From Diprion similis (Eukaryota > Arthropoda > Insecta > Hymenoptera > Diprionidae): a stretch of DNA of 64,000 bases. Shown here piece after piece: positions 1 to 64,000 of the stretch. The position numbers and the translations under genes are program-made. How positions within the stretch are numbered: position 1 is the first letter of the stretch; every line of letters begins with the position of its first letter. Location: assembly GCF_021155765.1 (NCBI RefSeq), contig NC_060110.1, positions 18,870,001-18,934,000 on the forward strand, given 5' to 3'. The notes under the pieces were generated by a model. It was given only the letters and a program-made list of their open reading frames with translations, had not been told where the DNA came from and searched no databases.

Positions 1-1259
1 GACACGAACTATCAGATATTCAGTTTATTATTTAGATTTTTAATGTTGCATTTACTTGTAAAGCAAAACTGCACTAAGTAGCACACAGACTGCGGTGATA
101 ATACGTGCTTTTGAATTACTGATAAACTCAAAAATGATTGTTTCACACATGTGATTAATGTGGATTTATCTAAAGACGATATGGATACTGGTACGATGGT
201 TTGTCGAACTGGACGTTAATCGAACTGGACGTCGAGTACAATTTTTGCCAACAACAGTTAGGTCGAGTCAATTAGTATTTCATATCACGTTTTAATATGG
301 TATGATCAGACATCGAAGAAGGAATGTCACCTCAGTTTCCTGTCTTTTTTTTTTGTTTTTGTTGCAAATATTCGCCCACACATACGGAGGTTTACGTATA
401 TGATTTAGGCTGATAAAATAAGACGAAATTTCCATACCTTCTGATTTGTAAATTGACTACAGCGTCGATTCGGTGTTATTCCATTAGAAAAACGGTGTAC
501 TTATTAATCCAACGAACCCAGGCGAAAGCAGATAAGCGTACAAAAATACGGGAGAGACGATCGGGCTTCCGACCAGACCGCAATGCCAGATGGCATCAGC
601 ATTTAAGCTGTCAAAACGCTTGCGCAAAACTGACTTCCTATTATTAAATCGCAACTAGATTCGACGGGTGAATTAGAAAAAGAATAACTTTACAATATCG
701 ATGGCAACTGTCAATTGATAAATTATTTTCTTATCGCAAAGCTTTTCTTATCTCAAAATTATGCACTGCGGTAAGAAATTAAATAAGTAGGTGGCAATGA
801 GGAAGTGTCAACGTGACAGCTGGTCAGCAGACGACGTGAAAACCAGACTATTTTTATTATCTGCACCAATCTGCATGCACAGTGCGATCCCTGTTCGTAC
901 ATCGTTATATACTTATCTAGTTGGTCAAGATAAGCCTCGGAATATGCGTATCCTAATTATTTTGAAAAATCGTTAATATCCAAAGTGTTCCTCATTCATA
1001 CTGCCAACTCCAATTCGTAACCTAACCATCTATTATTTTGATCGCGAAGTTTTGTATACATCGCGCATACATCTTTATTGCACACACACGATGTATATGC
1101 TGTAATACGTACAATTTTTCGAGGCGCCTGAAAGGTGGCCGGGCATAATTCAGCCACACCGGATCGATTTTATTCAAATAATCTGGATTTAAAATCAAGC
1201 TTTGAGCGTCGGATTTTTGAGTTGAAGAAATTAGCTTGTGCACAGTTAAGATGTACTGA
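1..1259. other. Upstream region of Tmem62, no gene recognised
   Basis: I see no convincing coding region. The short open frames here (for example 453-647 and 791-976) lack recognisable protein character. A 13-bp direct repeat, TCGAACTGGACGT, occurs at 204-216 and 220-232, separated by three bases. The stretch presumably contains the promoter and 5' untranslated region of Tmem62, but no core promoter element could be assigned. Confidence 0.4.
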
Positions 1260-4200
1260 ATGTTCAAAATGAGGATAGCAAAGTCTACTGTGATCTTTTT
1301 GGTCTTCGTACTGATGCTGTCGGTGTTTATGGCCAATGTAGCCAATCTTATTAACGTTGATTCGCATGCCGCTAACAGTACACCACTTTATGAAGGATTG
1401 GATGACGCTGAACCCCAATGGCTCCCTCCAAAGAAATATGATATTTTTGACTCGCCTGACCACCTTGTTTGGTTTTTACAGGTTCGATTGTGATTATAAT
1501 TTTTCATAGATTGATACCTTTACCTTTTTACTTACATTAACTTACTCGCCACCAAGATGCAGCTGGTTTCTTACTGTCGTTTCGGATCACACAGCACGAG
1601 CATTGATTTACTTGTAACATTTTTCAGATATCGGATATTCATGTAAGCATCTTTCAAGATCCATCCAGAATTACAGAATTGAAAGAATTTTGTGACATCA
1701 CGGTTAGCGCCATCAGGCCTGCGGTTGTTCTCGCCTCTGGTAAGCTTATTTTAGAATCAAATTATGGAATTTGACTTGATTGCTATATCGTCAAATATAT
1801 CATTTTACATGGGGGATAAATTTTGTCTGCCCGAATCTGTTAGTGTATCAATTAAAAATTACAAACTATGATTTTACAGGTGACTTGACTGATGCAAAGG
1901 CAAAGGATAGAATGGGGTCAGGGCAGATTCAAGGAGAATGGGAGCATTATAGAAGGATTCTAGAGGAAACGGATGTTTTAAAAAAAACTGAGTGGCTCGA
2001 CGTCAGAGGAAATCATGGTAGTATACAAGCTATTGTATATAAATGAAATGACAAAAATATGGCAAAGTGAGTGGGAACAGAAACCCTTGAAGCTGATGAC
2101 TGATCATCAGTATCTGTATGAACTTGCACCTTAATTTTTTTCTATATTTTCATTCACTGTCTACATTTAACTGTTTTGTACAATAAAAATTTCAGACAAC
2201 TTCAATGTGCTTAGCTTGGCTTCCAAAGAAAATTATTACCTAAACTATTCAATCCAAGGGCGTGAGCACCCGCGATCATATATGCATCAAATCGCAGTCG
2301 GATCAGAGAAATATACTTTCATTGCGATTGACGCTTGCCTAGAACCTGGGCCACGTAGACCATTCAATTTTGTCGGCATTTTCACTAATACTGAAGCGGA
2401 TAGTGTTGGAAAATATGTACAGCAGGCAAGGGCACAAGGTGGAGATTACATTATATGGTTTGGGCACTATCCAACGTCGTGCATATTAGCGCAATGCAGC
2501 GGAGGAATTAGAAGTATTTTGGGTGAGTCTAATTTTCTGGAATTCGGAGTGAAAATTGCATGCATTGTATTTAATATCAGATAGTGTTACATCATGCATT
2601 TTGTGAGAACCATCATGTGCCATGATTAATGACAGATTATTCTAATTTAGGGAGATATAGAGAAGGACTTGTCTATCTTTGCGGACACTTTCATACACTG
2701 GGTGGCACTGTGCCTAACATGTACACATTACAGCACGCAGGATTTCTGGAATTGGAACTTGCGGACTGGAAGGATAACAGAGCGTAAGCTAAATGTAGTG
2801 GCTTGTTTATTTTATTATGAAAAGAAATTGCAAAATATCCTCAAACAATTATCTCGTTACATTAATACTTGTGAAAAAAGTTGACGTAATTGCGCATGAA
2901 TACCCACAAAATTCGACTTTGTTGGCATTTATAATAGTCTATAGTACTTTGTGAAACATGCATGGAAGATTGCACACTTCGAATATTGTTTTTACGGTGT
3001 GGCTTTACAAGTAGTTCTGCCTCATTTACTTTTACTTATTGTTAGGTATCGACTAGCAGCAATAGATCATGGTCAATTTTCATTTATTGACATAAAACAT
3101 CGTGACTGGCCTGTGGCATTGATCACCAATCCGAAACATGCACTATACGTGATGCCACAAAAAGAGAATTTACAGTCTATTTTTGAATCCACGCACATCA
3201 GGTAAACACTGCTTTCAATGCGTACATGTATCCCCATAAACTTCTTCAGTCATATCAAGCCTGCTTTAATCAGATCTCTCTCGTGTTTGCTTTTTATTCA
3301 AAATCAGGACTGGCTATTATTCACTTTTCCAATCTTTTAATTTAAGAATTAAACTCACGAAAAAAGCACAAAGTGGGTAGAATATTTTACCTGTATCATC
3401 TCATGTCATATGTATGTTATATCATTGAGATGCAACAATTCTGGTAACATTGTCTGCTATCTAATCATTACTTATTTTGTTTTGTTGTTTTTACAATTTT
3501 TGGTCAATTTATAATACAATATCGAATTTAATATTAAATTTTGAAAATTAATATTTCCCAGTGAAAAAGTCAATCTTTAGCTAATGAATTGTTGCAGAGT
3601 ATTGGCATTCTCCATCACAGATCTGAAATCGGTTGAAGTTCAGATTGACAACGGGAGATGGTTGGAATGCCGTCGAGTTAAAGGGCCACTTTACAGTGTC
3701 AAATGGAATCCAAAAGAATACAAAAGTGGGCTCCATCATATACAGGTTTACTTGCATGTTAAGCTGCTTACACACAGAATATTGAATGAGATTTTGAACG
3801 AAAATTTCTTCTTGAAAAACATGCAATTTACACTTATACTGTTATTTGGATGTCAGACCATCGATTTATGACATTTAGATAGTTTGGCTTGCTCACAGAA
3901 TCTGATGTTTAAATACTCCCAGTACAGTAATCCTGTTGAAGTCAAACTCTCTGTGTAAACAACTTACTGGTTGAGATTCTAATCACACTGGGTAATGGTT
4001 TATTGGTAAAGTTGTACTGATATTGTTTAAATCGTCTTTTTTCTGTAGCTTAACTTTCATAATATATGCTCTATATTTTTCAAATACTGTACATGTAACC
4101 ATAACTAAATTTCTATAGAATCTGGGCTGCCTATTTCCGTGTTGATAATATTCTTTGATTGAATTGGCCTCTCGTTGCAGTAATTACATATTATAACAAT

Positions 4201-5928
4201 GATTGTCATATTGATATAGTTCTTAAGTAGTTTAATTGTATCATGTTCAGATCATCAACAAAATTACAGCATGGAAATAGTGTGAGATACGAATCTCGTT
4301 TACTCATAAGTTCGAAATGAGAAGACTAGTACGTGACCAGTACTTTATTGGCTATTGCTACCACAGCAGCATTACTAATAACTATCGACTAGTATCTACT
4401 GTAACTACTTTTCTTACATTTTCCATTCAATCTGCATTACCCTCGCTTCTCTGTATTTAACTTCATCAGGTTCTGGCGTGACTTTAGTGAAAGGGCACGG
4501 GTAGCATCTTCCATCATTAGTCATGCTGTTTCCTTCACAGGTACGAGTTGTGGATAATGAAGGACGAGAGAAAATCACAAGTCAGCCATTTTCTTTGGAT
4601 GGAACTAGAATGTCATTCCGACTCTTACCCAGATTGGTTCTTATGTTTAATATCAGTCACTTTGTAAGTGGTAACAAACTTGTATTCATTTCTCCGACTT
4701 AGTATATTTTTTTCACTTACAATATTTATGGCTTTTAACTACATAGAGAAATTATTCTTGCTTTGACCAAAAATGAATGACAAACTAACAATGTAACAAT
4801 GATCACAGTTTCAAGTATTGTTCGGCACAATGCTGATTCTGCTGGTGGTTCCATTAAGTGTTCTTCGATTTCTCCACAAGCTCTGCGAAAGTAAGTAATT
4901 TTTAAACTGTTTTCGTTCGGTCAGAACAATAGTGAAAACTCATCTGCCCATTCTTAGGTGGAAAGCTGCAGCGTCCTAGAATACGGATAAAAGTATTTCA
5001 TCGATGGTTTCGCAAATTATGGATTCTGTCCACCATTGATCGTCTTTTCTACCCATTAGTACTATATGTATTGTACCTAACAGTGGGTACGTACAGATGT
5101 GTATAACTTTTTTAACCAATCGTGTAACATTTTGCAAGATGTGTTCACTAACTCATATTTATAGGTCCATGGAGTATCGGAGAGATAATCGAGAATCGTA
5201 CTGGGATGATATTTGCTTGGGGCACATGGGTTGGATCATCTTACCTCCCAGGATCTTTCACCTATGCTTATGGTTTTTTTCAATTATTATCTTTTCAATT
5301 ACCTCTCACACTAATCCTAGCTCATCGTGCTGACCAAAGGTGATTTTATTCAAGTAATAATATTTCATGTTCTCAGCTGAAATTTCTACCAGAAATATTT
5401 CCCCGTCTATATTAACACCAATAATGAAATATTTTACAGGGTATATCTAATGGAAAAATCGTCAAGGAAACCTCCTACAATATTAAATCTGTTACAAAGG
5501 CATACGTTGCTTGTGTTATTAGTTACCATGCAGGCAAGTATGGTATATTTTTTTTGGCTTGCTTATGGAACAATGGCTATCATCCTTGGTCCCATGCGTA
5601 CTTGGAGTGTACTTTTAGCCATTGTTTTATGGTACCAAATTAACGTGATGCCCGATAGTTACTTCAGGTCAGTATTTTATTTTTCCTAAATTTATTCTCA
5701 TAACTTTACTCATATACGAGTTCGAGATGAAAGTTTTGCTGTGAGAATGTGGTAATTCATTCTTTAAATTGACAAAAAGCAAATTGATCATATCTATTGT
5801 GCATTACTTAGACAAAAGTATTTCTTTACAACAGGAGCGCTGCAATGGTATGGTCATCCAAAAGCCCTGCACTAAGCAACATGGAAGATGAGGCTAATAC
5901 GGAGGGATCAAGCAGTCATAAACAATGA
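1260..5928 (+). CDS. Tmem62: Transmembrane protein 62 homologue (calcineurin-like metallophosphoesterase plus C-terminal membrane domain)
   Basis: Thirteen exons join in frame to 688 aa: 1260-1481, 1628-1739, 1880-2017, 2196-2522, 2651-2783, 3046-3201, 3598-3745, 4541-4663, 4809-4890, 4958-5086, 5165-5339, 5440-5667, 5835-5928. An N-terminal hydrophobic anchor (about residues 6-28) precedes a metallophosphoesterase domain showing the metal-site motifs SDIH (D77, H79), GD (D113), GNHD (155-158), WFGHYPTS (H248) and CGHFHTLGG (H279, H281). The second half has about five hydrophobic segments, for example around FQVLFGTMLILLVVPLSVLR. Order and motifs match the animal TMEM62 family, a poorly characterised multi-pass phosphoesterase-like protein; the substrate is unknown. 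The exon 1 donor (GTTCGA) is weak, but phase and family similarity (FLQ-ISDIH) support it. A second in-frame ATG lies at residue 4. A possible poly(A) signal is at 6450-6455. Confidence 0.93.
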
Positions 5929-7471
5929 TTAAAAATTGTTTTGAATAGGTATTTGTTAGTTAGCCTAAATTAGCGTTTGAACAGTTGCTTATAACTTGGT
6001 TTGCAAAGAATATATCAATTTCCAGAATGCTTTCTTGATTAGAATCTCTGTGCGTGGATACAGGAATTGATCAGCTACCAAAGATAACTGTCTTACACAA
6101 TTTCATTGATACAATTGTTATACTTGTAAGGAACTCAGTTGGGTTATATGTTCCATAAATGTTTTCCACGAGTCAAGTTCAAACATCTCCATCGACAGCT
6201 GATATGCATCTTACAATTCCAAATTATATAATTGAAAGTTGTTGATGAGACACAATTGATTTGAAGCGCACAATCTGTTACTATAATTAGTAAATATTTA
6301 GATATACGTATGTATATATAAAATGTATTTTCAGTATATGATGAAGTCATTCAACCTAGAATGACTAATTGACGTTACTTTTTTCAGCCTAACATTTCCT
6401 ATTGTTGAAGAAAAATCAGAAAGGCAGGTAAAAGCAGCAAATCTCAGTAAATAAAAATTATCAGTATTTTTCTAAATTGCAGGAATTTAGTACAGCCTGT
6501 TTCAAGTGAATTTGAAATTTCTGAAGTCCATTACCGGGGTTGGAATACTGCGTAACAAAGTAGCTTTCGCTGTGTGATTTTCTGTCAGGTGAATAACTTA
6601 TGAAAAATATACTTGTTATCGTCGTTATCAGCTGTTATAATCTTACGGTATTTGAAGACTACCTAAAATCAAATGATCGTACACATTATTCATGGGTACA
6701 CACATTAATGTGATGCAGCAAACACGATAAATGTACTGTATAGGAAAACTATGCCACAACCATTATTGATGTCACATTGAAATCTTAGATCATGGCTTCA
6801 AATAATAGATGAATATATGTTTTTTAAAACTATATGAAAGTATTCCCTAAGTGGACAATTGAGTCAGGTTTTCCTTGATCAAGGTAGAGTAACTAGTATG
6901 TGACAAAATTTCTGAAAAATAACACAACTGATGAACTCATACGTAGCATCATTTATTTGTTGGGTTAAAACACTGATGAATATGTTCAATTAATGGGTAG
7001 TAATTATAGCACGAGTTCGATGTTAGAAAGATATGTCAACGAATAATAAATATTTTTCAAAAAGAAAACTGTGTTCATTGACGTCAGGAATGTGTAATAA
7101 GATTGAAACAAGTATTGAAAATCGAATTTAAAACTCATTGAGACTTTTCCGGAAGTTGATTTTAAATTAGGAAAAGGAATCATTTTTGAGATAATAATGA
7201 TTTTTCGTATTTTAAACTCATTACTGAAAATAGTTTTTCAATTTCCATAATTTCAACAAATTGAATGTATAACTAGGTTTGTGTTTTACCTGGATTTATT
7301 TCTGTTACTCAACTATGAATTTAATACTCAGACTTGTTGATGCAAAAAATAGCAATAAAACTTATGTATGATAATAAATATTGGAAATAAGTAAATTTGA
7401 TGATTTAAATTATTCATTTTCCTGAATTTGTATGATACTTTATATAAGTTTACATTTCTATAGAAATAACC
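5929..7471. other. Convergent 3' intergenic region between Tmem62 and Sirt4
   Basis: AT-rich, with no coding signal. AATAAA at 6450-6455 (and 7045-7050) could serve Tmem62. TTTATT at 7295-7300, read on the minus strand, is a plausible Sirt4 poly(A) signal about 170 bp past its stop. A lone TGACGTCA palindrome lies at 7079-7086. Confidence 0.5.
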
Positions 7472-8590
7472 TCATAAGGAACAAATTTTGGGAAGAATTT
7501 CTCCGCATCGTGCTGCTACTTTAATTTGAGCATATTGGTCTGCTCTTGTTTTACCAATGTTCACTATAGCTATAGGTCTTTTCGCTTCGACTGCCTGAAG
7601 AATTATTCTTAACCCAGAGAAGACGGAAAGTGAAGATCCTAGTACCAGCAGAGAATCTGCCATTTCCACTTCCTGCTTTACTCTATCCACCCTTTCCCGT
7701 GGAACATTGTCCCCAAAGAAGACAATGTCAGGTTTCAATATTCCTCCACAATTATCGCAAGATGCTACGATAAAGTTTTCAATCTGATCCTGAAGAAAAG
7801 AATGGGCAGTTTATGTTAATACAGCAGTAGACAAATTTTAATACTTGGAATAATTTTCTGATACACTGTCGATGGTACCTGCGACAATTCAACGTCACCA
7901 TCAGGTCTCATCATCTGAGCTTCAGCCTTCATGTCTTTATTGTATTGCTGTAGTGTTTTCTGTAAATCGTATCTAGAGATTTTATGATCACAGTTTAGAC
8001 ATGTAACTCTGAAAGCGGTTCCATGGAGCTCGATCACATTTTTACTTCCAGCTTTAAAATGCAAATTGTCTACATTTTGCGTAACTATGTAGCTTACTTT
8101 CCCAGCGTCTTCCAAATTCTTCAGTATCTTATGTGTAGAATTGGGTATGAAAGAAGAGAACCTGCAAAAACGATATTAGCAAACAACTCCACTTCAATGA
8201 TTGGATTTGAGAATATTGAGAAGTAATCAGGATACCAAACCTCGGCCATCCGACGTAATTCCTTGCCCAGTATCGTCGTCTCGTTTCTTTGCTTTCACAA
8301 AATTCCTTGTACAATACAGGTCTGCGATCACTCCTGGCATACAAGCCTACGCCCTCAGATCTATAATCGGGAATTCCACTTTCCGTTGATATTCCGGCAC
8401 CAGTTAGAACGCATATTTTATTTGAATTTCTTATGAAACTTTCCAATTCCGATAATTCTTTTTCTCCAACGGGCTGACATTTCGGTACAAATGCCAGGGT
8501 TGAACAGCTGATACGATCTGTCAAATTAATGAAATTTAACCTCTTTTGTATATTGTGATTTTGGAATAATGTTTTCCATTTCATAGACAT
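7472..8590 (-). CDS. Sirt4: Sirtuin 4, mitochondrial NAD-dependent lipoamidase/deacylase/ADP-ribosyltransferase
   Basis: Three exons (8241-8590, 7879-8161, 7472-7789) join in frame to 316 aa, close to the 314 aa of human SIRT4. The sirtuin core is intact: the NAD-binding loop [18 protein letters not shown], the segment [19 protein letters not shown], the catalytic-histidine motif ELHG, two CxxC zinc pairs (CLNC and CDNC), FFGDNVP and [11 protein letters not shown]. The ending RCGEILPKI matches the class II/SIRT4 C-terminus rather than SIRT1-3 or SIRT5-7. The basic N-terminus before the core (about 35 residues rich in K, R, N and Q) fits a mitochondrial targeting sequence. The gene is divergent from Rbm42, with 749 bp between start codons, so the two probably share a promoter. 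Confidence 0.94.
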
Positions 8591-8843
8591 TATTTTATAT
8601 CCCTGCTATCGCTACTTGATATTTTCTAATTTACTATAATATATTGGTAAACATTGTTGAAACTAACGAGGTTAAAACCCCCAAAATATTGGAGGTTACA
8701 TAATCGAAATATTCCATATAATAATCAGGGCCATCCCGGCCATCGACGTATTATCGCTACATTCGTCCGATTCGTCCCCTGAAAGGTACATCAGCCTCGT
8801 TGGAGTGCGTTCCAAAATATAATGCTCTATGGCCACCAGACAA

Positions 8844-8851
8844 TGACGTCA
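8844..8851. promoter_or_regulatory. CRE/ATF palindrome TGACGTCA
   Basis: Perfect 8-bp CREB/ATF consensus within the Sirt4-Rbm42 divergent promoter. A single 8-mer can occur by chance, but a second copy 145 bp away strengthens the call. Confidence 0.5.
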
Positions 8852-8988
8852 TAACTGTGACTACTGCGGCCTGGGACGTGAGACACATAGAAAGCGTGAG
8901 ACGTTGCAGTCAAGTTGCGCGCTCTTGGTGGAAAAGACACTCGAAACTTCGAAGCTCCAACTAAAAACGGAACGTGGTCGCAGTTGAC

Positions 8989-8996
8989 TGACGTCA
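8989..8996. promoter_or_regulatory. CRE/ATF palindrome TGACGTCA next to an inverted CCAAT box
   Basis: Second perfect TGACGTCA in the divergent promoter, with ATTGG immediately downstream at 8999-9003. A CRE beside a CCAAT box is a frequent arrangement in animal housekeeping promoters. Confidence 0.5.
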
Positions 8997-9129
8997 CGAT
9001 TGGTGATACTGCAAGTATATTTCGGAATGCACCCTTTGTTTTAGCCCACTGATCTTTTTAGCCTGATTTCTGTACCTACAAAATTAGTTGTGATTGTGTC
9101 TAACTGTTGTCTAGTGTCTAGGTATAACT

Positions 9130-9181
9130 GTCGTTCGTAAACTTCCTTATCGAATGTTTTTGAACAAACATTACGAACGAC
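9130..9181. repeat. Inverted repeat with 11-bp perfect arms in the Rbm42 5' region
   Basis: GTCGTTCGTAA (9130-9140) pairs perfectly with TTACGAACGAC (9171-9181). A nested pair, AATGTTT (9153-9159) and AAACATT (9166-9172), overlaps the right arm by two bases, so the two stems would partly compete. The element may be in the Rbm42 5' untranslated region or be a dyad binding site. Confidence 0.5.
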
Positions 9182-9339
9182 GACACCGGGGCTTGCGGCG
9201 TATTTTGGAACTACGGTCTGTTGTCACTTACATGGTCGGAGTAGATGATTCACGGGCAGAGCAGAATTAATATTTCGCATAACGTTTTCTTGTTTATAAA
9301 CTAATTTCTAGTAAATAAAATAGTAAAACTATTGTCAAC

Positions 9340-12300
9340 ATGGACGACAAACTTCGGCAAATGGAAGATGAAATGAACAGGTAATTAACCCTTGGTCAAT
9401 TCGTGGTAAATATTTATCTTAACTTCTTCAGTTTTCCCCTAACCTCAGACGTCTCGATACGGTGTTCAATCAACCTCTTACTACATCACAATAATCATAC
9501 AAACAATTCAACTAAGTTACAATAATATCTACCCGTCTGAATTTCAAAAATGTTATTTACCTTTATCTACACATGAGCGAGCTGCGCCTCTTCTTGTGTA
9601 AGGATAGCCCCGCTTCTAACTTTGTTTACATAAAAATATGTTTCAATGTATAGGTTTGAGGCTGAAATTGGGGGGCAGCTTGTTACTCCTGTAGTCAGAC
9701 CTGTCATAGGAGTAAACACATACAGCCAAGTAGCTAGGCAACTTGAACAGCATGAAATACCAGCTCCAGTGGTTGCTGCAGCTGCGGCTTCGTTGGCATT
9801 CTCTCCCATGATTGGTTTTCCACCTCCACCACCACCACCACCGCCAATACTTATACCGCCACAAGTTGCCAGACAATGTAAGGAAATTAATACAAGAGGA
9901 ATAATTTGTTTTAATTTATCACATGATCCTGACAATTTGTTACCGAGTTTTCAAATTACTTGATTTCAGCAGCTATCTCAATGTCGACATATTCATCACC
10001 TGCTCAAATAAGCAACTCGTTTTTACCAAATACATCGGATAATACCTTGAGTGCTACACCAAAATCATATGAGCCAACATCAGCACCGATCATCCGTCAG
10101 GAAATTATAGAGCAAATAATTAATACTAAAATTCCTGAGGACGAGGGAAAAAAGAAAGTTAAAGCTAAAGGTGTCAGTACAGCAGCTGAGTTAGCAATCA
10201 GCCAAGGAAAAGCTAGCTCGATTATGGCTAATGCTAGTGCCGAGGAAACTCATCCAAAAGGCAAAGGAAAAAAGAACAAAAAAATCATACGAATGGCTGG
10301 TGGGCAAACTTGGGAAGACACGTCACTCTTGGAATGGGATGAAGGTAATTTTCGCTCTAAATTCAAAATCTTTGAGCACATCATATTAACTCCATTTAGT
10401 AAAGCTTATTTTTAAACTGCCTCAATATCTTGATGAGTTGTACTTTCATTAACTGAGATCATTACTTTGCCTTAGATGACTTTAGAATATTTTGCGGTGA
10501 TCTGGGAAATGATGTAACTGACGAAATGCTAGTCAGAGTCTTCAGCAAGTACCCAAGTTTCCAGAAGGCAAAAGTAGTGAGGGATAAAAGGACGAATAAA
10601 ACCAAAGGTTTTGGTTTTGTTTCATTCAAGGATCCACAAGACTTCATCAGGGCCATGAAAGAAATGAATGGTAAGTTTCTTTACTTATTAATTGTCAAAT
10701 GATGAATTGAATTCTTGCGTGTAATTTTTCTATGCCTACGATCTTAAATTTTTGGGCTCAGTTTTGAAGCCAAGCGATTCTGGGAATTTTTCGTAATATT
10801 TGGTATCGAAAATTCATACACCTATCAAATCATAAAAAAATATCTGGAAATTGAAATTGTACTATGCGTTCTTGTATGAATTTCATTTATTGTTTATGGT
10901 CAAGTTCATATTTCTTCGCTCATAGTCATCGATTTATTTTGCATTTGTAGAGACATCTTATTTCTTGACATACTTCAATAACACACTATGATAGCTTTAG
11001 CGGAAAAGGGGTAATCCTTGCAACATTAAAAACATATTCATTACCCTTTTCATACTTTGGTACTTGGAAACAGTTCATTTATTACCTTTAGATTTTCGTA
11101 AAACTGTGAACTGTAAAACATGTTCATCTAATAATTGCTCCAGCCTATACATCGAGTTCTTACACAGTTGTCGAGAATTAATCAAGCGGAAACAATAATT
11201 CGTAAAGATTCCTTAAGGCAATCTCATAATCGTTAAATATTCGTTGAAATAAAATCTATAAATAAATAATTACTTATTATGAATATTAGTAAATAAATAT
11301 CCGCAATAGTCTACATAAATGGCGAAAATTTCATTTCAAGTACATATCGTGCGCATAAACTTTTGAGATTGCATGTGATGAGACTTTGTGTTTGCAACCA
11401 AAATTATTAATTAACAGTTACCAGTAACAATGAAATTAGTTGTGGTAATCTTGATTATGAATTCTGCATAATATTGTAGTAATTTTTTACGCTGCCTATG
11501 ATACGATTATGTTGATAAAATTTAGGCATAATAAGTGATCGAGATTTTTGTAATATCCCAAAAATCATACATTTCACGAAGTGGCTGAATTGCTAAATTG
11601 AGTTGAAGTTCAATGGTTTTTTTTTTTTCAAGTTGCTGATAATATAGCATTATTTGATAATTGTTTTAACTCTGTCAAATATTGATGCGGTTATTAACGA
11701 AGAGTACTTTTCTTTGGCAAACTTTGTATTGTGAGATTACAGTAATTATTTCTCTAATCGCGCGGTCCCTTAGTCACATTCACGTTTAAATGTAAATAAC
11801 TATTTCCCAAGCGGTCCCCAACCGTAAGATACAAAGAGCTGAGGTATTATGGAGTACTGCCTTCTTCCAGAAGCTCCATTTCGTAAGGCTACGCGATTGG
11901 TCGAGTGTCTGGGTGGTGGTAGCAAAGCAGGGCTTTCCAACGGAAGTGCTCTCACCGGTTCAATCTCGTTAGCTACTGAACAAGAAAATTTAATATTTAA
12001 ACGTAATCGTGCATTGGGTCATTAAAAAAAATGTACAGAGATACAGATTGACTCTCTAGAAGAATCCATAATAATGTGAATCTTACCAAATCTTACCTGT
12101 GTTACTGTTAGACCGTGAACTGTGAGGATTCATGTATAATACAGAAAAGGGCATTCCGCCAGCTCCCCATCCACGAGAGGTGAATACACCTTTTTTAGCT
12201 ATTCTATTAATTGGCAGCAAAGTGTCTCGAGATGATTGCACAACGATTGAATTTTGATCACGTTGACTCTGAACTCTGAAAGTATAGAAATAAAATGTTT

Positions 12301-15300
12301 GGTTTGATTTTAGATTCATAAAAGAACAGTTTGCGTCTAAATCAACGAATTGGTAATCACGCTTCTAGTACCATGCAGATTTTTTTGTGCATTTGTCTAA
12401 ACGTTGATAACTTTTGAGCTATTAATATACACACAATCTATAAAATTGTATTCACAAATAACAAGTGAAGTGATAGTAGATGTTCATTACAAGTGTTGTT
12501 AATGCTGCATGAAAGATAATTAATTTCAATCGGCGAACTAAATTGACTGAACCAGTCAACGTTGCCTCCTCCCCCCTCTCTAACATAAATAATCAAAGCG
12601 TAATCCGTGTTTTTAAAATTCGCGTCCGTCTGGGATACACAAGTTGTGTAACGGATAGCTGCTTTTCAATTTCTCAACTTCTTATCAATATTATCGATGG
12701 CACTCGCGCGTGTTTGTCAAATCATTTAGCTTGATACATTCCCTCGTTTCTCCTGCTTATCGCCCATTAATTAATCTTTCAGAATGAATGGCACTTTGAT
12801 AGTTCAACTCTATTAGGTCAAAGAGACAGCTCATTTCTTCTGATATTTTCAATCTAAATATATGGGGCATTACAGCTAAATCCTGATGTTGAGATAACTT
12901 ACATTCTGTATTATTCATTCTGGTATTCAGTTAAGTTCAAAACATTTCTTGTGTAGAATATCGAAATTAGATTTTTGCTGTAAGAGCTCTCACACACACA
13001 AAACAAAAAAATTTTAACTGCCATTTAACGTCAAATATCAATCTGTAAAAATGTGGTGAAGTTAGATTAAATATGACTATTTCTGAATAATAGAAAAGAT
13101 TTAGCTAGTTTCAATTAATTCTGAACCAAGTCGAGGTCCACACTTCATTGGAAATTATGAAATAAATTGGATATATAAAATCATGGAAACTGGAAGATAT
13201 AAATTGCTAAAGTTTATCTTATAAAAATTAGTATTACATATTAGTGATGGATTCTTGTTTACCTCAGAGGATCATTGTAGTAATCTTGCTTAGCTGGTAG
13301 TTCCCGTCGCTGTAAATATTCCCAGCATCGTCCTCCCGGCGAACAATCCACCATATTTTCATCCCAGGAGCCATCGGTCGTATGGTGTAGAAAAGGGGCA
13401 CATTGAACCAGAAGTGTATTTAGGCTCAAGATTATAGTTACTTGATAAATAATTAACACTCTAGATTCCAACATTGGAAACATGTTGCTTTTTTTTTATT
13501 TATTCTCTTCTTATTCTTCTTCTCAGCAAGCTGATATACCTCGTCGAAGTGTATGTAGTACGCAGATTTATTTCTGTAACACAGAAAAATGTACGAATCA
13601 TGAAACCTGAATGTTCTTTAACTCTAGAAAGGGTCAATGAAGATCATACAAATATTAATTCTGAATAGGTTTATAAAACAAGCTTGCGTGATATTGCAAA
13701 GAAAAGACCAAAACAAAAAAAAAAGTTAAACCAGAAATGTACTTTTGATTGTTTACCAGACGTCTGGCAGCCGCTGAAGGTAACTTACTCACAATCAGTA
13801 GCCCTGTGTGTTTGCATCTCAAGACATTGATGGATGCAACCACTTTGCGTTACCGTATTAAATATCAATATTAGGAGGAACGTCTGTTCCTTTTATTTTC
13901 AGACACGTGCTTATACACGAGGGCAAAACTGTCTTTCCACGTGTGTCCTTCCTCCACGACTCTTTACTCTTGCTTAGTCGCGTCTGTTTTTATTAACTTT
14001 TTTTTTTTTCATCAATTAATTGCTTTCTAGATGCGTTAATTGAAACTCAGGATAGATCGAATTCGTTTAATCGAATATCTGTGGAACGTTCTCATGGAAT
14101 TGCATTAGACTGAAATATTCTAATATTTTGATAGCACGAAAATGTATCATAATTTTTTTTTCTTCTTGTTTGATGTTTCATTTTTTGCGAGATACGTGAG
14201 ATCAGAGATCAGAGTGTGAGACCTTTTAACAAGTCAATGCAATTTTTGAACCAGAGCGGGTTTCACCCACGGAGGGTTCAAGTGTAATAGCCCACCACTT
14301 ACTGAGTATAACTCAATACTTGCAGGGGTCTGACGATGTGCTTGCACGTGGCGTATGATGTGAACACGGAATTCTCTTTACTTGAGAATTATTTTTTCGC
14401 GATGTAGTAAGTTCACAGTGCGACTATTTTTAGAAGCAATCTCTTCCTCTCGGAACACAATTCTTCCAGAATTGTCGATCCTCAGTACGTTACCCGTATA
14501 ATTGCATTTTTTATCGATGCTCGCGTTCTAAAATTTGAATGGCATCATGAAGAATTATAAGAAACTTGCAGAAAACCGTGCGAAATATGAACTGGGTCGA
14601 TATCGTATAGAAATTTCGGTAAATACCCGGAATATTAAATCTTAACACAGACACCATGCATATTATACGTGTCTCGCGATTCTCAGATCATTTTTAATTT
14701 CAATGTATAACAAAGTCGTATCAGTTCAGAAGTTCAATTTTTGGTCCGGATTGTCTGGAAAAGTGAGATGGTTTCGAAAATGAAATTTTTCATTTACTCT
14801 TGATTTGGAAAAAAAAGAAAGAAAACAAACCGTCAAAAGGAAGGGAATTCTTTTTGACATATCGTCACGGTTGCCGGCTGATAGTGAGGCGCCATTGATA
14901 AGCTGACTATATTACGTTTGATCGGGGCCAAGCTGGTCACGTATATTTTAAATTAGAAAAAACAGGAAAAAGACTATCATCGTTCCATGTACAATTAGCA
15001 ATCTGTATACAGTATTTTACTCGCGAATCAAATGACGCTTATCATTCGATCACGCACTCATCTCACTGGCCGTTTGACCAGTTCAATTTAACATGTGCAT
15101 GTGTACAAGCACACGCGAATAGGAGATTAGAACAGAAAAAATTAAAGTATCATCAATTTTATTTCATTTTCTCAACGTAAATTTGATTTTTTCTCTTTGG
15201 AATCAAATTTATGTATACTCGATTTTATTATGACTGATGAAACGAGTGATTTAATCGATTTTTAATCAGAATTGTGTATTTTTTTTTTGAAAATTACGAA

Positions 15301-16578
15301 TGTAACGTAATATTTCGGTGAAATTGATAGTAACTGATACATAATCATTTTTCCGTCAATATTCAAGGGGTTAAAACGCAGGTGATTTAAAGCCTGTTCC
15401 ATTTGTAGCATTGTTATCACTAGACAATAATTACTCAAGGTTTGCTGTAATTAATTGAATTTCGTTTGGCTGATGGCATAATATTATACGCATAAGTGTT
15501 ATAAATATCTTTATATCCCGTAACGCAATTCTAGCGTTGTTCTGCGGTAAACAGTCTTTAATTGATTATTATTCACTGACTGTGCAGCCTTCATCTATTA
15601 AGAAAACATCAAGAAACTGTAAACAAGTTGTACCGAAATCCCGAACCGCAATTACGAAGCCGTATATTATACATCTATATACATATACATATAGGTATAA
15701 ATATAATATACTTGAAACTCTCCGCATCAGAATTTTAAATTACTTAAAAAAATTATCATTGAATTAATGATTCGTTATATCGTTATGTTATTTTTATATC
15801 CATAATCCACACCGAAAGACAATCTAATTTTACAGCAAAGCCTACAATTTCAATTTGATCTGCAGTTGCTTTAAATTTTTGAACAAACGTGGATTCAATT
15901 TTTTTATAATTGAGTTGTAACTCAATTGAATGCCGATGTTTCAAACGCAGAAGAATCAAAGATTATGCATTTCTTATAATAAATCATTTGCTTGAATCGG
16001 GAATCGTTGAAAAGTTTTTGATATTTCGATAGAACGACGTTTTGTTTCTGATGGTTTGATCTTTTTTGAATTTCATTTGAATTCTCGTTTAATAACCGAT
16101 TCCCTTTCACGTCTCTTTTTTTCAACGAGCGTAACGTTGCAACAGGGTTCGCTCGGTCAGTAAGCTGACTCTTTATTCCACCGTCTGGCCATTATAATAA
16201 AATTGGACTGTTTTTCGCTGTGTATTTTTTTTAATTTAATTCACGTTTTTTAAGGAATTAATATATCACTCTCGTTTTAATTCTTTAAACGGGAATTTCA
16301 AAGGGAACATCAGCAAAGAAACGCACAACAATTTTCTGCATTTAAATATATTTACACTCGGTAAACCCTTCATATTTTCATCAAATTAATTGAGCGTCAA
16401 TTAAATTTCGGTTAATAACGAATAACTTTCATCTTTATAGATTTAAAAGTCAAACACGATTTTACGTCTTTACACCCTATACTTCATCTGCAGTCATCAC
16501 CACGCGATTTATAGGACAGGTGTTCTTGAACTAGTTTTACATAATTTTATTTAACATTGCCAATCATAGAAAAAAATA

Positions 16579-16609
<31 letters not shown>

Positions 16610-19340
16610 ATAATACTTCATAAACCGAGTTGGCGAAAGCTCGACTCGCGTTCTAACATTGCAGATATTTTTGTGCATAGTCCCCCGGAAAATAATTGTC
16701 CTCGATGAATTTATTTGGGTTGGCTGATTAAGGATTCAGTTGTATGTATTCAGATTGTTAAACTCTAATGGATCACATTTATTTGGCTCGTAAAGCGTGA
16801 GGCAAGCACGACGATATGCTTGTGTGCGATGATTACGTTAAAGTCAAAGACAAGCAGTTTTGCGGGGGAATTATTGCAATGCGTGTATCTATTTCTGTGA
16901 CATTCCGTATTATTTTTAGTCCGACGTTATATTTATCATTGCGATTAAGTCCAGCGGCGGCGGAGGCGGGGTAGAAGAGTGAAATGGTGGCAATTTTACA
17001 ACTCGCAGACACCACGAGAACACTTGGTTTGCCAGTCACTTTACCCAGCTTGTAACCTTTGACGGTGATGGTTTTATATATGCCTGCTGCAGGAAAAGAA
17101 AGATGGAAGAGCATCAAAAACAACACGAAGCAAGCTTCGGATGACTTAGAGACTTTGCATATATTTCTTAATGCATAAACAAAAAGCACTGGACAATTGT
17201 TTTTTTTTCGTACGGTTTTCATTCACGTGTTTGTTTACTTTTCTTTTTCCCACTTGAGAAAACTCTCAAACTCTATCAGATAAAAACAAATTTCGATTTT
17301 CCAGTCACGTGAAATAAGTGCGATATTAAACTTCGTATTGATGAGGCATATTTTTAAGCTATCGTTGTATATATATATATATATACGTCAAAGGCTTTCG
17401 GTGACCCATTTCTGAAATTTCATTACGTCACCGATTTTGCCTATTATTTGTGCATCACTGGTAGGTACTGCATATTGGCAACAATTAGAAGAAGAAAGGA
17501 AAGGAAAAAGTATAGTGAAAAAGAAATTATCTATTACTTTCGAGATTTCTTTTTGATCTCTACAAGATCGATAGAACATAAGCGGAGAGATATTATCGAT
17601 GAAATTTTTTTTAGGAAAACGACAAAGGAAACGACACCGAAGCGTAACTATTTCAATGAAATCGAATAATTCGTTGTACATCAATTAATGTTGAGCAATA
17701 TTAAAGGCCAGATTCTATAACAAAGGCATATACAATGAAAAACGGGATACAATTTATTGAAGAATCGATAGTAATTTAAAGTCGTGAAACACTTTCCTTT
17801 GTCACAATTTCATTTCACACATCATGCGCACCTCTACGTGCTGCATAGCCTTGTCTATGGATATTCTAATTATAATCAAAGATTACGTCCTTTGTACATT
17901 CTATCTGAATTCTGAGATGTAATTATGTTATTGCATGACAATAACCTACGCAAATTACGTTACTAAGTTAGGTGAACTCGCGGTTTTGACGTTATAAACA
18001 GCCAATTTTACTCGAACTTACTTTGCAGTAATTAACGTGGTTATGTACGCTGTATAAATTTTAGAATTTCTAACCGTCAGTTGAATACCACGGCTTTCGA
18101 ATAATAAACTGGGGACGAATCCAGTCAACAAATATTTCTCTTCGTTATTTTCACCCTTTACGTAACTCGTCAGAAATAAACGCGGATTAGGACACAAAGA
18201 AATCTATTGGTATGACGGTCGAAGGAAAAAATAAAAACGAATAAATAAAACACGAATCAATTTTCTAACAAGGTGATAACGTATATATCATATCATAAAA
18301 GTTGAATTAACTTTGTTCATACGGTTCAGGATGTGTAATTTTCTTCTCATTTCGTTTTATTTCATTGCTAGTTCGAGAACGGAATTAAAAAATTGATTCC
18401 ATGATTTCCCTTGGCGAGTTTGTCTGTCCATAGACTTGAGTCGAAACATTCTAACTCGATTATATTAGAATTTCGATTCGTTTCAAACTTCTGTAAGGTT
18501 TCTGTGTACCTATAATTATCAAAAGTTCCCACCGCACCTTGAGTTAGTTTATTTTTTTGATCATATACCCCCCCCCCCCCCCCCCCCCCCCCCCGAGTTA
18601 TCCACACGAAGTTGTGATCGCGCACTGAAATTAATTACAAACTGTAGCAGCACGTCGTGTTACGCGAAGTCAGATGTGCAACCGCAGAATGATATAGGTC
18701 CATACACAGATCTGCACAAGTTCCGTTCAAATTAATCTTTAGTTTGAGGTGATCAACTCGAGCAAGCCATCTTTACGTAATATTGTAATGTACTTGCGGA
18801 GGTTTGATCCACGAGATCCTCGGTCAAGGATCCATCTCTACAAGGTGTATCTGCAGCCAATTAACCGAGTTCAGATATCAATTTGGTCGAGTATTGCAGA
18901 GGGAGGTTTCATCTGCATTTTTAATTTGCCCGAGTAGTCAAGGTTTAACGTGGTTAACGTTATTTTTGCACGAACACAATCCTGACGAATTATGAATGGA
19001 ATGCCAGCCCTGCGGAGTCACGTAACTTCGACTTCGAATTAGCGGAGAAATTAGTATTCATGAACTACGCGGTGACATGTATTTTGTTCGCGGTTAACAT
19101 TGATGAAACGATACCAGCTGTGTTTGTACCTGGACACGTTCAATGTACGTACACCTAATGAGGGAAATTTCGATGCGTTCATAATATGGTATCGATCAAA
19201 CGTCAATTTTCAACAATATTTTCTATTCCCGATAAAAGTTTAAAAAGTTTTTATTTCTGGGCTTAATGATGTTCCTTCTTCACGGATTATCTGATTACAC
19301 TTTATAATTATAGACATCCATCTTACGGATACCTATTGTA

Positions 19341-19383
<43 letters not shown>

Positions 19384-22147
19384 CTACCGATCAAAGTTTT
19401 ACTGAAATAAACGCGAATCCGTGCCGCAGAGGTGGTGTGATCGATTGTTATATTAGCGAAATTAACCCGACAAATATCGCACAGAGATTTGAAATGTATG
19501 TACAGTTGTATCAATAGTGGTAATGCATGCATAGGTATACATATTTGTTTGCATATTCGGGCTGAACAGGATCGAGAATGGAGTCGCTGATACGGGCATT
19601 AGGTATTTTTATTATCGCGATTAAATTGAAACCCGGAGAGTTATTAACATAATATAACACTAAAGTTTTCGTAAAAAACGTGTATCTACAAGTGATAATT
19701 TTTATTATTAACGAGATATTCACTTACGGAAACATATTATTTATCCAAGGATAAAAGAGAAAGAAAAAATTGTAAATGAGATATTTTTATAATCCCCGGA
19801 TTTTTCGAAATCTAACACCATTTTTTGTTACTTACAATGCCAAAAGAAAATTGAAAAAAAAAAAAAAAAAAAAATTATGAGCGCTTAGTCATGCAAAATT
19901 TTTTTTCCCGTGCTACAATGAAGATTATGGAATTTTGCTTTCGCGCATTATAGTTAGTTCTACAGAAACAAGTGAAAAGGTACAATAAGACTACAAATCT
20001 ACACCATTATTGCGGTAATATGTGCTGTACGAGTGTAGAATTGGAATACTTTGGATATTAGTTTGATCGAAACAGAAAAAGTGTTTTCAGAAAGATACAC
20101 AGAGAAAAATTTCTAGTTGTGATTACTGTACAGTCATTTATAACAATTTTTATTCTTTACGATAGTTAAAAAATATGCGTTCCAGGTACGAAATGGAAAT
20201 TTCATTTATAGCTGTAACCAGAAAATCTAGTATGTGTTAATATTTTTTTTTTATTGCAGCTACGCTTATCACATTTTTTTCTAACCCTTGCGATAATTCG
20301 ATAATAGTGCAATAAGAAATTCATATTGAGGCTTTATTTAATTTAACATTTATTTTAGTAAACTAAGCAAACAAATTTCATCCTGCAACAATCACAAAAT
20401 TTACCATCGGCAACTATAATCGTACTACATAGTTCCTCGTAACACGTATTATTTCTAATTCGAATATGTAATATTTAAATCGTTGTTTTAACGTTACACA
20501 TTTTATGAAAATTTCCAATAACAACAATAACAGATGTTACTTTTCTCAGTGTAAATGTAAGCATTTTTTAATTATTTTTATTATCTCTCATTTTTCTATT
20601 AACGATGCTTAAATTAGTTACGAGTAGGTTTTTTCGGAGAGACGTCAGAACAGTAAAAAAAGAAATAAAAATAAAAAAAAAAAAGGAAAGAAAAGAAAAA
20701 GAGTAAAACAAGAATGGAAAGAAGTACCAAATTCGAATACAGTGGGATAAAGAAAATTTGAAACAAAGACAAGTGATAAATTTTCATGAATACCCCGAAA
20801 GTTCGCCGGAAGTAGGAAAGAAAGTTTTATTTTATTTACCTGTCGCATTCGTTCGCAGTCGTTTTCCTTGGGTTCTTCTACCCCGTATCGTTCGTCTTGT
20901 TTTCCGCGTTGCCGCCTCTATAATTTATCTCAAAACTCTTCTATAACTCTTTTTGATTTACTTGATCCTATACGATATCACTCCTGTTTTATTCCTTTCT
21001 CTATCTCTCTCTCCCTCTCTCTTTCTCGCTCTCTGCAAACTACAGACCCTCAAAAATTAATTGCACGAATTATAGATGCTGCGCGTTATGTTATACAGGC
21101 TGCACTTTGATTTTCCTTTACTGCCAGGGTGACGGCGTCGGAGTGCGTCGCGACGAACGGCGTCTCGCTACTAATTCAACAACCCCTACCCGAACCGGAC
21201 CTCCCACCCTTATCAGACAGGCCAATAGGATTTTAGGATATATTATCAGCCAATCGTCGAAAAGTCTTTTTTCTTCCCCACCATTTCCATGCATAATTTA
21301 AAAAAAAAAAATTTATTATTACTATTTTTTATTTTTCCACATTTCAATATATACGTATACATACATGTGCTTTTATTTAAAATGCTATAACAGCGGAGAT
21401 GATTCAGATGCGTGATTGCATAAAAATCGGCGCGTATCAGGAGGCAAACGAAAAAATTGACGCATCTACATGCGCGTGTGCACGTGCATTTTTATGCTGC
21501 AAGTTGTACGTACAGGGAGAAGAAGAATTCCTGCAGATCGACGCTGCGTAACCCTGCAGTAATAATAAGACGATCTCATACACGCGATACGACGTGCGAA
21601 CGTGTGTGTGTGTGTGTATGTATATATATATATATATGTATACCACATACGTTGTTACATACATGACATACACAATACCGATAAGTCGCTGTGCTATCTC
21701 GCATCCAGCGTAGACGTATAATAATTGATCAACGTATATCAATCTTCCATTTACTGGCCATTGTTGCCATTGTTGCTATTTATATACCACCTATAAACCA
21801 ATTTAATAATCGTCTTGCATTGGCGAAGTGTATATAGTTATATAATCTATGTTACATGTACAATAATAATGGTATGACAGAGGAGGTGGGTTGATAAGGG
21901 ATAAAAGATTTTATTCACTCGGTAATACATCCTCGTAGAATTTTTATTAATTTTTTCTTTGCTGTTTGATCATTTATTTATTTATTTATTTATTTGTTTA
22001 TTAATCAATTAATTTTTGCGAAACATTTTTTGTCATGCCATTTGAGAGCTGTTCAATGATTTTTTGGGTCATGACTTCGAGATATACATTTATTCGATAA
22101 ATAATTATAAAAATCTCGCCATTACACAACATGTATTATACATATAT

Positions 22148-22212
<65 letters not shown>

Positions 22213-25200
22213 ATAGATGCGAAAAGAATTTTTACTCACAGAACAGAGAAATCGTATGGAATTCTAAATATGAATAACAGAAATAGAACGAATCCTCTAT
22301 TTTTAGTCACGGTTTTGTTGAATATTTAGAACTTGAATGAGGATGTAGGAAACAAAAATGTGCAACCGATAGAATGCACGCGTGTAGGTATAAAAGTATA
22401 TTTTTAGTTTTAACATGTGGGAATATTTTCCAACTCATCTCTGAAGGAATTTCAGATATATTTATTTATATATATATGTATATATTATGTGTTTATTACA
22501 CCTAAGCTATGCGCCCTTGTATATGCTAGGCATGTATATGTTTAATAATATATTACACGAGTAGGCGATTGATCGCGGGCTGTAGGTGTAACCTAATTGT
22601 AGGAACATGTGGTACACAAAAAAAAAAAGAAGAAAACGATCCTTATTCTTGGTGACAAATATAAAATTTATACTCAGTATTTCAAAATTCAGCTGCGGAT
22701 GAAGAGACACAGCTAAGAATTTCACGATTAACATTATATCTCTGGTTGTTATGATCGCGCAGTGATTGACGAATATTGTTATAACTATGATTACCTAATT
22801 TTCCTCGAGAAAAGTTTGGTACATTGATCGTCAATGTGAAAATAAAGGTAGAGAACAACGATATGTTATATCTTTCCTTCTTGTATTGGCATTATTAAAA
22901 TATCACACCGTCAAATTCATTGTAAAATTACAAATTAGTGATTTGTCGAATTTTTTCATCAATGTTTCGTTAGGTTAGTCTTGGCAACTTCAACCTCGTG
23001 TTTTTCAGTGATAAAAGCTTGAGTCACGCCGAAGCAACAAGTTGTTTCTATTCGCTGCGAGCCGGGAACCGAGTGCAATTATAATTGTGATTAAATCTCA
23101 AGTTTATGAATTAAGTTTGAGATTAAAAAAACGCTGTACCTTATTATTCGGTCCCCCTTTTTTTTCTTTTTTTTTTAACAGCATTACAACGCGTTATATT
23201 GAAATTTTATGAAAATCATTATATACCGGCCCGCTTCCCCTCGAAAGACGTTCATTCTTCTATTCGTGTTCACACGCTACAATGAATGAATAATTTATAC
23301 ACCTATATGAAAATTTAAACGAGCGTTTGATTCATACAGCATGTATAAGGTAACGCTTGTAGCTTATCGCGATATTTCATTATAATAGAGGTTGGTAAAA
23401 ACACGCTTTCCTGCAGTCATTGTGCCAACGACGGAGAAGCATTTGTCCTTTTTTTCAGCCCTGCATCAAGCTCTCGTTTATTGTTAGATTCAAGGCATTG
23501 ACTTTAACAAAAACGGAATCTGTCACGAGGATTAATAAGTTTAGCTTTTTTCATTTCTGAAGGTTTTTGTCAAATTTTACAACCGTTTTTAGATCGAAAT
23601 TCCCACACACCAATGACGGCAGGTGTTTTGTTACTCTAACAGCTTTCCTCGCGTACAAAGAATTTCAACGTTAGGTATAATCATTTCAATTATAATCACT
23701 CGATTTTGCTTTACAATCGAGTAATTTGGACGCGGAGATGATGACAAACTGAACGGATATCTAAACGGCGTTTGAGGTACCGGCGGAATATCCGGTGTAA
23801 CCTTGCGCTGTTCTGATTAAAATTACACTGCTGATCCGTGTACGAGTCCTTCGGTTTCGCAAAACGTTAAAAAAAAATCAAATTCAGTGATATTTTTTCT
23901 CCCTCTTTTTGCTGTCCTCTAATTCGCCAACTCTTATAAATATTAAAGGAGTGCAGGAAATTCGACGAACAAAGAAAAAAAAAAAAAAAAAGAAGGAACT
24001 TTCTCGCAATAAGAATCACATTTTATTATCTAACAATTACAGGTGTACAAATAATTTCATGAAACTTTTAACGATCCTTTCAACGATTTCGAGGTCAATG
24101 TTTTATCCTCGGAGTGAATAACAGGCCCAACTTCATATACAAGTGTGGTGTAGTTAAATATTCAAAGAAATATTATAACATAACGGGGTGTTTCTCATTG
24201 TGCAGAAATCTTAAGCGTGGGCGAGTAGAAAGGAGCCGGTGTCGTTGTACAGGTTATCCTGCGATTTGTCGCTTCCGAATCCCACGCCTAGGTGAATCCT
24301 TATCGTTAATAAGAGGTCCTAGACTTCTACAGTGTACCCACGTCATTGTATGACCTGTCCTGACCCGATACACCTCTGCTTTAACTTCGCATTGAAGACA
24401 GCCAATGACCGTGGTTGGGAAAACAGTCCCTTTCTTATCTTGATATTGCGTTGCTTATTTTTGTACTTTAGAAATCCGTGCTCCGGATGAAGATAGAATA
24501 GATAATTCCGTCAGAATTACCGACTCTGTTTGTACGGGATTGTAAGATATTATGAAGCATCAACTTGATCATTGATATACACTGAAAGAGTCGAGTTATT
24601 TATGTTATACAATTTTTTTATATTATATTCAACGCGGTGTATAAGACAGGTGGATCTTTGATGAATGGTGGCTTGATTAAAATCGTCAAGGTATTTCTTC
24701 AAGATTAACCTCGGCATCTAAGTTTTGTGGTATATAATATGGATAATTGCTTCTTATGGTAGGAGAAGGAAATTTTTCTCAACTGGTCTTCAGAATTCTT
24801 ATATTTTTATTGCCTTATCTCAGATTTTATCTTTGCCTTCGTCTCATTTCACGTGATTTCACTTAATTCACTCGGAGAACCTTTTTTAATCAATGTTTTC
24901 ACGACTTGTGTTACCATATTGTAACAATATAAATTGAATAATGCCTCGGCGACTTTTTTCTCTTATATATTATACCTTGGGGCTTAAATATTCCACCTGC
25001 ACACAATATATTGTCGGAGATATTATTATAGAACTGGAGAAGTTTCGCGCGGTAGAGCTATAATTGAATTTACAAAACAATTAAAAATTATATCTCTGAC
25101 GTCGATTGGTTCTTCAATTTTTTCAAGCCTGCAGCCACTCGATCTCCTTGAATATCAGGTATAGTCGTTATTCGATGAACAATTTTCACAGTCTGGCTAC

Positions 25201-27874
25201 CACCATGGCATCAGCTGTTCCATTAATTCTATTAATTAATTAGTTGCTTGGAATTTGATTCTTCGAATTCGATTATAAAATAATTGTTCATCAAATCTGT
25301 GGGGAAATTTCTTTCACATGCATTCGATAATCGGACAGTATGTGTAATGCGTTGCAAGAGAATCTCTGATGCATGAATTTAATATACACTGTACGTGTAA
25401 TATATTATTCATCGGATAGTGTTTAATTTAAAGATCTCCCTTAGGGCGAATCGATATTCCATGCAAATGTTGATTTTAAGCCGTTCTGACTGCCCTGATC
25501 GTGCTTAACGTAGTCCTCGGCAAACAGAACTCCACTTCAGTGCAATTCAGTGATTGATTTGCCAATTCAACTGACATAGTTTGTCAATGAATATATAAAG
25601 CAGCTTGTTTTCAAGAACGTTATATGCAGAGGAATAGCGATATATACGAGTTATTAATATTATACGCGATACAAGTTGTGGTAGTCAATCAAGGATAAAA
25701 ATTTCTTCCTAAGGCATTTCACGAATGCAATGCAGAGCAGCCGTTGCCAAATATTTCTTAAACGTTTTGTCCTCGCAATATTATTCATGGGGTGAGTATT
25801 TTCCACGAGTAAATAGAAAACGAGAAACGAATGCACGCGCCGGCCAAAAATATTCTCTCTATACCGTTTATATTTAACTTGATCATACATGTTTATCCTA
25901 TACAATATGCTAAAAATGAATAACAGAGACTCTTGCTTCTGCTGAAATGTCAATAATCCTTTACTGTTGTATTAATTGTAAGATTACCTATACTTTTCTC
26001 GCAAGAAAAGACGAACGATTTAACTTCTTTTTCATCCCGGTATTTCGAGGGGAAAAATTTAACCCCCAAAACATTTCTATACGCATATATGTCTTATCTG
26101 TGGGATACGAACAACGTGCGGTTAGCCCTAAGATCATTTTACCCATACCAGAGAGAATAAAAGAGCCTTGTATTTTCGATATTGGATGCCATCTATTCTG
26201 TGCGGTTCTTTTGTTCCTGGGTAAAAAAATTATTTTGCGTATACTTTGTCTGCATCGTCGGAGAATCCTTGAAGAAGGTGAGAAAGAAGGTATAAAGGTG
26301 ATATCAATCATTTGATCCTTATTCGACAGCAGACTTTTTTCACTTTATATTCTACTCTGCATTCCACGTGTATTTTGAACACGTACAAGGTGAGATACAT
26401 CTCTTATGCATTGTAATACGTGATGCATGCGTATAACAAAAAGAGCGAGGAAACGAATTGTTATTACTTTTAGAAACGACGTAATAGTCAGGCCATTCGG
26501 CGTAGAATAACGTATGTAGAGAATTTACGACAACTGTCCAGGGTTTCGAAGTAATTTAGTTTATTTTTCACCCTTTTAACTCCTTTCAGAGCTATGCGAT
26601 ATATACACGCAATTGTGTGTACGTACTTTTTATAACAACTTAATAACTCTGATCCTGCACGTGTACCGGAGTACTTTTTCATATTATTACAGTATAAGAC
26701 CAATTTTAATTTTCTTACCTTCAATATGTCTGATTGCTAATATTTATCCTTCACGTAATTTTACCGAAGATTGTTAAATAACTATTAGATTATAATACTT
26801 TTACTGAATATATACGAAAATCACATTTCAAGCGAGCACTCTGTTCATTCTTTCTTCTTCTTGATAACACAGGATACGTATCGTTCTTTTGTTGTCATCG
26901 GTAAAATATTGACGAACATCCATGTTCGCAGTTTGATAACATCGTTTCAAAATCGTGTCGTGGTTTTACCTGCGGTTTTATTTAAGTAGTAGCAATAAAA
27001 TATTTTCCGTCTCTACGTGCATCATGCAGACTTTTGTATGAGATTTCCCGAATACTTGTGATAAACGTGAAACCGCGTCCTGATCACGATTATCTGCAAA
27101 GCTGCGGTAAGCCGATTAAAACACACGGAATGAAATAATATCTGAAACTGCAGCCGCATCCTCCTCAAACTATAATAAGCATGCGATAAAACTTTTGTTT
27201 GTATATCGATAATCTTCAATTTTCGCAACCGTAACAAAGATTTTCTATTCGAGTAAATGACGAAGAATTTTTTTCCCCTTTATCCCAAACTGGAATTAAT
27301 TATAAGTTGAACGTGTGAAAATTATCATATGTCGCACTAGTTTGTATACGTATATAATATCGGTCGCGATATTATCCAGATTGCGTCACTTGAAAAACTC
27401 CGCAGGGTTGTTATACCCGATGAATAAAGTAGGGTTTTCGAGTCTTGTATCGTGAGAATGTGCCAGCAGGTTATAAGGCTTCGTTGTCACCGTATAAAAA
27501 CCAGTTGATGAGTTTATATGCGACGATAAAAGTGATCGTACCGAGTACGTGGGCGAAATATGTTTCGTTTTTCTCAATACATAAATTCCAAAGGGGGACT
27601 CAGTATAACGAACTTCAATTCGTGCCCTCAGTGTCGTCGGTGTATAATTATTAACGCTATTTTTATACGAGAATTTCTCACCTACTTATTTCTTCTTCTT
27701 ACTTGCCGTGGTAAATAATTATTTCCTTTTCTTTTTATCAATATTTCAGGAAGGTACGTCGGCTCGCGACCCATCAAGTTGCGGAAGAGCTCGTGGAAGC
27801 AAAGGAATTTGGACAGCGTTCGAAAGAAAGAAAAGGAAAAGCAGGCTCTGATCGGCTTACTCACCGGCAGGTGA
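9340..27874 (+). CDS. Rbm42: RNA-binding protein 42 homologue (single C-terminal RRM)
   Basis: Five exons (9340-9380, 9654-9877, 9970-10344, 10476-10670, 27750-27874) join in frame to 319 aa. The N-terminus (LRQMEDEMNRFEAEIGG) and VVRPVIGVNTYSQV match RBM42. A proline tract follows, with nine prolines around residue 75, then a low-complexity region. The signature AGGQTWEDTSLLEWDEDDF leads into an RRM with RNP2 IFCGDLG (218-224) and RNP1 KGFGFVSF (257-264). The last exon supplies RYVGSRPIKLRKSSW and a basic tail, as in other RBM42 proteins. The family binds mRNA and associates with hnRNP K and splicing/translation complexes. The last intron (10671-27749, 17,079 bp) is far larger than the others, interrupts the RRM, and contains an antisense gene. 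A possible poly(A) signal is at 28313-28318. Confidence 0.93.
10671..11799. other. Proximal part of the 17-kb Rbm42 intron
   Basis: AT-rich, with no coding signal on either strand. It ends where the antisense peptide-precursor gene terminates and would contain that gene's 3' untranslated region. Several TTTATT hexamers (minus-strand AATAAA) are present, for example within 11000-11300, but none can be assigned. Confidence 0.4.
11800..13483 (-). CDS. Candidate secreted neuropeptide/prohormone precursor, nested antisense in the Rbm42 intron
   Basis: Three exons (13263-13483, 12097-12275, 11800-11975) join in frame to 191 aa with good donors (GTAAAC, GTAAGA) and pyrimidine-rich acceptors. Residues 1-28 form a signal peptide ending LLVQC before APFLHH. 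The mature part has only two cysteines (C47 and C53, in DCSPGGRCW), enough for one small disulfide loop. Basic sites are RR (59-60), KK (101-102, before GVFTSRGWGAGGMPFS) and RR (171-172). The last segment, residues 173-191, starts with Gln and ends SYGWGPLGK-stop. Prohormone convertase and carboxypeptidase trimming would leave a C-terminal glycine for amidation, giving a ~17-residue peptide ending GWGPL-amide that could start with pyroglutamate. I cannot assign it to a named neuropeptide family; the architecture, not homology, supports the call. The other start choice is M4. Confidence 0.75.
13484..16584. other. Rbm42 intron, upstream of the nested antisense gene
   Basis: AT-rich with no recognisable gene. 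The first few hundred bases presumably hold the promoter or 5' untranslated exon of the nested minus-strand gene. Small open frames such as 13474-13668, 15537-15767 and 15922-16125 have no protein-like features. Confidence 0.4.
16585..16609. repeat. Poly(T) run of 25
   Basis: Uninterrupted T25 within the Rbm42 intron. It could be the poly(A) end of a minus-strand retro-insertion, but no element body or target-site duplication could be made out. Confidence 0.7.
16610..18567. other. Rbm42 intron segment with one exon-like minus-strand frame
   Basis: The minus-strand open frame at 16833-17222 (129 aa) contains a strong-looking 3' splice acceptor (pyrimidine run ending TTTTCCTGCAG, near 17095-17085) followed by a comparatively GC-rich frame. 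It could be an upstream exon of the nested minus-strand gene or a chance frame; no family was recognised. A short (TA)n lies near 17370-17386. Nothing else stands out. Confidence 0.3.
18568..18594. repeat. Homopolymeric C run of 27 (G27 on the minus strand)
   Basis: Uninterrupted C27 in AT-rich intronic DNA. The minus strand reads G27, a strong G-quadruplex candidate, and the plus strand an i-motif candidate. Length is probably polymorphic and prone to sequencing error. Confidence 0.85.
18595..21000. other. Rbm42 intron, AT-rich with microsatellites
   Basis: No coding signal. (TA)n lies at 19343-19379 and a poly(A) tract of about 20 near 19855-19874. Purine-rich A/G sequence lies near 20655-20715. 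A minus-strand open frame over the latter is only low-complexity Phe/Leu. Confidence 0.4.
21001..21300. promoter_or_regulatory. Compact GC/CpG-richer segment with CCAAT boxes inside the Rbm42 intron
   Basis: A CT-rich tract (21001-21036) is followed by CpG-rich sequence around 21125-21165, then two CCAAT-containing motifs, GGCCAATAGG near 21220 and CAGCCAATCG near 21249. This differs from the surrounding AT-rich intron and resembles a promoter or enhancer. No transcript could be attached to it. Confidence 0.3.
21301..27749. other. Distal part of the Rbm42 intron
   Basis: No gene recognised. (GT)n/(TA)n microsatellites lie at about 21601-21637 and a long (TA)n at about 22151-22207. The segment 24190-24430 is somewhat more GC-rich, without a supported reading frame. 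Around 25950-26315 both strands are open for more than 100 codons, but the translations show no family features. Confidence 0.4.
22151..22207. repeat. (TA)n dinucleotide microsatellite, about 57 bp
   Basis: Uninterrupted alternating T-A sequence in the Rbm42 intron, likely polymorphic and able to form cruciforms. Confidence 0.9.
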
Positions 27875-28841
27875 TGATGCGGCTGGTGTCCATATCGCCG
27901 TGTTCCTACGTCAACTTCTTGCGAAACCCCGAACCGACCTTGTCGACCATCTTCAAGTGGAAATCCTTGGGCTTTCATCTGTGTATAATATTTGCAACAC
28001 ATGTCGCGTTGTGTGCAATATTTAAGATATACAGTTTTAGCCAAAAGAGAAACGGAACTCTGGTTGAGGAGTACTGTTTAATTTATCTGTTACACGTGTA
28101 ACTTTTCATGGTACAGAAGTACCCTTCTAATTTCTATGGGGAAAAATACGTAACACCTGTTACTTACAGAAACGTACAATACTTTTTGTTTTGTAATTTT
28201 TCACACGTGTATGCCGATTGGATACTGATAGTAGTTGTAATAATCAAATTTGCTCTGGTGAGACTTTGTGCATATAAAAAAAAAAAAAAAAAAACACCAC
28301 TTCAGTATAATTAATAAAATCGCAACAGAATTGAAATGAATATTTCAAATTGGACTCAGAAGTTATTTTTATTTGCAACTACTTAATAAAACGAGATACG
28401 TTCCATTGTATGATCGAAGAAACATGCCTGTATCAGGTCTGTATAATGTATTAATCTTAACGTTCAATTTTAGACTCTGTACTTTTAACCTTGTTGTAAC
28501 TTTACCACAAGTATTACGTATGGATAGAAGTTTACACAAATCAAATTCATTTCCCGCAAACACCATTCGCCGTTGGAAAATAAGAAAATTGCAGATTGCA
28601 CGCTATTGTGACGAGTGGAGAGTAAACGAGCAGCTTCATAAAAAAAAAAGAAAAGAAAAGTACGTATCTGATATGAACCTTCGCAATCGAATTGAATTCG
28701 CTCAAAATGAAATCTGAACTTGCGCATGTATCCGTATATATTTGTTTCTAAGAATAATTGCCTGCAGCATTGTTCAGACTGTGTAAATAAGATCTTTGAC
28801 GTCTTGGAACGGGGTCCCATTATAAAACTTGACTTTTCAAA
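27875..28841. other. Rbm42 3' region and upstream region of the RSPH1 homologue
   Basis: A run of 18 A lies just before AATAAA at 28313-28318, the likely Rbm42 poly(A) signal about 440 bp past its stop; another AATAAA lies about 70 bp further on. Open frames here on both strands, such as 28373-28717 and 28485-28967 on the minus strand, overlap each other and look like chance frames. Confidence 0.4.
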
Positions 28842-31733
28842 ATGCCTGCAAGAACGGAGGCGAACGGCGAGGGTGGAGAAGAGGACCGCAATCCTCTCGG
28901 GGTGAATTTCTAAATTTGAATACCTGACTTGTGCTTGTAAACTCAGTCTCGACAAAGGGAACTTCAAACTCCTGAAAGAGTCTATGTCATAATATTCCTC
29001 CCCATACTGTATTCAAAGCCTTTTTAGAATGCGTAGAGTAGAAAATGCGATTATGCTCTTCTCTGCCAAAAATCTTCACTTATTTTATCTTGTATTACAC
29101 GACCAAATTTCCTTGGTGAAAATATCGACGAATACCAAATCCTCGAACCTTGAACATCAGGAATACGAAGGGGAACGAAACGAACAAGGCGAGAGACACG
29201 GTCAGGGTAAGGCACTGCTCCCAAACGGCGATATGTACGTCGGATCTTACTGCAAAGGATCGCGGCATGGTAAAGGACTCTACGTTTTTCGCAACGGAGC
29301 GCGTTACGAGGGCGAATGGCGCCGCGGCTTGAAGCATGGTCACGGGACATTTTGGTACCCGGACGGAACTAAGTACGAAGGTATAAAAGCCGGGCTTCCG
29401 GATCACCGGGAGGACGCGTGGGCGAGGAAATTTCACTAATGGTAAACCTGACCCTGAATGAACTCAGGAGATTGGAAACGCGACACCAAGTACGGCTTCG
29501 GTGCGTATTACTACGTGAACAAGGACGTCTACGAAGGATCCTGGAAGAAGAATCTGCGACACGGTATGGGAACGTACTTGTTCGTGGCGACTGGTACGAA
29601 ATTTAACGGGACTTGGATCAAGGACCGCATGCAGGGTCCAGGGCAACTCATTCATCCTCGGCACCGCTTCCACGGATTTTGGGAACTGAATCAGGTGGAA
29701 CAGCAAGTTTTATCTTATCGCAGTCTTATCTCGCTGCGAATTGTTGTGTCCACCATATCGAGTATCAACCGATTGACACCCTCGAGTGTGTCCAAATAAT
29801 TTAGCCCTACGGTCGAGGGTGCTTCACATTCGAGAACAACTGCATGCAGCATGGACATTACATTCACATCCGAGATCCGGATTACGACGAATCTCGAGAA
29901 GAGGTCGACACGCCTGTTGCTGTACGTATAGTCCCATCGCCAAGTTGTAAACGATCTTGGGCGATGGTTGTTAGCTTATAATGTCATACGATTTGTACAG
30001 TACTTCCAGTAAAGTATCTGAATTTTTTACTGCGTATCACGATTTATAAACAGCTGTATACACAGAGTAAAACTGTTGCAGGAAGACACTGTTGAGAGAA
30101 TGGTCGAGGAGGTACCTGAAACCACAGAGGAGGCAATAGAGGATGGAAAAGCGGTTACACAATCCAAGCCACCACTATTCGAAGAGCCATTGCCCTTGAA
30201 AAAGGGCGTCATACCCTTGTGGAGAGCCAGGTATATCACAGCGTATAATCCTGACCTGCTTCCATTGGAACCAGCGCCTTTGCAAGAGGAGGTAAGATGA
30301 TGGTATCATAAGAGTTTGAAATTCTTCGCTGGGGAAGTAAGATGCAGGCAATCGATTGAGCGGAAGTTCTTGATGTGATTGAACAAATGTCGGAAATGCA
30401 GTGAATAGGTTTTTTTTAGTAAAAGCCTAGGAAGTTGTTACTATGGATGTAGATTGACGTGACAAAGACTTACTTAGAGTAAGCAGCTGGCTTGAAAGAG
30501 AATGGAGAGTGTAAGGAAAATAGTCAGTGTAGAAGATAACTTGCCGCTTTTAGCCGAATTTTTACCATAAGGGGTGAAAGGAAAATGAGAAAAGTCGCTC
30601 ACCAGATTTATGAAACTGTGATTTGTAAACTGCATTCCATTATCACTGCCTCTGCCATTTTGTTTAGCTAATTTTTTTTCTCAATAGAAGTTTCCCAAAA
30701 ACGGAAAGAAAAGGTGGGAAAAATTCTAATGAATAATAGGCAAATATTCTACGTTGTCTATAATGTAAAATAATAAAATAACATTTGATTTTGAGTGCCT
30801 TCGTAAATAAATCAGAGAAATACGTAACGCTTAACAGAAGCGAGTGGAGAGATGGTTTAATTTTACTGGCAGCCAACTGCGTGATTTCTAATTACGTCTT
30901 CGCCGCAGAAAATACTAACATCAATTAGTAATCGCGTCTATAGTAAGCAGTTCCGGTCTTCCGCAGTTAGCTTTACCCGCATTTAATAGCATTAAAAACT
31001 ATATTAGGCAAACCAATTACAGAATATTACCTCATGAATTTATTGGGCATTATTAAGCTGCCGGAATAAGCAGGAAGTAAAATTCACCGTCAACCAGTTT
31101 CTGTTGAGGGGATGCTGCACTTGCGTTGAACCGGCTGAATGCCCTATTTAATACGAGTTTTTGCGTTAATCCCGAACGGAGTATAATAAAATGGATTTTC
31201 CTTCTGGTATAAATAATTTATAACTAATGAAACGACGCCTGCTATAGAAGTCGATAAAGGTTTGAAAAAGCTTGCTCGATCTATTGGTACAATAATTAAT
31301 GAAGCAGTTTTTAATTAAAAATATTATAGAATATCTGGATTGTTTAAAATAAAAGGGAAGTTCCATTCAAGTTCTCGGATTAAGATAATCTGAAAATCCC
31401 CAATCATGGAGATTTACTCGGGTACAGGATTGTCTTAAAAGTAACTGCATATTACATGACTGCATCACTTTTTCTTGTTAGAATAATTGTCTTGGGCTGT
31501 CGTGGTCGTGAATTTATTAAAATTGAAATTGACAAAATTGAATTGCCTCGCAGGCGTCTACGGATTCGCTAACTGATAAATGCGACGAGGATCTATGGCT
31601 TGAAGATATTGAATATCTGAAACACGAAGAAGGAGAGGGTGAATATCACGGCGAGGAAATCGAACGTGCAGAATATTTCGGGGACGATGATGCGACGAGT
31701 GCGGATGCTGTGTCAAGTGAAGATAAGTTTTAA
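28842..31733 (+). CDS. Rsph1: Radial spoke head 1 homologue (MORN-repeat axonemal protein)
   Basis: Six exons (28842-28901, 29161-29380, 29468-29694, 29805-29921, 30082-30291, 31554-31733) give 337 aa. After a short acidic N-terminus the [20 protein letters not shown] segment starts about six MORN repeats (motifs [48 protein letters not shown]). The conserved [10 protein letters not shown] follows, then a Glu/Asp-rich tail ending SSEDKF. Repeat number, spacing and the QHG segment match RSPH1, a component of the radial spoke head in motile 9+2 axonemes; in insects this predicts expression mainly in testis. The first exon (M-P-A-R...N-P-L-G) is inferred: it joins in phase 0 and reproduces the family pattern of acidic residues then G-EYEG. 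The alternative is a start at 29029 in continuous frame, which would give a non-family N-terminus. Confidence 0.88.
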
Positions 31734-32461
31734 TGACCACTCATTACCAGTCGTGAGTGTTCAAATTTTAAGGACAAGTTCGACAGATATTTGATAATGG
31801 CTATTATTACGATTCGTCTACTGTGCATAATTATTCGAATTAGAATTCACATTTATGACTTACGATAAGACGTTTGCTACTAACTTGCAGTACAGAAAAT
31901 AGTGTTCGGTCAACCGGAAATTGGGAAACTTTGAATTTCTACCATGTTTCTGTGTACGGATTTTTTTAAAAACGTTTTTTCAACCAGATATTAGTTCCTT
32001 TCACTTTATCTAGCGATCGTTTCAGCGTTAATTGCTTGAAGAGTTAGGAAGGTATATTCCTTGGGTGTGAAAATACATCTAGAACATCGTGGATTTATCA
32101 GCTGAGAAGATACGAGGAAAGTACGAAATCTGTTCGTCTTTTAACGAGGAATAGAATGGTGTATATAAAAGTCAGTTTCAGAATCCAGAAGTCAAGTTTG
32201 AAAAATTCAAATAAGGCTTTGAAGAGGAGAAATTGGATTATTAGAAAAAAAATTAAACATCAAATTCTGTGAAAACGTTCCAATTTAAAAAAAATTTATT
32301 TGGCATGTGAGTGTCGGCAAATTTCTGAAATTGGGAACTAGGAAAATTCAATGATAATCCACGATAAATATTTTTGTCGCACCTTATAATTTATATTTCA
32401 CATCGAAAAAGTATGAAAATACCGAAATGATACAGTGAAGAGATAATGTTGCGTAAAATGG
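31734..32461. other. Gap between the RSPH1 homologue and the piggyBac gene
   Basis: AT-rich, with no coding signal. I looked for a TTAA target site with an adjoining CCCT-type piggyBac terminus. TTAA occurs (for example near 32030, 32137 and 32253), but none is followed by sequence matching an inverted end on the other side of the transposase gene. Confidence 0.4.
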
Positions 32462-34359
32462 TTAGTCACGTACGCTGCAGAGCGGGCAGTACAGTGTACG
32501 ATGGTCTTCGCACAGAACCCGATTACAGTTTGCACAAACTGTCCGGGATTTTCGATCGTTAGATCTTGGGCAAAATGCACACCTTGCCCGCTTTCCAGGG
32601 GTACACTTTGCGCGGACCATAGGCTCTGCAATGTCCAAAATTTCTTCGATATACAATCGCAAGTTCCGACGTAGATTTACAATCTGTAGTCTCGCGCGAA
32701 GATGCGGCTCGATCAACGCTCTAACTAAAGTTTTCAAAAACTGTCTTCTAGCCAGTAACTGGTTGTTCCCATTAAAATTATAGAGCACCATTGCGTTGAT
32801 GCCTACTTGATCGAGCATGGCCATCCAAATTCTCATAGGCCATCGTAACGTTTTTCTCGCTGTGGTATACTCGTGGCACATTTGATTAAATGTATCTGTG
32901 CCACCTTTTGTTGAGTCGTAAAATTTGATAATTTCTGGTTTTTGTGACTTCTGATCGATTTCAGCAGTTTGATGGAAGGTTGAAAGTAAGAGAACAATTT
33001 TCTTCTTTTTTGGAGTGTAACAAACTAATGATTTGCTCTCATCGAATGCAAATCTTACGGATGAAACAGGCCCTGCTTTTCTAAAACTAGCAGGAATTTG
33101 TCTTCTATTTCTTTTGATTGTACCGACCATTGTTAGGGAATGATCTTGTAACATCTTGTCAAAGATCTCAATGGAAGAAAACCATTTATCACACGTCAGA
33201 TTTCTTGAGGTCCCATGAAGCGGCTCGGATAATTTTCGCAAGTAGTAAGATGGAACACTCTCGTCAGGCTCCGTCGTCACTTTCCCTACGTATGGCTCTG
33301 CGGTGTACATATAAAATGTCTGTGAATCATTCAACATGACAATTTTTATGCCGTATTTATCAGGCTTTAACCTGTTGTACACTTTAAATGGACAACGTCC
33401 CGGGAATGAAACCAATTGTTCATCAATTGTGCAATACGATGCTGGCGTGTAAAACTTCGTGCAGTTAGAGATAAAGGATTCCCACACTTCGCGTATTGGG
33501 GCAAATTTATCTATTTGTCTTCGCTGTGGTCTGGTATATTTATTGTCAAATCGTATCATCCTCGAGAGGAAGTTGTATCTGCGACTCGACATCGTTGCGC
33601 GATATATTACCGCACCATAATCAGCAGACCACAAGTCACCAACGTTTGTAGAAGATGTTTTCTGCAAGCCCGAGAAATAAAGTATTCCGATGAACGCTTT
33701 CAGTTCATCCAATCCCACGTTGCTGTACACATGATTTACATAATTTTCTGTTTCTACTGAATCTCGGTATCGTGTAATTTCTTCATTTGTATGAAGAACG
33801 ATTTTTTCCAGGATAGTGTTATTCAAGAGTAAACTCCATGCTTCGAGTGGAGTTCTAGCATTCCATGCTTCCCCAACTGGACCCGGTAAAAAACTCGAAA
33901 CATGATCTTGGTGATGTACTTTTTCTCGTGCCGCTGAGTACCACTGGTACCCGTCGTGTCCATGAATGACACTGGGTTTCCTAGGACGACAAGACGTTGC
34001 AGTGCCTCGAGTAGTTGGCCTTCCACGTTTCCTTCCAGTCGGGACCTTATGTTGTTGTTGACTTGCAGACTGTAAAAAATCAATTTTATACCATTACACT
34101 TCCATGGTCAGAAAAGAAAAAACACTAAATGGAAATATATTCGTGTAAAACGATGCAGTGTTCTTGTTCTTACCTCTGATTCACTTTCATCTGTGGTTTC
34201 CAAGTCAGATACAGTTTCTTCAGATTCGGAGTTTGTTACTTCTTCTATGTGATCGCTTTCGTCATCCGAAGACAGCCGGTCATTGCCTTGTTCTGTTTCT
34301 TCTTTCTCGCAGATTTTTTTGACTTCCTCAATACTTCGCAAATTATATCGGTGACTCAT
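32462..34359 (-). CDS. PiggyBac-family transposase, intact, two exons
   Basis: Exons 34174-34359 and 32462-34069 join in phase 0 to 597 aa, close to the 594 aa of the original piggyBac transposase. An acidic Ser/Glu/Asp-rich N-terminus is followed by a basic stretch (RKRGRP), then the DDE_Tnp_1_7-type core: TIDEQLV (D278), TCDKWFSS (D356) and FYDSTKGGTD (D447, D454). The 78-residue spacing between the first two acidic residues equals that of piggyBac. The C-terminus (about residues 550-593) is a Cys/His-rich zinc-binding domain with CAFCP, CANCNRVLCEDH and CPLC, used to bind transposon ends. No stop or frameshift interrupts it. I found no terminal inverted repeats or TTAA duplications, so it may be a recent element with ends I missed, or a host-retained transposase gene. 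Confidence 0.92.
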
Positions 34360-34984
34360 CTGCTTTCTTGATTCTGCTTATGAAAAAAAATGTGAATTCA
34401 TACATGTTTTTCTCTTGCAAAACTAATTGAGGAAATACGTAGAGAACTATGATAGCAATATGAGGCACATAGTTATTCGAAAATTTCACTCAGGAAGTAC
34501 GTAAATGATACTACAACTCAATTTCTGAGAACCAGAACCTAATTGCGCGATTCTAGGTGCAATATACAATTTGCAACAAAGGAATTAAATTGAATTACCT
34601 CAACGTAACAGTAACGTAAGTACCACAATGGAGTGTAAACACACCTGCCGCGGAACCCTAGTCTTCACTGTTCGTAAACAAGCACTGGCTGACGCTTTTA
34701 CCGACCTAACCTAAACCTACACCAATGCACTGAACCCACTGAACACTCTATGAATTATGTCACGAAGGTCGCGCGGAAACGTCGTCTGCTAGATTAGGGC
34801 CGTAATTCAAATTTGGGTTAGGGTGCACGTGCGGCCACTAGTGGGATTCTAGAACTTACACTGACACAATCTGCAAGCCTGTTGCTCTGTTTTTTCCTTC
34901 AGTTTTCTCGATAATTAGGCAGGAGCGAATGAATAAATTGACAGAGTACTTATAAACAATCAAAGAGTAATTACGGGCATACGG
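34360..34984. other. Upstream flank of the piggyBac gene
   Basis: More GC-rich than its surroundings at about 34640-34860, with a perfect 10-bp palindrome CCACTAGTGG at 34835-34844. No terminal inverted repeat recognisable as the partner of the other flank. It is likely to contain the transposase promoter. Confidence 0.4.
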
Positions 34985-35245
34985 CAGTTGAGCCAAATTA
35001 TTATTTTTCCGGTACGGACATGAGTTCGAGTCTGCAGCTACTCAACCCGCGGCCATGTGATAAGCCGCTGTCATTTTTTCAAGTTTTCTTTAAAATTGGT
35101 AAATAATTGAAATGAAATTGAGAAGCAATTAGAAGCGTGCATACTACGTGGGGCGAATTATCATTTTTTGTTAGGCACATACATACATGAGTTCAAACTG
35201 CCGCTACTTGACCGTCAGCCACGTCACGAGTCGGTCAGACTCTCG
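34985..35245. repeat. Degenerate direct repeat, period about 167 bp
   Basis: Two related segments share CATGAGTTC followed by a similar CTGC..GCTACT block, at 35019 and 35186 (offset 167). The preceding sequence (TTTTTTC..CAGTTTTCT..AATTAG) also recurs, giving at least two and possibly a partial third diverged copy. The open frame 35187-35573 starts inside the second copy and has no recognised domain. Confidence 0.5.
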
Positions 35246-37384
35246 ATGCTCTCGATACTTTAACTCGCCGAAGGCTATCGCGCAAGTAGCCAAAAGTAGC
35301 CAATCCAAAGGCTTCTCACGGGCGCCAAAAGTCACCGTTGAAAATTCGTATGTGGTCAGAAAAGCCTACTTTCGCTTGGTCAAACTTTTAAAATCGAAAT
35401 CTTTAGCAAGATGGACTAGTTATTGGAATTCCTACAAATTCATTAAGAAACTAACACATAATGATAATAGAATTATTTTACTACCTGAATATATTAAATC
35501 TTTTATGGGCGACAGTAGCATTTCTATGATGCTTAATTTATTTTTTCAAAAATTTTTACAAAGCCAACTTTAAGCTGCAAATATTTTGGAAAGATTTCGA
35601 ACTACTTCATTTTTGGTTACAATTAATCGTTTCAAGAATATTTCTATGAAGAATTTATTCTTGATTTGTTGCGTAGTTTTAAAATTATGAATTGAAAAAA
35701 ATTTAATGCCTTGAGTTTTGAGAATATCCAAAAAATTCTGGAACATTTTCTTTGCTAGAAACACGTTAAAGATATGTAGAAGGCTAAACCAATTTCCTGA
35801 GTTTTTCCCCAGATTTGGAAGTAGTAATTCGGTTTTAATTGAGAAAAATTACGTAGATGCTTGAATAAATATAAATAGAAAAATTTATTTTACCTTCTGT
35901 ATAATGTTCACGTGCTTATCAAATTATATTTTTCTTCGCAATTGTTGAAATGCTCAGCATTGATTATTGCCAATTCATGGTTCTTTAAAGTACTAAAAAG
36001 ACGGGAAAAAATATTTTGCCCACAGGGTAAATTTTGAAATGTTCACAATGACATGAACAACATTGAGAAATCAACAGTTGTTTTTCAATAACTGATTTTC
36101 AAGGGGAATAATCCGTTGGCTTTCAAATGATCACATCCTGTTTCCAACTCAACATTATCCATAAAGTAAATTTTTATCCTGACAGCTATACGTACTACAT
36201 ACATGTATAAGTACGACTCGAAATCGCGATTGATATGAAACTGTAATGGCACGAGATAATAATTTCACTGAATTGTTACATCGATACTTTCCGAAATATG
36301 TAGTTATAATCTGCTATTCTGTATCGAAGGAAGTTGAAGCGAGTATAGCAACACCTTGCACTGTTTCACATTTATTCAATTTATTCAAATTCATTTATAT
36401 GTGGTTTGTAGCAACGTGCAATAACAAGAGTACCAAAAACGGTAATCGAAAGTAGTGTGGTCGAAAGATAACACAAGAATTTCTTTACACGCATCTACAA
36501 AGATTTGCCTATTGCATTAAACGTATGGCCTGGTTTTATGGATAGTAATCCTATGGGGTTATAATTGAAAATGTAGATCACTTTGTCAGAAACCATAAAT
36601 CATCCTTATCATATAAAAATATCTTTTTTGGAATATTTTTGACAAGTGCGCGTGATGGATTCTTATTATTGTTAAGTGAAAAGCATGTCAACCCAAACAG
36701 TACAGACACGTGGCTGTGGAATTTGATATAGATGGCAAAAAATAAGTCGATGATTGGTTGCAAAATCTTCCGAAAGCTTCGAGTTTTCTGTGTCAAATGA
36801 TCCGTTGCTTATCTTTAAGAAAAATTATCAATGCTAGCTTCTATCACCGATATGTCAGAAATATGTTTTTGTTTATAAAACTATGCGATATCTGAGAAAT
36901 ATCAGGAACCTGTCCGCTGAATATTACAACCTCGATTCAAATTGATGAAATTTCAAATCTTACAAAATCTCGGAGCACTTGACTTCCAGAAGTTAAGTTG
37001 TGCAAATACGTGATTTTGAAACGGGTGAAGCAAGACAAAAAGCTATAGCCTACAATTTGCAAAGAAGTTGAAACTATTTCATCACGTTGTCGTGACATAC
37101 ATTATATGCATGTATCTCCACAATGGATATCAATCGCTAACTGAAGATATATATTTTCACGAATATGAATATTTTCATGAATTCTCTACAAGTATATGCA
37201 TCTCTTTCACCTCTCACAAGTATACTTTTCCATATTCCATGATAAAAGTGTACGAGTGTCGGTGTAAAGTACGTTAGCAAGTTGCCAAATAATATTAGAG
37301 TACACGAAAAAAAAGTATATAGAAATGAACAAACATTACATAAAAAAACTAACTTATTATCTTGGGATTGAAAAGTATGTACAT
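35246..37384. other. AT-rich gap between the piggyBac gene and the satellite flank
   Basis: No gene recognised. The plus-strand frame 35187-35573 (128 aa) is the longest here; it is Lys/Ser-rich, without family motifs, and I treat it as doubtful. Confidence 0.4.
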
Positions 37385-37700
37385 ACAATACATATAACCT
37401 TAAGCAGCATGTGAAAAGCAGTGTATGAGATGGTTATTATTGTAACTTGTAAGTATAATGGATACGAAATGTATAACATTGCATTGTTTTATGTAACCTG
37501 AATGAAAATAAATAAATAAACGAATTTCTGTATGTTTTCTTCAAATTTCCTCAACTGTCTGTCCTACATTATTTCCATGTCTTTTCTGCGTTGCTCAGGG
37601 TCCCATTTGTCAAGAAAGAGACGTACAAATCGATTCTGAGTCGGAACATTTTTTGCTGAAAAAATTTTCTTTTATTTTGAACAATGCTGATAACAAACTG
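37385..37700 (-). pseudogene. Left-flank copy of a duplicated last-exon-like segment
   Basis: On the minus strand an acceptor-like TTTTTTCAG precedes a frame at 37564-37655 reading AKNVPTQNRFVRLFLDKW, then a DPEQRRK motif, and stopping at TAG. Both this frame and about 180 bp of following non-coding sequence (shared block ATTCGTT...CAGGTTACATMAAACA...CCTWAGGTTAT) align with the copy on the other side of the satellite array. No upstream exons were identified, so it is an isolated exon or gene fragment. The family is not recognised. Confidence 0.5.
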
Positions 37701-37711
37701 CTTTTAGTTAG

Positions 37712-40700
37712 AATTGAGTAAATCGAAGAAATTTCAGCGTAAAATTACTCCTGGTATCAGGAGAACATCTGAGCCGAGGTGGTCGATCAAAAACAGAGAC
37801 TGACTGATTGACTGCTTGTAACGTCGATGCTGTGTATCTGAACACATGCCTGCTTGCTTGAAAAGGATTGTGATCGCTTGCTTACATGCTACGTCCGCTT
37901 AGAATAAGGCTAATCGGAGAAATTTTAGCGTAAAATTACTCCTGGTATCAGGAGAACATCTGAGCTGAGGAGGTCGATCAAAAACAGAGACTGACTGATT
38001 GACTGCTTGTGACGTCGATGCTGTGTGTCTAAACACATGCCTGCTTGCTTGAAAAGGCTTGTGATCGCTTGCTTACATGCTACGTCCGCTTAGAATAAGG
38101 CTAATCGGAGAAATTTCAGCGTCAAATTACTCCTGGTATCAGGAGAACATCTGAGCCGAGGAGGTCGATCAAAAACAGAGACTGACTGATTGACTGCTTG
38201 TGACGTCGATGCTGTGTATCTGAACACATGCCTGCTTGCTTGAAAAGGCTTGTGATCGCTTGCTTATATGCTACGTCCGCTTAGAATAAGGCTAATCGGA
38301 GAAATTTCAGCGTAAAATTACTCCTGGTATCATGAGAACATCTGAGCCGAGGAGGTCGATCAAAAACAGAGACTGACTGATTGACTGCTTGTGACGTCGA
38401 TGCTGTGTGTCTGAACACATGCCTGCTTGCTTGAAAGGGCTTGTGATCGCTTGCTTACATGCTACGTCCGCTTAGAATAAGGCTAATCGGAGAAATTTCA
38501 GCGAAAAATTACTCCTGGTATCAGGAGAACATCTGAGCCGAGGAGGTCGATCAAAAACAGAGACTGACTGATTGACTGCTTGTGACGTCGATGCTGTGTG
38601 TCTAAACACATGCCTGCTTGCTTGAAAAGGCTTGTGATCGCTTGCTTACATGCTACGTCCGCTTAGAATAAGGCTAATCGGAGAAATTTTAGCGTAAAAT
38701 TACTCCTGGTATCAGGAGAACATCTGAGCCGAGGAGGTCGATCAAAAACAGAGACTGACTGATTGACTGCTTGTGACGTCGATGCTGTGTGTCTGAACAC
38801 ATGCCTGCTTGCTTGAAAGGGCTTGTGATCGCTTGCTTACATGCTACGTCCGCTTAGAATAAGGCTAATCGGAGAAATTTCAGCGAAAAATTACTCCTGG
38901 TATCAGGAGAACATCTGAGCCGAGGAGGTCGATCAAAAACAGAGACTGACTGATTGACTGCTTGTAACGTCGATGCCGTGTATCTGAACACATGCCTGCT
39001 TGCTTGAAAAGGCTTGTGATCGCTTGCTTATATGCTACGTCCGCTTAGAATAAGGCTAATCGGAGAAATTTCAGCGTAAGATTACTCCTGGTATCAGGAG
39101 AACATCTGAGCCGAGGAGGTCGATCAAAAACAGAGACTGACTGATTGACTGCTTGTGACGTCGATGCTGTGTGTCTGAACACATGCCTGCTTGCTTGAAA
39201 GGGCTTGTGATCGCTTGCTTACATGCTACGTCCGCTTAGAATAAGGCTAATCGGAGAAATTTCAGCGTAAAATTACTCCTGGTATCATGAGAACATCTGA
39301 GCCGAGGAGGTCGATCAAAAACAGAGACTGACTGATTGACTGCTTGTAACGTCGATGCCGTGTATCTGAACACATGCCTGCTTGCTTGAAAAGGCTTGTG
39401 ATCGCTTGCTTATATGCTACGTCCGCTTAGAATAAGGCTAATCGGAGAAATTTCAGCGTAAGATTACTCCTGGTATCAGGAGAACATCTGAGCCGAGGAG
39501 GTCGATCAAAAACAGAGACTGACTGATTGACTGCTTGTGACGTCGATGCTGTGTGTCTGAACACATGCCTGCTTGCTTGAAAGGGCTTGTGATCGCTTGC
39601 TTACATGCTACGTCCGCTTAGAATAAGGCTAATCGGAGAAATTTCAGCGAAAAATTACTCCTGGTATCAGGAGAACATCTGAGCCGAGGAGGTCGATCAA
39701 AAACAGAGACTGACTGATTGACTGCTGGTGACGTCGATGCTGTGTGTCTGAACACATGCCTGCTTGCTTGAAAAGGCTTGTGATCGCTTGCTTACATGCT
39801 ACGTCCGCTTAGAATAAGGCTAATCGGAGAAATTTCAGCGTAAAATTACTCCTGGTATCAGGAGAACATCTGAGCCGAGGAGGTCGATCAAAAACAGAGA
39901 CTGACTGATTGACTGCTGGTGACGTCGATGCTGTGTGTCTGAACACATGCCTGCTTGCTTGAAAAGGCTTGTGATCGCTTGCTTACATGCTACGTCCGCT
40001 TAGAATAAGGCTAATCGGAGAAATTTCAGCGTAAAATTACTCCTGGTATCAGGAGAACATCTGAGCCGAGGAGGTCGATCAAAAACAGAGACTGACTGAT
40101 TGACTGCTTGTGACGTCGATGCTGAGTGTCTGAACACATGCCTGCTTGCTTGAAAAGGCTTGTGATCGCTTGCTTACATGCTACGTCCGCTTAGAATAAG
40201 GCTAATCGGAGAAATTTCAGCGTAAAATTACTCCTGGTATCAGGAGAACATCTGTGCCCAGGAGGTCGATCAAAAACAGAGACTGACTGATTGACTGCTT
40301 GTGACGTCGATGCTGTGTGTCTGAACACATGCCTGCTTGATTGAAAGGGCTTGTGATCGCTTGCTTACATGCTACGTCCGCTTAGAATAAGGCTAATCGG
40401 AGAAATTTCAGCGAAAAATTACTCCTGGTATCAGGAGAACATCTGAGCCGAGGAGGTCGATCAAAAACAGAGACTGACTGATTGACTGCTTGTGACGTCG
40501 ATGCTGTGTGTCTGAACACATGCCTGCTTGCTTGAAAGGGCTTGTGATCGCTTGCTTACATGCTACGTCCGCTTAGAATAAGGCTAATCGGAGAAATTTT
40601 AGCGTAAAATTACTCCTGGTATCAGGAGAACATCTGAGCCCAGGAGGTCGATCAAAAACAGAGACTGACTGATTGACTGCTTGTGACGTCGATGCTGTGT

Positions 40701-43415
40701 GTCTGAACACATGCCTGCTTGCTTGAAAAGGCTTGTGATCGCTTGCTTACATGCTACGTCCGCTTAGAATAAGGCTAATCGGAGAAATTTTAGCGTAAGA
40801 TTACTCCTGGTATCAGGAGAACATCTGAGCCGAGGAGGTCGATCAAAAACAGAGACTGACTGATTGACTGCTTGTGACGTCGATGCCGTGTGTCTGAACA
40901 CATGCCTGCTTGCTTGAAAGGGCTTGTGATCGCTTGCTTATATGCTACGTCCGCTTAGAATAAGGCTAATCGGAGAAATTTCAGCGTAAGATTACTCCTG
41001 GTATCAGGAGAACATCTGAGCCGAGGAGGTCGATCAAAAACAGAGACTGACTGATTGACTGCTTGTGACGTCGATGCTGTGTGTCTGAACACATGCCTGC
41101 TTGCTTGAAAGGGCTTGTGATCGCTTGCTTACATGCTACGTCCGCTTAGAATAAGGCTAATCGGAGAAATTTCAGCGAAAAATTACTCCTGGTATCAGGA
41201 GAACATCTGAGCCGAGGAGGTCGATCAAAAACAGAGACTGACTGATTGACTGCTTGTGACGTCGATGCTGTGTGTCTAAACACATGCCTGCTTGCTTGAA
41301 AAGGCTTGTGATCGCTTGCTTACATGCTACGTCCGCTTAGAATAAGGCTAATCGGAGAAATTTTAGCGTAAAATTACTCCTGGTATCAGGAGAACATCTG
41401 AGCCGAGGAGGTCGATCAAAAACAGAGACTGACTGATTGACTGCTGGTGACGTCGATGCTGTGTGTCTGAACACATGCCTGCTTGCTTGAAAAGGCTTGT
41501 GATCGCTTGCTTACATGCTACGTCCGCTTAGAATAAGGCTAATCGGAGAAATTTTAGCGTAAAATTACTCCTGGTATCAGGAGAACATCTGTGCCCAGGA
41601 GGTCGATCAAAAACAGAGACTGACTGATTGACTGCTTGTGACGTCGATGCTGTGTGTCTGAACACATGCCTGCTTGCTTGAAAGGGCTTGTGATCGCTTG
41701 CTTACATGCTACGTCCGCTTAGAATAAGGCTAATCGGAGAAATTTCAGCGAAAAATTACTCCTGGTATCAGGAGAACATCTGAGCCGAGGAGGTCGATCA
41801 AAAACAGAGACTGACTGATTGACTGCTTGTGACGTCGATGCTGTGTGTCTGAACACATGCCTGCTTGCTTGAAAGGGCTTGTGATCGCTTGCTTACATGC
41901 TACGTCCGCTTAGAATAAGGCTAATCGGAGAAATTTCAGCGAAAAATTACTCCTGGTATCAGGAGAACATCTGAGCCCAGGAGGTCGATCAAAAACAGAG
42001 ACTGACTGATTGACTGCTTGTGACGTCGATGCTGTGTGTCTGAACACATGCCTGCTTGCTTGAAAGGGCTTGTGATCGCTTGCTTACATGCTACGTCCGC
42101 TTAGAATAAGGCTAATCGGAGAAATTTCAGCGAAAAATTACTCCTGGTATCAGGAGAACATCTGAGCCGAGGAGGTCGATCAAAAACAGAGACTGACTGA
42201 TTGACTGCTTGTGACGTCGATGCTGTGTGTCTGAACACATGCCTGCTTGCTTGAAAGGGCTTGTGATCGCTTGCTTACATGCTACGTCCGCTTAGAATAA
42301 GGCTAATCGGAGAAATTTCAGCGAAAAATTACTCCTGGTATCAGGAGAACATCTGAGCCCAGGAGGTCGATCAAAAACAGAGACTGACTGATTGACTGCT
42401 TGTGACGTCGATGCTGTGTGTCTGAACACATGCCTGCTTGCTTGAAAAGGCTTGTGACCGCTTGCTTACATGCTACGTCCGCTTAGAATAAGGCTAATCG
42501 GAGAAATTTTAGCGTAAAATTACTCCTGGTATCAGGAGAACATCTGAGCCCAGGAGGTCGATCAAAAACAGAGACTGACTGATTGACTGCTTGTAACGTC
42601 GATGCCGTGTATCTGAACACATGCCTGCTTGCTTGAAAAGGCTTGTGATCGCTTGCTTATATGCTACGTCCGCTTAGAATAAGGCTAATCGGAGAAATTT
42701 CAGCGTAAGATTACTCCTGGTATCAGGAGAACATCTGAGCCGAGGAGGTCGATCAAAAACAGAGACTGACTGATTGACTGCTTGTGACGTCGATGCTGTG
42801 TGTGTGAACACATGCCTGCTTGCTTGAAAGGGCTTGTGATCGCTTGCTTACATGCTACGTCCGCTTAGAATAAGGCTAATCGGAGAAATTTCAGCGAAAA
42901 ATTACTCCTGGTATCAGGAGAACATCTGAGCCGAGGAGGTCGATCAAAAACAGAGACTGACTGATTGACTGCTTGTGACGTCGATGCTGTGTGTCTAAAC
43001 ACATGCCTGCTTGCTTGAAAAGGCTTGTGATCGCTTGCTTACATGCTACGTCCGCTTAGAATAAGGCTAATCGGAGAAATTTTAGCGTAAAATTACTCCT
43101 GGTATCAGGAGAACATCTGAGCCGAGGAGGTCGATCAAAAACAGAGACTGACTGATTGACTGCTTGTGACGTCGATGCTGTGTGTCTAAACACATGCCTG
43201 CTTGCTTGAAAAGGCTTGTGATCGCTTGCTTACATGCTACGTCCGCTTAGAATAAGGCTAATCGGAGAAATTTTAGCGTAAAATTACTCCTGGTATCAGG
43301 AGAACATCTGAGCCGAGGAGGTCGATCAAAAACAGAGACTGACTGATTGACTGCTTGTGATGTCGATGCTGTGTGTCTAAACACACGCCTGCTTCCTTGG
43401 GAGGGCTTGTGATTG
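37712..43415. repeat. Satellite array: 30 tandem monomers of 191 bp
   Basis: A marker (CGTCGATG) recurs from 37822 to its last, mutated copy at 43361, a distance of 5,539 bp = 29 x 191 exactly. Spot checks at units 2, 3, 4 and 15 fall in register, so no net indel has accumulated. The first monomer starts at 37721 (AATCGAAG) and the thirtieth at 43260; the two edge units are the most diverged. Internal units differ at about ten diagnostic positions, for example CAGCGTAAAATT, CAGCGAAAAATT, TAGCGTAAAATT or CAGCGTAAGATT; AAAAGG or AAAGGG; TACATG or TATATG. Each monomer carries a hairpin-forming CTCCTG-GTAT-CAGGAG and a GTGT...ACAC pair. 191 is not divisible by 3, and no frame stays open through the array. 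Read length permitting, the true copy number could differ from the assembly. Confidence 0.97.
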
Positions 43416-43680
43416 ATTACTGAGCGAAGCACTGATCAAAAGTCGTGGCCGAAAAGAATGAAATTTACACCAACTTTTTAAAGGATAGGGGACGATAAAT
43501 CACATACTCATAGGCTTAAAGTATTAGTTTCAGTTTATTCGGTATGTCTTAATTGTAGTACAGGTGCTTTGGTGTCAATGTATGGTACTTCAACGAGTTC
43601 TCAAATAGTATTATGGTGGAGGACAAAGAGAAACGCAAAAGGACGAATCAACAGTGCATATGAAATATTACTCTTATGTG
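43416..43680. other. Right edge of the satellite, no gene
   Basis: Homology to the monomer stops at about 43415, where TGTGATTG replaces TGTGATCG. What follows is unique AT-rich sequence up to the point (about 43690) where similarity to the left flank begins. Confidence 0.5.
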
Positions 43681-43689
43681 ATGAAGAAG

Positions 43690-44250
43690 TGCAATATACA
43701 TAACCTTAGGCAGAATATGAAAAATGTTATATTAGATATTGGATAATGTAATTTGTAGGTAACGTTTAAGCCCCGGCTTGCGTGCAGGGGCAATTGGCTC
43801 TATGCAGGAAACGATATGTACAATATTGTATTGTTAACAAAAAAAAAACTGTATTGTTACTGTTTGATGTAACCTGTATTGAAATGAATACGTGAACGAA
43901 TTGATTTCTAATTTCTATTTACTACTGGCTTTCTTATCTGTTGGTGCTACAATCTTTGAAACCTCTTTGTGGCTACGCTCAGGGTTCAGTTGGTCGGAAA
44001 AGAGTGATTTGAATCGATTTGAAGGCATATAGTTTTTCACTCCAAGATATAAGAAAAAGCAAGGTATTTGCTTTGGATTTCGTCCGAAAATTTTTACCAT
44101 TCTGAATAATGCTGAAATCAATAAATTCATGCTCTTTAACGACCTAATTTTGCGAGAGGCATATATTGCGTGCAATGCGACTTCGCTGCGAGTAACGGAT
44201 TACGAGTTATGACGAAAAACGAAAGATTGTCTTGGTTATTCCTCTGCTGT
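43690..44250 (-). pseudogene. Right-flank copy of the duplicated last-exon-like segment, open
   Basis: Minus-strand frame 43915-44175 is open and includes VKNYMPSNRFKSLFSDQ then a NPERSHKE motif and a Lys/Ser-rich end. The motif pattern KN-[YV]-x-P-x-x-NRF-x-x-LF-x-D-x-x-[DN]-PE matches the left-flank copy. The sequence after the stop also aligns with the left flank. A second, broken copy follows about 310 bp further on. It may be a real exon of an unrecognised gene; no partner exon was found. Confidence 0.45.
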
Positions 44251-44259
44251 TGATCCTAA

Positions 44260-44580
44260 GTTTTTTTTTCGTATCTTTTTCATATTTCCGAGGGTCCAAC
44301 TATTGGAAAAAGAGTCATCCAGAACGATTTTGAGACAAAAAGTTTTTGAGCTCTGAAATCTGCAAAAAAACAAGTCTAACCCCTTTGAATTTTTCGAGTC
44401 GAAATTCGGTCAATCCCTTAAAAAGAGTTAAATTGATTCTTTGATGCAGTATGTCGTCGTCATTTTGCAAGAGGAATCGATAAGGCGTACCGAAATATGC
44501 TGCGAGCAACGGATCAAGGGTGTACAACCGAAGAGCGAAAGATTTCCTTCTCAATTAACATTACTGAATTTGGCTGAAAT
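44260..44580 (-). pseudogene. Third copy of the duplicated segment, interrupted by stops
   Basis: Minus-strand sequence encodes LKNFLSQNR, then a stop, then an LFF..LDPRKYEKD stretch with a further stop, in the frame aligned to the KNYMPSNRF..LF..LNPERSHKE copy. Upstream DNA is also shared, for example GCTGCGAGTAACGG at 44185 and GCTGCGAGCAACGG at 44499 on the plus strand (offset 314). So this is a decayed tandem duplicate with a period of about 310 bp. Confidence 0.5.
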
Positions 44581-45215
44581 GAATTGCCTTAAATGAATTT
44601 TTTGAATCGGTGGTCATTTCGTAGTCATAATAATGTCCGAAACTGCATTATCCACTTTGTATGTACATATGATGGTAACATTAGTTCTTGTCGTCTTTAC
44701 GTACCGACCGTTTACCGACTTGAGTTGCACGACGATGAATTTACCTCGCCTCAGTGTATAGGTGTCTTACCTTTTTCCATCTTTCGTTTGGAACGAAGAT
44801 GGAATACCCAACGCCACTGACGAAGTGCTTACCGATGTGTTCCCTTACCACGAAATGCCACTAAACACCACTGCGTTGCCTCAAGATATCGACCAGTGTT
44901 AAATTGTCAATTGTAAGATTACCGACTAACACTTCACCTACTTCGACATCCGCCGAAAGGAAAATTTTCATGGAGCTGGCTATCTTTGGTAGGATAGTTA
45001 CTCAATGGCGTATATCTTTTTTCCGTTACCCGCCAAATTTCTTGGTTCCGAATCCCACCAGAGTAGTCAGACATCATTTTACCGGCGTTGTGTTATAACT
45101 GGCATCTATTTCGTATCATTTCGTATGCCCAGTGCCAACAGCGTGAATCCTGTCTTCTTTAATTTCTATTACAAATTATTAACTCCAGCGAGTGGGAGTA
45201 AATAACCTGTTGAAA
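44581..45215. promoter_or_regulatory. Upstream region of RnrL
   Basis: No coding signal beyond short overlapping frames. It contains the E2F-type motif at 45029-45037 and is expected to hold the RnrL promoter and 5' untranslated region. Confidence 0.45.
45029..45037. promoter_or_regulatory. E2F-type site CCCGCCAAA (TTTGGCGGG on the minus strand)
   Basis: Perfect match to the E2F/DP consensus TTTSGCGS about 180 bp upstream of the RnrL start codon. Ribonucleotide reductase subunit genes are well-known E2F-driven S-phase targets, so the position is meaningful; activity is inferred. Confidence 0.55.
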
Positions 45216-48200
45216 ATGCCTGTGCCAGGGAAGATGTACGTAATAAAACGAGGTACGTACGTAATGATGCGCATTTTCCATAAGAATTCATATTTTAACA
45301 AGACACCGTTTGAACTGCGAACGTCGGTTAGGAATGCCCTAGCGGATCATTTTTTTTTCGAATATTTCACAATGTCGATTGTCATTTTGCAGATGGGCGC
45401 AAGGAAAATATTCATTTTGACAAGATAACGTCGAGAATACAAAAATTATGCTATGGTTTGAATATGGACTTTGTCGATCCGGTAAGCTATGATTAACTTA
45501 TCTTACGTTGAATACATTTAACCAAAAACTGTCTTTCATAACTTTTAGCATTACCAGTAAACATATATTTTATACCGCCTTATTCAGTCACTGGATATTC
45601 ACACGGCGAGTGACTGCATGAGGTTTACGCTAGAAATATGAGTCACACACCATTCATACAAATTTTCCTTTTTGTATTCTAAGTGATGTCAATGTCTTGA
45701 AAGCGACTAGTGTACTTGCAGTGGGGATCGTACTTAAGGGGTGTGTTATGGTTTTGGATAACCACAGGATACGATCATTCATAAACTCTTTGGCGCAGTA
45801 TTCTGCAGGTTGACATTGTTCTCATCTTATCTGTATGATTGTGTGTGGTCACTCTGCATTGCGAATATCCACCTCTTTTACAAGATTCACAATATAATTT
45901 CAAGTATACATTTTCATCAAAAACAAGAATGTAACGCTAGCAAGTTTTTAGCTGGATATTCTTTACCATCATTTGATATTGTAATGTATCTTTATCAATG
46001 CTGATTTTTCAGCCTGCAATTACCTTCCGGGTCATCAGTGGCCTTTATTCTGGCGTGACCACGGTTGAGCTGGATAATCTGGCTGCGGAAACCGCTGCTA
46101 CAATGACAACAAAGCATGCAGATTACGCTATACTAGCTGCCCGTATTGCAGTTTCTAATCTCCATAAAGAAACAAAAAAACAATTCAGTGGTATGGGAAG
46201 ACTGTTTAATGTTGTTTACTCACATTAACTGACTAATTATAGCCCGTCAGGATTTGTAGCAATCCTGCAAACATCTGGTTAATCCAGGTTGTTTAGCATG
46301 GAGACACCCTGATCTTTCACTTTCTTTTTAAAAATTTTATTAATTGCCTTCAGTATATGTTTTATTCACATGAATCCAGAAATGCCCAATATTTATTTTA
46401 AAGCAATTGACAAACTGGATTATATTCAACTTGAATAATTCATGATCTTTGTTTTATGTTCTTTCAGTTACAAAAAGATTTGCTAATCATTTTGAAATTT
46501 ACCTTCATGTTTCATTCCACACACCATGGAAATAACACTGCATTAAATGTTTCTTATAATTTTCAGATGTGATGCATGATTTGCATCATATGATAAATCC
46601 ACATACCAAGTTACACACACCAATGGTTAGCGAGCATTATTATAAGATAATAAAAAAACATGCGGACCGATTGAACTCTGCGATTATTTATGACAGAGAT
46701 TTTAGTTATAATTACTTTGGCTTCAAAACACTTGAGAGAAGTTATTTGCTGAAAATTAATGGCAAAGTCGCAGAGAGACCACAACATTTGTTGATGCGTG
46801 TTGCTGTGGGTATTCATGGAGAAGATATTGATAGAGCAATTGAAACTTACAATCTATTGTCAGAGAGATATTTTACCCATGCCTCTCCCACGCTTTATTC
46901 AGCAGCTACTCCCAGGCCACAAATGTCAAGGTGTGTAGAGCAAGTGTCTCAATTCAAGTTGAATGGAGGTTGCATTTAAAGAAAATATTCAAATAATATA
47001 ATGAGTGTCACCTTGTTGTAGCTGTTTCCTTCTAACAATGAAGGAGGATAGTATTGAAGGAATTTATGATACTTTGAAACAATGCGCACTGATAAGTAAA
47101 TCTGCGGGAGGTGTTGGTTTAAATATACATTGTATCAGAGCCAAAGGTACTTACATAGCAGGAACTAACGGAGAATCTAGCGGACTTGTTCCCATGTTGC
47201 GCGTTTATAATAATACAGCAAGATACGTCGACCAGGGGGGAAATAAAAGGCCAGGTGCCTTTGCTATTTATTTAGAACCATGGCATTCGGACGTTTTTGA
47301 GTTTTTGGATTTGAAAAAAAATACTGGTGAGCTCAGATACAAGTTGAGAAGGTTTTAACAGAAACTATACAATTAGGTCATAAATTCTAAAATCTTAACC
47401 TTGTTTCACAGGTAAAGAGGAGGTGCGAGCTAGAGAAATGTTTTATGCTCTTTGGATTCCTGATTTGTTTATGAAACGTGTTTTGGAAAAACAAGTGTGG
47501 AGCCTTATGTGTCCTCACGAATGTCCTGGATTGTCAGATGTTTGGGGTGATGATTTTGAAGCTTTGTACACACAGTAAGAAAGGAATAGTTTTGATTTTA
47601 TAATCTTTTTCATGCAAGTACTATTCTAATTCATAAAAATATGAACTTTCGACAGATACGAAAAAGAGGGCCGATACAAGCGGCAAGTAGCAGCCCGGGA
47701 CCTGTGGTTAGCTATCATGAACTCTCAGGTCGAAACCGGCACACCATACATGTTGTACAAAGATCACTGCAATCGAAAATCAAATCAACAAAACGTGGGC
47801 ACAATCAAATGCAGTAACCTTTGCACTGAAATTATAGAGTATTCAAGCCCTGACGAAGTTGCTGTTTGTAATCTGGCATCAATTGCTGTTAACATGTTTG
47901 TCACCCCAGAAAAGACATACGACTTTAAAAAACTTAAGGAAGTTACCAAAATTGCAGCCTACAACCTAAACAAAATCATTGATATCAATTACTATCCGAT
48001 TCCTGAAGCTGAAAAATCTAATATGAGACATAGACCAATTGGTAACTTGACAGAAATACTATCTTATCTCTCATTGAGATGGCATGTATTTAGAATCTGA
48101 ATGGAGTTGAAATCCTGACTTTTTTCAGGCATTGGTATTCAGGGACTAGCAGATGCTTTTCTATTAATGCGATATCCGTTCGAAAGTGATGAAGCCCAGA

Positions 48201-49393
48201 AACTTAATATTGGAATCTTTGAAACACTGTACTATGGAGCATTAGAAGCCAGCTGCGAAATTGCAGAAAAAGAAGGACCTTATCCAACTTATGAAGGTTC
48301 TCCAGTCAGCAAAGGGGTAAAGCTAAAAATAACCGAATTTAAAACTATCTGTTTATGTAAATCGTTGAGACTAGTTATATTCATTGAGTATGTCGCAATG
48401 TCCTTTAGATTTTGCAGTATGACATGTGGAATGTCACACCAACAGATCTTTGGGACTGGGCAACTCTGAAAGCTAAGATTGCTAAGCACGGCGTACGGAA
48501 TTCGCTACTCATAGCCCCAATGCCGACTGCATCCACTGCACAAATTCTTGGGAACAATGAATCAATCGAAGCTTACACCAGCAATGTTTATACACGCCGA
48601 GTCTTATCTGGGGAATTTCAAATAGTCAATCCCCATTTACTAACAGATCTTACTGCCAAGGATCTATGGGATGAAAATATGAAAAACGAGATTATCGCCA
48701 ATAATGGTTCTGTTCAAGTGAGTTTAAATCTTTAGCCATTGATTGGCCCAAATTTAATTTATTCCATAAAATATGCACGATAATATATCATTTTAATTTA
48801 CAGAATATCGATCGCATTCCTGCAGACTTGAAAGCGTTGTATAAAACAGTATGGGAAATATCCCAGAAGACTGTTTTAAAGATGGCTGTCGATCGTGCAG
48901 CATTTATTGATCAATCACAATCCTTGAATATTCATATGGCAACACCAACGACCGATAAGCTTACATCCATGCACTTTTATGCCTGGAAAAATGTATGTAT
49001 TTATTATTTCAAAGTTTCGAATATTAGATCAATTTAATATTATTGAGAAACTGAGCTAAAATTCTCATTGACGTATGATATTAACATAATCTTACATTCA
49101 TGATTTGTTAGGGCTTGAAGACTGGAATGTACTACCTACGTACAAAGCCTGCTGCAAATGCTTTACAATTTACTGTAGATAAGTCAAAACTGAAGGATGC
49201 ACTTTCTACTTCAAATGGTAATTACACTCCAACAAAAACACAAAATTTGTTGGAGTGCAATTCACCAGATCATAGTGAATGGTTGGAGAAACAGCGGCTA
49301 AAGCAACTCGAAGAAGAACGCGAAAGAGAACTGGATGCAGCGTTAGTTTGTTCGCGAGAGAATGGTGATCAGTGTATGGCGTGTGGTTCCTAG
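45216..49393 (+). CDS. RnrL: Ribonucleoside-diphosphate reductase large subunit (class Ia, alpha)
   Basis: Eleven exons (45216-45252, 45393-45481, 46013-46190, 46567-46930, 47022-47326, 47412-47574, 47656-48041, 48129-48316, 48409-48717, 48804-48992, 49112-49393) join in frame to 829 aa. The enzyme reduces NDPs to dNDPs with the RnrS radical subunit. All key residues are present at a constant +6 offset from human RRM1: the redox pair C224 (in SSCFLL) and C450 (VCNLAS), the radical cysteine C435 with N433 and E437 (SNLCTEI), and the C-terminal shuttle pair in CMACGS. The N-terminal ATP-cone ([20 protein letters not shown]) and the substrate loops [20 protein letters not shown] and [18 protein letters not shown] are conserved. 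The start at 45216 adds MPVPGK before MYVIKR, which aligns with the human start; the ATG at 45234 is the alternative. The C-terminal linker is Glu/Arg-rich and somewhat longer than in human. AATAAA at 50084-50089 is a possible poly(A) signal. Confidence 0.97.
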
Positions 49394-50654
49394 AACAATA
49401 TTCACAATTCGATGAACACTTACTTAGCTAATCTCCATTTGTACATAAGCAAAATGTTTTGTATTCAATTCATTATAATGTAACTGATCTAGCCGTGATT
49501 TTACTGTATTTTTTTAGTACGGATTCGTATCTTACTACATAGAAAGAAGAAAGAAAGAAAAAAATAAGGTGTTGAGTAGTCAAAAACTATTTTTCGTAAA
49601 TCTTTACTTGTCACAGTTCTGCGCTATTAACAGTACTTCTATTTTTTCTACTACTACCATTTTTTCAGTCAAACTGTCTGACAGTAAAATTCATTTCTCC
49701 CCAATCAATATATTACTTTTAATTTAGCCTATAAGTTGTTCCCGTACTGAAAACTTTGAAATTAATATAATTATCAAGTCGTGAAATGATACTGCAAGTG
49801 TGCCCCTAATTTCATAAATATACGATCAATTACTATTTGAAATATTTTCTTACCAATGTTTATTCCTAAAACTGCCCACTTTCAGAGACTTATTAAGATT
49901 ACAATTAACAAGTTCCATGAGGATAGGGTGATTTTCGTAATCAATATTACATCAATATTATCCTCGTGAAACAAGGCCTGCAACATGCAAAAGAAAGGTA
50001 AGAAACGGATAACATTATTTATTTTTTTTTATTCAAGGTATTTCGAATTAAATGTTTAGAAGCAATAATAATTAAATATATGAAATAAAAACCAAAAAAA
50101 ACTTAAATCAGACGTTTCACCTCTTTTACATTGGCCACATTTTCGCTTATTCCTGATTCGACTTTTCATAATTACGTTTTTTTTAATTTGTACTTCTCTT
50201 GGCGCAATCTTGTGCCCTACTACCTTATAAGAAATCATTCGTACAATTGCTTGCCCAACACTGACAGATTTGCGAGGTTCACTATGTTAATGTTGTGAAA
50301 ATTCAGTTGAAAATTATAGTATTTCGAACTTTGCAGCTTGATCGCATAGTGCTTCCTGGCTTCGGTATATTATTAGTATTCAATATTAAATTTTCGAAAA
50401 ATAATATGAGTTAAACATTTTGGAAAATAACACATGTCTGGTATTTTGATATTGTTCTGTGTGTGTACATTCCTGACATCGGTGATGTAATTTACTATAC
50501 CAATATACTGTTATGTATAGTTCTTGGACCAGTCCAAAATACATCTGGTTAATGCAATATACACGGTGGTCAGACTGCTGAATATAATTTAATGTTGTGT
50601 ATGAATAGTATGTTTAAGCGACAATATCAAGCCGAAACAAGCTGCATAGTTTCA

Positions 50655-50720
50655 TAATAATAATAATAATAATAATTATAAGAATAACAATAGTAGTAGT
50701 AGTAATAGTAGTATTATTAT
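50655..50720. repeat. Imperfect trinucleotide microsatellite (TAA/TAG)n
   Basis: Runs of TAA repeats followed by AGT/TAG and TAT repeats, downstream of RnrL. Confidence 0.85.
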
Positions 50721-53700
50721 TAATATAATAAGTGCTCAATAAAACTGTAGATCAATAGTAAATTAATAATTAATAATAATTATTACCAATAATAATGATA
50801 ACTACACGCCACTTCTAATTAATAATTACTGGAAATATACAAAATGTGTAGAAAAAGGAAAGTAAACTGTTTTTATAGCTTATTCTTTAAGGTAAATACA
50901 TAATCGTGTTATGTTGTACCATGTGTTTCAACACTTATCCGAATTTGTTTGGACATACAGAGAACCCAATGTAAAGTAAAATACTCAATGAATGATTTTT
51001 GGAATTTGTAACACGGAATGAGAAAATTACCTCACCAACACCAACAAAATTTCCAAAATATGACCGTGTAACATGTGTGTTAATCAACATATAGTTGTTT
51101 GACATTTTAAATAAAACATATTAAATAGTGTAAGATCTATTTATTGCTGAAGAATACCAATTTTTGTACATCTGTCTCAATAACTGTAACTATACCAACC
51201 AACAAATTATTCAGACCAAACGTTAAATTTTGTGCACCAGTATTTGCAGTAGCACCTTGATAAAGTGCAAATGCAATATTTATATATCATTTTGGTACAT
51301 CCTATTCCGTGCTGCTTACCCAATACTTAATTTGCTGCTGTTTGTGAGTTCTCTGTTTATACCGCAGATCAATTTTGAAACTCATGGTAGGTTTATGCAT
51401 ACTCTGTAGTGTTCATATTTATTTTATGTATAATGGAGTAACAATAAAGCAATATGCAAGGTATCAAGACTACTTTGCTCATTTGGAAAGGGGATTTGAA
51501 AACAGCATATTTTATGAATGGTCATCATAATATACAGTAGCAGTATTGCATTTACTGATCAATGTCTTCCTTGCTTCCGATCCTAGAGAAATTTTAATGT
51601 TGATGAATCGTGTTCAAATAAAAAATAATCATTACAGCGTAAAAAGCCAGCATTCAATATAGTCGTAGTGATATTTACCGTAAAATTGGTCAAGTCATAT
51701 GCTTTTCGAAACCCCCAAATGAGTCTATTTTAATACAGTAAGTATAATATTACTTATGTTTTATAATCTGATTAGCCAATGAATATCCCGCTTCTATGGT
51801 TGCTTGCATCCATTTGTAATATTTCTTTAATTACATACAAACTTTAGCATAGCCTTATATTATAATTAAAACAGCATGGTCAGCAATGTAAGAAAATCAA
51901 CACAGAAGATTTATAAAATTGAAGATTGTTCAGGACACGGGAAACCCAGAAGTTATCTCTGTAAGTAAGTAGGGAGGAACAAAAGTACGTATAATCCTAG
52001 ATAGTTTCTTTTAAATAGCATATATTAATGAAATCTATAATTATATTACTTGCTGCAGCTGACCATTCTGTAATAACATTACAGAGCAACTAAAATCGTC
52101 AAAATTTCAACATGCCCAATTTTGTCTACTTATAGATTAATTATTAATTATCTTTCTTACGATTATTACAATTTTTCCTAAAATTTGCCTAATTCCACCT
52201 AATCACTTTGAACTACATGATTGGTTTCTCAGTCAATGTACGTACATTTTTTTTCTAATATCAAATTTTAAGTGAGCCGATGCCGAATGCAGTTTTGACG
52301 ATCTTAGTTCAAATATATATACGTGTATATATTTTTTCTTTTTTTAAAATTATTTATGCTGTAATGACTGACAAAGGTGACAATTGTCAGTAGATATACG
52401 ACAGTCACCCTAGGTTTACCCTAGATTAAAATTTTCTCACAATCTTCATGGAATAGACGATATTATAGCAAAGAGATAACGTGACATGTGTATGTAATAT
52501 TTTAAGTAATAATGACAACTATGAATACATCATATGTTAATGTTATTAATCATCATAGTAATATATCAGTAAATATTAACCAGTAAATAATAATCGTCAG
52601 AATATAATGAAGTTATAAATACATCACAGAGATTTATGTTTTTTTTTTTTTTAATTATTTTCTTTTATACATATTCATGTTGCATGAATCGAGAGAGTGC
52701 ATTTCGAATCGTTAAATTGAATCATTCATGAACAGTTTGTTATACATAATCTCACGATACAACTGTGGCTCCCAGATTATACTCAAAACTACCATGCACT
52801 GTCTCGATATTACCCTTTTCAGTTAATTATTCAATAGGTTAATGGGTACGAATTGAGTGTTGAACAGAAAACCAAAAAAATTGTTGCTACTATACGTCTT
52901 TCATTTATTTCATGTAATATCCATGTAATCAGCATGTATACCTATGCGTACGGTACGAATTTTGATTAATTTCAAAGCAATGTAACGATATACCTACGTT
53001 ACCATTATTAAAGTGACTATGAGCTTCTGTACATGTAGTGGAAACTTGCGTAATTAGATGTTTGTTTATGTATATTAACTACAAACGTTTACAATCAAAG
53101 TCAGTGGCAGTCTGTTCTGTGGTAACTGTGTTTACGAAGTACAATCAATCATGGCTTAAAAGTATTCGCGATTAACCATTTTCACACGTACGATGTAAAC
53201 GCAGTATGAGTGAGGAACTTTTTATTTTACTTTATATATGCCCGCAAACACCAGTTCATTGCTATAATATAAATTATAGCCTGATTTTCTTTACTCCAGG
53301 TTTGGATGAAAGTTTGGTCATGTATTTGCAAATGATCACTAGTTTACCGATTTTCCTTTTTCTACAATTACGATAATGTTTACTGGATTTTGAATGATGA
53401 TTCAAAGTGGATCAAAATGCAGTACATAGTTTACTAAAAATTTGTAGGATGTACATGCTATGCTTTATATGGTATAAAAATTGGATCTTACAAATGCCAA
53501 GTAATCTCAATTGAAAAAAAGTAATCATCACATCGAAAATTGGAAATAATTGTCAACTGCCATCCTATCCTAAAGTAAGAGAAAACTGTCTACTACCGCT
53601 AACGTTTCACATTAGTAACCGGGTATCATTTTCATATCAACTATAGTCTGCACTGATTGTAGAATAAAAAAAATGTTTTTCAAACAGTTTACACATTTTC

Positions 53701-56700
53701 ACAGTACTATAATATATTCACTTTTCTCCATGCTTAACTCGCCCATATTAAATACTACTCAGTTCTGTTCCTGTTTTCAAACTGGAACCCATTTCCTCTC
53801 CATCATTTATACTAAATCCTAGCTATCAGCGACTGAATATTGCAGGTCATGATACAACAATATAATACCGAGCATGCTGCAACACAGTGTTCTTAATTAC
53901 AATTTTCAATTAAGTATTACATCAAATGAACAAAGTATTCTCATGATGTAAACGTGGTATTAGATACTGACATAATATTTCAACAAAAATGTTGAATCAG
54001 TAGAAAGAGCCGTATTTCAGATGGAAAATTTCACCTCTTGTAAGGAAATTCACCTTGTCAGTCGCCAATCGCTACAAAGTTCGAAATTATCTACACTTAA
54101 TGTTAATTTCGTAATCGTTCACTCGTAATCTGCACAGCCTAATCCACTTGTCTAATATACTTTGAGAATTCAATGATGATTGATTAATGGTAATGATTAC
54201 TACCCAGCTATGCCCTGCAGGTCATATCCTATGATAATTCGTTCAACAAGAAGTGAGATAATGCTATTAGATTTAATGTCACATCTACTACCAACTATAC
54301 CAGATGCACTGCAATTTTTGTGAATTTTAAAGAATTGCTCTATATTGCTGGCATATCATTTGCAAAGATTTTAAGCTGTGTTAAAAATACTCAGCCATGA
54401 AAACGTTATTAAAATCGACTCATCTCCATATGAATATTTATTGGATATCACTAATCCAATCCTTAATGAAATAATTAGATTCTATTTTTGAAAGCTAAGA
54501 TTAATAGAATTGAATAAGTTTGATGACTCTATCAAAATATATGAAAAATAGTAGATGAAAAAAAGTTGGAAGCTATTTTGATGTATTCACTCACTTCTTG
54601 GTTCTATTAAAAGACTATCGGAGTAGAAGCGCCGGTATCAATGCTTCTGGTCACTTAGCCAACGGCAACATAAGTCTGAATAAATGCGTGTATAATATAG
54701 GAAATTATCAACATTGTTGAAAATTAAAAAAACAGCAACCTCATTTGTAAATTCCGAGAAAAATTCAAATCCTGAAAATTATTATTTTCAATTGTTCTCA
54801 AACTCGACACATTTTTCCACCATGGTAGTATAAATTGGGTTGAAGATTGTTACAACAATAAAGCATTCCATACTCTGGAAACTTAGATTTCAATGTTTAG
54901 AGTTCAGTAACTCGTTTCTATACAAATTTTCTCTGAGGATGTTACTGTTTTCATTTCGTGACAAGTTATTGGTTTAATCATGTCCTGCATTGTATTCATT
55001 TTTGAACTCCGGAAGTCTTCTCCGTACGTATATGCTAGGTGGGATGAAGTTAATGCCTATCTGACCCGCTGCAGGTGTAGAGTTGGTACGATTGCATAAT
55101 ACTAATGTGCATACGCTAATCTGAATACTCGAAAATGATCTAGTAATATAATTCAGATGTAGAAAAGTCATGAATCAAAACTGTGCCTAATTATTAAAAA
55201 TTATTGCAATTTGGTATCTGCTTACCCTCCAATTTATATAACGAATAGAATTTAATAAATAATCTAATACATTCACTAGAAATTTAGTTGCTAAGCCTAC
55301 GCACACTTGGAATACACATCGAAGTAATCTTGTGAGTGGTAGAATGACAAAAAACATTGTGGTCATGCACGCACTAAGTCTCAAAGTTATTTCAGATTAT
55401 CTTTAAATATAAATTGTGTACGAATAGTGTATGCCTATAGATGCGTGCTCTTGTTAAAGACATATACAGAAGCACGCACGAAGGTCTTTGCGTGTTTTTC
55501 ATCATATGTGTGTATTCACCCATGTATTCGGTGTGTACTTGAATACTCGTTATACAGAACATTCCATAGAATCGTTTAAGTTCCCAGTGAGTAAAAAAAT
55601 TTGGTTGACTTGGGCATCATTTATAAACTGGCCAGAGTCAGACAACTTCAAGTTATAATACTTTCCATTCTTTTTGAGAAAGCTATCGATAAGAAATATA
55701 TTTCGTCTCTAGTAATAAAAGAATTGTGGAAAATTTGAAGTTTCCCAAAGAGTTGTTATTATAATTTTGAAAAGCAAGTTTACATCTCCAAACTCTGAAG
55801 TCTTTAGACCAGATTCATTCAATTGTAAACATTTAAATTTATTTATGATGTAAATATTCCACATAGAGTAGTCTTGAAAAATCGAATAAAATCTCATCGT
55901 CACACTCTGCCTAGGACATTTCGTGTGAATAATATTATTCCAAATTACCTAAAAGGCCCTGGCTGTTTCATAGAAAACCTTGTAAGGTTTTTAAACGGTT
56001 TTCCTGGAACCACCCTGTATAAATGCGAATAATCCGATTTTATGTTATGCAGGTAATTGGACTTAACAATCTTACAAGTTTTTCCCGTACGTAGCATAGA
56101 GCAACAAATGTTGAATCGAGCAATGCAGATGTACGAGTTATTAAATGATTGCATGATGTAAGCTCACCTGCACAATGAGCAAAATAATATCTCTCGGTTT
56201 CATTATTACAACAAGCAAAGATACTTGATGTTCTTTGAACGGTGATATACTAGACAAACATCTAGAGAACATGGTTTCGAAATATACTGTTCAGGAACAA
56301 CACACTTTTCACGCGAGTAAGCTCGTTAAATGCAATCAAACTAATACACGTCAGGCCCATTCTTTTATTTCACTTGTAGTAACCACTAATGCTACGTATT
56401 GAATAACTCATGCAATACAACATAGTTATATTACTCTTCTTAGAGTATCGTAGTACCTAGGATCACGCGTGTCACGTATACAACATTGCTAATTTATATA
56501 CATACAGTACAATACAGTTACAGAGTAGTGTCACATTTAATATTAATACATAATATTAATCATTTTTTTTATAACTGTAATTATTCTTTCTGCTCATAAT
56601 GATGATAGTATCATTAGATTTTCACCGTGTACGAATTAAACAATTCCTACTGACCTACTTTCCTAAAAAGTTACTCGATTACTTATTCTTAGTTCTGTTT

Positions 56701-56778
56701 ATCATATTGTAGATATTATTTTCATACACTATTCTTAATATTATTGATCATATCGTTCATTACTCAATATCCATTGTA

Positions 56779-56865
56779 GAAAATAATAATAATAATGATA
56801 ATAAAAGTGAAAATAATAGTAATAATAATAATGATAATAATAGTAATAATGATGATGATGATAAC
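56779..56865. repeat. Imperfect trinucleotide microsatellite (TAA/TGA)n
   Basis: AATAATAATAATGATAATAA-type repeat, ending in GATGATGATGATAA. The His/Tyr-rich minus-strand frame across it is an artefact of the repeat. Confidence 0.85.
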
Positions 56866-58790
56866 TGCAAATGTCCATCATAATTGGGTATGAATTATTA
56901 TTAATAATATAAAAGTAACATAACAGAGAGACACGAAACAAAAAAAATTTACATACCAGGGCTCCCATTGGTCAGTCAGTCAGTCTATGGATACTCTGAA
57001 CCTTTTCAGAGGGCGTAAAGTTTGTAAGAAACTAAGGTGGTACACCGTTTTCCAATTGATATTTCAAAAAACTGATTTGAACAAGAATATTTTTTGACAA
57101 TAAATCATTTATCGGTTTATCATACTCAAAACATACCTGGATAGGTGTGGTCCTACCTGTGTCTACATGTTACGAGGTAGAATTAATATCATAGCAGTGA
57201 TTCCAATCACTGACTGACTCTGTCATTCTAACTCTAGAGCTACATGTTTACAAAGGAACAAAAGTCTCGGTACTCGATATTTGGCACAGATTAAACAAAA
57301 TTCAATGAAATTCCATCATGGTGCGAATCTGAATGCCAGAAAAACGAATCGCAACCGTTTATATGCACTACATACTTTTATTACATCTTAATGTGTGTCA
57401 AATATTAAGTATGAATATTTTGATTTTTTTTAATTATTATTATTTTTTTTGTGGTTTTCAACAATGACTAAAAACATTGAGAAACGTATTTTTTATCATC
57501 AGTTTTCTGTAACAACGTAAAAAAACGTAAATCTTATAATACAGCGTACTTTTAAGAATTAGGAATATTATTGTTATAATAATGTTAATCTTAAGCCTAC
57601 CTTACTGGAGAAAAACACTTACTCGATCTGTGAAAACATAAAAACAATTGTCCATCGAGCGAGATTCAGAACAGGTGAGTGTTCTTTGTTAATTCGTAGA
57701 ATATATAGAAAAATCGGATGTATTTACAAGAAAGTTCGATTATATACGATTTTTTAGGGGTGTATATATAATGATAATAAATACAAAATGATTTACTTTG
57801 ACTCCGTAATTGCAATAATCAACGTTCTATGTATCAAAACAAAAAACGAAAGGATAATAATTAACGGAAATGGTCACATGCTGCGTCTGAATAAACTTTT
57901 TCAAGAAACATCTTCGAAGATTGTAGTATAGTAGCAGAATTTTGAAGATCAATGTCGTATAGTGCACATCAACTTTAGTTGAACATCAAAATTTGCAATG
58001 GATTTGTTTAGATCATAACAAACAACCGTGTGTAACCGATAGTGAATACTTGACATCAATTATAACGTCGATGTCTCATTTTATATAAACATTGTTCAAT
58101 GGGTAGTGAAAACTGAATTCAAGATCATGTAAGATTGACTAATTTTTGTGTCAGGTTTCTCATTCACATGATAATTTAACAGTTATAATCCAGTTTCCTA
58201 GTCGTATAAAATGTAGGCGTGAAAATCTTACATTTTTCAACAATTGTATATAAAACATCAAATCGCAGTATTTGGACCACTTTTTAAAGAATCTAGAAAT
58301 TCTTTGAGCGACCATTCTTATATAATAGTAATTATTTGAACTTGGTCAGGAAATTCAGGTGTTCTTATGTCATCAAATTAATAAACTTTGACCCACATCC
58401 TACATACTCGCAAATCTATGATATACTTGCAATACTGTAGCGAGTTTAAAGACATGTTCACGAGTCATGATTTATCAATTCGCTTGGCGAATCTACCGCT
58501 ATCGAAAAGTAAGAAAAGTTTTTGTTTGAAATGCCCTTTTCACACGAAAATTAGGAATTATAGAAATTAGATTTCTATTGAATCTTTGTTACATGATTTG
58601 TTGAAAAACAGAATAAACTTTACTACAAACAGAAGGCCGTTGAAAATTGCGTATTAAAGAGTCGAGTAAATGATAAAAAAAAGAAAAGAAATTGCAACAA
58701 AATATCGAAGAAGTTATCTGCAAATTTTTAAGTAAAGTCAATGTACTGGGATCGTAGGTATTAATGTTTTGAGCGTGGCGTGATGGACGA

Positions 58791-60536
58791 TCACGAATGT
58801 TTGACAACAATAACACCAGGTCGTTGCTGGGCTTGCTGTTGAGAATGAAACTGAAGGAAGTTGTTCATTTCTGCATGTAGCAACCGTTTAGTCGTTGTCG
58901 CTGGTGCCACAGTTGGTTTGTTTGTAAGAGCTAATGGTACATCCTGTGCTGGTTCATCGCTGAACAAGTGATCACCTTCTAAGTGGCGTATCGCTTCGAC
59001 AATGGTTTCCAGGTTTTGGCGTGACGTATTAGCAAGGTATAGCCTTGCTTGTGGCGTACCATCGTCTAACGAGTTTGCTGGCGAGGGCAACCTAGAATAC
59101 AAAAACACGTTTACTTTAACAGTATTGAATATAAAGATGTGTCATTTTTGCTTATGGCGAATAGATTTTGAGGTAGCGAAAGAAACGGTATTTCTATGGG
59201 TTCTCAAGGGTAATTCTGCTGCCGAAACTACTGAGATCATACATGGTCAAGAAAATATTAAGAATACAAACCTTTCAACCTCAACTTTGGGTTCTGCTTT
59301 CATTGCAGCTTCGAGGACGCTGGGTAATCGCTGCGGTTCAACAGGTGGGGAAAATGGTCTTGTCGGACTTGTGGGTATAAACTGAGAAGGAACGTTTTTG
59401 AATTCAATTGGAGCCGTCGAGTACGGCACATGTGTTGGTGAGAACGATCCAAGTTTTTGTTTGGTAGGCGTGGAGAATACCTGATTCTGAGAAAAGCTAC
59501 CAATCTTAGGAGTGGTGGGGCGAGACACTTCCTCTTTTATTTCATCTGGTACCATTTCTGGAAGTGGGGATGGGGATGGACTGGGATCTGGGGTCGTCGT
59601 TTCGACAGTTTGCGTCGAACCTACGGGAGGTAGAGCGACCACAGATACAACTTGTAACGAGGCAACTGCTTCCTCAGTTTCTTGGGCCATCACGTTGTCA
59701 GTATGCTCGATCACCTGCAGAACAGAAGGCAAATCATTAACTTGAGGATTGGTAAGAAATCAGAGAAACTTGATTCAAAAATAGGCGTTAATTTGAATAT
59801 TGCTATACAGTCCATACAATATGGCAAGAACTTATGATCCATTTGAATTATTATTTTGCAGCACAAACCTCGTGTGGTTGATAAGCGATAAGTTGATTAT
59901 CCCTAAATCTTTCAGGATAAATTTGACTTTGAAGAGCCCTCATCTGTTCCTCGACGCGTACCCTCGCACGACGTTCTCTTTCCAACTGTCGTCTCAGCTC
60001 GGAAACGTCACTGCTTGATACCGAATGTGCATCCGCAGAGACAGTAATTACAGATAATGGCTCAGGAGACATACTCCCTAATCCTTCATCCCCGCTCTCG
60101 TTAACATGCATTGGTAAGCTAACAACGACTGCTGGAAAAAAGAAAACAATACTATTCATCTAATCACTATCAAAACGACTCTCCGTGAAATGGTTTTTCC
60201 TCTATTTTACTGAAAAAAGAAGACTCAAATCTATACAGTCTCTGATTGCGTCCAACCGTAGAAATGACCTCAGAAACGTCGGGTTTGAAGAGGATGAATA
60301 AAAAAAAAACGAAAGAAAACAACAAAAAAAACCGTACATTTGAATAGTGTTCAATAACTCAAAGATATATCAGTGGATATCATACCTTGGTTGTCGGCCT
60401 TGCGTTTTTTGATTGGTACATCGCCTCCTTCATGCTGGTTCACCAATCGCTTGAGTTGACAATTTTGCGATAACAGCTGCGTCTTCTCCTGCTCCAACTG
60501 ATAAATGTATTCGGCCGTTTGCTGCAATATCGCCGC
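58791..60536 (-). CDS. crp: AP-4/cropped bHLH-leucine-zipper transcription factor, 3' exons only
   Basis: Four exons (60386-60536, 59869-60131, 59272-59714, 58791-59091) give 385 C-terminal residues. The first begins AAILQQTAEYIYQLEQEKTQ, helix 2 of the HLH running into the first leucine zipper; this matches TFAP4 almost residue for residue. A KKRK basic patch follows, then a second heptad region (ELRRQLERERRARVRVEEQM) ending IYPERF, as in TFAP4 (MYPEK). A long Ser/Thr/Pro-rich activation-type region (PSPSPSPLP, SPTRPFSPP) leads to the family signature NTSRQNLETIVEAIRHLEGD. TFAP4 dimers bind CAGCTG E-boxes; Drosophila cropped controls growth and tracheal branching. The basic region and helix 1 exon should end just before 60536 in phase 0, but was not found in 60537-64000, so the gene is incomplete in this window. 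Confidence 0.92.
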
Positions 60537-61139
60537 CTAAAACAGACAATGAAAAACGGTCAAGTCACAATCGGATGTAGGGATCGCCGAAAAGCTTTGT
60601 CGATTCGTGACACTTGGATAAAGTCAAGTTAAAATTTATTATGAGCAACGACTCGATGCGCTCTCGTCTACTTTGTGCTTCTAATCTGTACAGGAGGAAA
60701 ACATTGGATGTCCACTTAATTTCCTTGCGTGGGTATACCTTACGTGTGCGACCTACAGGAAGTTTTGAACAGTATTCAGATCGTTAAACACAGATCGAGG
60801 TGCAGATTGGACTTCGAATTACGCATTGTCGCTTATAGAGGCAGGAAATAAAGAGGTAATCAAACATTGTGCATATCTCCCTTCGTACCTTTTCATCATT
60901 TGACCAGGTATAATGTGGTTCAACTTTTTTCAGCGAGCTGAGCTAACAATAATAAGGTTGGGTAAACAAGTGTCTATCCTCCAATGCATTTTGCATTACC
61001 GATACGAGTATTATTGAGCATAATTCGCAAATCCCAAAGGGCTGAGAAATAGAAAAACATTTCTCTATGATTTTTATACAAGTAATTTTAGTTTCGTGTT
61101 GCGATCGCGATTCTTGCGGTCATGCGATCTTGCAATACC

Positions 61140-61140
<1 letters not shown>

Positions 61141-61171
<31 letters not shown>
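61141..61171. repeat. Poly(T) run of 31
   Basis: Uninterrupted T31 within the presumed crp intron, followed by GCAG. It would be a poly(A) tail for a minus-strand retro-insertion, but no element body was recognised. Confidence 0.8.
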
Positions 61172-61173
<2 letters not shown>

Positions 61174-61622
61174 AGTATGTACATGAAACAAGGGTGTCCA
61201 TTTTTATAATGGCCACCGCGATGAAATGCGCAAATTTACGACAGGCGATCCGTCTTAATATTTTATATCGTTCGTTGCTGTGCCTGTGGGGCGGTATTGC
61301 TAGAATTATAGTCATATTGCATTTTTTTACCGCGATAATTCGCCGTTACATCGCAAGAGGGGATATACACTTAAATTGCATTTTTTGTAGCATAATAAAA
61401 CCAGCGTTACTGCCACGTCCAGAGTTCTAACGCTGGTGGGATTAAATTGAAATGGTATTTCTTTTTTAATACCCAATGCGAAAGTCAGTTTACAACTTAT
61501 ACGTCCTATACCTTCTTTCTTTCGTTCTCTCCTGCTTTCCTTCGTTCTTTCGCTTTTTCACCGCCATGCGAAAAAACATTGCACGCAGATGCACGGTGTA
61601 GCAATACCGGTAGCGTTCCGCG

Positions 61623-61669
61623 TGACGTCAGGTCAACCATATTGTCACGTTGGCATCGGATATCACGTG
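61623..61669. promoter_or_regulatory. CRE palindrome and CACGTG E-box upstream of the desaturase
   Basis: TGACGTCA at 61623-61630 and CACGTG at 61664-61669 lie in a locally CpG-rich block about 500 bp before the likely desaturase start. They are plausible promoter sites; either could be chance. Confidence 0.35.
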
Positions 61670-62138
61670 TAGTAAACAAGAATGACCTCGAAAAGGGTTG
61701 ACGAAAACAAAGCGTAAATTGATACGCTACGCCATGCCCGAGGGGCCGAACACTGCGTACCGGGGCTTCGATCGCGTTTCACACCTGCCAAGAGTCGACA
61801 GGTGGTGATCGAAGATACGCTGCCAGCAGGGTGTACCTTCGTCGTCTTCTTTCAGGTAATTGCAGTCGGTTAAAAAGAGATTATATCTTCGTTCAACTGG
61901 TATTGCGCAATGGTAGCCCATCGCCGTTTCCTCGTTGAGTCAACTACCCGGGGGTTATCGATCTAAAAGATATTCGGAAAGCAGATTTCCACGACCCTCG
62001 ACTCATTGATGACAAGGGGGAAATAAAACGAAAGGTGCACGCGCCGCCCTTGATCCTCGTGTCGAATCATAGCTGAAGGCTTCCTCGTCGATTAGTCCAT
62101 TCGATAACAGCTACTGTTCGTAACCTCACTAGTAGAAA

Positions 62139-63840
62139 ATGGTAAGATTATACGCATTATGCGTACAGGTGAGAATCGTTTTGAGTGTGGAAAAATTTGC
62201 TCGTAATGTTGCATCTCGTAGTGTTTTAACGTTATATACGGTTGGAAAACGCACCGCGATACCCTCCATTGTGAAACATCCAACCTGCAGTAGGAACAAC
62301 CAGAGGCTCATTGCCAATTCTCAGAATTGCAAGGAGTGCACATTCTATCAGCTGTAAGTATGTCGCAATGAATTGATGTGTTTAATTGCGATATTGCGTC
62401 GCAGTGTGTTGTGTTCACTACCGGGTAAAGTCGTGCAGTTGCAGATTTTTAACAAGATTTCCATCAGGCGAGTAATTTCCTTTAGCTGCGTTTCAGGTGA
62501 GTATGTTATAGTTCGTTATTGAACTCGGCTGCCTGGAACGAGTGCATGTAAGGATCATAAAATCGGTATCGAGTAACAACAAATACCGCGGCGGTAATTA
62601 ATCTCGATATCATTCTTCGTATCGACTTAGTTAAACTGTATATGGAAAGTCTCGTAGTAAAGTACAAATACGTCGTAATGTTGGGCACATTAAAACTTTG
62701 ATAATCCTTCCACCATCAGCAATTGAAGATCATTAATCCGGGGCAATACGCTGAGCGTGATTCCGTTCTGCATAGAGGCAACACGAGCATAGTGAAAAAT
62801 AAGACGTAGATAGTCGAGGGTTTGAGAAAATATCATCTTGAATGCTGCGAACTTTGTTTCAATGAGGTAATTGCTAATTTTAAGAGTTTTCAATACACGC
62901 TTAATAATATACAGTCCAAACAGGAGTTTTTCCTCATATTCTATCCGATGTCGTAAAATCTCTAATTTCTCTGACCAATTGTCACTTTCCCAGACTTTAG
63001 CGATTGTTTAATTTTCGAAAATTCTATCGCGTATCAAGAGAGTAAATGCAGCGTAATTATATTAACAAAAGGGGTACAATTATTACTGGATATTTTGAAA
63101 GGAAAATAGAATATAATCAGCCGTTTAGAAATTCGTCTGGACAATACAATTAATCTAATCGAAAAGTGGTACGCAATGCAGAACACAATGAGATTGTGAT
63201 CAACTTGCAAGAAGACCGTATGTAAATGTTGGAGGTGGTAAAGGCGGTATAAGTTACAGAATCCATCGAAACTAAAAAATTAATGGATTCCCTGACGGAC
63301 TGGCTGTCTGACTAAGCTATAGTGTAACTAGAAGGTTGAAAATTATTACATATTGTGTAATTTGAATTTAAATTTACAGGGGTCACGACTTAGACTTGGA
63401 CTTCATCGTGAAAAATGAACAGAGTCAAGAATTCGACCTGGAAGAGGTGATCAACAAGGATGTCAGCACGAACGATAAATTTTATCACAGACTTGTGATT
63501 CCCAATCTGTTATACTTCTGCGCCCTCCACGTAGGCGCAGTAATTGGTATTTACCATCTGCTGGTGAACGCCAAGTTACTCACAACAATATGGGGTGAGT
63601 TGAAATTACATTGTTCGTAAGAATACAGATATAAGAATGCTGGCGAAGGGCAACCCAACTCCGTTTCAACAATTGCTTCGTAAAACTTCACCATTTTGTT
63701 CTTTCCTAGCGCTTTTCATGGCGTTCTGTACCGGCGAAGCCGTAACGTTGGGGGCCCATCGATACTATTCGCACAAGAGTTTCAAGGCGACAACGGCTCT
63801 CAGGCTGGCTATGATAATTTTTCAAACGGCGGCTGGGCAG
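62139..63840 (+). CDS. Acyl-CoA (delta-9-type) fatty acid desaturase, 5' part, continuing past the window
   Basis: Exons 63380-63594 and 63710-63840 are secure and join in phase. They encode the first membrane segment region (VIPNLLYFCALHVGAVIGIY), then FMAFCTGEAVTLGAHRYYSH, which contains the first di-iron histidine box (HRYYSH, HxxxxH), and LRLAMIIFQTAAGQ at an exon end. This is the standard start of insect acyl-CoA desaturases, endoplasmic reticulum enzymes that introduce double bonds into acyl-CoA. The first exon is less sure: 62139-62353 ends at GTAAGT in the correct phase (CT|G) and would add a 72-residue, Arg/Lys-rich N-terminus that is unusual for the family. Strong donors at 62169 and 62499 suggest alternative 5' exons. 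The second and third histidine boxes lie outside the window. Confidence 0.8.
62354..63379. other. First intron of the desaturase gene
   Basis: About 1 kb with no coding signal. It contains TTTCAGGTGAGT at about 62494-62505, which can act as acceptor followed by donor and may mark an alternative 5' exon boundary. Confidence 0.4.
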
Positions 63841-64000
63841 GTTAGTGGATTCAATCATTCGGCGCTAATCACAAAAAAATGCGATTTCGGCAAAATTGTG
63901 CGCTCATTATACTCGAGTTAATAATAATGCCGGGTATCACAGGTGTAACGTAATAACAGTCGTTGACGATTCAGGATCAAAGTGCTTTTACCCCCGTAAT

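Follow-up and report, generated by a model that had tools for sequence, protein, structure and literature searches.

The last intron of Rbm42 contains an antisense gene of three coding exons that probably encodes a neuropeptide precursor (prohormone) outside the named families that we tested, with an amidated peptide predicted to act on a class A GPCR. If the gene is real and conserved, insects would gain an orphan hormone for which a specific mature peptide and its mass are predicted, and a short list of candidate receptors would be available for trial. Positions are those of the window, the whole 64 kb stretch of DNA that was analysed.

10691..27752 (+), last Rbm42 intron, host of the nested gene, about 17 kb; ends approximate, set by eye
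13263..13483 (-), coding exon 1, with start codon, signal-like segment, two-cysteine segment and RR; from translation
13400..13483 (-), signal peptide, residues 1-28 (MFPMLESRVLIIYQVTIILSLNTLLVQC), from a hydropathy filter; cut predicted after C28 or A29
13310..13399 (-), possible 30-residue N-terminal peptide, APFLHHTTDGSWDENMVDCSPGGRCWEYLQ; from translation, processing predicted
13304-13309 (-), RR after the N-terminal peptide
12276..13262 (-), intron 1, 987 bases, GT...AG, 32 % G+C
12097..12275 (-), coding exon 2; from translation
12191-12196 (-), KK ahead of the first core
12155..12190 (-), first core GVFTSRGWGAGG, KK directly before it; from translation and self-comparison
11976..12096 (-), intron 2, 121 bases, GT...AG, 29 % G+C
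11800..11975 (-), coding exon 3, stop codon included; from translation
11860-11865 (-), RR ahead of the predicted mature peptide
11809..11859 (-), predicted mature peptide QYSIIPQLFVSYGWGPL-amide, 17 residues; from translation, processing predicted
11800..11808 (-), amidation signal Gly-Lys-stop; from translation

Direct translation of the three minus-strand exons, with GT/AG junctions and agreeing phases, gave one open frame of 191 codons that starts with the ATG at 13483 and closes with GGG-AAA-TAG at 11800. The resulting 191-residue precursor has the C-terminus RR-QYSIIPQLFVSYGWGPL-GK-stop. The splice donors are GAG/GTAAAC after 13263 and CAG/GTAAGA after 12097 (slash, exon border), and the acceptors are TTTCAG before 12275 and TTCAG before 11975. 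Six GT/AG combinations were found within about 15 bases of the four splice sites; four led to an early stop, and the other two were the reported model and a near-copy one residue shorter, with its acceptor 3 bases downstream. The agreement in phase of the three exons and the good quality of their splice sites argue for a real gene. On the plus strand, the gene is flanked by the Rbm42 RRM exon (10457-10702; RRM_1 match, E 5.3e-20) and by the last Rbm42 coding exon, YVGSRPIKLRKS..., which starts near 27753. Thus, two claims of a sequence-only reading of this DNA, that three exons are in consistent phase and that they are nested antisense in the Rbm42 intron, were borne out. The Rbm42 protein itself ends LLTGR-stop. 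A notable RNA fold was sought in intron 2, and none was seen (z -0.19).

A signal peptide (by hydropathy), convertase sites and an amidation signal, which together mark neuropeptide precursors in general, lie in one frame. As had been claimed, a signal-like segment and a two-cysteine segment were found in exon 1, and the KK and RR sites and the Gly-Lys-stop signal are present in the translation. In neurons or endocrine cells, the precursor would pass into the regulated secretory pathway and be cleaved at KK and RR by prohormone convertases; a carboxypeptidase would trim the last Lys, and PHM/PAL would convert the Gly to an amide. The main hormone would be (p)QYSIIPQLFVSYGWGPL-amide, for which the calculated [M+H]+ is 1950.016 in the pyroglutamate form and 1967.04 with Gln left unmodified. 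The N-terminal 30-residue peptide may form a small disulphide ring, in which C47 and C53 could close around five residues; with the disulphide, its calculated [M+H]+ is 3449.44. Class A GPCRs are the receptors of almost all such amidated peptides, and the amidated product would act on a receptor of this class. The PDF precursor in the same genome likewise ends in Gly-Lys-stop, which argues for a real neuropeptide gene.

Comparison of the precursor with itself revealed two related cores, FTSRGWGAGG following KK and FVSYGWGPLG following RR. A dibasic site stands directly before one F-x-S-x-G-W-G core and nine residues before the other. The segment in the middle exon and the peptide at the terminus are variants of a single core, F-x-S-x-G-W-G. 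Alignment of VFTSRGWGAGG with LFVSYGWGPLG was equalled in 83 of 2000 shuffles, and the internal repeat beats shuffles only modestly. GWG occurs three times in the six frames of the 64 kb, and two of these occurrences are inside the precursor gene. The aligned cores and the share of GWG that falls here argue for a real gene, although the case is weakened by the modest repeat and by the lack of an amidation signal after the first core. The sequence-only reading had overlooked both the relationship between the cores and their likeness to the ACP/AKH/corazonin/GnRH group; its gene model, nesting, processing sites and lack of a family match all stood.

In sequence, the core comes nearest to the ACP/AKH/corazonin/GnRH group. 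One reading, which we consider unlikely, is that the amidated peptide (core S-Y-G-W-G-P) is a GnRH/AKH-type ligand whose receptor belongs to the GnRH/AKH/corazonin/ACP group; on this reading, the peptide would be either a displaced, lengthened relative of ACP/AKH or a product of convergence. Among 117 published hymenopteran peptides from 34 families in Table 1 of PMC5831470, the five best against the precursor were one ACP, two AKHs and two corazonins. ACP of Nasonia vitripennis (pQVTFSKGWGPa in that table) aligned without gaps to QLFVSYGWGP, with S-x-G-W-G-P in register, 6 of 10 residues identical and an amidated end, and 2 of 2000 shuffles were equally good. Panel-wide, however, the observed maximum was reached by 26 of 400 shuffles, and the remaining corazonin came only 11th. 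In a second panel, of 49 peptides, the AKH/ACP/corazonin/GnRH group took eight of the top nine places, but 4 of its 12 peptides fell outside them. The precursor's end shares GWGP with starfish GnRH (end PGWGPG-amide) and SYGW with trout GnRH3 (end SYGWLPG-amide), as listed in Table 1 of PMC5592718. As in these GnRHs of other phyla, SYGW-x-P or GWGP stands before the amide and the N-terminal Gln is likely pyroglutamate; the precursor's peptide differs from them in length, position in the precursor and terminal Leu.

The layout differs from that of the canonical insect hormones. PMC5592718 gives the AKH criteria as 8-10 residues, pGlu1, an aliphatic or aromatic residue at 2, FS, FT or YS at 4-5, W8 and a W, WG or WGX-amide end. 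Q1, L2, S5 and W8 fit in register, whereas V occupies position 4, the end is WGPL-amide, the predicted peptide has 17 residues and no convertase site directly precedes that Q. The AKH of this genome, QLNFSTGWGKR, shares Q-L-x-x-S-x-G-W-G (6 of 9 identical), but the precursor has two related cores and does not place them directly after the signal peptide. The usual AKH/ACP/corazonin layout is a peptide straight after the signal peptide and then GKR, and the genome's own AKH (WGKR) and corazonin (TNGKR) each directly follow a signal-like stretch; in contrast, the terminal peptide here is C-terminal, at residues 173-189 of 191. It also has an extra Leu relative to ACP, and V before Ser where an aromatic F or Y stands in the GnRH/AKH group. 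Because canonical AKH, corazonin and ACP were found elsewhere in the genome, and because the layout differs, the gene is not an orthologue of any of the three; ACP orthology was rejected on finding the canonical ACP, QVTFSRDWNPGKR, at C12:9612695.

In this genome the GnRH receptor was the best PDB match over TM6-7 at no fewer than four loci, against three canonical ligands, although one of these four may be decaying; on the GnRH/AKH-like reading, the peptide would serve a surplus locus of this type. The candidate receptor loci, read over their TM6-7 pieces, lie at C2:20256413, C4:8597532/8647606 and C8:4037167-4083687, and the diverged genes on contig C8 form a tandem cluster. The narrower proposal, an undescribed GnRH/AKH/ACP-type insect ligand with a lengthened, C-terminal S-x-G-W-G-P-amide and a diverged GnRH-receptor-type gene of that cluster, is improbable. 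In arthropods the GnRH/AKH superfamily is usually described with three ligands, AKH, ACP and corazonin, and no insect GnRH that ends in Pro-Gly-amide is known to us. If the GnRH/AKH-like reading were true, the peptide would be a fourth insect ligand in the superfamily and would bear on the origin of its ligand-receptor pairs. Hormones with endings similar to that of the precursor govern reproduction and the use of energy in other animals.

The gene could instead encode another kind of secreted peptide (for example antimicrobial, gland, cuticle or a cysteine-ring extracellular ligand) with an amidation-like end that arose by chance, which we regard as rather unlikely. Gly/Trp-rich cores do occur in antimicrobial peptides, and Gly-basic-stop is common by chance: G[KR]-stop alone was counted 40 times in the six frames of the window, and Rbm42 itself ends in GR-stop. 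On the other hand, dibasic sites stand ahead of both related cores, the terminal core has the classical RR-Q...G-K-stop arrangement, and there was no Pfam match.

We think it quite improbable that there is no gene and that open frames and splice-like sites arose by chance in a long intron. An anatomy filter, designed after the gene had been seen, was limited to models within 3 kb. The first exon had to be signal-like and carry a donor, a middle exon could be present or absent, and the last exon had to follow a pyrimidine-rich acceptor and close with G[KR]-stop, with a dibasic site 6-30 residues ahead of the end. The window contained a single complete model, the precursor gene, and 20 stretches of 10 kb on the same contig (200 kb in all) contained none. 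At least one model was present in 6 of 255 order-3 Markov windows, so the generic anatomy can arise by chance. This rarity argues for a real neuropeptide gene, less strongly because the filter was post hoc; the filter takes no account of the recurrence of the GWG core, the jump in G+C at the exon borders or the splice-site strength, and these also speak against chance. The G+C contents of exons 1, 2 and 3 (42, 42 and 51 %) exceed those of the introns (32 and 29 %), again in favour of a gene. However, when stretches of equal length were stepped along the rest of the host intron, exon 1 was equalled in G+C at 108 of 1288 steps, exon 2 at 117 of 1293 and exon 3 at 3 of 1293. About one in ten thus match exons 1 and 2, which weakens the case, and therefore only exon 3 stands out. 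By codon log-odds the exons topped nearly all of the 54 open stretches elsewhere in the host intron (exons 1, 2 and 3 were equalled by 2, 2 and 0 of them), which supports a real gene. Against the 200 kb background, 329, 222 and 13 of 1290 open stretches equalled them; the ordinary codon usage of exons 1 and 2 on this scale favours chance. The true frame was best of six for exon 2 only, exons 1 and 3 being slightly outscored by another frame, and this tells against the neuropeptide-gene reading.

That the gene is a diverged member of the HanSolin, fliktin, kinin or allatotropin families is very unlikely. Kinins carry F-x-x-WG-amide, which counts for such a relationship, and TSRGWG resembles TARGFG of Manduca allatotropin (6th of 49 in the second panel), but on direct reading the characteristic allatotropin end is absent from the precursor. 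The kinin end is PFNSWGa in Table 1 of PMC5831470, whereas the precursor ends FVSYGWGPL-amide. HanSolin, as described in PMC7179676, is likewise C-terminal in its precursor (88-139 residues) and amidated, with G-x-PL near its end; it ends in GQPLRW-amide in most Polyneoptera and generally in G-x-PLR(W/F)-amide, whereas GWGPL-amide is without RW- or RF-amide. A HanSolin pattern, which missed the Phe codon TTT, gave 5 matches elsewhere in the genome against 12 in the reversed control, with no such peptide in frame. Fliktin/Pea-NPLP is also a recently described insect precursor of unknown function, but is long and multi-peptide, with 691 and 679 residues in two tenebrionid beetles (PMC9552230), and is set apart by length from the 191 residues here.

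Consistent with the earlier claim that no family matches, searches of Pfam, the PDB and the genome itself returned no relative. The joined precursor had no match at E 10 in Pfam or the PDB. That no Pfam or PDB match suggests another kind of protein argues for a real neuropeptide gene. The terminal peptide with added basic letters had a sole PDB match, a chain named 'Transmembrane beta-barrels' (E 0.21), and the three own-genome matches at E 10 were the gene's own exons, with no paralogue among them. Pattern searches of prokaryotic (GTDB) and viral (IMG/VR) genomes gave 18 and 24 matches, none confirmed as a relative. No neuropeptide with the letters of either core was found in the text of 5.39 million open-access papers, and an earlier description, for example in a supplement or a subscription paper, is possible. 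The string GWGPL occurred there in four papers, three on hepatitis C virus and one unrelated protocol.

Two introns interrupt the nested gene, whose reading frame runs on the minus strand from an ATG at 13483 to a stop codon at 11800. Its exons of 221, 179 and 176 bases agree in codon phase, and the frame is open throughout, as the sequence-only reading had stated. Among six combinations of GT and AG near the splice sites, only this model and one lacking a single valine were open. Two acceptor-like sites at 13573 and 13623 (minus strand), upstream of the ATG, would fit a non-coding 5′ exon. The surrounding features are as follows.

10457-10702, plus strand, Rbm42 RRM exon (RRM_1, E 5.3e-20)
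11976-12096, minus strand, intron 2 of the nested gene (121 bases, GT...AG)
12276-13262, minus strand, intron 1 of the nested gene (987 bases, GT...AG)
from near 27753, plus strand, last Rbm42 exon (YVGSRPIKLRKSSWKQRNLDSVRKKEKEKQALIGLLTGR-stop)

We take the host to be Rbm42 from its RRM and its C-terminal letters. Since its RRM exon and final exon flank the gene on the plus strand, the gene lies antisense within an Rbm42 intron of ~17 kb, which bears out the nesting claimed earlier.

The 191-residue precursor consists of a hydrophobic start, called as a signal peptide by hydropathy rather than by a trained predictor, a two-cysteine segment, RR, a spacer, KK-GVFTSRGWGAGG, another spacer and RR-QYSIIPQLFVSYGWGPL-GK-stop. 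With this frame and ending found, the earlier observation on 11800..13483 stood as a whole. The two cysteines of that segment are five residues apart and N-terminal of RR; the segment, CSPGGRCWE (13310-13399, minus strand), weakly resembles CNGGRCSE of a Fopius trypto-pyrokinin extension in PMC5831470 Table 1 (38 of 400 shuffles equal). The top off-diagonal self-match of the precursor paired VFTSRGWGAGG with LFVSYGWGPLG, and 83 of 2000 shuffles equaled it. Both copies of this core lie downstream of a dibasic site, with only Gly-Val between KK and the first copy, and only the second carries an amidation signal. Neuropeptide genes typically carry related copies framed by convertase sites.

Because Rbm42 itself terminates in Gly-Arg-stop, a glycine and basic residue before a stop carry little weight by themselves. 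Gly-Lys-stop does occur on a known amidated peptide of the same genome (269 Mb, 60 contigs): its PDF precursor (C4:21680668) ends NSELINSLLGLPKNINNI-GK-stop, and an NMNNA-amide end is given for the two wasps with PDF in PMC5831470 Table 1.

We also applied an anatomy filter consisting of a signal-like first exon with a donor, an optional middle exon, a pyrimidine-rich acceptor, and a G[KR]-stop end preceded by a dibasic site at a distance of 6-30 residues, all spanning <3 kb. The filter was designed after the gene was seen, so its counts, which leave out the repeated core, are biased toward the nested gene: one end in the window, that of the nested gene; no match in 20 real 10 kb stretches of the same contig; and at least one match in 6 of the 255 windows simulated with an order-3 Markov model. 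G+C was 42, 42 and 51% in the exons and 32 and 29% in the introns. In the rest of the host intron, 108/1288, 117/1293 and 3/1293 same-length stretches reached the values of exons 1, 2 and 3, respectively. Codon log-odds, trained on 927 codons from window exons assumed to be conserved, were equaled by 2, 2 and 0 of 54 open stretches from the remainder of the host intron and by 329, 222 and 13 of 1290 background open stretches; relative to this background exons 1 and 2 are ordinary and exon 3 is high. The true frame was the best of six for exon 2 only. The evidence that the exons are coding is therefore moderate, and the case for the gene leans chiefly on anatomy.

Pfam and PDB searches with the precursor returned no match, and no second copy of the gene was found in the genome at E 10. 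The absence of a named-family match, as previously claimed, also held for two families judged by published description. HanSolin, on a precursor of 88-139 residues, ends GQPLRW-amide in most Polyneoptera (PMC7179676), unlike the GWGPL-amide end predicted here, and fliktin/Pea-NPLP, whose precursors in two beetles run to 691 and 679 residues (PMC9552230), is set apart by length. The precursor's peptide strings were not found in the text of open neuropeptide papers, and the gene may already have been described elsewhere. The best-supported reading is that the gene is probably a neuropeptide precursor outside the named families tested.

To rank resemblances to known hormones, the precursor was compared with a panel from PMC5831470 Table 1 that comprised 117 mature peptides from 34 families of Hymenoptera and omitted ~23 TK, RYa, NPLP1 and OK-A entries. 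The five top peptides were Nasonia ACP (pQVTFSKGWGPa), two AKHs and two corazonins; a third corazonin ranked 11. Nasonia ACP aligned without gaps to QLFVSYGWGP (6/10 identical; 2 of 2000 shuffles equal). Because 26 of 400 shuffles reached the observed maximum after panel-wide correction, this ACP-group resemblance is suggestive, not significant alone. In another panel, of 49 peptides, AKH, ACP, corazonin and GnRH peptides filled 8 of the top 9 places, and 4 of the 12 such peptides ranked lower. Shuffles equal, of 3000, numbered 8 for an AKH query with one Gly more than the genome's own AKH has, 8 for salmon GnRH, 24 for RPCH, 42 for corazonin and 49 for octopus GnRH.

In PMC5592718, trout GnRH3 ends SYGWLPG-amide and starfish GnRH PGWGPG-amide, and short consensus motifs are considered insufficient to decide descent in the GnRH/AKH superfamily. 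AKHs are described there as peptides of 8-10 residues whose positions 4-5 are FS, FT or YS and which end in W-, WG- or WGX-amide. The predicted peptide has 17 residues, Val at position 4 and a WGPL-amide end. It could be said to fit the 'proto-AKHs' of the same source (>10 residues, only 2-4 AKH hallmarks), which we do not take as membership. The genome's AKH, QLNFSTGWGKR, corresponds to pQLNFSTGWa, the form given for Nasonia and Argochrysis (PMC5831470 Table 1), so the insect is probably hymenopteran. This AKH and the genome's corazonin each directly adjoin a signal-like stretch, whereas the nested gene's peptide lies at the far end of its precursor. Canonical corazonin and ACP (QVTFSRDWNPGKR) are both encoded. 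Given the departures from the AKH description, the different layout and these canonical genes, we did not file the peptide in the AKH/ACP/corazonin group; it may share the mode of action of that group and still not belong to it.

An AKH-receptor TM6-7 query gave 32 matches at E 1 in the genome, among them receptor-type loci on contigs C2 and C4 and in a cluster on C8. Every locus was read as small stretches covering TM6-7 only, and the joined pieces had the GnRH receptor as best PDB match at four.

C2, joined TM6-7, GnRH receptor, E 1.5e-19
C4, joined TM6-7, GnRH receptor, E 4.8e-10
C8 at 4.083 Mb, joined TM6-7, GnRH receptor, E 1.5e-16
C8 at 4.037 Mb, joined TM6-7, GnRH receptor, E 4.1e-10
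C8 at 4.054 Mb, fifth candidate, TM6- and TM7-like pieces by reading

C4 might correspond to the receptor for AKH, C2 to that for ACP and C8 to that for corazonin. Three canonical ligands set against four or five receptor-type loci leave one or two loci without an assigned ligand. These spare loci render testable, and do not show, the reading of the amidated peptide as a GnRH/AKH-type ligand, which we regard as a lead.

The three GnRH-receptor-like loci on C8 (4037167-4083687) lie on one strand within 47 kb, and two of them diverge from the first beyond expectation for recent copies. The second copy is identical to the first at 39/79 positions (first copy versus C2, 39/73) and has NPMIC in place of NPLVY, and may for these reasons be functionally diverged or decaying. 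Elsewhere in the window, 32465-34093 (minus strand) holds an open transposase frame of 543 residues with a DDE_Tnp_1_7 domain (E 1.3e-69), which is typical of piggyBac elements.
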